Virus record (IMG/VR): IMGVR_UViG_3300037140_000179
Location: 1-39,360 of that record
Strand: one strand, 5' to 3'
Length of the DNA stretch: 39,360 bases
Source: a virus
Shown: positions 1 to 39,360 of the stretch, one piece after another
Layout: the number at the start of each line of letters is the position of its first letter
Numbering within the stretch: position 1 is the stretch's first letter
The notes under the pieces: model-generated
Told to the model about the DNA's origin: nothing
What the model saw: the letters and a program-made list of their open reading frames with translations, nothing else
The model's database searches: none
Translations under genes and position numbers: made by a program

Positions 1-255
1 TTTTAACCTCTCATGAATGAAGCCAAATAGTTTTAAAGCATCTAGCTTCTGAAGTGCATCGCTTAGCCCTATGCCAAACTTTGCCATGATGTCAAAGATA
101 TCGAACCACTTGTCTCCACAGGTGCTCTTGATAGTCTGAGCTGACTCAAGTGCAACTGCTATGCACTTAGGATCATTAATGAAGTCCTTGACTGAGGTAG
201 GAGCTTCAATAGGCTCTTCCTTCTTAGTAAAGTCTAGCTTAATTGCTTTTGCCAT
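1..255 (-). CDS. Hypothetical protein, partial (runs off the left edge)
   Basis: The first 85 codons of a minus-strand gene are present and the frame is open to base 1, so the C-terminus is missing. The protein starts MAKAIKLDFTKKEEP, with a charged N-terminus followed by mainly helical sequence. The ATG overlaps the last 17 bases of the gene before it, the tight packing seen in the rest of the window. I do not recognise a family. An assembly or structural role is possible but nothing in the visible part shows it. Confidence 0.7.
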   Translation of the reverse strand, partial: MAKAIKLDFTKKEEPIEAPTSVKDFINDPKCIAVALESAQTIKSTCGDKWFDIFDIMAKFGIGLSDALQKLDALKLFGFIHERLK

Positions 256-454
256 GTTTTTTTATCTTTCGTAAGTCTTTTGGATAAGTAGTAGTGTTCA
301 TTAACTTGCCATCAACATAAACATTGATGATGTTTAAGAAGCTCCATGCCTTTGCTGTGTTGTCAAACTCTAAGACAGTAGGCAACTTGCCATCTTCATA
401 CTTTTCAATGATGGTCTTGAAAGTTTCTTTCTTTGGTTCTGAGTAGGTGATCAT
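239..454 (-). CDS. Hypothetical protein, 71 aa
   Basis: This is a small basic protein with an acidic middle, including VLEFDNTAKAWSFLNIINVY and a lysine-rich C-terminus (KDLRKIKKHGKSN). The phrase INVYVDGKLM suggests a small beta-rich fold. Its stop lies inside the next gene, so the two are probably translated together. No family is recognised. The reading frame, its length and the operon-like overlap are the support for calling it real. Confidence 0.65.
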   Translation of the reverse strand: MITYSEPKKETFKTIIEKYEDGKLPTVLEFDNTAKAWSFLNIINVYVDGKLMNTTTYPKDLRKIKKHGKSN

Positions 455-505
455 ATCTTAAAGCTTTATGGTTCCTATTGTTGTTTCAAATGTAGTGTTC
501 ATAGT

Positions 506-1234
506 TCAATACTCAAATTTAAAGTTAGATCTGTAGTCAACTTTTTCTTCACTCATTATGTTACCGTTACTTGCTTCCTGTGAGCTTCTTAATGTGCGAA
601 TGTACTTTTTGAAGATCTCACTTGTAGCTAATGTGTCGTTCATAGCATCATGAGCATCTATCAATTCAAATCCTTCTCTAGTAGTTACTTCAAGTAAATT
701 ATGCTTTTGATTTTCATCTATTGATTTTGCTCTTGATAAAAATTGAGTGTCAAAAAATACTGGAGTAAACTGAGTCTCATGGTTATAATAGCCTTCAATA
801 TACTTTGAAAGATCTTTCTTACATAACTTAAAAAGATATTGCAGAAAAGGAATATCATACACGACATTATGACCGACAAGTATAGTTTTCTTATATCTAT
901 CTCCAGCATCACACTTTTCAAAAAATGAAATAATCTCATTGCATACAACTTTATAATCTTTACCCTTCTCTTCAAGTATCTCTCTAGTGATACCTGTAGC
1001 TTTTACAGCTCCATCTTGATAGAGCTGATCATGTAAAGTTGAATATCCTATATACTGATTGTTAGCATATCGGCCTTTAATATAACCACTGTAACGATCT
1101 ATCTCTTCTAAAGTGGTTGCTTTTAGCCCAACTAATGCAATTCCAGTTATAGGGACAGTAATTGCATGAAAATTATTTTTCTTATCAAGACCGCCGGTCT
1201 CACAATCAAAAACTACAAAATTATGAGATTTCAT
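506..1234 (-). CDS. DnaQ-like 3'-5' exonuclease (DEDDh family)
   Basis: This 242-residue protein shows the three exonuclease motifs in order. ExoI is FDCETGG with Asp10 and Glu12. ExoII is GHNVVYD near residue 122. ExoIII is AHDAMNDTLATSEIF near residue 197, whose His-x4-Asp spacing places it in the DEDDh group with DnaQ epsilon and TREX. It should remove nucleotides from 3' ends, either as a proofreader or in DNA turnover. The polymerase III alpha gene in this window has no recognisable exonuclease insertion, so this protein could be the proofreading partner. That pairing is inference, since the two genes are far apart. It starts 1 base after the neighbouring small gene stops. Confidence 0.9.
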   Translation of the reverse strand: MKSHNFVVFDCETGGLDKKNNFHAITVPITGIALVGLKATTLEEIDRYSGYIKGRYANNQYIGYSTLHDQLYQDGAVKATGITREILEEKGKDYKVVCNEIISFFEKCDAGDRYKKTILVGHNVVYDIPFLQYLFKLCKKDLSKYIEGYYNHETQFTPVFFDTQFLSRAKSIDENQKHNLLEVTTREGFELIDAHDAMNDTLATSEIFKKYIRTLRSSQEASNGNIMSEEKVDYRSNFKFEY

Positions 1235-1235
1235 T

Positions 1236-1472
1236 TTACTTTTTGCTTTTAATTATTGAAATAATATCATCAACTGTATTTTCATACATGTTTTTAACTG
1301 AAATGCCAAATGTTGATTGTATTCTCATTGATAATTCTATTAATGTTCTTTGATCATTTACAAATGATCTTAATAGTTTTTCATTAGTTACTTCCCATTC
1401 GCTACAATTTGTTTCGTCTGCAATGATTGCTTTTAATTGATCTTCAATGCTTTTTTGTTTTTCGTATACCAT
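1236..1472 (-). CDS. Acyl-carrier-protein-like protein lacking the attachment serine
   Basis: The 78 residues align along their whole length with bacterial acyl carrier proteins. SIEDQLKAII matches the first helix, EWEVTN the loop before helix II, RTLIELSMRIQSTFGI helix II, and TVDDIISIIKS the last helix. At the place of the DSL motif, whose serine carries phosphopantetheine, this protein reads DQRT. If the alignment holds, it cannot be loaded in the usual way and may be a binding or decoy protein. Its start directly abuts the stop of the 88-residue gene before it, so both probably share the promoter at 1774-1781. Identification is by eye, from the alignment pattern. Confidence 0.55.
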   Translation of the reverse strand: MVYEKQKSIEDQLKAIIADETNCSEWEVTNEKLLRSFVNDQRTLIELSMRIQSTFGISVKNMYENTVDDIISIIKSKK

Positions 1473-1739
1473 TTATAAATTCGTATTTTTTTTTGAAACA
1501 TTATTGCGTTTCTTTTTATTTAATTTCATAATGCCTTCACTTAAAGCAATTATTTTAATGCCTTGAATTGTTTTACCGATAATTTTATTACCGCCATATC
1601 TAAAAGGCAGATACCCACGCATTTCATATTGACACACGTCAGAACTATTAAAAGGTTTTCCTGTAATTTTCGCACCATATTTTTTTTCTAAATATGTAAT
1701 AAAACCTTTAATTGTATACTCATTATGTTCTAATTGCAT
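1473..1739 (-). CDS. Hypothetical protein, 88 aa
   Basis: This is a basic small protein. The N-terminal half (TIKGFITYLEKKYG, then SSDVCQYEMRGYLPF) looks like a short helical, possibly helix-turn-helix, domain. The C-terminus is lysine- and asparagine-rich. It is the first gene behind a TATATTTG promoter at 1774-1781 and ends exactly where the ACP-like gene begins. I cannot name a family. DNA binding is possible from the charge and the short N-terminal domain, but is not shown. Confidence 0.65.
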   Translation of the reverse strand: MQLEHNEYTIKGFITYLEKKYGAKITGKPFNSSDVCQYEMRGYLPFRYGGNKIIGKTIQGIKIIALSEGIMKLNKKKRNNVSKKNTNL

Positions 1740-1773
1740 GTTAAATAGTTGTTAGTTATAACGATTGATATTG

Positions 1774-1803
1774 CAAATATACGATATTATCTTAAATAAA
1801 AAG
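1774..1803 (-). promoter_or_regulatory. Bacteroidetes-type promoter with upstream GTTAATAAG motif
   Basis: Read on the minus strand, TATATTTG (1774-1781) matches the Bacteroidetes -7 box TAnnTTTG. About 28 bases upstream of it lies GTTAATAAG, which also encodes the last codons of the HNH-type gene. The start of the 88-residue gene is about 35 bases downstream. The same pair of elements recurs elsewhere in the window. Confidence 0.6.
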
Positions 1804-1806
1804 AAA

Positions 1807-2361
1807 TTACTTATTAACAATGACATTATAAAGCTCAATTGATTGACTTCTTATAAATTCCATATTAATCTCATAATCAAAAAGTTGAGACATTATCTTC
1901 GAATCTTTAGACTCCCATTTTTGATTACAGCAATTATTAACAGGGCTCATGCAATGATAATGAATGTTTCTTTTATCGTAAATCAATTCTGGCTTTCCAA
2001 TTAATTTACAATCTATTTGACTAATAATGTGAGAATGGCATAGCGCCTCGTTTGTTCCACAACCATCACATAAATGCTCTCTTTCATTGTCAATCTCATT
2101 ATACGTTAAATGCAACTGTTTCTTAATTTCTTGCTGTTTTTTACTAATCATTATTCTTTTAGGCTTTTTCTTACGCTGTAAGATTACACTAGAGACATTA
2201 TTTTTTCTCTTTTGATAATTTAATAGGCTCTTTTCTTTCGCAACGTCAAACTGCGTCTTTCCTTTATGTGTGCGTTTAAAATTGCATTCATTGCACAATA
2301 AATACTTCATATTTACAGCATATCTATTGGAATGATTGCAACAATACTTAATGTTTGCCAT
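1807..2361 (-). CDS. HNH-like zinc nuclease next to the terminase genes
   Basis: The 184-residue protein has an N-terminal zinc-ribbon-like segment (CC near residue 7, then CNEC near 23), a very basic middle, and a C-terminal beta-beta-alpha-metal-like region. That region reads CDGCG, CHSHIIS, NIHYHC and CCNQKWES, the order expected for Cys-rich HNH endonucleases. HNH proteins encoded beside terminases often assist DNA packaging by cutting DNA, and the gene here directly follows the terminase cluster, overlapping it by 14 bases. The catalytic assignment of HSH is inferred. A NinG-like or purely structural zinc protein is the alternative. Confidence 0.6.
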   Translation of the reverse strand: MANIKYCCNHSNRYAVNMKYLLCNECNFKRTHKGKTQFDVAKEKSLLNYQKRKNNVSSVILQRKKKPKRIMISKKQQEIKKQLHLTYNEIDNEREHLCDGCGTNEALCHSHIISQIDCKLIGKPELIYDKRNIHYHCMSPVNNCCNQKWESKDSKIMSQLFDYEINMEFIRSQSIELYNVIVNK

Positions 2362-3130
2362 TTAGCTTTTTTAATTTTTCTAAAAAAAGATTTCTTTTAG
2401 GATCGTTATTCTTAATATCATTTTGAATTATCTTCTCAGTAATATCTTCAACTATTTCTCTTGATGTGCCTCGTCCATTTGTATTAATAGTAGTTGTTTC
2501 TTTTATTTTATTAGCATTTTTCGCATTAATTTCTATATGATTCACATCAATAGTTTTTGCTTCTTTAGTTTCTTCTTCTAAATCATCAAAATATTGTTGT
2601 TGAGGTACATCATCTGTTTTCATTTTCTCTAATAGTTGCTTTAATCTAACAAGGTCTTCAAAGTTTTGATTATTAAAATTATATTGAGCTATTATTTTCT
2701 TTTTAAAAAAATTGTTCAGTTGAACTCTAAACTGTTTAGTATGTAAACCCAATACTTTTTCTTTTGCTATTAAAGCATCCATTGCAATCATCAATGAATC
2801 TATTAACATATATCTTCTTATATGAACTGGCATTTGTGCAAAATCATCTTCAGTTTTATTAAAATTATCTCTAAATATTTTTTCATATCTTTTTACATGA
2901 ACTTGAATTAATGAGTCTCTTTCTAATTTTGCTTCTTCTTTTATTTGAGCATTTGCATTCCAAATGTCATGTCTTATGTTTTTTAATCTACCAATGCTTT
3001 GTAAATACTTTTCTATTTCTTCAATTCTGCCACCTTTTCTATATATCTCAATAATTGCTTCATTAAGCTTTTTTGTTTTATCTGGTTGATAAAGTGGCTT
3101 TTTCTTTTTTATATAAGAAGGCTTTTTCAT
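2348..3130 (-). CDS. Terminase small subunit-like protein A
   Basis: The 260-residue protein has a basic, lysine-rich start, a helical DNA-binding-like region (AIIEIYRKGG to about residue 60), then a long helical part with HVKRYEKIFRDNF and AMDALIAKEKVLGLHTKQF followed by VQLNN. That last arrangement, helix plus Gly-Leu plus a beta strand, is typical of phage small terminase subunits, which recognise DNA ends and load the large subunit. It starts on the last base of the terL stop codon. The gene on the other side of terL shares the same layout, so the two may be paralogues. The tail is Asn/Lys-rich and probably disordered. TerS function is inferred. Confidence 0.5.
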   Translation of the reverse strand: MKKPSYIKKKKPLYQPDKTKKLNEAIIEIYRKGGRIEEIEKYLQSIGRLKNIRHDIWNANAQIKEEAKLERDSLIQVHVKRYEKIFRDNFNKTEDDFAQMPVHIRRYMLIDSLMIAMDALIAKEKVLGLHTKQFRVQLNNFFKKKIIAQYNFNNQNFEDLVRLKQLLEKMKTDDVPQQQYFDDLEEETKEAKTIDVNHIEINAKNANKIKETTTINTNGRGTSREIVEDITEKIIQNDIKNNDPKRNLFLEKLKKLNGKH

Positions 3131-4614
3131 TACAAAAACATAAAATCAAAATCATTTTTTGCTATCAATTCAGAAATAGCATAACACATTACGTCAAGCA
3201 TATCGTCATGACTTGCATTAGGGAATGTCGTTATTTGATCCATAAATTTAATAATATAGTGACCATCAATTAAAATAACTCTACGTGATTCTAATAAAGG
3301 TTGCACGGCATGTACGCGAGTTAATTTGTCTTCTTGTTTACCTTTATTTTTAATTTCTTGTACATTCAATTGTGTAGTAGCCTTTAATGAAGAAATGATT
3401 GACTTACCAGCACTCTTTCCTTCAATTTTAATAGTTGATGAACTAGAATATCTCATTTGCTGTACGTAATTATTGATAAACTTTACACTTTCGTGAAATT
3501 CTTTTTTGTATTCTACAACATCTAAAATATAGACGCAATTATTCTTTTTAAAGCATGTACATATTGCTGTAAAATCGCTTGTCTGTTTCTCAGTCTCTGC
3601 ACAATCTATAAAAAAATGAATCGGTTCTAAATTAATATCTCTAACTACATCTTCTGGCTGTATAACGTCAAACCAAGCGCGCTTAATTATATTACCTTCA
3701 TCAGGACTTGTTTCTTGTTGCAACTGGTTAGCTGTCTGTAAACTGCCTAATGTTTTTGCGTAGTTTTCAAGAATCTTTTTTGAAAATCTTATTGGCCAAA
3801 ATAATCCATTTATATAATATTTATTTAATTCTGCAGGCACGGGTTTTGATTTTTCAGTTATTTGTGCGGGTATTTTAATTAATTCATATTGATCTGGATT
3901 TGTAGCAATCAGGTGGCCACTAAGATCTTGATCGTGCAATCGCTGTTGAATATTAATGCGAATACCAATTTCTGGCTGGTTCAATCTGCTAAAAAGAGTA
4001 TGATTATAAAAATCAATAGTATTTTTTCGTTCTTTCTCAGAAGCTGCACGCCGTGGGTTTTGTGCATCGTCAGTAAATATAAAGTCAGAACCGCTTCCTG
4101 TTATTTGACCGCCCGTGCCCGTACTTTTTCTAAACCCGCCATTAGTATTTGCATAAAAATGTTTTGCATCCTCAGCTTTATTCATTCTAAATGAATTGCC
4201 AAATAGTAATTGATACCATTCAGAATTGATTAGATTTTTAGAAAATTGAGCATGTTCTAATGCAAGATTTTCAGAATATGAAATATAAATAAATTTCAAA
4301 TTTGGATACGTAATCCAGCACCATGGTAAAAATATTACAGAGCATATCATACTTTTAGCTGCTCTAAATGGAATATTTATTATTAAATCTTTTTTCTTTG
4401 ATTTTCTTTGCGAAATTCTCATCGCTTCTCTTTGCAATATATCGCATAACAACTTAATGTGCCAATTATCACTATATAATTCGCCAGGGTGAAGTACAAC
4501 AAATGCGCGCTTAAAAAACTCGTAATAGCTTTTCTTATAAATGAATCTTTGAAGTTCAAGTTCAAAATTTTCATCAACTGAAAGTAGATTATTTAAGTTG
4601 CTTTTGCTTTTCAT
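3130..4614 (-). CDS. terL: Terminase large subunit (TerL)
   Basis: The 494-residue protein is the packaging motor and nuclease. The N-terminal ATPase shows a Walker-A-like NIPFRAAKS near residue 83, an adenine-motif-like WCWITYPNLKF, Walker B FIFTDDAQNP near 181 and a coupling motif QQRLHDQDLSGHL. The C-terminal RNase H-type nuclease has FFIDCAE near 336, IKIEGKSAGKS and the final metal-binding HDDMLDV near 471. The Walker A lacks the usual glycine before lysine, a variation that occurs in TerL families. It overlaps the TerS-like gene before it by 26 bases and touches the next by one. Confidence 0.95.
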   Translation of the reverse strand: MKSKSNLNNLLSVDENFELELQRFIYKKSYYEFFKRAFVVLHPGELYSDNWHIKLLCDILQREAMRISQRKSKKKDLIINIPFRAAKSMICSVIFLPWCWITYPNLKFIYISYSENLALEHAQFSKNLINSEWYQLLFGNSFRMNKAEDAKHFYANTNGGFRKSTGTGGQITGSGSDFIFTDDAQNPRRAASEKERKNTIDFYNHTLFSRLNQPEIGIRINIQQRLHDQDLSGHLIATNPDQYELIKIPAQITEKSKPVPAELNKYYINGLFWPIRFSKKILENYAKTLGSLQTANQLQQETSPDEGNIIKRAWFDVIQPEDVVRDINLEPIHFFIDCAETEKQTSDFTAICTCFKKNNCVYILDVVEYKKEFHESVKFINNYVQQMRYSSSSTIKIEGKSAGKSIISSLKATTQLNVQEIKNKGKQEDKLTRVHAVQPLLESRRVILIDGHYIIKFMDQITTFPNASHDDMLDVMCYAISELIAKNDFDFMFL

Positions 4615-5332
4615 GATTTACTGCTTGTATTCTACTTAAAATAGTTACAAACTCTTTTTGTTCTTCTTCATTCAATTTTTTTAAACCATAAGTAACCAAA
4701 TCCTTTTGATCTTCAAAAACATTATTAACTTGAATTTCAAAAATATCTTGCCCTATTCCATTTAACTGTTCTTTTACTTTTAATGCACGCATTGCTAATT
4801 TAGGCGCATTTAAATTAGATAACTTTCTATAAAACTCGTCATAATAATTGCTATGATTCATTACAGTAAAGCGTATAAAATCTTCATCAACATCTCTCGA
4901 TAAATATTCATAACACGCAGTTGATGCTTCTCCCGCTTTACTTGGCGATATCTTATAAGTATTAATTAATTGTACTTGTATTGCTTTTTTATCAAACCCT
5001 TGTATTTTTAATTCTAATGCTTTTGTTATATATTCATTTATCGCTAATTTATTTTTTACAATCGTTTCTTTTTTATGTATTGTTATTTTTTTCTTTTGTG
5101 TATTGATAATAGTATTTGTTTTTATCTTTACATCTCTTTTTTTTTGCAATTCAATTAATTGATGTTGAATTTTCTTCCACTCACTTTCGATTAAATACTC
5201 ATTTGGTTTGCTAATTCTTTTAATAGTTTCTTTTATTGGCTCCATGTAAGTAAAAAACCAAACCTTAGATTCTGAATCAAGCTCAGGCATATTAAGAAAC
5301 TGAAGATAATCTATTGACACTTTTTTAGCCAT
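4589..5332 (-). CDS. Terminase small subunit-like protein B
   Basis: The 247-residue protein has a lysine/threonine-rich linker (residues 65-90), then a helix-turn-helix-like stretch (YITKALELKIQGFDKKAIQV, then YKISPSKAGEA) and a helical C-terminus. The end reads LAMRALKVKEQLNGIGQDIF followed by IQVNN, the helix-Gly-strand layout of small terminase subunits. It lies directly upstream of terL and overlaps it by 26 bases, the usual TerS position, so it is the better TerS candidate of the two flanking genes. The resemblance between the two is judged by eye. Confidence 0.6.
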   Translation of the reverse strand: MAKKVSIDYLQFLNMPELDSESKVWFFTYMEPIKETIKRISKPNEYLIESEWKKIQHQLIELQKKRDVKIKTNTIINTQKKKITIHKKETIVKNKLAINEYITKALELKIQGFDKKAIQVQLINTYKISPSKAGEASTACYEYLSRDVDEDFIRFTVMNHSNYYDEFYRKLSNLNAPKLAMRALKVKEQLNGIGQDIFEIQVNNVFEDQKDLVTYGLKKLNEEEQKEFVTILSRIQAVNHEKQKQLK

Positions 5333-5376
5333 ACTGTAAAAGTACTAAATTATTTGAAATAAAAATAGTTTACTTA

Positions 5377-6867
5377 TTAACTATTATCTTCTACAAAATT
5401 AACATAAATTAATTCTTCTTTTGCGCGTGTAAGAGCAACAAAAAGCACGTGTTGTTCTTGCTGTAATTCCCATGGTTGAGTACAATGTTTAGAAGGGATT
5501 AATTTTTCGCCATTAAATTTTTCAATATAAAATACTCTTTTATTTTCAAGCCCTTTTGCTTTATGAATAGTCATAAGCTGTATAGCATCTACTTTATCTT
5601 TAAAAAGTTCATGAATTTGTTTTTCAACTTCAAACATATATTGAACCTTATTAGCAAGCAATTCTAATATTCTTACTTTCTCACGAAAATTAATGTACTT
5701 ATCTGTTTCTCTTGGTTTTTTAATTCTTTTGTCAATAAACTCCTGCTCAATTTTTAAAAGCATATCCTTTAGTCTCTCCTTTGCTTCATACTTATCTAAG
5801 TCTTTTACCTTGTTGTAAAGTACTATCAAGCCTTTCTCAATGTCTCTTCCTTTTATGAAAGACTTTTTATCCTGATCTAAAAGCTGAAAGTATAGTGCAA
5901 CTAAAGGTCTTGTGTTTCTACAGATCACCATGTCATTAGCTGTAATCTCTTCAACCTTTCCTTTTCTCACCTCTCCTTCAACTTGTTTCTCATACTCTTC
6001 AATTTCTGAGTTAACTTTCTGAGCATTTCTCACTATTGACTTTGCACATCTATAACAGATGCTAAGAGGTAAGTTGATAGTGTTAGGCCTCTTTTCAAAC
6101 TCTTCAAACGAGTCAGTGTTAGCTCCAGCAAAGCCATAGATTGCTTGAAACTTATCTCCAACGCCAACTATTCTTCCATTTGGTTTTACTGCTTTCTGTA
6201 TAAATAAATGCTGCGCTTTAGACAAATCTTGTAATTCATCCACGAAGATTATATCGTATTGCTTTACTTTGATATTATCATCAGTAGCAGGCAAATAAAT
6301 CATATCAGTAAAATCAATCAAATTATGATTTTTATTCAGCTTTTCATTATACTGATTTAAATGCTGTAAAAGTTCAATAGAATGATCGATTTCTCCATTA
6401 GTGATAGTTATATCAAATCTATTACAAAGTTTTTCTATTGCATTGTATTCAATATCTACCAATGTCATTCTCATTAGATCTATAATGTCTACCAATGTAA
6501 ATTTATATACATCTTTTTGATTCTTTCTAAATTTTTCATTCTTTAAAATTGAATCAGCGAATTTGAATGTTTTAAAAGTATTTACTTGTAAATTAGTTTT
6601 ATAATGCTGAATCAATGATTTCATGCCCATTGAATGAATTGTAGAACAAGTTATTTTATCTCCAAGTCTTACTTTTAATTCATCAACTATTGCGTTGTTG
6701 AATGCATTAAATAAGATAGACTTATAAGGATATTTTTTTGCTAACCTTTTTGCTGCTTCTACTATCGTAGTAGTTTTGGCCGCACCCGCTGTTGCATTTA
6801 CCACTATGTTAGAATCAGTATTTAGCACAGCGTCAAAGATTGAGCATTGGTATCTTGAGAATTGCAT
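5377..6867 (-). CDS. UvrD/Rep-type superfamily 1 DNA helicase
   Basis: The 496-residue protein carries the SF1A motifs in order: Q-motif Tyr6-Gln7; motif I ATAGAAKTT at 25-33; motif Ia around FNAFNNAIVDEL; motif II VDELQD near 207; motif III VGVGDKFQAIYGFAGA; motif IV CYRC; motif V MTIHKAKGLE near 432; motif VI VALTRAKEEL near 482. It should unwind DNA 3' to 5', in replication restart or repair. In motif I the glycine before the catalytic lysine is alanine (GCC codon). It is smaller than UvrD (about 720 residues), with reduced B subdomains. A weak promoter-like stretch with GTTAATAAG lies just before the stop of this gene. Confidence 0.92.
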   Translation of the reverse strand: MQFSRYQCSIFDAVLNTDSNIVVNATAGAAKTTTIVEAAKRLAKKYPYKSILFNAFNNAIVDELKVRLGDKITCSTIHSMGMKSLIQHYKTNLQVNTFKTFKFADSILKNEKFRKNQKDVYKFTLVDIIDLMRMTLVDIEYNAIEKLCNRFDITITNGEIDHSIELLQHLNQYNEKLNKNHNLIDFTDMIYLPATDDNIKVKQYDIIFVDELQDLSKAQHLFIQKAVKPNGRIVGVGDKFQAIYGFAGANTDSFEEFEKRPNTINLPLSICYRCAKSIVRNAQKVNSEIEEYEKQVEGEVRKGKVEEITANDMVICRNTRPLVALYFQLLDQDKKSFIKGRDIEKGLIVLYNKVKDLDKYEAKERLKDMLLKIEQEFIDKRIKKPRETDKYINFREKVRILELLANKVQYMFEVEKQIHELFKDKVDAIQLMTIHKAKGLENKRVFYIEKFNGEKLIPSKHCTQPWELQQEQHVLFVALTRAKEELIYVNFVEDNS

Positions 6868-6873
6868 ACTATT

Positions 6874-7098
6874 CTATAAGTTAAGTAAATTCTTTTTTAC
6901 GCCTATCCAATAAGCATTTGAAAAAGCAGTCATTTCTGGATGTAATGTATTTGGATAATTTTTAGTTTGCAATATTTCATCACACACAATAATGGTGCAT
7001 TGTATAGCTATCTTATGAGCATCTTTCATTGAAAGTGACGCATCCGTAAGGTTATAATACTTTTTAAATAATTCTTTAGCTTTATCAGATGAGTTCAT
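6874..7098 (-). CDS. Hypothetical small helical protein, 74 aa
   Basis: The sequence AKELFKKYYNL, AHKIAIQCTIIVCDEIL and a final YWIGVKKNL resembles a widespread family of short phage and prophage proteins in Bacteroidetes (pattern AKEL, A-x-x-CALIAVDEIL, YW-x-x-VK-x-EI). No function is known to me. It sits between the SF1 helicase and another small gene, 2 to 6 bases from each. A broken relative of the same family may exist at 17750-17826, where YWNDVRKEI is found. Confidence 0.7.
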   Translation of the reverse strand: MNSSDKAKELFKKYYNLTDASLSMKDAHKIAIQCTIIVCDEILQTKNYPNTLHPEMTAFSNAYWIGVKKNLLNL

Positions 7099-7100
7099 AT

Positions 7101-7295
7101 TTAAATTGCTTTTAATGATCTTACTAACATTTTCTCTGCTTTCTTTGTTTGAGGCTCAAATAGTCCAATCAATGCTGTCTGATCGCTATACTGCCCTATT
7201 GACGTTTGATCTACGCCTTGCCTTGCTCTAATGTCATCAGCAATAAGCTTTACAAACTTTGCGATGAATCTTTCAGGTTGATCTAATGCTTTCAT
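7101..7295 (-). CDS. Hypothetical protein, 64 aa
   Basis: This short, mostly helical, charged protein begins MKALDQPERFIAKFVKLIAD and contains a Gln/Ser/Thr-rich middle (VDQTSIGQYSDQTALIGLF). No motif is recognised. It is spaced 2 bases from the 74-residue gene downstream and 6 bases from a 40-residue gene upstream, consistent with one operon. Confidence 0.6.
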   Translation of the reverse strand: MKALDQPERFIAKFVKLIADDIRARQGVDQTSIGQYSDQTALIGLFEPQTKKAEKMLVRSLKAI

Positions 7296-7301
7296 TGTAT
7301 T

Positions 7302-7424
7302 TTAATTTTTAGATTGTTGATAGATATACTGTAACCACTCACTTAGTGATGGCTGATTTATGAGCTCTACTGTATGGTGAATGCCACTTGGCTCAAGATA
7401 GAATTTTGTGACTGTTTGTTCCAT
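7302..7424 (-). CDS. Very small protein, 40 aa
   Basis: The ATG at 7424 opens a frame that reads MEQTVTKFYLEPSGIHHTVE and ends SEWLQYIYQQSKN before a TAA at 7302-7304. It fills a gap of about 150 bases between two operon genes, with 6 bases to the next start. The coding-like amino acid composition (no runs of AT-rich junk codons) favours a real gene. The function is unknown. Confidence 0.55.
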   Translation of the reverse strand: MEQTVTKFYLEPSGIHHTVELINQPSLSEWLQYIYQQSKN

Positions 7425-7443
7425 AGAATTTAGTTTTAAATAC

Positions 7444-7662
7444 TTATCTATATAAAGTTACGTACTCTCCAAAGTTCTTCTCAAATACATTAACAAGATT
7501 CTCATAGTCTCCTGACATCATCTCAACTTCAATTTGTTTAAAGTCAAGTGATAGTTGTTTTGATAAACTTTTTGCATAAGCTAGCAAGCAGAATGCATTG
7601 CCTTCAGGACCAGTTAGGTCTTTTGATAGCTCTCTTGGTTTTTGGTTAATTGACTTGATCAT
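7444..7662 (-). CDS. Conserved phage protein, 72 aa, unknown function
   Basis: The chosen start, ATG at 7662, gives a protein beginning MIKSINQKPRELSKDLTGPE and ending NVFEKNFGEYVTLYR. This matches the pattern of a small family common in phages (RELSKGLxGPEGNAF, MTSGDYExLI, FGxYVxLYR). An in-frame ATG 19 codons upstream would add a Thr/Gln-rich, UTR-like stretch and is less likely. The gene follows a promoter-like AT-rich segment at about 7705-7780. The function is unknown. Confidence 0.7.
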   Translation of the reverse strand: MIKSINQKPRELSKDLTGPEGNAFCLLAYAKSLSKQLSLDFKQIEVEMMSGDYENLVNVFEKNFGEYVTLYR

Positions 7663-7794
7663 AGGTTTTTTTAGTTTGTGTGTTTGTGTTTGTTTTGATT
7701 GATAAGTAAAAGTAAACAATTTACTTAAGATAAAAACTTTTTATCTCACATAATTATTAACAAACTTATAAACAATAGCGGAATTTAGCTAATT

Positions 7795-8094
7795 TTAGCT
7801 CTTATAGCCATATTTCTTCCTAAAATGACGCTTTTCAATGCCACCCATTGTTGGGAGTATGTTCTTCTTAAAGTCATCACTTGATCGCTTCTGAGCATCT
7901 TTTTTAGTTCTTCCTTTCTTTCTCTGATCTAATGAGATGTTAACTGACTCACCCATTAGCTTCAATTTTATATTAGGATCATTTTCACAGTGAGCGCCTT
8001 TGTACTTATCTTCAGATTGGATGTCTCCTTTGCTATTGCATAGAGTACAATCGGCGCATTTTATTCTATTTGAACACCAGTAGTTGTAACTCAT
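7795..8094 (-). CDS. Hypothetical Cys-rich protein, 99 aa
   Basis: The N-terminal third has Cys7, Cys13, Cys16 and Cys19 (CSNRIKCADCTLC), then Cys36, and could bind zinc. The rest is strongly basic (KKGRTKKDAQKRSSDDFKKN) and ends GGIEKRHFRKKYGYKS. The gene overlaps the next one upstream by 4 bases (ATGA). I do not recognise the family. Nucleic-acid binding would fit the charge and cysteines. Confidence 0.65.
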   Translation of the reverse strand: MSYNYWCSNRIKCADCTLCNSKGDIQSEDKYKGAHCENDPNIKLKLMGESVNISLDQRKKGRTKKDAQKRSSDDFKKNILPTMGGIEKRHFRKKYGYKS

Positions 8095-8279
8095 AATATG
8101 TAAGCTTTTTTAACATCATCGTTAAGTAAAGCAATCTCAATATATCTTTCTGGCATTTTTACATACTCATAGTCTTTTATGCTACCACTTTTATATTCTA
8201 TTCGTACTGTCACTCCAGTCTCTTCATCTACTAAAGAGTTAGTACGAAACTTTCTTGCTACTTTTAAAGGTTTGTTCAT
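8091..8279 (-). CDS. Hypothetical protein, 62 aa
   Basis: This small protein (MNKPLKVARKFRTNSLVDEE, then VTVRIEYKSGSIKDYEYVKM) is probably beta-rich, with an acidic end (LLNDDVKKAYIL). It is embedded in an operon of short genes, 2 bases from the upstream gene and overlapping the downstream gene by 4 bases. No function can be read from the sequence. Confidence 0.6.
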   Translation of the reverse strand: MNKPLKVARKFRTNSLVDEETGVTVRIEYKSGSIKDYEYVKMPERYIEIALLNDDVKKAYIL

Positions 8280-8281
8280 CT

Positions 8282-8569
8282 TTAAAACGCACTATGTTGA
8301 AACATCTTCTTACACTTTCTACAACTAACTGCACTCTCAACTATTGGATCATCTATCTTATGTTGATGCTCAAGCACAAGTCTATCTCTAAGTTGAGATG
8401 TATATGATGCCCACTGCTTATAGGTATGCCAGTAGACGTACTTTCCACTTCTTGTGATACTTATTGTATCTCCAGTATAGTCATGCTCACATTTGTCAGG
8501 AACTCCATCAATGAACATGGAGAACTTCTCTCCAATAAATATCTCTCCATGTGTATTATGACTATTCAT
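8282..8569 (-). CDS. Hypothetical zinc-ribbon-like protein, 95 aa
   Basis: CEHDYTGD near residue 27 and CRKCKKMF near residue 83 supply a possible Cys/His metal site. Between them is an aromatic stretch YVYWHTYKQWASYTSQLRDR. The last part (HKIDDPIVESAVSCRKCKK) looks like a split zinc ribbon. It is one base from the RuvC-like gene upstream, so the two are likely co-translated. The function is unknown. Confidence 0.6.
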   Translation of the reverse strand: MNSHNTHGEIFIGEKFSMFIDGVPDKCEHDYTGDTISITRSGKYVYWHTYKQWASYTSQLRDRLVLEHQHKIDDPIVESAVSCRKCKKMFQHSAF

Positions 8570-8570
8570 A

Positions 8571-9131
8571 TTACTTAAATTTTACATAGCCGGCATATCC
8601 AATTAAAGCGGCGTCGATTAATCCGTCATGCATTTTTTTAGATCTTTCGCTTGCTAAGAAGTTCCAGTTTGGAAATAACCTTTTTGCTGCCATCATAGAT
8701 GCTTCCTTTGTCTGAACTTTATCTCTAACTCCAACTTGTTCTTTTTTTCCAAACTTATTTGTCTTAAATTTTGGTACACTAATTGTTGGAATATTAATAC
8801 CTTCCCAAGCTATCTTTTGCCATTCACGTGGCATAATTTTCGTATACTTGAGATTCGCAGCCACAATCATTCCTTCTAAAAAACCATTAACTTGGCCGAA
8901 AGTAAAGTTACTAGCGGAACCCACACCGAAAATGGAGTGCACTCTCTCCATTATTACGTGTTGAGTTTCTCCAAAATTCTTTATATGAACTATTAACTTA
9001 TACAGTTCATTTAAATTAATCTCATTTCCTATCTTTGGAATAGTAGCTGTAAACACTATGTCTCCTTTATCATCTAAGATTGCGAGACCCCCATTTTTTC
9101 CCGGATCGAATGCTGCAAAAGCTTTTTTCAT
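8571..9131 (-). CDS. RuvC-like Holliday junction resolvase
   Basis: The 186-residue protein has an RNase H-type fold with acidic residues in the RuvC pattern: AFDPGKNGG (Asp9), IMERVHS (Glu62) and HDGLIDAALIGYAG (Asp169, Asp173). FGVGSASNFTFGQ and MPREWQKIAWEG are also typical of phage RuvC-like resolvases. It should cut four-way junctions made during recombination-dependent replication and clear branches before packaging. It lies in the same operon as SbcC and SbcD, which supports a role in recombination. Confidence 0.88.
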   Translation of the reverse strand: MKKAFAAFDPGKNGGLAILDDKGDIVFTATIPKIGNEINLNELYKLIVHIKNFGETQHVIMERVHSIFGVGSASNFTFGQVNGFLEGMIVAANLKYTKIMPREWQKIAWEGINIPTISVPKFKTNKFGKKEQVGVRDKVQTKEASMMAAKRLFPNWNFLASERSKKMHDGLIDAALIGYAGYVKFK

Positions 9132-9133
9132 AT

Positions 9134-9376
9134 TTATTCTATTCCACTTGTTGATACTGAGATGTCCTCACCTATGATCTGCATCTTTTTTCCATCAACA
9201 TAGAAGATGATATTTTGCTTACTTATCATGTTAAATGAATCACACTTTATTGTTGAGTTATACTCATTCATAAAGCTATCTCCATGATGAACTACGATCT
9301 TAAACTGTCTATCTATCTCTTTCTGCTTTATGTTGCATGAGGAAAGTAAGATTGCTACTAATAGTAATTTCTTCAT
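9134..9376 (-). CDS. Small predicted lipoprotein, 80 aa
   Basis: From the ATG at 9376 the protein begins MKKLLLVAILLSSCNIKQKE: two lysines, a short hydrophobic stretch and a lipobox-like LSSC with the cysteine at residue 14. This predicts export and lipid anchoring. An upstream in-frame ATG at 9430 would bury the signal and is unlikely. The mature part is polar and includes FYVDGKKMQIIGEDI. Phage lipoproteins can act in superinfection exclusion or at lysis. Either would be inference here, and the neighbours are DNA-repair genes. Confidence 0.6.
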   Translation of the reverse strand: MKKLLLVAILLSSCNIKQKEIDRQFKIVVHHGDSFMNEYNSTIKCDSFNMISKQNIIFYVDGKKMQIIGEDISVSTSGIE

Positions 9377-9380
9377 ATCT

Positions 9381-9594
9381 CTAATGTTTATGTTTTCCTT
9401 TTGAATGTTCAAGCAAAAATTTCTTTTCATCTTTGTTTAAAGACTTCATGCCTTTACTACCAACTTTATCTAAGATCTGATCTACCTTTTTAATAGGATC
9501 TATCTTTATGCTTTTTACTTCTTTTCCCTCCAACCCATTTTAAAAATGGTGTTGCTTTGTTTCCCACTTCTGATGTAGCTGGGTTGCTTTTCAT
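9381..9594 (-). pseudogene. Frameshifted small gene (70 aa if one base is removed)
   Basis: The ATG at 9594 overlaps the SbcC stop codon (TAATG), a typical operon junction. The frame reads MKSNPATSEVGNKATPFLKW then VGGKR, and stops early after 34 residues. Removing one G from the GGG at 9526-9528 joins it to a second open frame that continues KVDQILDKVGSKGMKSLNKD and ends HSKGKHKH at 9381-9383, four bases before the lipoprotein start. The second half resembles a short C-terminal domain seen in rhomboid-type proteins (ILDKI, G-x-x-SL-x-x-EE-x-x-FL). It may be a true mutation, a sequencing error or programmed frameshifting. Confidence 0.55.
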
Positions 9595-11675
9595 TAGCTT
9601 AAGATTTTAGATATGTTATTTTTCTTTTCAATCATCACCTTGTTACATTCTATGCTTTCATTAGGAGAGCTATGTACGATAAGTAATACTGTTTGATCTA
9701 ACAAATTTAAACATTTTACCACATTATTAACTCCTTCACTATCCAAACTTTCTAAGACCTCATCAACTCCGAGAAAGTTAATTCCTCCGCTTACCGATGT
9801 CTTATTGATAATATCCTGCATGCTCAAGATGGCACAAATATCTACAAGTGATCTTTCCCCTCCGCTATATGCTGCGAACTCTTCGTTATTAATTCCGTCA
9901 CGAGAAACACTTATGTCTATCTCCTCTTTTAGCTTTCCATTTTTCAACTCTCTAAAGCCATCTATCTGAATGGTTAGTTCGCTATTCATCTTTTCTAGAT
10001 AATAATTTGCTTGACTTTGTATAGTAGCTAAAGCTTGATTACACAAAAAGCTTTTGAATCTCTTAAACTTCTTCTCCCACTCACTTAGCTTAGCTTGTAG
10101 CTCTGTTGATACTTCAATACTTTTATTTATCTCAACCTGTCCTTCAACTAACTCTTCAATCTTATCGTTCAAATCTTTTATCTGCTCTTTAGTCTTATCC
10201 TTCTGCGCTTCAATGATGTCATTCTTATATTGCTCAATATATTTCTGTTCATTTAATATCTTGTCATCATTTAACTTAATGCTCTGCTCTTTACTTTTTA
10301 CCTGCCTTTCAAGGTCACTAATCTCAGACAGTATCTTATTATTAGATCTTGTTAGCTCAAGCTTTTTACCTTCAAGGTCATTCAACTCTGTCTTAATCTT
10401 ATCGGCTTCTACTTGAATCTTATTCTGCTTCTCAATGATTATCTTTTCAACTTTTTCTCTATTGATTTTTATCTGAGACAGAAACTCCTCAACTAACTTT
10501 TTAGCTTCTTCTTCCTTATCTTTCTCCAATTGTAGTAACTTAATGTCTTCTTTAGCTTCCTCAATGTTAAAGTCTTTGTCTGCTAAGATAAAGTGATGCT
10601 TACACTTTGGGCATTCAATGTCACCAGCTATGTAACTTTCTAACTCCTTTATTGACTTTTCAAATTCCTTAGTATTTCTATCACATTGAGTAGATAGCTC
10701 CTTATTTTCAGACTGCTTTTCATCTAACTGCTTAAAGTCTTCTGAATGATCATTTCTTATGTTCTTATACTCACTTCTTTTGCTCTCCAAGGCAACATTT
10801 TGTTTCTTGATAGTATCATCATGCTTCTTTAACTCAAGCTCCTTGATGAGCGTCTTATGCTTAAATAGAATGCTAGTATTTAAAGTAAGTATCTCTGATC
10901 TACACTTTCTAATGTTTTGATCAATGTCATACTTAGATCTGTTCTTTTCTTCAATCTGTAGCTCAATTGCTTTGATCTTTTCTTCCTTCTTCTCATCGCT
11001 ATTGTTTTGAATCACTTCTTCAATCTGCTTTTCATAGAGCTCTATAGAAGTTTTATTCTTAAGTAGTTCATTGTTTAAGTTAAGTAGCTCTTCTTCTACT
11101 TCTTCTATTTCTTTTTCTATGTGAGGAAATACATCATCAATTAAATTTGCCCTAGAAAATCTGTTAATCACATCTTTTTTGTCTGCGTCATTTGCAAGGA
11201 ACAAACTTTTATAACGAAATTTGCTAATGAGAAAATAATTGGTTAAATCGTCAAAGCTTATTCCAAGTTTTTCTTCAATAAATGCATCTGATTCTCTGGG
11301 GTGAAGATCAACTAATTGACTTTGTTCTTCACCATTATAAGTTATCAATACTTTCTGTCCTTGCTTTTGACCTAAAGTTCTTGTGATGCTTAAGGTAGAC
11401 TTCAATATTTTGTTTGATAGATCTATGGTAACTGAACATTGCTCTTCGCCGTTATTGATGATCTTCTTAATGGTCTTTAACTTTTTAAGAGTATCTCCTG
11501 TAAGTGCAAACGATATAGAATCCAAAATTGTGCTCTTCCCAGACCCGTTACTTTTCTTCTTTGAAATATCAGCATTGATCCCGAAGATCATTGTAAGCTG
11601 ATTGTTAATTAACTTATATTCTAACTCTTTGTAGGAAAAGAAATTAGTTACTTTTATAGAGTCAATTGTCCACAT
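9594..11675 (-). CDS. sbcC: SbcC/Rad50-like ATPase (T4 gp46 type)
   Basis: The 693-residue SMC-type ATPase has Walker A SNGSGKST at 42-49, two long charged coiled-coil arms, and a zinc-hook CPKC near residue 354 at the midpoint. Its C-terminal lobe has the ABC signature YSGGERS near 602 and Walker B FLGVDEVLES near 637. With SbcD it should form the exonuclease/endonuclease complex that processes DNA ends and hairpins. It is shorter than bacterial SbcC (about 1050 residues) and close to phage gp46. It starts 1 base after the sbcD stop. Confidence 0.93.
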   Translation of the reverse strand: MWTIDSIKVTNFFSYKELEYKLINNQLTMIFGINADISKKKSNGSGKSTILDSISFALTGDTLKKLKTIKKIINNGEEQCSVTIDLSNKILKSTLSITRTLGQKQGQKVLITYNGEEQSQLVDLHPRESDAFIEEKLGISFDDLTNYFLISKFRYKSLFLANDADKKDVINRFSRANLIDDVFPHIEKEIEEVEEELLNLNNELLKNKTSIELYEKQIEEVIQNNSDEKKEEKIKAIELQIEEKNRSKYDIDQNIRKCRSEILTLNTSILFKHKTLIKELELKKHDDTIKKQNVALESKRSEYKNIRNDHSEDFKQLDEKQSENKELSTQCDRNTKEFEKSIKELESYIAGDIECPKCKHHFILADKDFNIEEAKEDIKLLQLEKDKEEEAKKLVEEFLSQIKINREKVEKIIIEKQNKIQVEADKIKTELNDLEGKKLELTRSNNKILSEISDLERQVKSKEQSIKLNDDKILNEQKYIEQYKNDIIEAQKDKTKEQIKDLNDKIEELVEGQVEINKSIEVSTELQAKLSEWEKKFKRFKSFLCNQALATIQSQANYYLEKMNSELTIQIDGFRELKNGKLKEEIDISVSRDGINNEEFAAYSGGERSLVDICAILSMQDIINKTSVSGGINFLGVDEVLESLDSEGVNNVVKCLNLLDQTVLLIVHSSPNESIECNKVMIEKKNNISKILS

Positions 11676-11676
11676 G

Positions 11677-12729
11677 TTATAATATCTTTTCTAAAAATTT
11701 CATGCCAAACTCTTTATCTTCAATAGAATTTATTTCTATGAACTTATCGAAAGCTAACTTAATGTTGCTTCTATCATAAACAACTATCTCGTCATTGATT
11801 ATTGTATTGCTATTTATCTCTTCATCTTCAAATTTGCAATCTATTCCTTTATCTAATAACTGTTCTTTCTTAAATGCTTGCAACTTAGTCTTTTCACCAA
11901 CCAATATGACTCTCACATTATCTTTTGAGTTTGCATACTGCTTTTCAAATTTTTTCAAAGCATCCTTGTCATCTATTGAGATCTTTTCTTTGATATACTT
12001 TGGGAACTTACTTTGAACTGTCTTAATGCTACCATCATTCATTAGAAAATGAAAGCCTTTATTTTCATCTTCCCCAAAATTGGCTTGATAGGCCGATCCG
12101 CAATAAACTATATTACCATTGCTTTGTCTATTGTGGTAATGACCTACATAACAGTAGTCGAATTTCTTAAACAACTCTTGCTTGATCTCATTCTCTACTC
12201 CACTTCCATCATTGTTCTGCACTCCGTTGATTGAGATATGAGTAAGTAAGATATTTTTTTTACCTTTCTTTACTAACTTGCTAACATTGCTTAGTCTCTC
12301 TGTATAACTTCCTTTCTCTTTAAAGTAAGGTAGCCAACAGACATTTACTTCATCAAAATAATCTGTTGATGCTTCTTTCTCAATCAAGATACTTCCAAAC
12401 TTTTCTAATGATGTGAGATAACTTTTTTCAGAGTCAAGATTTGTCTTATCATGGTTGCCTCCAATTATATATAGCACGATACCGCTATCTGCTATCAACT
12501 TTAGTATCTCACTACCTTCATTTAAAACTTCCTGAGGTTGAGCTTCCCTACTTGAAAAAAAGTCACCTAAGTGAAACATATACTTTATCTCATGCTGCTT
12601 ACATAGCTCAATTGCTTGTTTAAATATGTCTTTAACTAACTCTACATTATTCTTATGTAGATGAGTATCAGTTAGCATGAGAGCTATAACTTTTCCTTGT
12701 ATTATGTCTTTATTGCTTTTCATTTTCAT
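11677..12729 (-). CDS. sbcD: SbcD/Mre11-like nuclease (T4 gp47 type)
   Basis: The 350-residue metallophosphoesterase shows all metal motifs: DTHLH (Asp21, His23), HLGDFF near 52, GGNHDK near 93, LLTHIS near 163 and GHYHN near 195. It is the nuclease partner of the SbcC-like ATPase encoded right after it, and probably functions in recombination-dependent replication and repair of ends. A C-terminal capping region of about 110 residues follows the catalytic domain. The untranslated segment before the start holds a possible three-helix RNA structure at 12765-12821. Confidence 0.93.
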   Translation of the reverse strand: MKMKSNKDIIQGKVIALMLTDTHLHKNNVELVKDIFKQAIELCKQHEIKYMFHLGDFFSSREAQPQEVLNEGSEILKLIADSGIVLYIIGGNHDKTNLDSEKSYLTSLEKFGSILIEKEASTDYFDEVNVCWLPYFKEKGSYTERLSNVSKLVKKGKKNILLTHISINGVQNNDGSGVENEIKQELFKKFDYCYVGHYHNRQSNGNIVYCGSAYQANFGEDENKGFHFLMNDGSIKTVQSKFPKYIKEKISIDDKDALKKFEKQYANSKDNVRVILVGEKTKLQAFKKEQLLDKGIDCKFEDEEINSNTIINDEIVVYDRSNIKLAFDKFIEINSIEDKEFGMKFLEKIL

Positions 12730-12764
12730 AGTTCTACTACTTTAGATCTGTAGATGTTGCTTTA

Positions 12765-12821
12765 CATTGGAAGTCTTACCTCTTGCTTTATACTTACAAG
12801 GCTACTTCAGCCCTTCCAATG
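12765..12821 (-). ncRNA. Candidate three-helix structure in the sbcD leader
   Basis: CATTGGAAG (minus strand from 12821) pairs perfectly with CTTCCAATG ending at 12765. Inside this stem are a hairpin GGCT-gaagt-AGCC and a second short stem CTTG/CAAG. Together they form a possible three-way junction of 57 bases between the 467-residue gene and sbcD. No T-run follows, so it is not a standard terminator. It may control the sbcD/sbcC operon. No known RNA class is recognised. Confidence 0.35.
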
Positions 12822-12833
12822 CTATCAGCTATA

Positions 12834-14237
12834 CTATTTCTTTCCTTTTCGTATTGCTTCAATTCTTTCTTTTGCAGTTTGCCCTTTAGAATCTGTTGTT
12901 TTTATACCTGCGGCTGTTGGGCGTTTATCTAATATTTCTTCAATATCTGTTTTCGCCTCTTCTTTAACGATTTCTTTAACTTCAGACTCACTTTCGCTAC
13001 CATTATGAAGTTTATCCCATTCTTTTAATTGTTTTCTTAGATCTTCATCTAGTAGCTTAGAGTGAATCATAATGCCGGTTTTATTTTGTCTTGCGTAAGC
13101 TTTCATTTCTTCTCTATCCATTGAATCAAATAAATTATCTTCTTTTTCTTTAAGTTCTGCTTTTTCTTCTTCAGTCGCTTCAGCTTTTGGATCAGGATAT
13201 AAATTTCTCATCATCTCTGCTTCATCTAAAAAATCCTGGTTTGCAAAAACACCAAATTCCTGTTTATCATCAAATAATTGCAAACCTGCAATTGCCAAAT
13301 CAAAGTCTTTCTTTGTATAGCAATTCTTATACAAGCTTGAAAGCGAAGGAAACTCCAAAAATTCTTCAAGTTGAGTATCTGACAGCGGGTAAAATTTTAC
13401 CTGTTTATATGTTGGTGACTTAGGGTCCTTATCTATATCAGAATCAATTTCTGTAATATAAAAAAGCTTTGCATCTTCAGCTTTATTATTATACTTAATC
13501 GTCATTGCTCTTCGCAATTCTATGTCAGTAAATGGGTTGTTTGATTCACTGCCAATTGGTTGATTTGCCTCTTCAATTGCAATCAATTCGTTTATTCTCA
13601 TTTTTACAGCCTTTCCTATTTCTAAACGGCCAAATGTTTTTTGATCGCCTACAATTTTTTCAGCATACATAATCCACGAAGGTTTTCCGACAATACCTTG
13701 AACGCGCTCATTTGGATTTTTACTGAATTTGCCAAAAATATGCAACATCCTTTCTTTAATTGCAATTTCAGCATCATTTCCTACTCCCAATTCTTCTTCC
13801 AATTGTTTTTTAAACGTATTGATATATACGTCAACAATGTCTTTCTTTACGTCGCTATGAATACGAGCATCAAAAACTGGCATATTAACCGTTTTCATCA
13901 TAGCATTTCCTTTCTTATCTTTTTTTACTTCGCCTTTTTCGTTTTTATCTTCAACTTCTCTTGGCAACCAAAAAATTTGTTTTGAAACTACAAAAGGTTC
14001 ATTTGCAATTTCTTCTGTTATATCTGCCATCATTTGCTTAATTGATTCATGAGATGGCATTAATGCAAATTTATTGATGCCAACTTCTAATTGGTGAAAC
14101 GCTGCATAATGTCCTTCTCGGGCAGTGCGGATTGTGTTTTCAACAGACTTATCTGCTGCTTTAAGCGAACTCGAAGACGTATTGTCTCGAAATTTTTCGC
14201 GATTAAATTTTGATTCTTGTTTTGCTTGTGTTGTCAT
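12834..14237 (-). CDS. Large unknown phage protein, 467 aa (replication region)
   Basis: This is a soluble, highly charged protein with a polar N-terminus (QESKFNREKFRDNTSSSSLK), a central globular part (ARIHSDVKKDIVDVYINTFK) and a C-terminal third very rich in Glu and Lys (about residues 360-450). No transmembrane segment or catalytic motif is visible. It is the first gene behind one of the two near-identical 59-bp promoter blocks and lies upstream of sbcD and sbcC, so it is probably well expressed and linked to DNA metabolism. A DNA-binding or scaffold role is possible but not shown. Confidence 0.75.
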   Translation of the reverse strand: MTTQAKQESKFNREKFRDNTSSSSLKAADKSVENTIRTAREGHYAAFHQLEVGINKFALMPSHESIKQMMADITEEIANEPFVVSKQIFWLPREVEDKNEKGEVKKDKKGNAMMKTVNMPVFDARIHSDVKKDIVDVYINTFKKQLEEELGVGNDAEIAIKERMLHIFGKFSKNPNERVQGIVGKPSWIMYAEKIVGDQKTFGRLEIGKAVKMRINELIAIEEANQPIGSESNNPFTDIELRRAMTIKYNNKAEDAKLFYITEIDSDIDKDPKSPTYKQVKFYPLSDTQLEEFLEFPSLSSLYKNCYTKKDFDLAIAGLQLFDDKQEFGVFANQDFLDEAEMMRNLYPDPKAEATEEEKAELKEKEDNLFDSMDREEMKAYARQNKTGIMIHSKLLDEDLRKQLKEWDKLHNGSESESEVKEIVKEEAKTDIEEILDKRPTAAGIKTTDSKGQTAKERIEAIRKGKK

Positions 14238-14282
14238 GTTTTTACTTTTTAGTTTTAGTTTATGTAAATTTTTATTGACGAT

Positions 14283-14341
14283 ACAAATATATAATGTTTT
14301 ATTTAAAGTAAAATATTTTTATTTAAAAACTTATTAACAAA
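14283..14341 (-). promoter_or_regulatory. Repeated 59-bp phage promoter, copy 1
   Basis: On the minus strand this block begins with TTTGTTAATAAG and ends with the -7 box TATATTTG (14284-14291). It is identical to 27304-27362 except for two adjacent bases in the middle. It lies directly before the 467-residue gene, with about 46 bases to the ATG. Conservation at two distant sites before operons is strong evidence for a promoter or activator-dependent control region. Confidence 0.7.
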
Positions 14342-14342
14342 G

Positions 14343-14906
14343 TTACTTAATAGCTTTGTTTACTTTTTTAATAAGTATACCGTTAATCTTCTCTTCTATG
14401 ATCTCATTTTCAAACTCTTCGGGTTTCAACTTTGAACTAATGTTTTCGAGTAACCTTGTTTTACCTTGCATACTCCAGTAAAATGACTTAACTATATCTC
14501 TATTTTTTTCTATCTTAAATAGATTAATTTTTTTTACCTTATATTGTGGTAATCTAATTACCGAAGACTCAACTTCATCTAAAGTTGGTTTATTTATTTT
14601 AATATTACCCTTAGCGTCAGCAATAGAAAACTCAAGCTTCTTTCTCTGCTCTTCTTTGTACTGCGCGTAAAAAATTTCAAAGTCTAATTTGCATTCGCTA
14701 AGTATCTGCTCATACTCAGCTAATAAAATACCTATTCTATTAAGAGCAACTTGACAAGTTATCAATTCTCCCATTATATTATAATGATGAATCTTAGTAA
14801 ACTCATCCATATCACAATCAAGATCAAATTCTTCTATAGAAAGAATTATAATCTTATTTTTTAATTCTACTGTGATTTTTTCTCTATTTTCTTTTTGATT
14901 TTTCAT
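14343..14906 (-). CDS. Hypothetical helical phage protein, 187 aa
   Basis: The protein is largely helical and charged: HYNIMGELITCQVALNRIGI, then a coiled-coil-like EYEQILSECKLDFEIFYAQY. The C-terminal half contains KINKPTLDEVESSV and DIVKSFYWSMQGKTRLLENI. This layout recalls small recombination or replication accessory proteins of phages, but I cannot name it. Its ATG overlaps the stop of the tyrosine recombinase gene (ATGA), so translation of the two is coupled. Confidence 0.65.
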   Translation of the reverse strand: MKNQKENREKITVELKNKIIILSIEEFDLDCDMDEFTKIHHYNIMGELITCQVALNRIGILLAEYEQILSECKLDFEIFYAQYKEEQRKKLEFSIADAKGNIKINKPTLDEVESSVIRLPQYKVKKINLFKIEKNRDIVKSFYWSMQGKTRLLENISSKLKPEEFENEIIEEKINGILIKKVNKAIK

Positions 14907-15724
14907 ATTGGTAGTTTTACTTGATTTAACAATTTTTTAGAGACGTGGCAATATCCTTCAGTTGTCTTAATATCATTATGTCCAGCAATATCTTTAATAA
15001 TTCTTATGTCAACTCCATTCTCAAGAAGATATGTAAAGCAAGAATGCCTAAGGGTGTGAAAAGTAGACTTTTGATTTATCTTATATTTTTTCCAGATCTG
15101 TTGACATGAGCATATAGAGTACTTATCTCCAGCTTTATAACTTTCGAATAGATATATTAAAGGTCTGTATTGCTTATAATATTCTCTAAGTAAAAAAAGA
15201 ATGCTTTGACTTAATGGTACTATCCTATCTTTCTTTCCTTTTGAACAGTTGATCTTTAAAATCATCCTCTTTGAGTCAATGTCTTCGATCTTTAAGTTAA
15301 CTACCTCACTTACTCTTAGCCCACAAGAATATGCTAGCGAGATTATAGCTTTATGCTTTATGTTATCAATCTTACTAATTGACAACATTATTTCATCATG
15401 ATCAATTACCTGCGGAAGTTTAGAAAACTGTTTTGGTCTATCTATCTTATAAAATTTACGCTTTCTATATCTTACTTTTTCATAGTAAAACTTTATTGCA
15501 TTAATTAACCCATTTTGAAATGAATGCGATTTATCTTTACATTCATTTAATACATATTCACATATTTCATTATAAGTGAGATCATCAATTTTTAACTTAA
15601 AGTTATTAATAAACTTACTAAAATCATTTAGATATGAATTACTAGTAGATAAAGCATAATCTCTTAATCTTAGCTTGATGCTAAAGTCATTCATACACTT
15701 CTTAATGAACAATTTTTCTTCCAT
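14903..15724 (-). CDS. Tyrosine recombinase (XerC/D- or integrase-like)
   Basis: The 273-residue protein has a SAM-like core-binding domain (about 1-110) and a catalytic domain. Visible active-site elements are Arg in CGLRVSEV, Lys in SKGKKDR, HTLRH, GHNDIKTT and the likely nucleophile Tyr in EGYCHVS. It is compact, without the extra patch expected in classical integron integrases. It lies directly downstream of the cassette array and is co-oriented with the cassettes, whereas most integron integrases are divergent. Its overlap with the next phage gene suggests it is a settled phage gene. It could act on the array, resolve phage DNA multimers, or integrate. Confidence 0.9.
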   Translation of the reverse strand: MEEKLFIKKCMNDFSIKLRLRDYALSTSNSYLNDFSKFINNFKLKIDDLTYNEICEYVLNECKDKSHSFQNGLINAIKFYYEKVRYRKRKFYKIDRPKQFSKLPQVIDHDEIMLSISKIDNIKHKAIISLAYSCGLRVSEVVNLKIEDIDSKRMILKINCSKGKKDRIVPLSQSILFLLREYYKQYRPLIYLFESYKAGDKYSICSCQQIWKKYKINQKSTFHTLRHSCFTYLLENGVDIRIIKDIAGHNDIKTTEGYCHVSKKLLNQVKLPI

Positions 15725-15782
15725 AGTTGTTTATTTTCAATTAGTTAAGACCTAGTTTTATATATATTAATGTTAGTGGCTA

Positions 15783-15803
15783 TTAAAATTAACTTCATTG
15801 GCG
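15783..15803. repeat. 21-bp inverted repeat, left arm (cassette 4)
   Basis: This arm is the exact reverse complement of 16292-16312. The pair flanks the NlpC/CHAP-like gene just inside the GTTAGTG boxes of its cassette. Together they would bring the two ends of the cassette together in single-stranded DNA or RNA. Confidence 0.8.
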
Positions 15804-15806
15804 TAA

Positions 15807-15817
15807 CAGCCAATACA
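15807..15817. repeat. CAGCCAATACA element, copy 1
   Basis: CAGCCAATACA lies just beyond the 3' end of a cassette gene. Identical copies are at 16461-16471 and 17161-17171, in both cases a few bases after the gene stop. It is usually embedded in a GGCGAACAGCC-like context. It is a shared component of the cassette ends. Confidence 0.7.
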
Positions 15818-15840
15818 CCCAGCCGTTGATTTTTTCAAAA

Positions 15841-16254
15841 TCATTTGTGTTGCTTCCATTTTAAAATAAAATCTGGAGTTGGTAATTCGGAATACTTTCT
15901 AAGCCTGATAATTGTTCCTTGTCCATCTTCCCAACTTACATCTGATACCCAATCATTTCCTTCGTAAACGGCAATGTGCCCATAATCAAATCTTCTAATG
16001 TAAAATATTTTTCCATCTTCTTCTATTCCGTGTGGTTGCCAATATCCATTATTTGCTGCATCATTTTTATGTGTCCATATTATCAAACATCCCTTTTCTG
16101 GAACTTGCAATTTCTGAAACTTATCAGATGTATAAATTTCTTTTGTCGTTGGAGTATCAGTATCCATATTCAAAAGATTCGATAATCCTATTCGCCTAAG
16201 AACATAAGTCTTGCAACTATCCCTATGTGTTATTATTACTTTTTTGAGTTTCAT
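15841..16254 (-). CDS. NlpC/P60- or CHAP-like cysteine peptidase fold protein (cassette gene)
   Basis: The 137-residue protein has CKTYVLRRIG (Cys14 in a helix), VPEKGCLIIWTH near residue 51 and YGHIAVYEGNDWVSDVSW with His93. The order Cys-helix, Gly-x-hydrophobic strand and GHxAVYE matches the papain-like NlpC/P60 and CHAP folds, whose members cut peptidoglycan peptides. Cys14 and His93 would be the catalytic pair. There is no signal peptide or binding domain. As a lone domain in a cassette it could be a lysis factor, an effector or a non-enzymatic relative. It is flanked by 21-bp inverted repeats. Confidence 0.55.
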   Translation of the reverse strand: MKLKKVIITHRDSCKTYVLRRIGLSNLLNMDTDTPTTKEIYTSDKFQKLQVPEKGCLIIWTHKNDAANNGYWQPHGIEEDGKIFYIRRFDYGHIAVYEGNDWVSDVSWEDGQGTIIRLRKYSELPTPDFILKWKQHK

Positions 16255-16291
16255 ATTTTGTTTTTGTTTTAGAGTTTCAATTCAAACAGCC

Positions 16292-16312
16292 CGCCAATGA
16301 AGTTAATTTTAA
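16292..16312. repeat. 21-bp inverted repeat, right arm (cassette 4)
   Basis: This arm is the reverse complement of 15783-15803. It lies in the leader of the NlpC/CHAP-like gene, between its ATG and the attC-like site at 16327-16442. Confidence 0.8.
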
Positions 16313-16326
16313 CAGTTCGCTTCGCC

Positions 16327-16442
16327 CACTAACATATTATTGTAGGCAATTTGGCATTTACTTTTTTATGTTTCATTTGATAAATGCCAAACCAAAATGA
16401 AACATTTTGCACTTCGTGTGCCACAATAATCGGACGTTATGA
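16327..16442 (-). repeat. attC-like site, 116 bp
   Basis: The outer boxes are CACTAAC (16327-16333) and GTTATGA (16436-16442), plus strand. ATTATTGT/ACAATAAT and GGCA/TGCC form the outer stem with one bulged base. TTTGGCATTTA/TAAATGCCAAA and ATGTTTCATTTT/AAAATGAAACAT give alternative inner stems. A 20-base stretch ending in the CACTAAC box (GTTCGCTTCGCCCACTAACA) is identical in the site at 18401-18486. The length resembles long VCR-type attC sites. Confidence 0.6.
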
Positions 16443-16460
16443 GTAATTCCTTTTGCCGAG

Positions 16461-16471
16461 CAGCCAATACA
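16461..16471. repeat. CAGCCAATACA element, copy 2
   Basis: This is identical to 15807-15817 and 17161-17171. It lies one base beyond the stop codon of the 79-residue cassette gene. Confidence 0.7.
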
Positions 16472-16472
16472 T

Positions 16473-16712
16473 TCACTCGCCAAGTTGTTTTAATAGTTCG
16501 TCTGCCATACTAAGAGCGTCTTCGGCAAGTCCGTCAATAATAAGTTGCTTATCCTTATCTTCATATTGCCCACTTGCACACAATCCCTGCATGGCTAATC
16601 CTGCAAAATATTCTCGTTTGTTTATTCCAAACATATTTTGCTCTAACCATTCTTTAGGCATAGCTGTTATTCCTTTCGGTATTCCGAATGCTGGTTTATC
16701 TGCATTTTTCAT
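16473..16712 (-). CDS. Conserved hypothetical protein, 79 aa (cassette gene)
   Basis: The ATG at 16712 gives MKNADKPAFGIPKGITAMPK, then INKREYFAGLAMQGLCASGQ and a helical end ADELLKQLGE. It belongs to a family common in Bacteroidetes genomes, phages and prophages with the core GLTKREYFAAMAMQGL. Its function is unknown. Longer in-frame upstream sequence would run into the preceding gene and is not used. It shares a cassette with the 92-residue gene 25 bases upstream. Confidence 0.7.
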   Translation of the reverse strand: MKNADKPAFGIPKGITAMPKEWLEQNMFGINKREYFAGLAMQGLCASGQYEDKDKQLIIDGLAEDALSMADELLKQLGE

Positions 16713-16737
16713 TTTTATAGTTTTATTAGTTATTGTT

Positions 16738-17016
16738 TCAAATAATACTTTGACTACAAAAATGCTTATATAATTCTGCGGTTGTATAAACATCTTCGCT
16801 TACACAACTTTGCCAGAATTTATATTCTTCTCTTTTTCCATTAGAGATGTAATTGTCATTACAAAAAATGGCGAAGTCTATGGCATCTTGCCTTTCGACT
16901 TCTGAATATACGCCTGCTCGTAAAATAGAATGTTGTATTCCATTCTTAAATTCTGGCAAACAATTTTCATGAGTTGCTTTCAACTCTTCGATTAATTGAC
17001 GTATTGGTGTTTTCAT
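16738..17016 (-). CDS. Hypothetical protein, 92 aa (cassette gene)
   Basis: The start chosen is ATG at 17016, giving MKTPIRQLIEELKATHENCL, then DAIDFAIFCNDNYISNGKRE and a C-terminus AELYKHFCSQSII. The longer frame reading through the attC-like site at its left flank (MLSLFLAGLL) is not credible as protein. The KTPI-x-ELI opening is shared with small accessory proteins of Bacteroidetes phages. The function is unknown. It is the first gene of the cassette that starts with GTTATGC. Confidence 0.6.
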   Translation of the reverse strand: MKTPIRQLIEELKATHENCLPEFKNGIQHSILRAGVYSEVERQDAIDFAIFCNDNYISNGKREEYKFWQSCVSEDVYTTAELYKHFCSQSII

Positions 17017-17069
17017 TTTATATTTATTTTTAAAGTTTCTATTCAACAGCCCCGCTAAAAACAACGAGA

Positions 17070-17132
17070 GCATAACAGCACCTTTGCGCCAGCTTCAAAG
17101 CAAGCCGTTCGCAAAGCTGCGAACCGTTAGTT
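17070..17132 (-). repeat. attC-like site, 63 bp
   Basis: The outer boxes are GCATAAC (17070-17076) and GTTAGTT (17126-17132), plus strand. Inside are AGCTT/AAGCT and a perfect hairpin GTTCGC-aaagct-GCGAAC. The size equals the classical 59-base element. The GCATAAC box matches the GTTATGA box that closes the same cassette at 16436, and the GTTAGTT box matches the AACTAAC box at 17886. Confidence 0.65.
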
Positions 17133-17160
17133 GCCATTTGTATTTGTTTCTTTTGGCGAA

Positions 17161-17171
17161 CAGCCAATACA
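17161..17171. repeat. CAGCCAATACA element, copy 3
   Basis: This is the third identical copy, in the context TTTTGGCGAACAGCC, four bases beyond the stop codon of the 68-residue cassette gene. Confidence 0.7.
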
Positions 17172-17175
17172 AGCA

Positions 17176-17382
17176 TCACTTAATTACATTATTTCTGATT
17201 ATTACATTTCCGTTTTTTATTCCTTCGCTATGAAATTTCATCGCTTCTCTCCAACCATTTCTAAGTCCGATTTCGTACCCTTCGGATAATTTATGTCCTA
17301 AATTGGCTGCTGCTTTTTGATGTTCTTTAACGATTTCTTCTATTCTGAAATCTGGATTTGTGCAAAATGATAGTGTTTTCAT
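17176..17382 (-). CDS. Hypothetical protein, 68 aa (cassette gene)
   Basis: The protein reads MKTLSFCTNPDFRIEEIVKE, a helical middle KAAANLGHKLSEGYEIGLRN, and a C-terminus ending VIIRNNVIK. No motif is recognised. It is the last gene of a multi-gene cassette and starts 15 bases after the ribbon-helix-helix gene, so it may form a functional pair with it. That pairing is inference. Confidence 0.6.
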   Translation of the reverse strand: MKTLSFCTNPDFRIEEIVKEHQKAAANLGHKLSEGYEIGLRNGWREAMKFHSEGIKNGNVIIRNNVIK

Positions 17383-17397
17383 ATTGATTTTTCATAT

Positions 17398-17556
17398 TTA
17401 TTTGTGAGTTAGGTGTTTTTTTAATACCGTAACAATATAGTTGCTGATGTTTCTATCTTGTTTTTTAGCATCCTCCATTATTTTACTAAATAAGTCATTA
17501 GGGATTCTAATCGTAGTCATTTTTGATTCCGATTTTAAATGATTTTCTTTTTCCAT
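17398..17556 (-). CDS. Ribbon-helix-helix DNA-binding protein, 52 aa
   Basis: The short frame reads MEKENHLKSESKMTTIRIPN, then DLFSKIMEDAKKQDRNISNY and IVTVLKKHLTHK. A strand (MTTIRIP), a helix, the polar turn KKQDRNIS and a second helix form the Arc/MetJ/CopG fold, which binds DNA as a dimer through the strand. Such proteins are often antitoxins or plasmid and cassette regulators. It lies 3 bases after the 62-residue gene and 15 bases before the 68-residue gene, so a toxin-antitoxin-like unit is possible, though no known toxin is recognised beside it. Confidence 0.75.
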   Translation of the reverse strand: MEKENHLKSESKMTTIRIPNDLFSKIMEDAKKQDRNISNYIVTVLKKHLTHK

Positions 17557-17559
17557 ATA

Positions 17560-17748
17560 TTAGTACTCGACTACTATTAATTTCTTATGCTTATCTTCCT
17601 TATACATATATTGATGAAAATATCCTTCGTCAATATCTTTCTGAGCTTTGTCTTTATCGTAAAATCCATTCGCCCATAATTCATTTTCAGCACCTTCTGT
17701 AACTACTTTATATAGTCCGCGTATTTTTTCTTTTGTTTGTTTTTTCAT
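17560..17748 (-). CDS. Hypothetical protein, 62 aa (cassette gene)
   Basis: The protein is MKKQTKEKIRGLYKVVTEGA, then ENELWANGFYDKDKAQKDID, and ends KHKKLIVVEY. It is a small alpha/beta protein of mixed charge. The beginning and the strand-like end LIVVEY suggest a compact fold. No family is recognised. Its stop is 3 bases before the ribbon-helix-helix gene start, so the two are coupled. Confidence 0.6.
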   Translation of the reverse strand: MKKQTKEKIRGLYKVVTEGAENELWANGFYDKDKAQKDIDEGYFHQYMYKEDKHKKLIVVEY

Positions 17749-17749
17749 A

Positions 17750-17826
17750 TTAAGATTGTATTTGTTTTATTTCTTTTCTTACGTCATTCCAGTATATTAT
17801 TGCTTCATCATAAATTCTTTTTCCAT
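17750..17826 (-). pseudogene. Remnant of a small YWxxVRKEI-type gene, frameshifted
   Basis: From the ATG at 17826 the frame gives MEK and then stops early. Adding one A to the run of five As after MEK (GGAAAAAG) restores 25 residues, MEKRIYDEAIIYWNDVRKEI then KQIQS, ending in TAA at 17750-17752. The end resembles the C-terminus of a phage family whose members finish YW-x-x-VK-x-EI. It is probably the decayed first gene of this cassette. A homopolymer error is possible. Confidence 0.4.
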
Positions 17827-17885
17827 TTTTTTTGAGTTTTTAATTGGTTTATATTTCTTATTTAACAGCCGTGCCAAAAACCTAA

Positions 17886-17942
17886 AACTAACATTGTGTT
17901 TAATGCCATTAAGAACGCGGCATAAACACTTTGCCGTTAGTG
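17886..17942 (-). repeat. attC-like site, 57 bp
   Basis: The boxes are AACTAAC (17886-17892) and GTTAGTG (17936-17942), plus strand. GTGTTTAATGCC (17896-17907) pairs with GGCATAAACAC (17919-17929), leaving a single bulged base. The length and the asymmetric bulge are typical of attC. AACTAAC matches the GTTAGTT box at 17126, and GTTAGTG matches the CACTAAC box at 18401. Confidence 0.7.
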
Positions 17943-17946
17943 GCAA

Positions 17947-17969
17947 TTAAATATTTTAAATTAATTTTT
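17947..17969. repeat. 23-bp inverted repeat, left arm (cassette 1)
   Basis: This arm is the exact reverse complement of 18364-18386. It starts at the GTTAGTGGCAA end box and runs over the stop codon of the nucleotidyltransferase-like gene. Confidence 0.8.
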
Positions 17970-18359
17970 CCCACCGCACGGTAAAATTGAAATATCAATA
18001 TAATATTGCGGGTCTTGGTGTTCAATAAATTCCGTAACCATTCCACCGTATTTAGTTTTGATTGTCCTGTTAATATTCACTACCCAACAATCTCTACCGT
18101 GCAATTTATTTCGTAGTAATTGGCGTTGTTCATCTGCTTCAATTAAAATACTTCCTCCAAGCGTTTCGGCTATCTCATTAAGCATTTCTACCTTATCGCC
18201 AATTACTTCTTGCCACGGTATAGCAATTAAATCTAAATCCCTATTCATTGAGCCGTGTAGCACAATATTGTATCCATATTTCAATCCTATTTCCTTTATT
18301 ACTTCAAAGTAAAACCCGTATAGGCTCGGTCTTGCGTGTATTGGTTTATTTTCTGCCAT
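17961..18359 (-). CDS. Nucleotidyltransferase-fold protein, 132 aa (cassette gene)
   Basis: The protein contains LHGSMNRDLDLIAIPW near residue 34: a Gly-Ser followed by spaced aspartates (D-x-D), the metal-binding signature of the polymerase-beta nucleotidyltransferase superfamily. The rest is a single small domain with WVVNINRTIKTKYGG and ends YYIDISILPCGGKN. Similar short proteins are common in phages and gene cassettes and are often annotated only as nucleotidyltransferases. The target is unknown. It is the only gene in a cassette that has 23-bp inverted repeats at its ends. Confidence 0.65.
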   Translation of the reverse strand: MAENKPIHARPSLYGFYFEVIKEIGLKYGYNIVLHGSMNRDLDLIAIPWQEVIGDKVEMLNEIAETLGGSILIEADEQRQLLRNKLHGRDCWVVNINRTIKTKYGGMVTEFIEHQDPQYYIDISILPCGGKN

Positions 18360-18363
18360 CTCT

Positions 18364-18386
18364 AAAAATTAATTTAAAATATTTAA
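18364..18386. repeat. 23-bp inverted repeat, right arm (cassette 1)
   Basis: This arm is the reverse complement of 17947-17969. It lies a few bases upstream of the nucleotidyltransferase-like ATG. Confidence 0.8.
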
Positions 18387-18400
18387 CTGTTCGCTTCGCC

Positions 18401-18486
18401 CACTAACACCGCACTTGTCGCCATGCGGATTTGCGGGAACTGACTTTTTTATATCCGCACATCGCAAGTGCGCGGTGCGTTAAATA
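18401..18486 (-). repeat. attC-like site, 86 bp, GC-rich
   Basis: The boxes are CACTAAC (18401-18407) and GTTAAATA (18479-18486), plus strand. ACCGCACTTG pairs with CAAGTGCGCGGT with a two-base bulge, and ATGCGGAT with ATCCGCACAT in the inner stem. The GC content is clearly higher than in the surrounding phage sequence. Confidence 0.65.
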
Positions 18487-18515
18487 ATATTTTACTTCGT
18501 AGATCATTATTTAAC
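18479..18515. repeat. Gene-less mini cassette or array edge, 37 bp
   Basis: GTTAAATAAT (18479-18488) and ATTATTTAAC (18506-18515) are perfect inverted ends separated by 17 bases, and carry the same GTTA/TAAC boxes as the cassettes. It could be an empty cassette remnant or the attI-like edge where the array meets core phage sequence. Confidence 0.45.
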
Positions 18516-18523
18516 AATTTACA

Positions 18524-18550
18524 CAAATGAAATTTTTCAAACTTCATTTG
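18524..18550 (-). terminator. Hairpin directly after the FEN-like gene
   Basis: CAAATGAA (18524-18531) and TTCATTTG (18543-18550) form a perfect 8-bp stem with an 11-base loop, one base beyond the stop codon of the nuclease gene. No long T-run follows on the minus strand, so it is a weak or mRNA-stabilising terminator at most. It marks the end of core phage sequence before the cassette array. Confidence 0.45.
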
Positions 18551-18551
18551 A

Positions 18552-19424
18552 CTATATGACTTTATAATTTTCATTGTATGTAAACTTTGCTTCCTCTAAA
18601 TGCTTTTTAGTCTCTTGTTTTATTGCTTCTGAGTGATAACAATCTGTACATAGATTTACTAACATTAAATTTTGTTCAAGTTCTTTTATGATCACATCTT
18701 CTCCTTTAAAGGTACTATTCAATCTGATGTCAATGTCAACTAGATCTTCATCAGTAACCTCTTGCTTGTTAAATTGAATCTTATCAAATATTTTTTTCTT
18801 TAAAGTTTTTTCTCCAATTCGACCTCTTAATAACTTTGGTACCATATCGCCTTCACATCCAAGAATCATTTTGCTAAATAAGATAAAGTCAGGATTAACA
18901 AAAATATGCTTTGCATTTAATATAGGTTCAACTAATGAATCATAAATATAATAGTATCTTTTGTCTCTACTATTATTGTTATAGATAAAAGTATTCGCAT
19001 TAAGCAATTGTCTGCAATCTTCATCAGCACTTAAGATACAGTTTGTCTCATCTCCTAAATGATTAACCCAAACGCCTATCAGATCATCAGCTTCTAACTG
19101 GTCAACTTGACTAACTATAAAGCCTTGTTTTTTAAAATATTCTTTTGTATAGTTAAGCACATTATAAAAGCTTTCTTCTTTTTTGCTTCTATTGCTTTTA
19201 TAATTCGCATACAATTTTTTACGAAAATTTTCTTTTGAATCGTAACACAAAATAACTTTTTCTATTTTATGATTATCTGCAAATAATCTGCATGTATACA
19301 TTAAGTCAATATAAAATTTATTAAAAAGCAATTTTTCATTAATTGCTTTATCTTTACCATATATATTTGTATACACAAAGTAACTTTTATAAAAAGCGTT
19401 GTTGATGTCCCATATTAAATTCAT
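18552..19424 (-). CDS. FEN/T4 RNase H-like 5'-3' nuclease
   Basis: The 290-residue protein has the PIN/FEN acidic sites: WDINNAF (Asp5), CYDSKENFRKKLYANYKSNR with the conserved basic arch, LEADDLIG near 108, SADEDCRQLL near 133 and GCEGDMVPKLLRGRIGEKTL near 190 (the helix-hairpin-helix region). It should remove RNA primers and flaps during lagging-strand synthesis, as T4 RNase H does. It is transcribed with the three small genes before it, overlapping the first by 4 bases. The cassette array begins directly after its stop. Confidence 0.9.
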   Translation of the reverse strand: MNLIWDINNAFYKSYFVYTNIYGKDKAINEKLLFNKFYIDLMYTCRLFADNHKIEKVILCYDSKENFRKKLYANYKSNRSKKEESFYNVLNYTKEYFKKQGFIVSQVDQLEADDLIGVWVNHLGDETNCILSADEDCRQLLNANTFIYNNNSRDKRYYYIYDSLVEPILNAKHIFVNPDFILFSKMILGCEGDMVPKLLRGRIGEKTLKKKIFDKIQFNKQEVTDEDLVDIDIRLNSTFKGEDVIIKELEQNLMLVNLCTDCYHSEAIKQETKKHLEEAKFTYNENYKVI

Positions 19425-19630
19425 TTTTTATAAAGATAAATTACTTGTTTGCTACCACAGTGACTACAACTGCTTACTATAGAATCACAGTTCAATGAAT
19501 CAATCTCATGCTGCCATTTTAGCTGATAGTTTTTATGCATTAGTATCATGATTGACTTTTGTTGCATAATCATTATGCATGCAAAGACTAAAAATAACAC
19601 TACTGTTAAAAATGCTTGAAAGTTTTTCAT
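19421..19630 (-). CDS. Small membrane-anchored CxxC protein, 69 aa
   Basis: One N-terminal hydrophobic segment (FQAFLTVVLFLVFACIMIMQ) is followed by a polar part ending CSHCGSKQVIYLYKK. The CxxC could bind zinc or be redox-active. A topology with the C-terminus on one face of the membrane is inferred. It overlaps both neighbours by 4 bases. The function is unknown. A spanin- or holin-like role cannot be excluded, but the gene is not near a lysin. Confidence 0.6.
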   Translation of the reverse strand: MKNFQAFLTVVLFLVFACIMIMQQKSIMILMHKNYQLKWQHEIDSLNCDSIVSSCSHCGSKQVIYLYKK

Positions 19631-19821
19631 GGCTCAAAGTGATTAGGCTTATTTGCTACCATATATCTTTCACTTTCTCGATAGTCAATTGACTCATCAC
19701 CATTTGAAAATTTAACGCCTATCACTTCACATTCTTTGTTACATTTTCTACAAATAGCGCTATTTGCATGTCTGTCTGTTACTAATACCTTTACTTTACA
19801 GCAATTTGATAAGTATTCCAT
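19627..19821 (-). CDS. Small zinc-ribbon-like protein, 64 aa
   Basis: CC at residues 7-8 and CRKCNKEC at about 24-31 give a probable zinc ribbon. The beginning SNCCKVKVLV and the following CEVIG match a common type of short phage zinc finger. The C-terminus is polar. The gene overlaps the start of its downstream neighbour by 4 bases and the upstream gene by 31. The partner is unknown. Confidence 0.65.
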   Translation of the reverse strand: MEYLSNCCKVKVLVTDRHANSAICRKCNKECEVIGVKFSNGDESIDYRESERYMVANKPNHFEP

Positions 19822-20057
19822 AATTTTAAAATTTGAATTGCGTTATTATAATTTTCTTCAACGTTAACTTTTAATTCAGCATAAAATTTTTTCCTTGATT
19901 GATCTTTACATTCGTTAGCTATTTGAATTATTCTTTGTTCTTCTTCTGTAAAATCTCTTACAAATGTTCGCGCAATAGATAAAGCAGTTTTCCAATCATT
20001 ATTAATTACTGCTTCTTTAAGTTGATCTTTTTTTGATATGAGAATCTTATTTGTCAT
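19791..20057 (-). CDS. Conserved small phage protein, 88 aa
   Basis: The pattern KDQLKEAVINNDWKTALSIA, then RDFTEEEQRIIQIANE and a helical C-terminus NNAIQILKLW, resembles a frequent short family in Bacteroidetes phages (ALE-x-GD-x-KTAM-x-IAKTF). It is all-helical with no catalytic motif. The function is unknown. A perfect hairpin lies 34-56 bases before its ATG. Confidence 0.65.
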   Translation of the reverse strand: MTNKILISKKDQLKEAVINNDWKTALSIARTFVRDFTEEEQRIIQIANECKDQSRKKFYAELKVNVEENYNNAIQILKLWNTYQIAVK

Positions 20058-20090
20058 AGCTATCTACTTTGAATTTGATAGTGTAGTTTT

Positions 20091-20113
20091 ACAAGTAGCT
20101 ATTAACTACTTGT
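20091..20113 (-). promoter_or_regulatory. Perfect 8-bp hairpin or operator before the 88-aa gene
   Basis: ACAAGTAG and CTACTTGT are perfect inverted repeats around a 7-base loop. The loop and inner stem read AGTTAATAG, close to the GTTAATAAG motif found at several promoters. No T-run follows, so an operator or mRNA-processing site is more likely than a terminator. Confidence 0.4.
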
Positions 20114-20123
20114 CATCAACTTT

Positions 20124-20615
20124 CTATTTAGTTTTTACTTCAGTTCCTTTTTTAATGTAAACCTTGTCTCCAACTCTGATTCTTACATCCTCGCGAACTT
20201 CTCCACTTTTTGGAGCCCAAGGGTAACTTGAAATAACTACGCCTGTTAATTCTTTTTCTTCTCTCCACGGCGTAAACTTAACTTCCTGATCTTTTTTGAA
20301 TTTCAATTTAAAGTCAGGAAATTTCGCCGCCATTGCTGAAGGTCCTTTTTCTTTTTTCTCTTTTGGTTCTTTTGCAACGTTTTCTTTCTTCTCAATTTTT
20401 TCTTCTTTTGAAACTTTTTCTGTTGATTTAACTTTCAATGTTGCCCAAACAGAAAGGTCGCCATCAAATTTTCCTTTTTCTTTTCTTTCAGTAAGAATGT
20501 CGATAACTACTACCTTAGATACTCCAAACAATTTACCATCTTGTAATTTCTTAAACAATTGGTCGCTGGTTTGGCTAATCAGCGTTTTACGTGTTACTTC
20601 TTTTAATGTTGACAT
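20124..20615 (-). CDS. Hypothetical protein with Lys/Glu-rich linker, 163 aa
   Basis: The start chosen is ATG at 20615 (MSTLKEVTRKTLISQTSDQL). An upstream ATG would extend into untranslated sequence behind the promoter. An N-terminal domain of about 65 residues (LFGVSKVVVIDILTERKEKG) is joined by a highly charged linker (about 70-105) to a C-terminal SH3- or KOW-like beta domain (EVKFTPWREEKELTGVVISS, then VRIRVGDKVYIKKG). It is the first gene behind the promoter at 20655-20662. The function is unknown. A nucleic-acid-binding role is plausible. Confidence 0.7.
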   Translation of the reverse strand: MSTLKEVTRKTLISQTSDQLFKKLQDGKLFGVSKVVVIDILTERKEKGKFDGDLSVWATLKVKSTEKVSKEEKIEKKENVAKEPKEKKEKGPSAMAAKFPDFKLKFKKDQEVKFTPWREEKELTGVVISSYPWAPKSGEVREDVRIRVGDKVYIKKGTEVKTK

Positions 20616-20654
20616 TTTGTTTTGTTTTAATATTGATTTATATAATTGATAATA

Positions 20655-20710
20655 CAAATCTACTAATTTACTTGAGATAAAAACTTTTTATTTAACTTGA
20701 GTTATGAACA
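20655..20710 (-). promoter_or_regulatory. Promoter with TAGATTTG box
   Basis: TAGATTTG (20655-20662, minus strand) fits TAnnTTTG. Upstream is AAAAAGTTTTTATCTCAAG, which recurs almost unchanged before the gene at 7444-7662 (TCTTAAG instead of TCTCAAG). The 163-residue gene starts about 40 bases downstream. Confidence 0.55.
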
Positions 20711-20736
20711 GTATAGCTAACTGATTGAAAATCAAC

Positions 20737-21267
20737 TTATATAACTTTATGTAAAGATACTACTTTTACATATATATTGCCTATTTCTATATTATCTATT
20801 CTTTTATGTATTTCTAACATAATTAAACAATACGTTAAATTATCATATAAAAAGTTAGTTTCAAAATTTTGACTTCTGACAAAAATATGAATATCTATCA
20901 AACCATTCCTTATTATACACTGAATACAACTTATGCAAGCTGCCAATGTTTCTTTATCTTCATACTTGGGCTGAAAAACTACTTGACGCGTATGAAGATC
21001 TTTATTAAATGTTTTTATTTGATCTACAAAAAATTCTATTATTTCTTTTCTTTCTACTGCATCTGCAACAGAATTAGCCTCATAATTTTCTTTTAAAAAT
21101 TCTTTAATTATCTCTTCACTTAGTTCATAATGATAATTATATAATTCAATTGTTGTTTGATTGTTGACTCTAATAAAAATATTATGTTGAAAATCATCTA
21201 TCATTAAATAGTTAATATCGCCTAACAGTAATTCAATGCGTGACTTTTTTGTAACTTCAGTATTCAT
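20737..21267 (-). CDS. Short thymidylate-synthase-like protein (ThyA/dCMP hydroxymethylase fold)
   Basis: From the ATG at 21267 (ATGA overlap with the epimerase stop) the protein has 176 residues; ThyA has about 264. The C-terminal half follows ThyA: TRQVVF (Arg94), LAACISCIQC with Cys111 at the catalytic position, Gln116, and Arg131-Ser132 exactly 20 residues after the cysteine, as in E. coli ThyA. Asp142 lies where ThyA has Asn177 and dCMP hydroxymethylases have Asp. Near the end SLHKV keeps the histidine but not the tyrosine. The folate-binding C-terminus is missing. It may modify dUMP or dCMP or be a regulatory relative. Confidence 0.6.
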   Translation of the reverse strand: MNTEVTKKSRIELLLGDINYLMIDDFQHNIFIRVNNQTTIELYNYHYELSEEIIKEFLKENYEANSVADAVERKEIIEFFVDQIKTFNKDLHTRQVVFQPKYEDKETLAACISCIQCIIRNGLIDIHIFVRSQNFETNFLYDNLTYCLIMLEIHKRIDNIEIGNIYVKVVSLHKVI

Positions 21268-22226
21268 ATCCAATAGGGTTTTATATTGATATTCTTTTTA
21301 ACTGATTCAATAGTCATCTTTAATCCATCTTCAAATGATATTTCATTTTTTACATTACCAATCATTTGAGACATTTTATTATTGTTAATATTGTGATAAT
21401 GTAAGTAATCTTTTTCTTTTATAAAATTAATATTATTAAATTTTAAACTTTCATCAATCATTTTTAATGTTCCGATTATATTAAACCAATCTCTTCTTTC
21501 TTCCCAACTTTCTCCAATATTTACTTTTTCGTTCCAACATTCTTTAAAAATCAATTGCAATATAATATTAGCAAGATTTTCTACTCTATAATAATTTTTC
21601 TTTATTGCTTGATTCAATAAAATATCTAAATGACTTTTTGCATAAACTGAATAAATCAATTTCGTCAATGCACTATGCAAATCATCTGGATAATCTCCAA
21701 ACCCGAATACCGGTCTTACAATCAAACTATCTGTTTCGCATAATTTATCTACTATCTGTTCGCCTGCATATTTAGCAATACCATACAATGTAGATGGATT
21801 TATTTTTGTTTCTTCAATTATATACTTATCGCGCGAATAATCAGTAACATCAAAAATTGCAGTAGTTGACAAATAACATAATTTGATTTTATACTTATTG
21901 CAAATATCAACTACATTTTGTGTTCCAAATACATTTGCTTTTATAGCATCTTCTTTTGAATTTATACAATAATCTGTTCCAACAAAAGCGCCTGAATGAA
22001 TTATAATATCAGGTTGAGTCATTTGAATTGCAGTTTCTAAAACATCAATATCTGTAAAATCTACTTCTGGCTTTCTTATCTTAAATGACTGATGAGTTTT
22101 TATTGCATTCAAGTTGTGCTTATCGTTCTCCCACTCATTAACTATTTCACAATCAAAATCTTTCGCTAATGCCTGTATAGCTTTTGGAATTACTCCCGAT
22201 TCTCCAGTAATAAATATTTTTTTCAT
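21264..22226 (-). CDS. NAD(P)-dependent nucleotide-sugar epimerase/dehydratase (extended SDR)
   Basis: The 320-residue protein starts KKIFITGESGVI, a Rossmann TGxxG-type motif. It has IIIHSGAFVGTDYC near residue 75, YLSTTAIFD with the catalytic Ser/Thr, and YGIAKYAGE (Tyr-x3-Lys) near 147. RPVFGFGD and a C-terminal substrate domain follow. It resembles RmlD or GalE-type enzymes that change sugar nucleotides. In this operon it might prepare a sugar for DNA or virion modification, or act on the host surface pathway. It overlaps both neighbours by 4 bases. Confidence 0.85.
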   Translation of the reverse strand: MKKIFITGESGVIPKAIQALAKDFDCEIVNEWENDKHNLNAIKTHQSFKIRKPEVDFTDIDVLETAIQMTQPDIIIHSGAFVGTDYCINSKEDAIKANVFGTQNVVDICNKYKIKLCYLSTTAIFDVTDYSRDKYIIEETKINPSTLYGIAKYAGEQIVDKLCETDSLIVRPVFGFGDYPDDLHSALTKLIYSVYAKSHLDILLNQAIKKNYYRVENLANIILQLIFKECWNEKVNIGESWEERRDWFNIIGTLKMIDESLKFNNINFIKEKDYLHYHNINNNKMSQMIGNVKNEISFEDGLKMTIESVKKNINIKPYWI

Positions 22227-22648
22227 AATTTCGATTGCAATTCTGAATATGTCTGACTTATAGTTTGAAAGGTATTGTTTATTCTTATAACGTTTATATT
22301 CTGATTTTCTTTTGCTATTCTTATTACTTCTTCAAAAACTTTCTTATGAGGTACTATATCTAAAATGCCTATATCTGTTTCACTATTGCCTTTCATTCTT
22401 TTTATCATTACGTCAGCATTACATTCAAGATAAACAAACTTTTCATTCAACATCGAATGAGTTTCAAATTTATTCCAAAAATATTCTTCGTTAATGTCTC
22501 TTTTAAAAATTCGTCCATAAGCAATTTGAGAAATAAAAGATCTATCATGGACTAAGTATCTTCCTTTAGATTCTTTTACTATATGTTTTAACAAACTAGA
22601 CTTTCCTGATTTGTCTAGTCCGTCAAGGTGAATAATTTGATTTAACAT
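22223..22648 (-). CDS. dTMP-kinase-like P-loop nucleotide kinase
   Basis: The 141-residue protein has Walker A LDGLDKSGKSSLLK at 8-21, HDRSFISQIAYG near residue 34 (the DR-x-x-S-like motif of thymidylate kinases) and a short lid with MIKRMKGN near 82. It is shorter than cellular dTMP kinase (about 210 residues) and closer to phage deoxynucleoside or nucleotide kinases. The substrate may be a modified pyrimidine nucleotide, given the neighbours. A kinase acting on hydroxymethyl-uracil in DNA, as in known hypermodification pathways, is another option. Confidence 0.7.
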   Translation of the reverse strand: MLNQIIHLDGLDKSGKSSLLKHIVKESKGRYLVHDRSFISQIAYGRIFKRDINEEYFWNKFETHSMLNEKFVYLECNADVMIKRMKGNSETDIGILDIVPHKKVFEEVIRIAKENQNINVIRINNTFQTISQTYSELQSKL

Positions 22649-22986
22649 TATAATTCTAACTTTTTAATTGCTTCTTGTACTTTTATTAGATTCAATAAAG
22701 TCACTTTACCGAAAATTAAAGTCTTATTATAAATATATTGATTTTTTGTTTGTGGAAAATCTTTTCTTATAAACAATGTTTCTATTTCGTCTAATGTGAA
22801 GTCGTTTATATTAAAACAATAAAGCTTTTCATAGATTTTACTATTATTTTCTTTATCGTAAACAGTATAAATTAATCTACCTTTTTGATCAACTACTTCT
22901 TTAAATGGTTTTACTATTATTTCCCATGCATTTAATTCATGCAATGCAGCAGGAAATTGATAAAATACTAATGTAAGTTTACTCAT
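22648..22986 (-). CDS. Hypothetical protein, 112 aa
   Basis: The protein (MSKLTLVFYQFPAALHELNA, then GRLIYTVYDKENNSKIYEKL) is a mixed alpha/beta single domain with no familiar motif. It shares one base with the kinase start and overlaps the dUTPase-HAD gene by 4 bases, so it belongs to the same translational unit. A role in nucleotide modification is suggested only by location. Confidence 0.6.
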   Translation of the reverse strand: MSKLTLVFYQFPAALHELNAWEIIVKPFKEVVDQKGRLIYTVYDKENNSKIYEKLYCFNINDFTLDEIETLFIRKDFPQTKNQYIYNKTLIFGKVTLLNLIKVQEAIKKLEL

Positions 22987-23930
22987 ATAGTTTTTGCTTG
23001 AAGTTCTTTGATTTCATCTATATCATTAAATGTAGCAATTACATTTACATCTTTATTTACTTTTCTTATTTCTGAAGATGGGTACAATAAATAATTTGGA
23101 AGCAAATATGTTTTAAAGTACATTGATAACTTGTTGCAGTTTTCTATTTCATCATCTAAACAGAATGCAATTTGTTCTTTATCAAAATGATCAATTAAAA
23201 ATTGCTCCTTGTCTTTACTAAAAAATAAAAAATCATAATCAATATTTTGCAAATTAAGCCAAACTGTAGTATCGAAAAATAATCTTACATGTTTTTCATA
23301 AGGTCGCGAAGTCAATAAAATTATTTTATATTTTTCTTTTACTTTATAATAAAAATCCATAAACAATCTATTTAATACGTTTTCTCTTTCTTGTCCTGAA
23401 ACGCGAAATGCTTTCTTTTGATTTTTATAACTCTGTATAGAGTCTTTTTTATAATCATAAATAGTTTTAAATGTAGATCCTTCAAGAAACTGGCAAGGAT
23501 AATTATTAATAATGCCATCTATATCTATAACGATAAACTGTTTAGAATTATCTTTTTTAATTGATAGTAGTTTTTTATCTTGGCGATACCTAATATCAAC
23601 AATTTTACTTTTTTCACAAAATTTATTATAAAACATTTCAGAATCTACTCCATGCAATATTAATAAATTCATAATAAACTTATAACTATCAACTAATTCT
23701 TCTATGAAATTATCAATATTGTTTTCTCTAAAAAGATGTCTATGAGTCTTCCAATTTAATTCATCTAAAGATTCATAAAGTTCTTTTGAAGCACAGAGTA
23801 TAAACTCCTTACTCCATTTTTTTAAATCTTCTTGCGAAATATTTTTAATATCAATATTAAACTTTTCGCGAAATATTTTTTCAGTAAATTCAGTTTGAAT
23901 TGCAAAGATGTCTTCTAAACGATTTTTCAT
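22983..23930 (-). CDS. Fusion: all-alpha dUTPase-like domain plus HAD phosphatase
   Basis: Residues 1-118 follow the all-alpha dimeric dUTPase family: IFAIQTEF, KELYESLDELNWKTH with Glu50, Glu53 and Trp60-Lys61, and FIEELVDSYKF with Glu77, Glu78 and Asp81. Residues 130-300 are a HAD domain: IDIDGIINNYP (Asp136, Asp138), LLTSRP (Thr207), a lysine near 239 and CLDDEIENC (Asp259, Asp260), similar to deoxyribonucleotidases. One polypeptide could therefore turn dUTP into dUMP and remove phosphate from a dNMP. This fits an operon that controls or replaces thymine nucleotides. The order of reactions is inference. Confidence 0.72.
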   Translation of the reverse strand: MKNRLEDIFAIQTEFTEKIFREKFNIDIKNISQEDLKKWSKEFILCASKELYESLDELNWKTHRHLFRENNIDNFIEELVDSYKFIMNLLILHGVDSEMFYNKFCEKSKIVDIRYRQDKKLLSIKKDNSKQFIVIDIDGIINNYPCQFLEGSTFKTIYDYKKDSIQSYKNQKKAFRVSGQERENVLNRLFMDFYYKVKEKYKIILLTSRPYEKHVRLFFDTTVWLNLQNIDYDFLFFSKDKEQFLIDHFDKEQIAFCLDDEIENCNKLSMYFKTYLLPNYLLYPSSEIRKVNKDVNVIATFNDIDEIKELQAKTI

Positions 23931-24103
23931 GCTGCATGTTTAAATTTGTATTTATTAAAAGCATTCTGAAGCTTTCTATTACATTTATTATGTTTATATG
24001 CATAATAATGTTTATCTTTTCTTTCAAGCAAAACAAAAGCAGACCCTATATAAATATGATTATTTATAATATTTCTTAATTGATATATTCCAGATTCTAT
24101 CAT
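23927..24103 (-). CDS. Truncated GIY-YIG nuclease-like protein, 58 aa
   Basis: The short frame reads MIESGIYQLRNIINNHIYIG, then SAFVLLERKDKHYYAYKHNK and ends NAFNKYKFKHAA. GIY, YIG, the Arg after the second strand and the H-x-N-x-x-LQ-A-x-x-KY pattern are all present, but the strand with the catalytic glutamate is absent. It overlaps both neighbours by ATGA junctions, so it is fixed in the operon. It may be a degenerate homing nuclease or a repurposed DNA-binding fragment. Confidence 0.7.
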   Translation of the reverse strand: MIESGIYQLRNIINNHIYIGSAFVLLERKDKHYYAYKHNKCNRKLQNAFNKYKFKHAA

Positions 24104-24792
24104 CTTAATTTATTATCGCTTTCGTATTGAGATGCTGGAATTATAATATTAAGTTGCTCTTCTATTTCTTTTGCTGTACAGCAACTTTGATTAAAACTTG
24201 CATATTGCGCTTCATCTTTATGACGATTGCATCCAGCAAATAAACATCCAAAACTTTGCGATAAATAATCAGACTGCGAATACGTACATTTTTTTACAAG
24301 ATCGCATTCTGGTAAAAATAAATTAGCTTGATGTATTCCTAATTTAATTAATTTATCTCTTAACAACCAATGTAATCCACAAATATATTCTTCTTCACAA
24401 AATTGTAATCTTCTGCTCATTTGACCGATTAATGAATCTATACTTTGTATTACAAAGTATTGACAATTTCTTGTCATTAAATTATAATCAATTTGATTTT
24501 TTGATAAATTTCTCGTTTCTTCTAATGCCTTTAACGTATTTATAGTTTTATCAAAAAATATTTTATCATTTGCAAGTTTATCGTATAACTTAGTATATAT
24601 TACGTATTCTGGTTCTTCTGCAACTTCATAAGACATAAATTTGACTCCAACTCTTGCTCTACTATGTTGATCAAATTGACAAATTGGAGAATTTTTTACA
24701 AAATATTTTACTTGCTTATTGTCAAAATCTACAACTTCAACTATGAGATTCTCTACGCCCCTCATTAATGTTATGCCTTGTTCTTTTATCAT
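24100..24792 (-). CDS. ThyX-like protein A with Cys-rich C-terminus
   Basis: The 230-residue protein resembles flavin-dependent thymidylate synthase. VKNSPICQFDQHSRARVGVK at 32-51, then Ser54, lines up with the ThyX segment of form [22 protein letters not shown]. Here RAR (45-47) stands for the RHR motif. The helical C-terminal core includes MSRRLQFCEEEYICGLHWLL. After residue 160 it is Cys-rich (163, 169, 183, 188, 204, 205), which could hold a metal or iron-sulfur cluster. It overlaps ThyX-like B by 4 bases. The assignment is by eye; the activity is probably not simple dTMP synthesis. Confidence 0.5.
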   Translation of the reverse strand: MIKEQGITLMRGVENLIVEVVDFDNKQVKYFVKNSPICQFDQHSRARVGVKFMSYEVAEEPEYVIYTKLYDKLANDKIFFDKTINTLKALEETRNLSKNQIDYNLMTRNCQYFVIQSIDSLIGQMSRRLQFCEEEYICGLHWLLRDKLIKLGIHQANLFLPECDLVKKCTYSQSDYLSQSFGCLFAGCNRHKDEAQYASFNQSCCTAKEIEEQLNIIIPASQYESDNKLR

Positions 24793-25592
24793 AGTTCAAA
24801 TAATTTTTTATCTTTAATATCTAATTCTTCATATTTTAAATTTCTAATAAAGTCAAATATTTCTTCGTTAGCATGAAATAATATTTTGCAATATACGCCA
24901 ATTAATGGAAACTTATCAGTAATTGCTCTAATCATTGCTTGATATACTGCGGCTAAATATACTTCTTCGTGCGTAGTATTTAATAATTTTTTTGACGCGT
25001 GAAATCCTTTTACTCCAACGATTGAAAGTAAATTTTGCCCTAATATATATGAATGTGAATAACTTTGCGATAAAAATGCTCTTGCAGTTTGCCATGAACC
25101 TTGAGAATCAGACAAAGCTATTTCATAAAGATCTTTCAAATCAGAAAATAATTGCTTATCTCCCTCAACTTCTTGTTTTACAATATCAGCATCAAGCTTA
25201 TTATTGTCCCTGCAACCCGCGCTTTGAACTGAAATAAATTGAACATTTGTAACGTGATAATCAAAAAGCCATCTTGGTACGCCTTTTATTCTAAAAACAA
25301 AATGTACGTTTTCTTTACATTGAGGTAATGTTAAATGAAGTAAACACGCTTTTATTATTTCCAATCTACCTTCTGGTTTTAATAATGGCCATTTTTGTTT
25401 GCAGTCATTGTCTCCCCATGTTGCAGTAGATGAAACTACCATAGCTTTATAAGGATTGTCAGTACAACTCTCAATAGTAACTTCCAAAGAATCTTTCAAA
25501 GATACTATATCTGTTCTTTTTATCGGCTTATCGCTGGGTAATGTGCCCATAGCCTTTCTAATGTTTTCTATAGTACTTTTATCTTGACTCAT
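24789..25592 (-). CDS. ThyX-like protein B, lacking the RHR motif
   Basis: The 267-residue protein follows the ThyX layout: VVSSTATWG near 52, FVFRIKGVPRWLFDYHV at 98-114, a Ser/Arg pattern QSAGCRDN at 123-130, and TARAFLSQSYSHSYILGQN near 169, matching the AR-x-x-LP helix and Asn of ThyX. The FAD/dUMP-binding RHR is replaced by VTN (114-116), and the later LNLR arginine is not found. It may be the second, non-equivalent subunit of a heteromer with ThyX-like A, whose gene it overlaps by 4 bases. Assignment is by pattern only. Confidence 0.5.
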   Translation of the reverse strand: MSQDKSTIENIRKAMGTLPSDKPIKRTDIVSLKDSLEVTIESCTDNPYKAMVVSSTATWGDNDCKQKWPLLKPEGRLEIIKACLLHLTLPQCKENVHFVFRIKGVPRWLFDYHVTNVQFISVQSAGCRDNNKLDADIVKQEVEGDKQLFSDLKDLYEIALSDSQGSWQTARAFLSQSYSHSYILGQNLLSIVGVKGFHASKKLLNTTHEEVYLAAVYQAMIRAITDKFPLIGVYCKILFHANEEIFDFIRNLKYEELDIKDKKLFEL

Positions 25593-26526
25593 TGCTGAAT
25601 TTTTTTATTAATTCGTTACTTTTAATCTTATGTTCCATCTGAGCAAGCCTTCCAGCCATCTTAATGCCTTGAATTTCGTTTATATTAAGCGATTTCTGAA
25701 TGTTAATTGGTAAGTATTGGATTTTATTCAATATAAGGTTACCATCAACGCTGTCAGCGAGATTTGATACAGGATCTATTGTCTCATAAACTACATAATC
25801 TTTAAAATACGTTTTTCTTGAATATACGCCATTAGTGCAATAAATATACGAATATGTCTTTGACAGTTCTTTATCAAAATCATTAGTATAAGCGCACTGC
25901 GTAAAATGCTTATAAATAGGGTGAATGTTAATCCAGTTGTCTCTACTTGTCTTTTCTAATTCTGTAAGCTTTAAAAAGATCTTCAAATTTAACGTTGAAA
26001 TACAATCTACATAATGATATACCTTAGAATTTGTTTCTATTTGTTGATTTTTTAAATCAATGTGGGTTATCATTTCTTTAATGATTCTTCTTTCTTTTTC
26101 AAGTTTCTTCTTTAATTTTTTAAATACTCGATAATAAAATTCTTCGCCTTTGATATTACTCATATCTTCTGGCAAATTGTCAAATACAATATATCTGCTT
26201 TCTGAACCAGAAAGTATACTTCCTTCAATTACTTCAGTATCTCGTACTAACTTATTGTACTTCTTTTTATAACTCAAATCAATATTATCAAGAACATCTA
26301 CTCCATTATTCGAATATCCAACTACAAGTTGTGTAAGTATACAAGGTATTCCAATTTCTTTAATGAATTTTTCTGCATAACTATCATACTTAATAACTCT
26401 AATGCCCGGAATAAAAGGCAAAGTCAATTGCCCTAAAGGATTTTCATCAATAATATAATGATCTTTTAAATAGTATGCAGCTATTAATCCAGCAATACCC
26501 CCGCCTAAAATAAATTTATTACTCAT
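25579..26526 (-). CDS. FAD-dependent oxidoreductase (amine oxidase/UDP-galactopyranose mutase-like)
   Basis: From the ATG at 26526 (ATGA overlap with the methyltransferase stop) the protein starts MSNKFILGGGIAGLIAAYYL: a GxGxxG dinucleotide-binding motif followed by IIDENPLGQL. The C-terminus has the second FAD-contact region, GIKMAGRLAQMEHKIKSNEL. The middle is lysine-rich and probably forms the substrate lid. At 315 residues it is shorter than most amine oxidases. It could supply or use reduced flavin together with the two ThyX-like proteins, or oxidise a modified base or a polyamine. Both are inference. Confidence 0.7.
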   Translation of the reverse strand: MSNKFILGGGIAGLIAAYYLKDHYIIDENPLGQLTLPFIPGIRVIKYDSYAEKFIKEIGIPCILTQLVVGYSNNGVDVLDNIDLSYKKKYNKLVRDTEVIEGSILSGSESRYIVFDNLPEDMSNIKGEEFYYRVFKKLKKKLEKERRIIKEMITHIDLKNQQIETNSKVYHYVDCISTLNLKIFLKLTELEKTSRDNWINIHPIYKHFTQCAYTNDFDKELSKTYSYIYCTNGVYSRKTYFKDYVVYETIDPVSNLADSVDGNLILNKIQYLPINIQKSLNINEIQGIKMAGRLAQMEHKIKSNELIKKFSNESR

Positions 26527-27287
26527 ATCTTTTTCCAAATGTTAGGGCGATTATTAAAACCATCATGTGTTACAGGCGCATAGTTTTCAGCAAGTACATT
26601 GTTAAACATTACTTTTGTCGCTTCACAGTCTCTTATTTTTCCTGAAATTAAGTATTTATTAAAATGACCGACAGCTAAAGGTCTGAATGCATTTGCAACA
26701 GCAACATACTTCGGGTTTGTTGTTAATAGTATTTCTCTTAAATGTGCAATAGGTTCGTAGAAATGTTCGAAGTATTCAGAGCAGAATGCTAAATCGCATA
26801 CTGGCAATTCAGCAAACTTATTATCTGTAACAAATTCAACATTAATTCTATCTTTACAAATCTCTTTGCAAATCTCTAACTGTATACCTTTTAAATTTGT
26901 GCCAATTATCTTTTGTTCTGGAAATGCAATGCATAAATCTAACGTTGAATAACCGATACCGCAACCAAAATCTATGATAATATTCAACCCTTCAAATAGT
27001 TTCTTATTGTCAGCAAGTACTTTAACGTGCTTACTACTCCATTTCTTATACGACAACCAACCCGCGCCTATATAATATTTATCGTCATATAGTGAATAGT
27101 CTGCAGCGCTTCCCGATTCTTTTATAGAATCATACCACTGCTTGATATATTTACTTGAATGAATGACTTCTTCATCATTATCAAATTCTTTATCTTCAAT
27201 ATATTTTACTATTTCTTTTATTTCAGAAATAGATATACCAGAAATTTTACTGGCAATGACGCAATATTGTTCAAATCTTTTTTCCAT
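26523..27287 (-). CDS. Class I SAM-dependent methyltransferase
   Basis: The 254-residue protein has motif I IIDFGCGIGYSTLDL near residue 97, an acidic/loop position after strand 2 (IIGTNLKGIQLEIC) and CDLAFCSEYFEHFYEPIAHL near 165. The N-terminal 90 residues are helical with YYIGAGWLSYKKW. No DNA-methylase motif (such as DPPY) is visible, so a small molecule, nucleotide or modified base is the likely substrate. It is the first gene behind the second copy of the 59-bp promoter and leads the modification-like operon. Confidence 0.85.
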   Translation of the reverse strand: MEKRFEQYCVIASKISGISISEIKEIVKYIEDKEFDNDEEVIHSSKYIKQWYDSIKESGSAADYSLYDDKYYIGAGWLSYKKWSSKHVKVLADNKKLFEGLNIIIDFGCGIGYSTLDLCIAFPEQKIIGTNLKGIQLEICKEICKDRINVEFVTDNKFAELPVCDLAFCSEYFEHFYEPIAHLREILLTTNPKYVAVANAFRPLAVGHFNKYLISGKIRDCEATKVMFNNVLAENYAPVTHDGFNNRPNIWKKI

Positions 27288-27303
27288 GCGAATTAATTTA
27301 TTG

Positions 27304-27362
27304 ACAAATATATAATGTTTTATTTAAAGTAAAATGCTTTTATTTAAAAACTTATTAACAAA
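27304..27362 (-). promoter_or_regulatory. Repeated 59-bp phage promoter, copy 2
   Basis: This block matches 14283-14341 at 57 of 59 positions, from TTTGTTAATAAG to the -7 box TATATTTG (27305-27312). The methyltransferase ATG is about 17 bases downstream. It separates the polymerase gene from the modification-like operon and should drive that operon. Confidence 0.7.
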
Positions 27363-27366
27363 TTTA

Positions 27367-30300
27367 CTACATAAAGTATATTTTACTTTGCTTACTTGTT
27401 TGCAAACCATTATTAGAATAATACTTATCTGGCTTTTTCATTCTACAATTTATCGCAATAATACTATTTTGTTTTAATTGATCTTTATACTTTTCATACG
27501 TTTCATTCCATACTACAACTTGAAATTGAAGATTGTTATTATCTAACATTAATTTTACATATTTTCCGTTTTTACTCATTCTTTCTGCCAATTGGCTGAT
27601 ATTACCAATAACAAGTATTTCATCGTCTGGCATTTCTTTCGCTTCAGTTACTTGCTGCGCATTATAATATTTATACTTTGAATTAATAGTCTTCTGTAAA
27701 TTTCTATAAATAATACCGTAATCAATATAACCATAACCGCAAATTTCTTTTGCTTTCAATTGCCAATATGTATCTTTATAAACTTCATTGCCTTTTAAAT
27801 TTTCAGGCAATTCTTCATTTAATATATTTTTAAAATAATTAACTGAAATATCCCATCTTTGTTTTACTTCTTTTATTTTTTCAACTTCATCAAAGCATCC
27901 AGCCAAAATCAAACAGCATATTACTCTTTTATTTACTTTGCTCTTATTAACGCGAGATACAAAATCTTTTAACGACTTGAATTTTCCATTTTTTTCTCTT
28001 TCTTCAAGAATTGCGCTTACGGCAATATTTCCAGCAAATTTAACTGACGATATTGACCAATAAATTTTATCAGTTTTTTTATCACATCTAAAGCCAATAT
28101 TCGAATTGTTAATATCTGGTGCAATTACTTTTACTAAGCCAGCTTGATCAATCTCAGCAAGTTTTGCCGATATTAATTCTTCCTTTGACCATTGCAAAGA
28201 TATAGTCCAAAATTCTAACGGGTAGTATACTTTAAACCATAGCGAACAATAACCTAAAACTGCGTATGAAGCTGAATGGGCAATATTGAAGGCGTAACTA
28301 CTGAAGGCACCGAGTTTATCCCATACATTATTTGCATACTCTTCAGATACACCCTTTTTAATATAGCATTCAACAAATGTATTTTTATGTTTTAATGTCT
28401 TTTCGTCCAAATTTTGATTTTCATGCAATTTTGTAATTATTTTTCTAAATTTATCTGCTTCAGTCATTGTACATTCTGTAATTACCTTATACGCCGTCAT
28501 CACGTGTTCTTGAAAACAATACAAGCCATAAGTATCTTTAGTTATATCTTCTAACAAATAATCATATTCTGCAACCTTTTGTCCAAATTTCATTTTTACA
28601 TAATCTGTCTGCGCATTACTTTCCATAGGTCCCGGTCGATTTAATGCATTAGCAGCAGTTAATTCTGTTATTGTATCTGGTTGAAGATCTAACATGTATT
28701 TTTTTTGAACGTCAGTATTAAATTGAAAAACATCTTCCGTTAATCCTTTTTTAAAATATTCAAACACATTGCAGTCAGTTACATCGATATTAAATACATC
28801 TATATCTACATTTCTATTTTTCTTAATTAATGTCATCATATTGTTAATCTTATCAAGTTGCTGCAAACCTAAAATATCTTCTTTTAAGAATCCAGTAGCT
28901 TCTACATCAAATTTATCAAATTCTGCAATTAAAATTCCATCTTCTAATCTAACAGGCAATAAGTCATACACAGCTTTTCTATCTTCGTATTTTGGCGTAA
29001 TAATAACTCCCGCAGCATGAATTGATTTAACTTTGGGTTGATACATTATCAATTGCATCATCTTTACTAATTTATGATTTTTATTAATAAAATCTTTTAG
29101 TTTAGGTTCTACCAATGAACATTTAAACAAATCAATAAAGACACCATCTTCAAAATCTTTATTTATAAGCGATGAAATAAAGTTTGCTTCAGAATAATTA
29201 ACATTCATTTCTCTACTTAAATCTTTAATGCAAGATTTCAATTTAAAGTTATTAAATGTACCTATACAGCAAACATTATGCGTAGTATATTTTTCTTGAA
29301 TGTATTGCTTTACTTTATCTCTATACTCTGATTCAAAGTCGACATCTATATCGGGCAAACTACCACCAATAAGTTTTTGATCTTTATCATATTGAGGTAT
29401 GCGAGCTTCATTTAAAAATCTTTCAAAAATCAATTTATATTTGATAGGGTCTAAGTGTGTAATATTTAGAAGATAAACAACCAATGAACTAGCAGCACTA
29501 CCTCTGCCATGTCCTGTGAGTATATTGTTTTCTTTACACCATCTCAATATATCCCACAATATTAAAAAGTAATCTACTAATTTGCCTTTTTCAATAATAT
29601 CTATTTCTATTTGTAAACGCTCATAGTATATATTTTCATCTTCAACTTTGCCAATTAATCGTTTTTTAAAACCTTGCTCTATTAAAAAGTAAAATAAATC
29701 ACTATTTGTCTTAAATTCTTTAGTTTGTTCTTCACTCATCTCATATTGAGGTAAGTGCATTTCATTTTTAGTAATTTGAAATTTGCAAATATTTGTTAAT
29801 ACTTTAGTATTTGAAATACATTGTTCAAATAATTCAATGCATTGATCTGCATCTTTATCTTCGTATAAGTTGCTAAACTGTTTGCTTATTTCATCAAGCG
29901 TTTTAAAATGCTGATCTTTACTTTGATACTTAAAACCAATCTTGCCAACTTTATTAAGTAATGTTTTTACTTCATAGTCTTCTTGATCAAGATAGTATGA
30001 GTCACAAATTAAAATAGGTCTGATTTGTTTTTGCCAGTTTTTCAAATAATCTTGAATGTTTAACAGATGTGATCTATCTTTTTCATTTGATGAATATTTA
30101 ACTAAATCAATTTGAAAAAATACATCTACAAAACTTGTTTTAATAGCAATACAAAATTCTTTACTTAATTTTTTATCGCAACTAATAACGCAAACTAACC
30201 CTTCACTGTGCGATAAAATAAAATCTTCAGTTACGTGCCCTAAATTAACTACATTAATTTGAGCATTGATATTTAATAAATTCTGCCAACCTTTTTGATT

Positions 30301-30855
30301 TATTACATAAAGTTTTAGTTCGTATAGATCGTTATCTTTTTTTACAGTTACAGTTTCGCCAATGATTGAATTAATATTAGACTTTTTACATTGATCTTGG
30401 AATTTCAATATTCCCGCCAACGTATTTAATTCTGAAGAAGCTATAGTACTTAAACCTAAGAACTTTGCTTTTTTAATCCAATCTTCTGGCATTTGGCTAC
30501 CATTACATAATTCAAAGCCTGTATGAATGCCTAAGAATGAATATTCAGGGTAAACTATATCTTGAATTGCTAACCCAACATATTTGAAAAGATTTAATTC
30601 TACAGATTCTGATTGAACTGAATAGTAATACCATTGTTCTCCGAAGCAAAATAAAAAATAATCTGTTTTAAATTTTTCTATACGGTCATAATCAACTTGA
30701 TCTAATATGAGTTTGAAGTCTTCATCATCAAATAGTAAATTATCTTTAGATTCTATGATCTGATATACTGTTTCATTTACTATGATAATATGATCTTCTA
30801 AATACTTATAATCAGCATTTATTAAATTTTGTTTGCAATAATCTTTTATTTCCAT
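27367..30855 (-). CDS. dnaE: DNA polymerase III alpha subunit (DnaE-like)
   Basis: The 1162-residue replicative polymerase shows GRGSAASSLV near 448, the catalytic LPDIDVDF near 503, SIHAAGVIIT near 613, NRPGPMES near 741, YCFQEHVM near 775, and an OB-fold near 1085 (EILVIGNISQLAERM). The N-terminal PHP region is degenerate: GIHTGFELCNG and IASSELNTLAG lack most metal ligands of the H-x-H and TDH motifs. No exonuclease domain is present. The DnaQ-like protein at 506-1234 could proofread for it. A terminator-like hairpin sits 13 bases upstream of the ATG. Confidence 0.95.
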   Translation of the reverse strand: MEIKDYCKQNLINADYKYLEDHIIIVNETVYQIIESKDNLLFDDEDFKLILDQVDYDRIEKFKTDYFLFCFGEQWYYYSVQSESVELNLFKYVGLAIQDIVYPEYSFLGIHTGFELCNGSQMPEDWIKKAKFLGLSTIASSELNTLAGILKFQDQCKKSNINSIIGETVTVKKDNDLYELKLYVINQKGWQNLLNINAQINVVNLGHVTEDFILSHSEGLVCVISCDKKLSKEFCIAIKTSFVDVFFQIDLVKYSSNEKDRSHLLNIQDYLKNWQKQIRPILICDSYYLDQEDYEVKTLLNKVGKIGFKYQSKDQHFKTLDEISKQFSNLYEDKDADQCIELFEQCISNTKVLTNICKFQITKNEMHLPQYEMSEEQTKEFKTNSDLFYFLIEQGFKKRLIGKVEDENIYYERLQIEIDIIEKGKLVDYFLILWDILRWCKENNILTGHGRGSAASSLVVYLLNITHLDPIKYKLIFERFLNEARIPQYDKDQKLIGGSLPDIDVDFESEYRDKVKQYIQEKYTTHNVCCIGTFNNFKLKSCIKDLSREMNVNYSEANFISSLINKDFEDGVFIDLFKCSLVEPKLKDFINKNHKLVKMMQLIMYQPKVKSIHAAGVIITPKYEDRKAVYDLLPVRLEDGILIAEFDKFDVEATGFLKEDILGLQQLDKINNMMTLIKKNRNVDIDVFNIDVTDCNVFEYFKKGLTEDVFQFNTDVQKKYMLDLQPDTITELTAANALNRPGPMESNAQTDYVKMKFGQKVAEYDYLLEDITKDTYGLYCFQEHVMTAYKVITECTMTEADKFRKIITKLHENQNLDEKTLKHKNTFVECYIKKGVSEEYANNVWDKLGAFSSYAFNIAHSASYAVLGYCSLWFKVYYPLEFWTISLQWSKEELISAKLAEIDQAGLVKVIAPDINNSNIGFRCDKKTDKIYWSISSVKFAGNIAVSAILEEREKNGKFKSLKDFVSRVNKSKVNKRVICCLILAGCFDEVEKIKEVKQRWDISVNYFKNILNEELPENLKGNEVYKDTYWQLKAKEICGYGYIDYGIIYRNLQKTINSKYKYYNAQQVTEAKEMPDDEILVIGNISQLAERMSKNGKYVKLMLDNNNLQFQVVVWNETYEKYKDQLKQNSIIAINCRMKKPDKYYSNNGLQTSKQSKIYFM

Positions 30856-30867
30856 TTACTTGAAGTT

Positions 30868-30887
30868 AAAAAACGCGCTTTCGCGTT
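30868..30887 (-). terminator. Intrinsic terminator or attenuator before dnaE
   Basis: On the minus strand AACGCG-aaag-CGCGTT is followed directly by TTTT. The dnaE ATG begins 13 bases after the T-run. Because no promoter is seen between the hairpin and the ATG, polymerase expression would depend on read-through, or the hairpin may act as an attenuator. Confidence 0.65.
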
Positions 30888-30889
30888 AA

Positions 30890-31000
30890 TTTCTTTCTTT
30901 CTTTTCTTTCTTATCTTTCTTTTCTTTATTATCTTTCTTATATTATTGCCTTTAGAGTGACTTCAGTTTGCCCTCAAAGTGACTTCAGCCTTTACTTCAG
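30890..31000 (-). repeat. Degenerate 20-bp tandem repeats and purine tract after the replication gene
   Basis: TGCCTTTAGAGTGACTTCAG (30947-30966) and TGCCCTCAAAGTGACTTCAG (30969-30988) are 20-base units, and a third shortened copy (GCCTTTACTTCAG) covers the stop codon of the 114-residue gene. A GAAA/GATAA-rich tract follows on the minus strand to about 30890. Replication proteins of this type often carry KGTxKGT repeats and a Lys/Asp-rich tail, so this looks like a decayed coding tail. Confidence 0.55.
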
Positions 31001-31336
31001 TGTGCCTTTTAATTGGTACTTTTCATAATTAATCACAGTTAGTCTTGTTGTATATTTGAGCCCTTCTAATTTAATCATATCATCATTTTCAAGCAATTTA
31101 AAAAATGTTCTAACTTTTTTTTCTGTCCAATTTGTACCAAATTCATTAGCCCACGTTTTAATACTAAAAACATTTTGCCCTCTTTTACATTCAATAATTT
31201 CTCCTTTTATTAATGTTTTGTTATCTTTGAAATTAACATTAAATAATATTTGAACCCACGCTTTAAAATAAATAGCATCTGAAAATATCCAATGATTAAT
31301 AATCGGTCTATGAATTGTTATCCAACCTAAGCACAT
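30992..31336 (-). CDS. Winged-helix phage replication protein (replisome-organiser-like), short
   Basis: The 114 residues match the N-terminal domain of phage replisome organisers and DnaD-like initiators: GWITIHRPIINHWIF, then KRGQNVFSIKTWANEFGTNW, then a final strand LTVINYEKYQ. The winged helix would bind origin or forked DNA and help load the DnaB-like helicase encoded nearby. Family members usually continue with a variable tail; here a TAA after KGTLK cuts it off, and decayed tail-like repeats follow. It overlaps the 46-residue gene before it by 10 bases. Confidence 0.7.
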   Translation of the reverse strand: MCLGWITIHRPIINHWIFSDAIYFKAWVQILFNVNFKDNKTLIKGEIIECKRGQNVFSIKTWANEFGTNWTEKKVRTFFKLLENDDMIKLEGLKYTTRLTVINYEKYQLKGTLK

Positions 31337-31467
31337 TGTTTCTTGTTAAAATATTGCCTTATAAATGAATAGAGAAATCCATAATCTTTACAAACAATTA
31401 TGCCATCTTTAATAGTATTTGACTCAATAACTATAAAAGGATAATCGAATGATAAAACTTTTGCCAT
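31327..31467 (-). CDS. Small protein, 46 aa
   Basis: The ATG at 31467 opens MAKVLSFDYPFIVIESNTIK, then DGIIVCKDYGFLYSFIRQYF and NKKQCA, ending in TAG at 31327-31329 inside the next gene start. The mix of strands and a helix looks protein-like. It is the first gene after the candidate structured RNA at 31484-31606, so the RNA may control it and the replication gene behind it. The function is unknown. Confidence 0.6.
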   Translation of the reverse strand: MAKVLSFDYPFIVIESNTIKDGIIVCKDYGFLYSFIRQYFNKKQCA

Positions 31468-31483
31468 AATTTTATTTTTTTAA

Positions 31484-31606
31484 AAAGCCTCCGCCTAAGG
31501 AGAGTGTGTCGGACAAGGACTACATCTATATTTCTATAGACGAGAACTGCTCCTTAGGTTTTGGCTTTATCTTAATTTTTTTTTCATCTGAGTCCCTGTC
31601 CTTTGA
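31484..31606 (-). ncRNA. Candidate pseudoknotted structured RNA or 5' leader
   Basis: Minus-strand order: helix a strand GGACAGGGAC (31601-31592), AAAGCC (31568-31563), CCTAAGGAG (31558-31550), hairpin TCTATA-gaaa-TATAGA (31540-31525), GTCCTTGTCC (31520-31511) closing helix a, CTCCTTAGG (31502-31494) and GGCTTT (31489-31484). Helix a (10 bp, one G-U) and helix b (9+6 bp around an internal loop) interlock, which is a pseudoknot. The last strand runs into TTTTT, as in a terminator. The -7 box ends five bases before the predicted RNA. No known class is recognised. Confidence 0.6.
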
Positions 31607-31610
31607 TTTA

Positions 31611-31658
31611 CAAATATACAAACAATATCATATAGTAGACTCAAACTTATTAACAAAA
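31611..31658 (-). promoter_or_regulatory. Promoter before the structured RNA
   Basis: TATATTTG (31611-31618) lies 27 bases downstream of GTTAATAAG, the same pairing and nearly the same spacing as at 1774-1803. GTTAATAAG overlaps the double stop of the 165-residue gene. Transcription would start around 31605, right at the first paired base of the RNA. Confidence 0.65.
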
Positions 31659-32147
31659 TAACTTATCAAATATCCTACTCACAACATCAAACTTTACTTC
31701 ATTAAATACTCCACTAAGCTTATCATCACACTCAATAACTAAATCTTCTGTAGGCACATTGATACTTCTTATCTTACCTTTTCTTTGTCTACCCGCTTCA
31801 TCAATTATGTTTACTTCGCAACCTATAGCAAAATAATTTTTTGCATCCCAATATTGCTGATTTCGTTTTACTTTTTCATTAGAATAATAAAAGTTAGGCA
31901 ACCCATAATCATTAAAGATCTTCTTTTCATACAATTTAAGTATCTCTTCAGCATCAAAAATAGAAAGTTGCTTAAGTTTATGCTTTAAATGACATATCTT
32001 TTCTTTTTTATGCTCAGCAGTTCCTGACCAAAAGTCTTTATGTTTCTTAATAGGATATATTTTTGCTCTTAAAATACACACTATATATTCTTGCTGTAAA
32101 ACTTCAAAAAGTTTTTGTGATGAAAGTTCTTGCGTCGAAATATTCAT
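31650..32147 (-). CDS. Hypothetical protein, 165 aa
   Basis: The N-terminal two thirds are helical and charged (KHKKEKICHLKHKLKQL). The end looks like a small SH3- or KOW-like beta domain (YFAIGCEVNIIDEAGRQRKG, then EDLVIECDD). No motif is recognised. It overlaps the 82-residue gene before it by 4 bases and ends at a tandem TAA TAA inside a promoter element. Its place after primase and helicase suggests a replication accessory role, not shown by sequence. Confidence 0.6.
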   Translation of the reverse strand: MNISTQELSSQKLFEVLQQEYIVCILRAKIYPIKKHKDFWSGTAEHKKEKICHLKHKLKQLSIFDAEEILKLYEKKIFNDYGLPNFYYSNEKVKRNQQYWDAKNYFAIGCEVNIIDEAGRQRKGKIRSINVPTEDLVIECDDKLSGVFNEVKFDVVSRIFDKLFC

Positions 32148-32392
32148 AGATGTGAATTAAATGTTTGTTTAGAAACTGCATAATGACATTGAGTATCTAA
32201 CTCAAGCATTATAATGGGATATTCATTATCATTAGTCATGCCAAGTAACGTATAAGTTTTGCCATCGATAACAAAATCTTTATCAATGTCTTCTACTTTT
32301 AAACGATATGAGCTAATAAATTTTGAACATTCTCGTAAAAGATAATTTTTAAACGAATGTAACATTTCAGGCGTGTAGTTTTTCTTTTTCAT
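32144..32392 (-). CDS. Hypothetical protein, 82 aa
   Basis: This small protein (MKKKNYTPEMLHSFKNYLLR, then VIDGKTYTLLGMTNDNEYPI) has a helical start and a beta-rich end (IIMLELDTQCHYAV). It is four bases from the primase stop and overlaps the next gene by 4 bases. No family is recognised. Confidence 0.6.
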   Translation of the reverse strand: MKKKNYTPEMLHSFKNYLLRECSKFISSYRLKVEDIDKDFVIDGKTYTLLGMTNDNEYPIIMLELDTQCHYAVSKQTFNSHL

Positions 32393-32395
32393 AGT

Positions 32396-33379
32396 TTATA
32401 GATTTAAAATTTGTACTTTTTTTGTATAAAAGTCTAAAGGATTAATTAATGTACTAAGAATATATATGAACTCTTCTTGAATTAATTCAGCTGCATCTTT
32501 AAGTTCTCCCTTTTCATTTTTAAATTCATGAAACCCAATCTTTACATTAAAATCTTTAGATAATATCATTGCTTGTTCTTTTATTTGATCTATCACATCC
32601 AAATCGTATAAAAGAATAATATTTTTAATGCCTTTTAATTTTAATTTATAAAGTTGCCCTTCGCTTACATGGCATTTGAATGTATAACAACATTTTGTAT
32701 TTACTTGATTTTCTTCAACATTTAAGAGATCAGAAATATTCTTAGCATCAAAAAATCCTTCTACCAAAATTATAGTTTCAGTTGCATCTTTCTCTAAATC
32801 ATCATAGTTACCTAATATTTTTTCAAAGTCGCTTTCTGAGTTCTTATATCTTGGTTTTTTTAATAATTCGCATTCTTGTTTAGTACCTTTAAATCTGCCA
32901 ATAGTAGCTACTTGCTTAAAATCATTATAAATTACAAAAATGATGTAATTAATCAATTTTCTATCAAGATTCGTAATGCCAATATGATATTTATTGTAAT
33001 CTTCTTCTTTGAACCCTCTTTCTTGCAAATAACTATCAAAATATACCCTTCTAAACCCAATAGGTAACTTAACTTCATTTAGATCTATATTAATATCATC
33101 TTCTTGCCTTATTTCTAATGCATTAGATAACGTAGAAACCCATTTAACGTTTTCTTTGATAGTATTATCATCTTTGATACCAAGATTGCTTAGAAGCGTA
33201 TAAATATTCCCTCGAAAACCGCATTTTTTTTGACGCAAACATTGAAAAGGGTGATTGTCTTTAATAGCTATATAAAATTCACGCTTGTGACAAATTGGAC
33301 ATTCTGCTTGAATATCATTGTTTTTCCACATTTTTGGATTCTTCAGAAGACTAAAAAGTTTATCTTTAGTTAGTTTCAT
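32396..33379 (-). CDS. DNA primase, zinc-binding plus TOPRIM
   Basis: The ATG at 33379 forms an ATGA junction with the helicase stop and is preferred over the upstream frame start. An N-terminal zinc ribbon (AECPICHKREF, then CLRQKKCGFRG) is followed by a catalytic core with the TOPRIM glutamate in ILVEGFFDAKNI near 203 and the D-x-D in LLYDLDV near 257. The layout fits DnaG and T7-type primases that make RNA primers. It is co-translated with the DnaB-like helicase, its expected partner. At 327 residues it lacks a separate helicase-binding domain of DnaG size. Confidence 0.88.
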   Translation of the reverse strand: MKLTKDKLFSLLKNPKMWKNNDIQAECPICHKREFYIAIKDNHPFQCLRQKKCGFRGNIYTLLSNLGIKDDNTIKENVKWVSTLSNALEIRQEDDINIDLNEVKLPIGFRRVYFDSYLQERGFKEEDYNKYHIGITNLDRKLINYIIFVIYNDFKQVATIGRFKGTKQECELLKKPRYKNSESDFEKILGNYDDLEKDATETIILVEGFFDAKNISDLLNVEENQVNTKCCYTFKCHVSEGQLYKLKLKGIKNIILLYDLDVIDQIKEQAMILSKDFNVKIGFHEFKNEKGELKDAAELIQEEFIYILSTLINPLDFYTKKVQILNL

Positions 33380-34737
33380 AATGGACGATTTTCTTTCGCA
33401 TTCCAAAAAGTTTGTAATGTTCTAGATGAATCATAAAATCTTGCATTGTTAAATGCACAACAAATTTTTCTAATCTGACCACTCCGAAACTTACGGAATT
33501 TATCATTATAGATTCTTCCAACATTAGCTTCGTATTCGTCGGAACTTTGGTTCCAAGTCCAAAAGTATGAAAAAGGACGAAGCATTCCCTTGAACTCTGA
33601 GATGTCGCTTCGAGTCATTACAAAGTCAGGATTGTTAAACTTATGAGGCGTTATATCATTTGCTTGTTCTGTCGCTAATGAAAATAATTTTTTCTGTACT
33701 GCTATATTTGTTATCTTATTAGCAATTGCTTCTCTTCTATTTCTTTCACCTTGCTCTGAATGTGAAAATTTACCTTTTACTGTAAATGACGAAATGTTAT
33801 CAAAGATTGCTAAAGATACTTTACCATAATTTTTTTCTATCTCCTCTATTGTATCATTACAACTTTCTATTGAGAGAGAGTCAAAGCTCTCAGGCGCTAC
33901 CACGAAAATTTCTCCACCTTTGTTGATGATGTCTTGATTTATGTTTTTAATCTTTGTAACATTTTCTTTCTTTAAGTTTCCAAACTCTATCTCAGATAAT
34001 GAAGCGCCTGTCCACGACGCATCATACATTTCTTCTAATTCTTTGCCCGTGCCTTCGATTTGAAAGTGTACTACTCTGCCACCATTTCTTGCACATGAAA
34101 TTCCACAAAAAACTTCAAATGTTGTTTTACCTGTTCCGCTCCGCGCAAGCAGAAGTCCTGAGGTTCCGATTTTACCACCACCATGAGTGTCGAAGTCCAT
34201 ACAATGGATTCCAAAAGGAACTTTTTCTAAGTGATCTACTTCTTTATTTTTTCTTTCTTCCTGCCTTTTATCAAAATCTAAAAATATTTTTCCATATAAC
34301 CCTTCATTTAAACTAAATGAATTTATCTCTTCACTTTCTTTAGCTAATTTTTTAATAGCTGCTTCTTGATCGCCCTTATTCCATGTTTTTCCGACGTCAG
34401 TATATAATTCTATAAATCTTACTTCTTTAATAAAAGCTTCAAAAGTCGGAAATACTATTTCTACATCAGGTATTTTACATTTCTTAATTTCAAGCAGAAT
34501 TTTAAGATCATTAGAATCATTTTTTAATTTTTCATTGAGAATACCTATTGTAGGTACGTGATTAGTCAATAGAAATGATTCCTTAATAGCATTCCAAACA
34601 TTCTTATATGTTTGTTCGGGTAAAAAATTGTCTACTAAATGTATATTAACTACTTCTAATACATTTTTGCTTGTTAGACAAGCTTTAAATAGCTCAATTA
34701 GATAGTTCTCACTTAATGTCTGCTTTTTCTCTGCCAT
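33376..34737 (-). CDS. DnaB-like replicative helicase
   Basis: The 453-residue protein has a helical N-terminal region (about 1-150) and a RecA-type ATPase core: Walker A ARSGTGKTTF near 199, VVHFQIEGTGKELEEM near 222, Walker B LAIFDNISS near 314 and a glutamine/arginine region toward the C-terminus. It should form a hexameric ring moving 5'-3' on the lagging strand. The gene overlaps the primase (4 bases) and the 206-residue gene before it (29 bases), which may encode a loader or partner. Confidence 0.85.
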   Translation of the reverse strand: MAEKKQTLSENYLIELFKACLTSKNVLEVVNIHLVDNFLPEQTYKNVWNAIKESFLLTNHVPTIGILNEKLKNDSNDLKILLEIKKCKIPDVEIVFPTFEAFIKEVRFIELYTDVGKTWNKGDQEAAIKKLAKESEEINSFSLNEGLYGKIFLDFDKRQEERKNKEVDHLEKVPFGIHCMDFDTHGGGKIGTSGLLLARSGTGKTTFEVFCGISCARNGGRVVHFQIEGTGKELEEMYDASWTGASLSEIEFGNLKKENVTKIKNINQDIINKGGEIFVVAPESFDSLSIESCNDTIEEIEKNYGKVSLAIFDNISSFTVKGKFSHSEQGERNRREAIANKITNIAVQKKLFSLATEQANDITPHKFNNPDFVMTRSDISEFKGMLRPFSYFWTWNQSSDEYEANVGRIYNDKFRKFRSGQIRKICCAFNNARFYDSSRTLQTFWNAKENRPL

Positions 34738-35329
34738 ATCCTCTTTCTATATAAATGTTGCTATAATTATTCTTTAAAAGTATCTTACAATCATTTTTAA
34801 ACTTACAATTTATACATAAAGTACTTCTATGAAAGTAAAGAGTAGTAGTCGTAATGCATCTATGAAAACCAAATACGGTATTATGTAAAACTTTTTTATG
34901 AATTTCTTCCGCTATGTTAAGCATCTCTGTTTTCTCTTCTTTAAAGAAGCTCTCGATCTCCTGAGTACTTATCTTATATATTCGTAAAAAGCTTGCCTGT
35001 GAGATAGTCCAGTCAAAGTTAACATCTCTTAAGATCCATCTCATAAATGCCTTGTCGCCTATGATGTATGCTAACTGGATCTTGTCACTCCAGTTTGTTT
35101 TTTCTTTTACATCACAGTTAGCCCAGTAGCTAAATTGAAAAACAAAATATGAGAGCATGAAATTAATGCCGACGCACTCTAACTTGTACTTTTCATCTAG
35201 TAACTTTATAAATTTACTTATCTGCTTTTCTGCAGCAGGCGTAGGGTTGAAGACATACTTCTCATTACCATATATCTTCTTGTAAAAAGTCTGATAAATG
35301 TAAACTATTGCTGAATTATGATCCGTCAC
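34709..35329 (-). CDS. Unknown protein upstream of the helicase, 206 aa, GTG start
   Basis: The only suitable start is GTG at 35329; no ATG occurs until about residue 58. The protein is helical with FMLSYFVFQFSYWANCDVKE and WSDKIQLAYIIGDKAFMRWI, and a C-terminal CINCKFKNDC that may bind zinc or an iron-sulfur cluster. The 29-base overlap with the helicase makes a helicase-loading or regulatory role attractive but unproven. A promoter-like segment lies about 27 bases upstream. Confidence 0.65.
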   Translation of the reverse strand: MTDHNSAIVYIYQTFYKKIYGNEKYVFNPTPAAEKQISKFIKLLDEKYKLECVGINFMLSYFVFQFSYWANCDVKEKTNWSDKIQLAYIIGDKAFMRWILRDVNFDWTISQASFLRIYKISTQEIESFFKEEKTEMLNIAEEIHKKVLHNTVFGFHRCITTTTLYFHRSTLCINCKFKNDCKILLKNNYSNIYIERGYGREKADIK

Positions 35330-35355
35330 GATTTTTAAAATGTTAAAAGAATTTA

Positions 35356-35412
35356 CAAATAAAATAAATTTATTTGAGACTACGATAAATGCTTAAAAGT
35401 TTTTATTAACAA
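35356..35412 (-). promoter_or_regulatory. Probable promoter of the replication block
   Basis: TTTATTTG (35356-35363) is an imperfect -7 box, with TCTCAAATAAATT upstream, like the promoter at 20655. TTGTTAATAAAAAC close to 35410 resembles the GTTAATAAG element. The first downstream gene starts with GTG at 35329. Confidence 0.4.
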
Positions 35413-35418
35413 TGTTAC

Positions 35419-36039
35419 TTAACCCGACGCTGAGCCACTTTCATCTTCATTCCAGTTGATCTGTAATGAAAATTTTTCTTGTGTAGGAACTAACTCTGGG
35501 TTGTAAGCGGTATTTGTGGTAGGGTCAATGTAGACATCATCTAAGAAATTAGCATATAGCTGCTCAGCTGAGATAGGCTGCGTGTTTACATTACTTAAGA
35601 TCTCCTTAGTCAGCCAGATGCCAATGTAGCCTCCAGCAGCAATGTCACCAAGTGAGAAAGAAAAGTTTGTAGAGCTCATCGCGTCCATGTCTACAAAAGG
35701 CAGTGACTGAGAGTCATTGATGGAGTCAAATGTTACATTTCCACAGTCATCTACCTTTGGAGCAACAAATGCAATGCTATACTGTGAGGTTAGCTTTGTC
35801 CAGTCAGCAACATTAAAAGAAACAACTACTCCTTCAGCAGTATGAGCATCTTCATTTTGAACTGCTATTAAGATTGCTTCACGCTTTAAGCTCTGAACTG
35901 CTAGCTTGCTGTTGTCACTAAAGATGCTATCAAGTATGTCATTTTGAATTAATGATGAAGAGACAAGTCCACCTAGTGACTTTACGGGATCAGCCTGTAC
36001 TGAGTTAAATGATGGAGCTCCTGTGTAAAAGAATTTCAT
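35419..36039 (-). CDS. Virion-associated protein (tail/baseplate region), 206 aa
   Basis: The protein begins MKFFYTGAPSFNSVQADPVK then SLGGLVSSSLIQNDILDSIF, an opening seen in small structural proteins of Bacteroidetes phages next to tail fibres. It is beta-rich with Ser/Asn-rich loops (DCGNVTFDSINDSQSLPFVD), includes GGYIGIWLTKEI and ends acidic. It follows the large tail protein by 4 bases. The exact place in the virion is unknown. Confidence 0.6.
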   Translation of the reverse strand: MKFFYTGAPSFNSVQADPVKSLGGLVSSSLIQNDILDSIFSDNSKLAVQSLKREAILIAVQNEDAHTAEGVVVSFNVADWTKLTSQYSIAFVAPKVDDCGNVTFDSINDSQSLPFVDMDAMSSTNFSFSLGDIAAGGYIGIWLTKEILSNVNTQPISAEQLYANFLDDVYIDPTTNTAYNPELVPTQEKFSLQINWNEDESGSASG

Positions 36040-36043
36040 TACA

Positions 36044-38533
36044 TTAATGTTGATTACTAAATTGTCCTAATGCATCTACTTGTATTGTAAATGAATTTGC
36101 TCCACCTGAATTTGGGTGTGCAACTAACATACATTCTATAATATCATTTTCAACTAATGTAATTATGCCACTGTCTAATCCGTTAAGCGTATAAGATGTT
36201 ACATTAATAGTATCTCCTGCCGCGCTTATTGCTGCTATTGGATTTGTTATTAATTCAACACCATTCTTTCTCATAGAAATTCTAAATGACATATTACTTG
36301 TTGCAAAAGATTTATCTCTTAAGATAAATGTCATAACTGATAATAAAAACCTGCCAGTAAATCCGCCGCTTGGAGCTTTATATTGTGAACTTGACCAATT
36401 ATTTCCATTATCAAAATTACCAGTATCAAAGTCATTTAAAAATACAGTATCACCTTGATCTTGATCTGCTATTGCTGATGTAGTTAATGTTATCAATTGT
36501 TGATTAGCATTTATAGTTGAAGCAAAAAATAAATCTAAATTAACTGCTGAAATAGTAATTAATGAAACTTCATTAACTGAATTAATGATCCAATTTGTTC
36601 CATCAAACGTTATCCTAAAGAAGAATCCTTGATCTGATCCGGTAAGAAACGCAAAGTCATTAGCAGTAAATGTTTTTAAGATTGTGTTGCTTGACGGATT
36701 AATGTAGTCTTGACAGATATGTAAGCTAAATGTGGATGCTGGAGATATAGCTTGCTTAACATGAAAATAAAATGTGTTACCATTCTTACAGGGCTTTCCG
36801 CCTGCCTGTATCTGTTCTTTATTTACGTTGAGATAAAAGTCTCCAGCTAATGTAAATGGATTACCAGTAAAGTATTGATACTGTCTATCTGTGCCAACAT
36901 AAAATTGTCTAACTGGGATCATAGCATTAGCAAGTTGAACGCTATCAACGCCTAATAGATCTCCTAGATCAATCCTTGCTATCTCATTTGAATATGCACC
37001 AGCATTCATAACTAATGTGATAGCATTTGAAGAGTATGTTACTATATATCCCCCAGCTAAGTTTGCCGCATAAGTGTTAGACTTTACTATAGGTAGATAA
37101 GCCCCTATCTCATCGAAAGCGTTCTCAGTAAAATAACCAAAGTTAATGTCAGAAGGCATACTGATCAACTTTCCGTATACATCGCCATGCTTTAGTCTAT
37201 ATGAGATCTCATATTGACATGTTGGGTTAGACCAAACTAAGAGTTCTACTTTTGCTAGAGGAGTGTTGATAGGAAAGTTAAATATCTGATCTGGTAGTGA
37301 ACCTTCTCCAGTAGCGATATTACTTATAGAAGCATCCTCTAGCGACTCACATACTATCTGAATTTCTTCAGCATCCGGAGTGATGATTATCTCATCTCCA
37401 GTGAACGTTGTGCCTCCATCAGTAGAATATTTATCTATGTTAAGGACATCTAAGACTAAGTTAATCTGACCTCCAACAAGAACGGATGAAACAATAGTAG
37501 CATAAGTGCCATCGGAAGTGTAGAGCCGATACCCATCGAAATCCGAGTTATTGAAGTCACTTGTCTTTTTATACTTACCTCCTTGACCACCTATAATGGT
37601 AAGAATGTTTAAGTTACTGTTGACTGTATAGTTTGTTGAGCGAAATGCCCAGCTAAGGTAGAGTATGTTCTTATCGAGAGTAGAGTTCTGGTCGCTGAAC
37701 TTTATCTTCTCTACTCCAAAGTTTGGGATAGCACCCTGTTGAATGTTGCTTGCAAAGAAGTCAGCTTTTAACTGCCACAGATCTGTTCTCTTATCTTGGA
37801 TGACAATAGTCCCATTGTTTTTTATCCTCGCCAAAAAGAATTCCGTTCCATCTATGTATGTAGGCCGAGTATTGGAAACAGTTTCTAATATGAGTGAAAT
37901 TTGACAAGAGTCATATTGAAATATATTTTTATCTGAATTAGAAGGAACTGCTGAAGGCGTAAATGTGCCTGTTACTTGATATTGTAAATTATTTTCAGCA
38001 ACAAATGTTGAATTATCAAGAATAGCTAAACTATCTGAGATAACTTCAAGAATATCATATTCTAAAAGATTATTTGATGAGCCTATAAAAGAAATTCTTG
38101 CTGGAAAATTAGGTTGACCACGGAGCTTAGATAAAAATCGCGTGTTGGCATCTCCAGTAAGATTTCCTTGAGCATCAATTGCTACAATACCTTTCTCAAT
38201 AGAAGATGAAGCGTATTTTATTTTTACCCAATAAAACTGGTTGTCATTAGTAGTCGCTAAATTAGAAATAGCATCGCTATAAATAAAATTTCCACTTGAG
38301 TCTATAGCGTCAATCTGATTAATTGAAATAGTTAATCCAGCTCCCTGAGTTACAAGCCCATTTGTAAATGAGTTTTGTACTACTCCGCTTTTAACAAATT
38401 CTTTATCAATAAGTCCAAAGCGGAGACTATTTGCTAAAAGAAATTTTCTCCAGCCAAAGTCATCAAGTGACTCCTTAAATGTTTGAAGCTCAGCTTCTGC
38501 TAGAAATTCATCTGGGGAAAATTTTATATGCAT
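36044..38533 (-). CDS. Large tail fibre/baseplate protein with jelly-roll-like C-terminus
   Basis: The 829-residue protein is beta-rich and low in cysteine. Residues 1-60 are helical (AELQTFKESLDDFGWRKFLL) and may attach it to the baseplate. The middle has repeated beta segments with Asn, Ser and Thr. The last 130 residues (YKAPSGGFTGRFLLSVMTFI, SFRISMRKNGVELI, NVTSYTLNGLDSGII) resemble the C1q/TNF-like jelly roll at receptor-binding ends of phage fibres. Host binding is inferred. It is the first gene behind the promoter at 38557-38564. Confidence 0.72.
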   Translation of the reverse strand: MHIKFSPDEFLAEAELQTFKESLDDFGWRKFLLANSLRFGLIDKEFVKSGVVQNSFTNGLVTQGAGLTISINQIDAIDSSGNFIYSDAISNLATTNDNQFYWVKIKYASSSIEKGIVAIDAQGNLTGDANTRFLSKLRGQPNFPARISFIGSSNNLLEYDILEVISDSLAILDNSTFVAENNLQYQVTGTFTPSAVPSNSDKNIFQYDSCQISLILETVSNTRPTYIDGTEFFLARIKNNGTIVIQDKRTDLWQLKADFFASNIQQGAIPNFGVEKIKFSDQNSTLDKNILYLSWAFRSTNYTVNSNLNILTIIGGQGGKYKKTSDFNNSDFDGYRLYTSDGTYATIVSSVLVGGQINLVLDVLNIDKYSTDGGTTFTGDEIIITPDAEEIQIVCESLEDASISNIATGEGSLPDQIFNFPINTPLAKVELLVWSNPTCQYEISYRLKHGDVYGKLISMPSDINFGYFTENAFDEIGAYLPIVKSNTYAANLAGGYIVTYSSNAITLVMNAGAYSNEIARIDLGDLLGVDSVQLANAMIPVRQFYVGTDRQYQYFTGNPFTLAGDFYLNVNKEQIQAGGKPCKNGNTFYFHVKQAISPASTFSLHICQDYINPSSNTILKTFTANDFAFLTGSDQGFFFRITFDGTNWIINSVNEVSLITISAVNLDLFFASTINANQQLITLTTSAIADQDQGDTVFLNDFDTGNFDNGNNWSSSQYKAPSGGFTGRFLLSVMTFILRDKSFATSNMSFRISMRKNGVELITNPIAAISAAGDTINVTSYTLNGLDSGIITLVENDIIECMLVAHPNSGGANSFTIQVDALGQFSNQH

Positions 38534-38556
38534 TTTACAATTTTAAGTTTAACTTA

Positions 38557-38564
38557 CAAATATA
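38557..38564 (-). promoter_or_regulatory. Promoter -7 box TATATTTG before the tail gene
   Basis: TATATTTG fits the Bacteroidetes -7 consensus, about 24 bases upstream of the tail-protein ATG. GTTAATAAG is not seen here, so this late-type promoter may be controlled differently from the others. Confidence 0.5.
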
Positions 38565-38589
38565 CTAAAATTATAGCAATCTAATAGTT

Positions 38590-39360
38590 TCATAATTCAT
38601 TAAATTCAAAACTTGTATCGTATGGAAGTAAATACTTCCTCATAATATCTTTTATCTGATCATACGTAAACATCAAGTTGTTATTTTTAATAACTAAGTC
38701 TATCCAGTTATTACATTGCAAAAATCCACTTGAGTAGTTAGTAGCACAAGGCTTTATGTTCACATCAGCTACATAAATATTTGGATTGCCTATTCTTACT
38801 CCATTTAACTTTAAGTATGGTATTGTCTTAACGGTTCCACTCGTAAATTGTAGATTATTTCCTTGATTCCAGCTTGTTAGCTCTAGCTGAGCAGTTTCTC
38901 TAGCATCAAGCTGCTTAAAGTAAGCTACATTATGTAAAGAGATACCAGCTGGTACGTCTTTTAGTGGACGATAAAAAAACGTTCCAGCACTTGTTGTGGC
39001 TCTAACAATAAAATTCTTCTTATAAGCAGTTTGTAGCGTTATATCAAATTCAGGAAAACGACTTATAGAATAGACGATACCTCTAAAAAAATAATACTTT
39101 CCAACTTGATTTAGATAAGCTCCTGTAAGAAAGTTTCTACTTGCGCTTAAGTCTATAACATTATTTATGTTGATCAAATTTCCATCACAGTCAAAAGCAT
39201 CAACTCCAAAGCTTAGCTCATTGCTAGTTATGTCCGTCTTTATCCTAAATGTAAATTCGTAGTCAATGTTAACATTTACATTGATAGCATATTGATTGAT
39301 ATATGCTAATGAATAATGACTTACTCCATCAAGACCAAAGCCAGATGGGTTACCAATTAT
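38590..39360 (-). CDS. Structural protein, partial (runs off the right edge)
   Basis: The frame is open to the last base of the window, so the N-terminus is missing; 256 residues are visible. An internal TTG at 39177 could be mistaken for a start, but 61 coding-like codons precede it (for example ELSFGVDAFDCDGNLININN). The protein is beta-rich with many Asn and Tyr and ends MRKYLLPYDTSFEFNEL. Its position next to the tail fibre gene suggests a tail or baseplate component. Confidence 0.65.
   Translation of the reverse strand: MIGNPSGFGLDGVSHYSLAYINQYAINVNVNIDYEFTFRIKTDITSNELSFGVDAFDCDGNLININNVIDLSASRNFLTGAYLNQVGKYYFFRGIVYSISRFPEFDITLQTAYKKNFIVRATTSAGTFFYRPLKDVPAGISLHNVAYFKQLDARETAQLELTSWNQGNNLQFTSGTVKTIPYLKLNGVRIGNPNIYVADVNIKPCATNYSSGFLQCNNWIDLVIKNNNLMFTYDQIKDIMRKYLLPYDTSFEFNEL

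Follow-up and report, generated by a model that had tools for sequence, protein, structure and literature searches.

What kind of element occupies the 182-nt intergenic gap at positions 31468-31649 of a phage genome in which the median gap is 2 nt? The window analyzed here is the whole of the 39,360-base virus record IMGVR_UViG_3300037140_000179 of IMG/VR; all of its assigned genes lie on the minus strand, and its hosts are Bacteroidota-type bacteria. The gap is bordered by a 165-amino-acid (aa) open reading frame (ORF; 31650-32147) and by a 46-aa one (ORF46; 31327-31467), and it houses a predicted pseudoknotted RNA read on the minus strand, in the same direction as the genes, with a G+C content of 41% versus 26-28% in the surroundings. 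Judged from its sequence, this promoter-proximal, strand-specific pseudoknotted RNA without known relatives is real.

With respect to the fold, a preliminary description of the locus had proposed two long helices that interlock around a GAAA-capped hairpin, with the final strand entering a T-run, and we find all of these parts (minus strand throughout). P1 pairs GGACAGGGACU (31591-31601) with AGUCCUUGUCC (31511-31521) and comprises 11 bp including one G-U. P2 consists of 6 outer bp between AAAGCC (31563-31568) and GGCUUU (31484-31489), a symmetric 4x4 internal loop (AAAA/CGGA), and 9 inner bp between CCUAAGGAG (31550-31558) and CUCCUUAGG (31494-31502), with the outer 3′ strand leading into a run of five U. 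P3 is a hairpin of 8 bp, one of them G-U, capped by GAAA (31523-31542). The strand order is P1a-P2a-P3-P1b-P2b, with only 8 nt (GACACACU) between P1b and P2b, and P1 and P2 are predicted to interlock as a true pseudoknot. Two observations favor the minus strand: read from the plus strand, the G-U pairs of P1 and P3 would turn into A-C mismatches, and the fold is weaker (z −2.15). A tetraloop-receptor contact between the GAAA loop and CCUAAG was also considered and dropped, since CCUAAG is wholly paired in P2.

The RNA was said to lie directly behind a promoter, and this is borne out by a TATATTTG box at 31611-31618 (minus strand), of the Bacteroidota −7 type TAnnTTTG, which is backed by a second element, TTGTTAATAAGT (31645-31656, minus strand), 26 nt upstream of the box at 31618. 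Exact copies of TTGTTAATAAGT at 27361, 14340 and 1820 precede further intergenic TATATTTG boxes (27312, 14291 and 1781, respectively), and, since TTGTTAATAAGT is common to four TATATTTG sites, the promoter is a member of a family in this phage. Among the four copies on the minus strand (1820, 14340, 27361 and 31656), TATATTTG follows 26-37 nt on, a spacing that varies by about one helical turn. Transcription is predicted to start at about 31607-31604, so that P1 would begin some 4-6 nt later. The other leaders read behind this promoter family are short, compared with ∼138 nt for that of ORF46, nearly all of which is taken up by the structure: this begins a few nucleotides past the predicted start and leaves 17 nt free ahead of the ORF46 start codon.

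Which gene the RNA precedes was addressed with a start-site profile built on 46 gene starts of the window, in which A stands at −3 in 31 of the 46 and no Shine-Dalgarno signal is seen. Such an A-rich start pattern without a Shine-Dalgarno sequence has been described for Flavobacterium (PMC6847099), and the ORF46 start, with A at −3, −6, −12 and −13, matches it. Among the gene starts its context ranks at the 85th percentile, a level reached by only 1.2% of all ATGs. The short leader ORF of the preliminary description, MKKKLR, is indeed present (31567-31587, minus strand; ATG at 31587), and its start is not a plausible one: in this sequence test its context scores −6.6, below every one of the 46 gene starts (mean, +2.1), and we judge it to be probably not translated. 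For this reason the idea of a leader-peptide attenuator was set aside, and we treat ORF46, with its high start score, as the gene that directly follows the RNA.

ORF46 itself encodes an orphan protein, with no relatives in any search made, including one with ORF46 peptides against IMG/VR; its AlphaFold model is of low confidence (pLDDT 61) and was not used. It is followed by a 114-aa gene (30992-31336, minus strand; phrog_2514, E = 1.7e-24) whose product resembles DnaD-like helicase loaders and replisome organizers over their N-terminal part, a full-length relative having 275 aa and a C-terminal domain. After the stop of this gene come degenerate, iteron-like direct repeats with a TGACTTCAG core (30946-31015, minus strand), a period-9 pyrimidine tract on the plus strand that is purine-rich in the minus-strand transcript (30894-30944), a good intrinsic terminator (AACGCG-AAAG-CGCGTT followed by T4; 30872-30887, minus strand), and then the DNA polymerase gene. 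The stretch at 30872-31336, with its truncated replisome-organizer gene, repeats, pyrimidine tract and terminator, is a candidate replication origin, and we infer this function from its resemblance to phage origins. In phage SPP1 (PMC6316719), the origin sits within the replisome-organizer gene (gp38), and a replisome-organizer-like DNA-binding domain, direct repeats and an A/T-rich tract at the gene are shared with the module described here. The domain is cut to 114 aa in our phage, however, with the repeats at and behind the stop codon, and the description of SPP1 used for this comparison mentions no counterpart of the leader RNA.

We observe that Chryseobacterium phage MA9V-3, which is syntenic, and several IMG/VR relatives keep the helicase, the primase and the 165-aa ORF, and are at the same place without the RNA, ORF46 or the DnaD-like gene; after the 165-aa ORF, they go on to other genes or almost straight to the polymerase. 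We regard the module formed by the RNA, ORF46 and the DnaD-like gene as a lineage-specific addition. As a separate observation on the polymerase, phage BS-TP1 and scaffold MT835494 (L006, 11614-16056, and L007, 12223-17574) carry a polymerase III alpha gene that is split in two, with other sequence in between, which in BS-TP1 holds a Dda-like helicase gene.

The RNA had been called unassigned, and our searches agree: Rfam 15 assigns no family in the window at the gathering cutoff, and the sole hit at E up to 5, to UPD-PKc, covers the promoter and is spurious (20.7 bits versus a cutoff of 40). A BLASTN search of phage and plasmid sequences with the RNA gave chance matches only, all of them short. 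In IMG/VR, no close relative came up with peptides of the primase and the polymerase, an alignment of the helicase yielded 62 loci of which none has the RNA, and six loci with a homologue of the 165-aa ORF, read or mapped, have no such module at this place. Patterns made from the RNA returned 11 unrelated palindromes with a 44-nt span (P2), two chance matches that are both coding (P1) and no match at all (3′ part) in the same database; these negatives are to be read as coming from scans that may leave out records very near the window. The helicase had no match in the genome collection, where the DnaD-like protein found one distant Geomicrobium locus; two DnaD-like relatives (L083 and L084) have no such RNA upstream as judged by eye. 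A single-sequence covariance model run on 47 whole related records scored 20.8 bits at best, at a site without the helices.

The reading that we favor, and to which we give about an even chance on sequence grounds, is that the RNA would be a cis-acting 5′ leader, either operator or attenuator, of a small replication operon. The RNA is flanked by a promoter that recurs in the phage and by the ORF46 start codon, and the unit behind it holds two genes with origin-like repeats and ends in a terminator. Furthermore, a terminator-like hairpin, UCUCC-UUAGGC-GGAGG followed by CUUUUU (31482-31503, minus strand), uses bases of P2, so that P2 and this hairpin exclude each other. In 126-nt prefixes that end at the U-run, the nested optimum is P1 plus P3 plus the terminator-like hairpin (−30.9); for longer RNA it is P2 plus P3 (−32.4 for the 141-nt stretch), and the two folds thus compete at nearly equal energy. 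The hairpin itself (−5.5 kcal/mol) is nearly as stable as the terminator that the phage has at 30887 (−6.6), though it is short, with 5 pairs and U5, and a scan gives 6 such sites in 12 kb versus 3.7 by chance. A riboswitch or an attenuator for the replication gene had been among the options first listed, and this option fits the anatomy best, as the leader of a replisome-organizer-like gene in which P2 opposes a terminator-like hairpin; its weak side is the terminator, at a frequency near that of chance. Against the cis-leader reading stand the lack of any homologue in our searches and the fact that ORF46 and the initiator gene could also be reached by read-through from the upstream helicase operon.

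During transcription, P1 and P3 would form first. The 3′ strand of P2 could then find its partner in the loop of P1, which would complete the pseudoknot and let the polymerase continue into ORF46, or it could fold into the local five-pair hairpin, which with the U-run would end the transcript. Since the two states exclude each other, the pseudoknot could act as an antiterminator, and the level of ORF46/initiator mRNA would be set by a ligand that favors one state, be it a protein (for instance one of phage replication) or another molecule. Alternatively, since the structure ends 17 nt short of the ORF46 start codon, translation might be the target of the same contacts, as it is for T4 gene 32; in the P2 fold this codon is not clearly occluded.

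The translational operator of gene 32 in T4 and RB69 (PMC535899) is likewise a replication-linked 5′-terminal pseudoknot in a phage mRNA leader, from which an unstructured A/U-rich stretch with UUAAA/UAAA units runs into the start codon, and this layout, a 5′-terminal pseudoknot beside an unstructured A/U-rich ribosome site, is predicted here as well. The T4 pseudoknot measures ∼28 nt, however, versus ∼118 nt with an extra hairpin here, and the downstream gene is not a recognizable single-strand binding protein. UUAAA-like sequences are commonplace in a phage as A/U-rich as this one. Transcription attenuators and riboswitches with a pseudoknotted aptamer, such as the preQ1 family (reviewed in PMC11625349), similarly place a mutually exclusive pseudoknot and terminator-like hairpin before the first gene, but unlike these, the present RNA has no Rfam match, no metabolic gene downstream, a weak terminator and no known ligand. 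A bolder version of the cis-leader reading, in which the RNA would stand for a hitherto undescribed class of pseudoknotted control RNAs in phages, with a pseudoknot/terminator switch that couples expression of the origin module to the state of the replication machinery, seems to us speculative and rather unlikely. All parts, from the promoter and the fold to the start codon and the origin-like module, lie inside 800 bases, and, if the RNA is a switch, the locus would show how such a phage could time its own replication at the RNA level. To our knowledge, structured control RNAs have been little described in Bacteroidota phages.

The main rival to a cis-acting leader, itself unlikely though a serious contender, is an independent small phage RNA of ∼120-126 nt that would end at the U-run and have its target in trans, such as a protein or RNA of the host. 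Such an RNA would have its own promoter and a compact fold with the raised G+C content given above, and P2 plus the U-run would serve as its own terminator, AAAGCC...GGCUUUUU resembling a terminator stem and tail. As a terminator, however, P2 would have an unusually large loop that encloses a hairpin, the promoterless interval to the next gene, which has a strong start, is only 17 nt long, and no relative is found in other phages.

We consider it improbable that the RNA is merely a stabilizer of the 5′ end, with P1 locking the first nucleotides of the mRNA in a pseudoknot that protects it from decay and with no switching. The onset of P1 within ∼4-6 nt of the predicted start and the high stability of the helices would suit this role, for which a simple hairpin would nevertheless suffice; neither the interlocking nor the mutually exclusive hairpin would be needed. 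Hardly likely, too, is an element that acts at the DNA level, in which a protein at a replication origin would bind to interlocked inverted repeats. The adjoining origin-like module, with its DnaD-like domain, direct repeats and pyrimidine tract, speaks for it, yet the origin-like repeats are 500 nt off, the G-U pairs of P1 and P3 count as regular pairs only if the RNA is read from the minus strand, a symmetric 4x4 internal loop interrupts P2, and the inverted repeats are not iterations of one site.

The pairing had also been described as far beyond chance, and the statistics uphold this. The interlocked pair formed by P1 and the inner part of P2 has a summed stacking energy of −39.5 kcal/mol, a two-helix score that leaves out the outer part of P2 and P3. 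None of 1,000 dinucleotide shuffles of the 140-nt region matches this value (mean, −19.4; SD, 3.6; best, −29.6), and the pair is the top interlocked one on both strands of the whole window, by 7.5 kcal/mol; it also ranks first among the 879 stretches that follow a TAnnTTTG box, whether in the window or in its relatives. The per-strand best of 100 simulated 39-kb strands of local composition averages −31.6, and none of the 100 reaches −39.5. Taken by itself, the nested fold stands out less (z −3.0; about rank 64 of 1,961 windows). That two long interlocking helices arose by chance is very unlikely, and we give little credence to a chance pairing without function: a reader could point to the lack of homologues and to the choice of the element from the whole window, with the extreme of the simulated strands coming near at −39.2, but neither the shuffles nor the simulated strands attain a score that already omits two parts of the fold, and the element runs exactly from promoter to start codon.

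Least probable of all, and barely credible, is the self-processing RNA that had been listed as an option, here as a self-cleaving ribozyme of HDV-like topology, although an HDV fold stripped of P4 would have the same strand order, P1a-P2a-P3-P1b-P2b. The HDV consensus has a 7-bp P1 that starts from the cleavage site, a short P3 closed by the L3 loop, and P1.1. Here, P1 has 11 bp, and P3, with 8 bp and a GAAA cap, leaves no L3 loop to form P1.1; the 8 nt of GACACACU stand in place of P1.1-P4-J4/2, with no P4 possible, and Rfam gives no ribozyme match at E up to 5. The HDV-like and theta ribozymes of gut phages (PMC10879173), in which the C of J4/2 is catalytic, share the strand order and the occurrence in phages, but differ in helix lengths, L3/P1.1, P4 and J4/2; the window contains no tRNA.

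An integron attC site was tested because the 6+4x4+9 stem of P2 recalls attC and because the phage has an integron-like array. It was rejected: the R boxes RYYYAAC/GTTRRRY are absent, the sole AAC and the sole GTT of the element flank no stem, and the outer pairs of P2 are AAAGCC/GGCTTT. The integron-like array itself lies at 14903-18551 (minus strand) and has a tyrosine recombinase beside small, mostly orphan ORFs. The recombinase matches Phage_integrase (1.4e-33), with XerA/integron integrase as the best model, and scores 149.9 bits against the NCBIfam integron integrase, below the cutoff of 265. The ORFs of the array are parted by long structured gaps with attC-like sites, such as CACTAAC-GTGTTTA-TAAACAC-GTTAGTT at 17942-17886, and GTTAGTGGGCGAAGCGAAC repeats occur in the array at 16308 and 18382. 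The gap at 18360-18551 (minus strand) is strongly folded (z −3.6; 0 of 200 shuffles as stable) and is probably an attC-like site.
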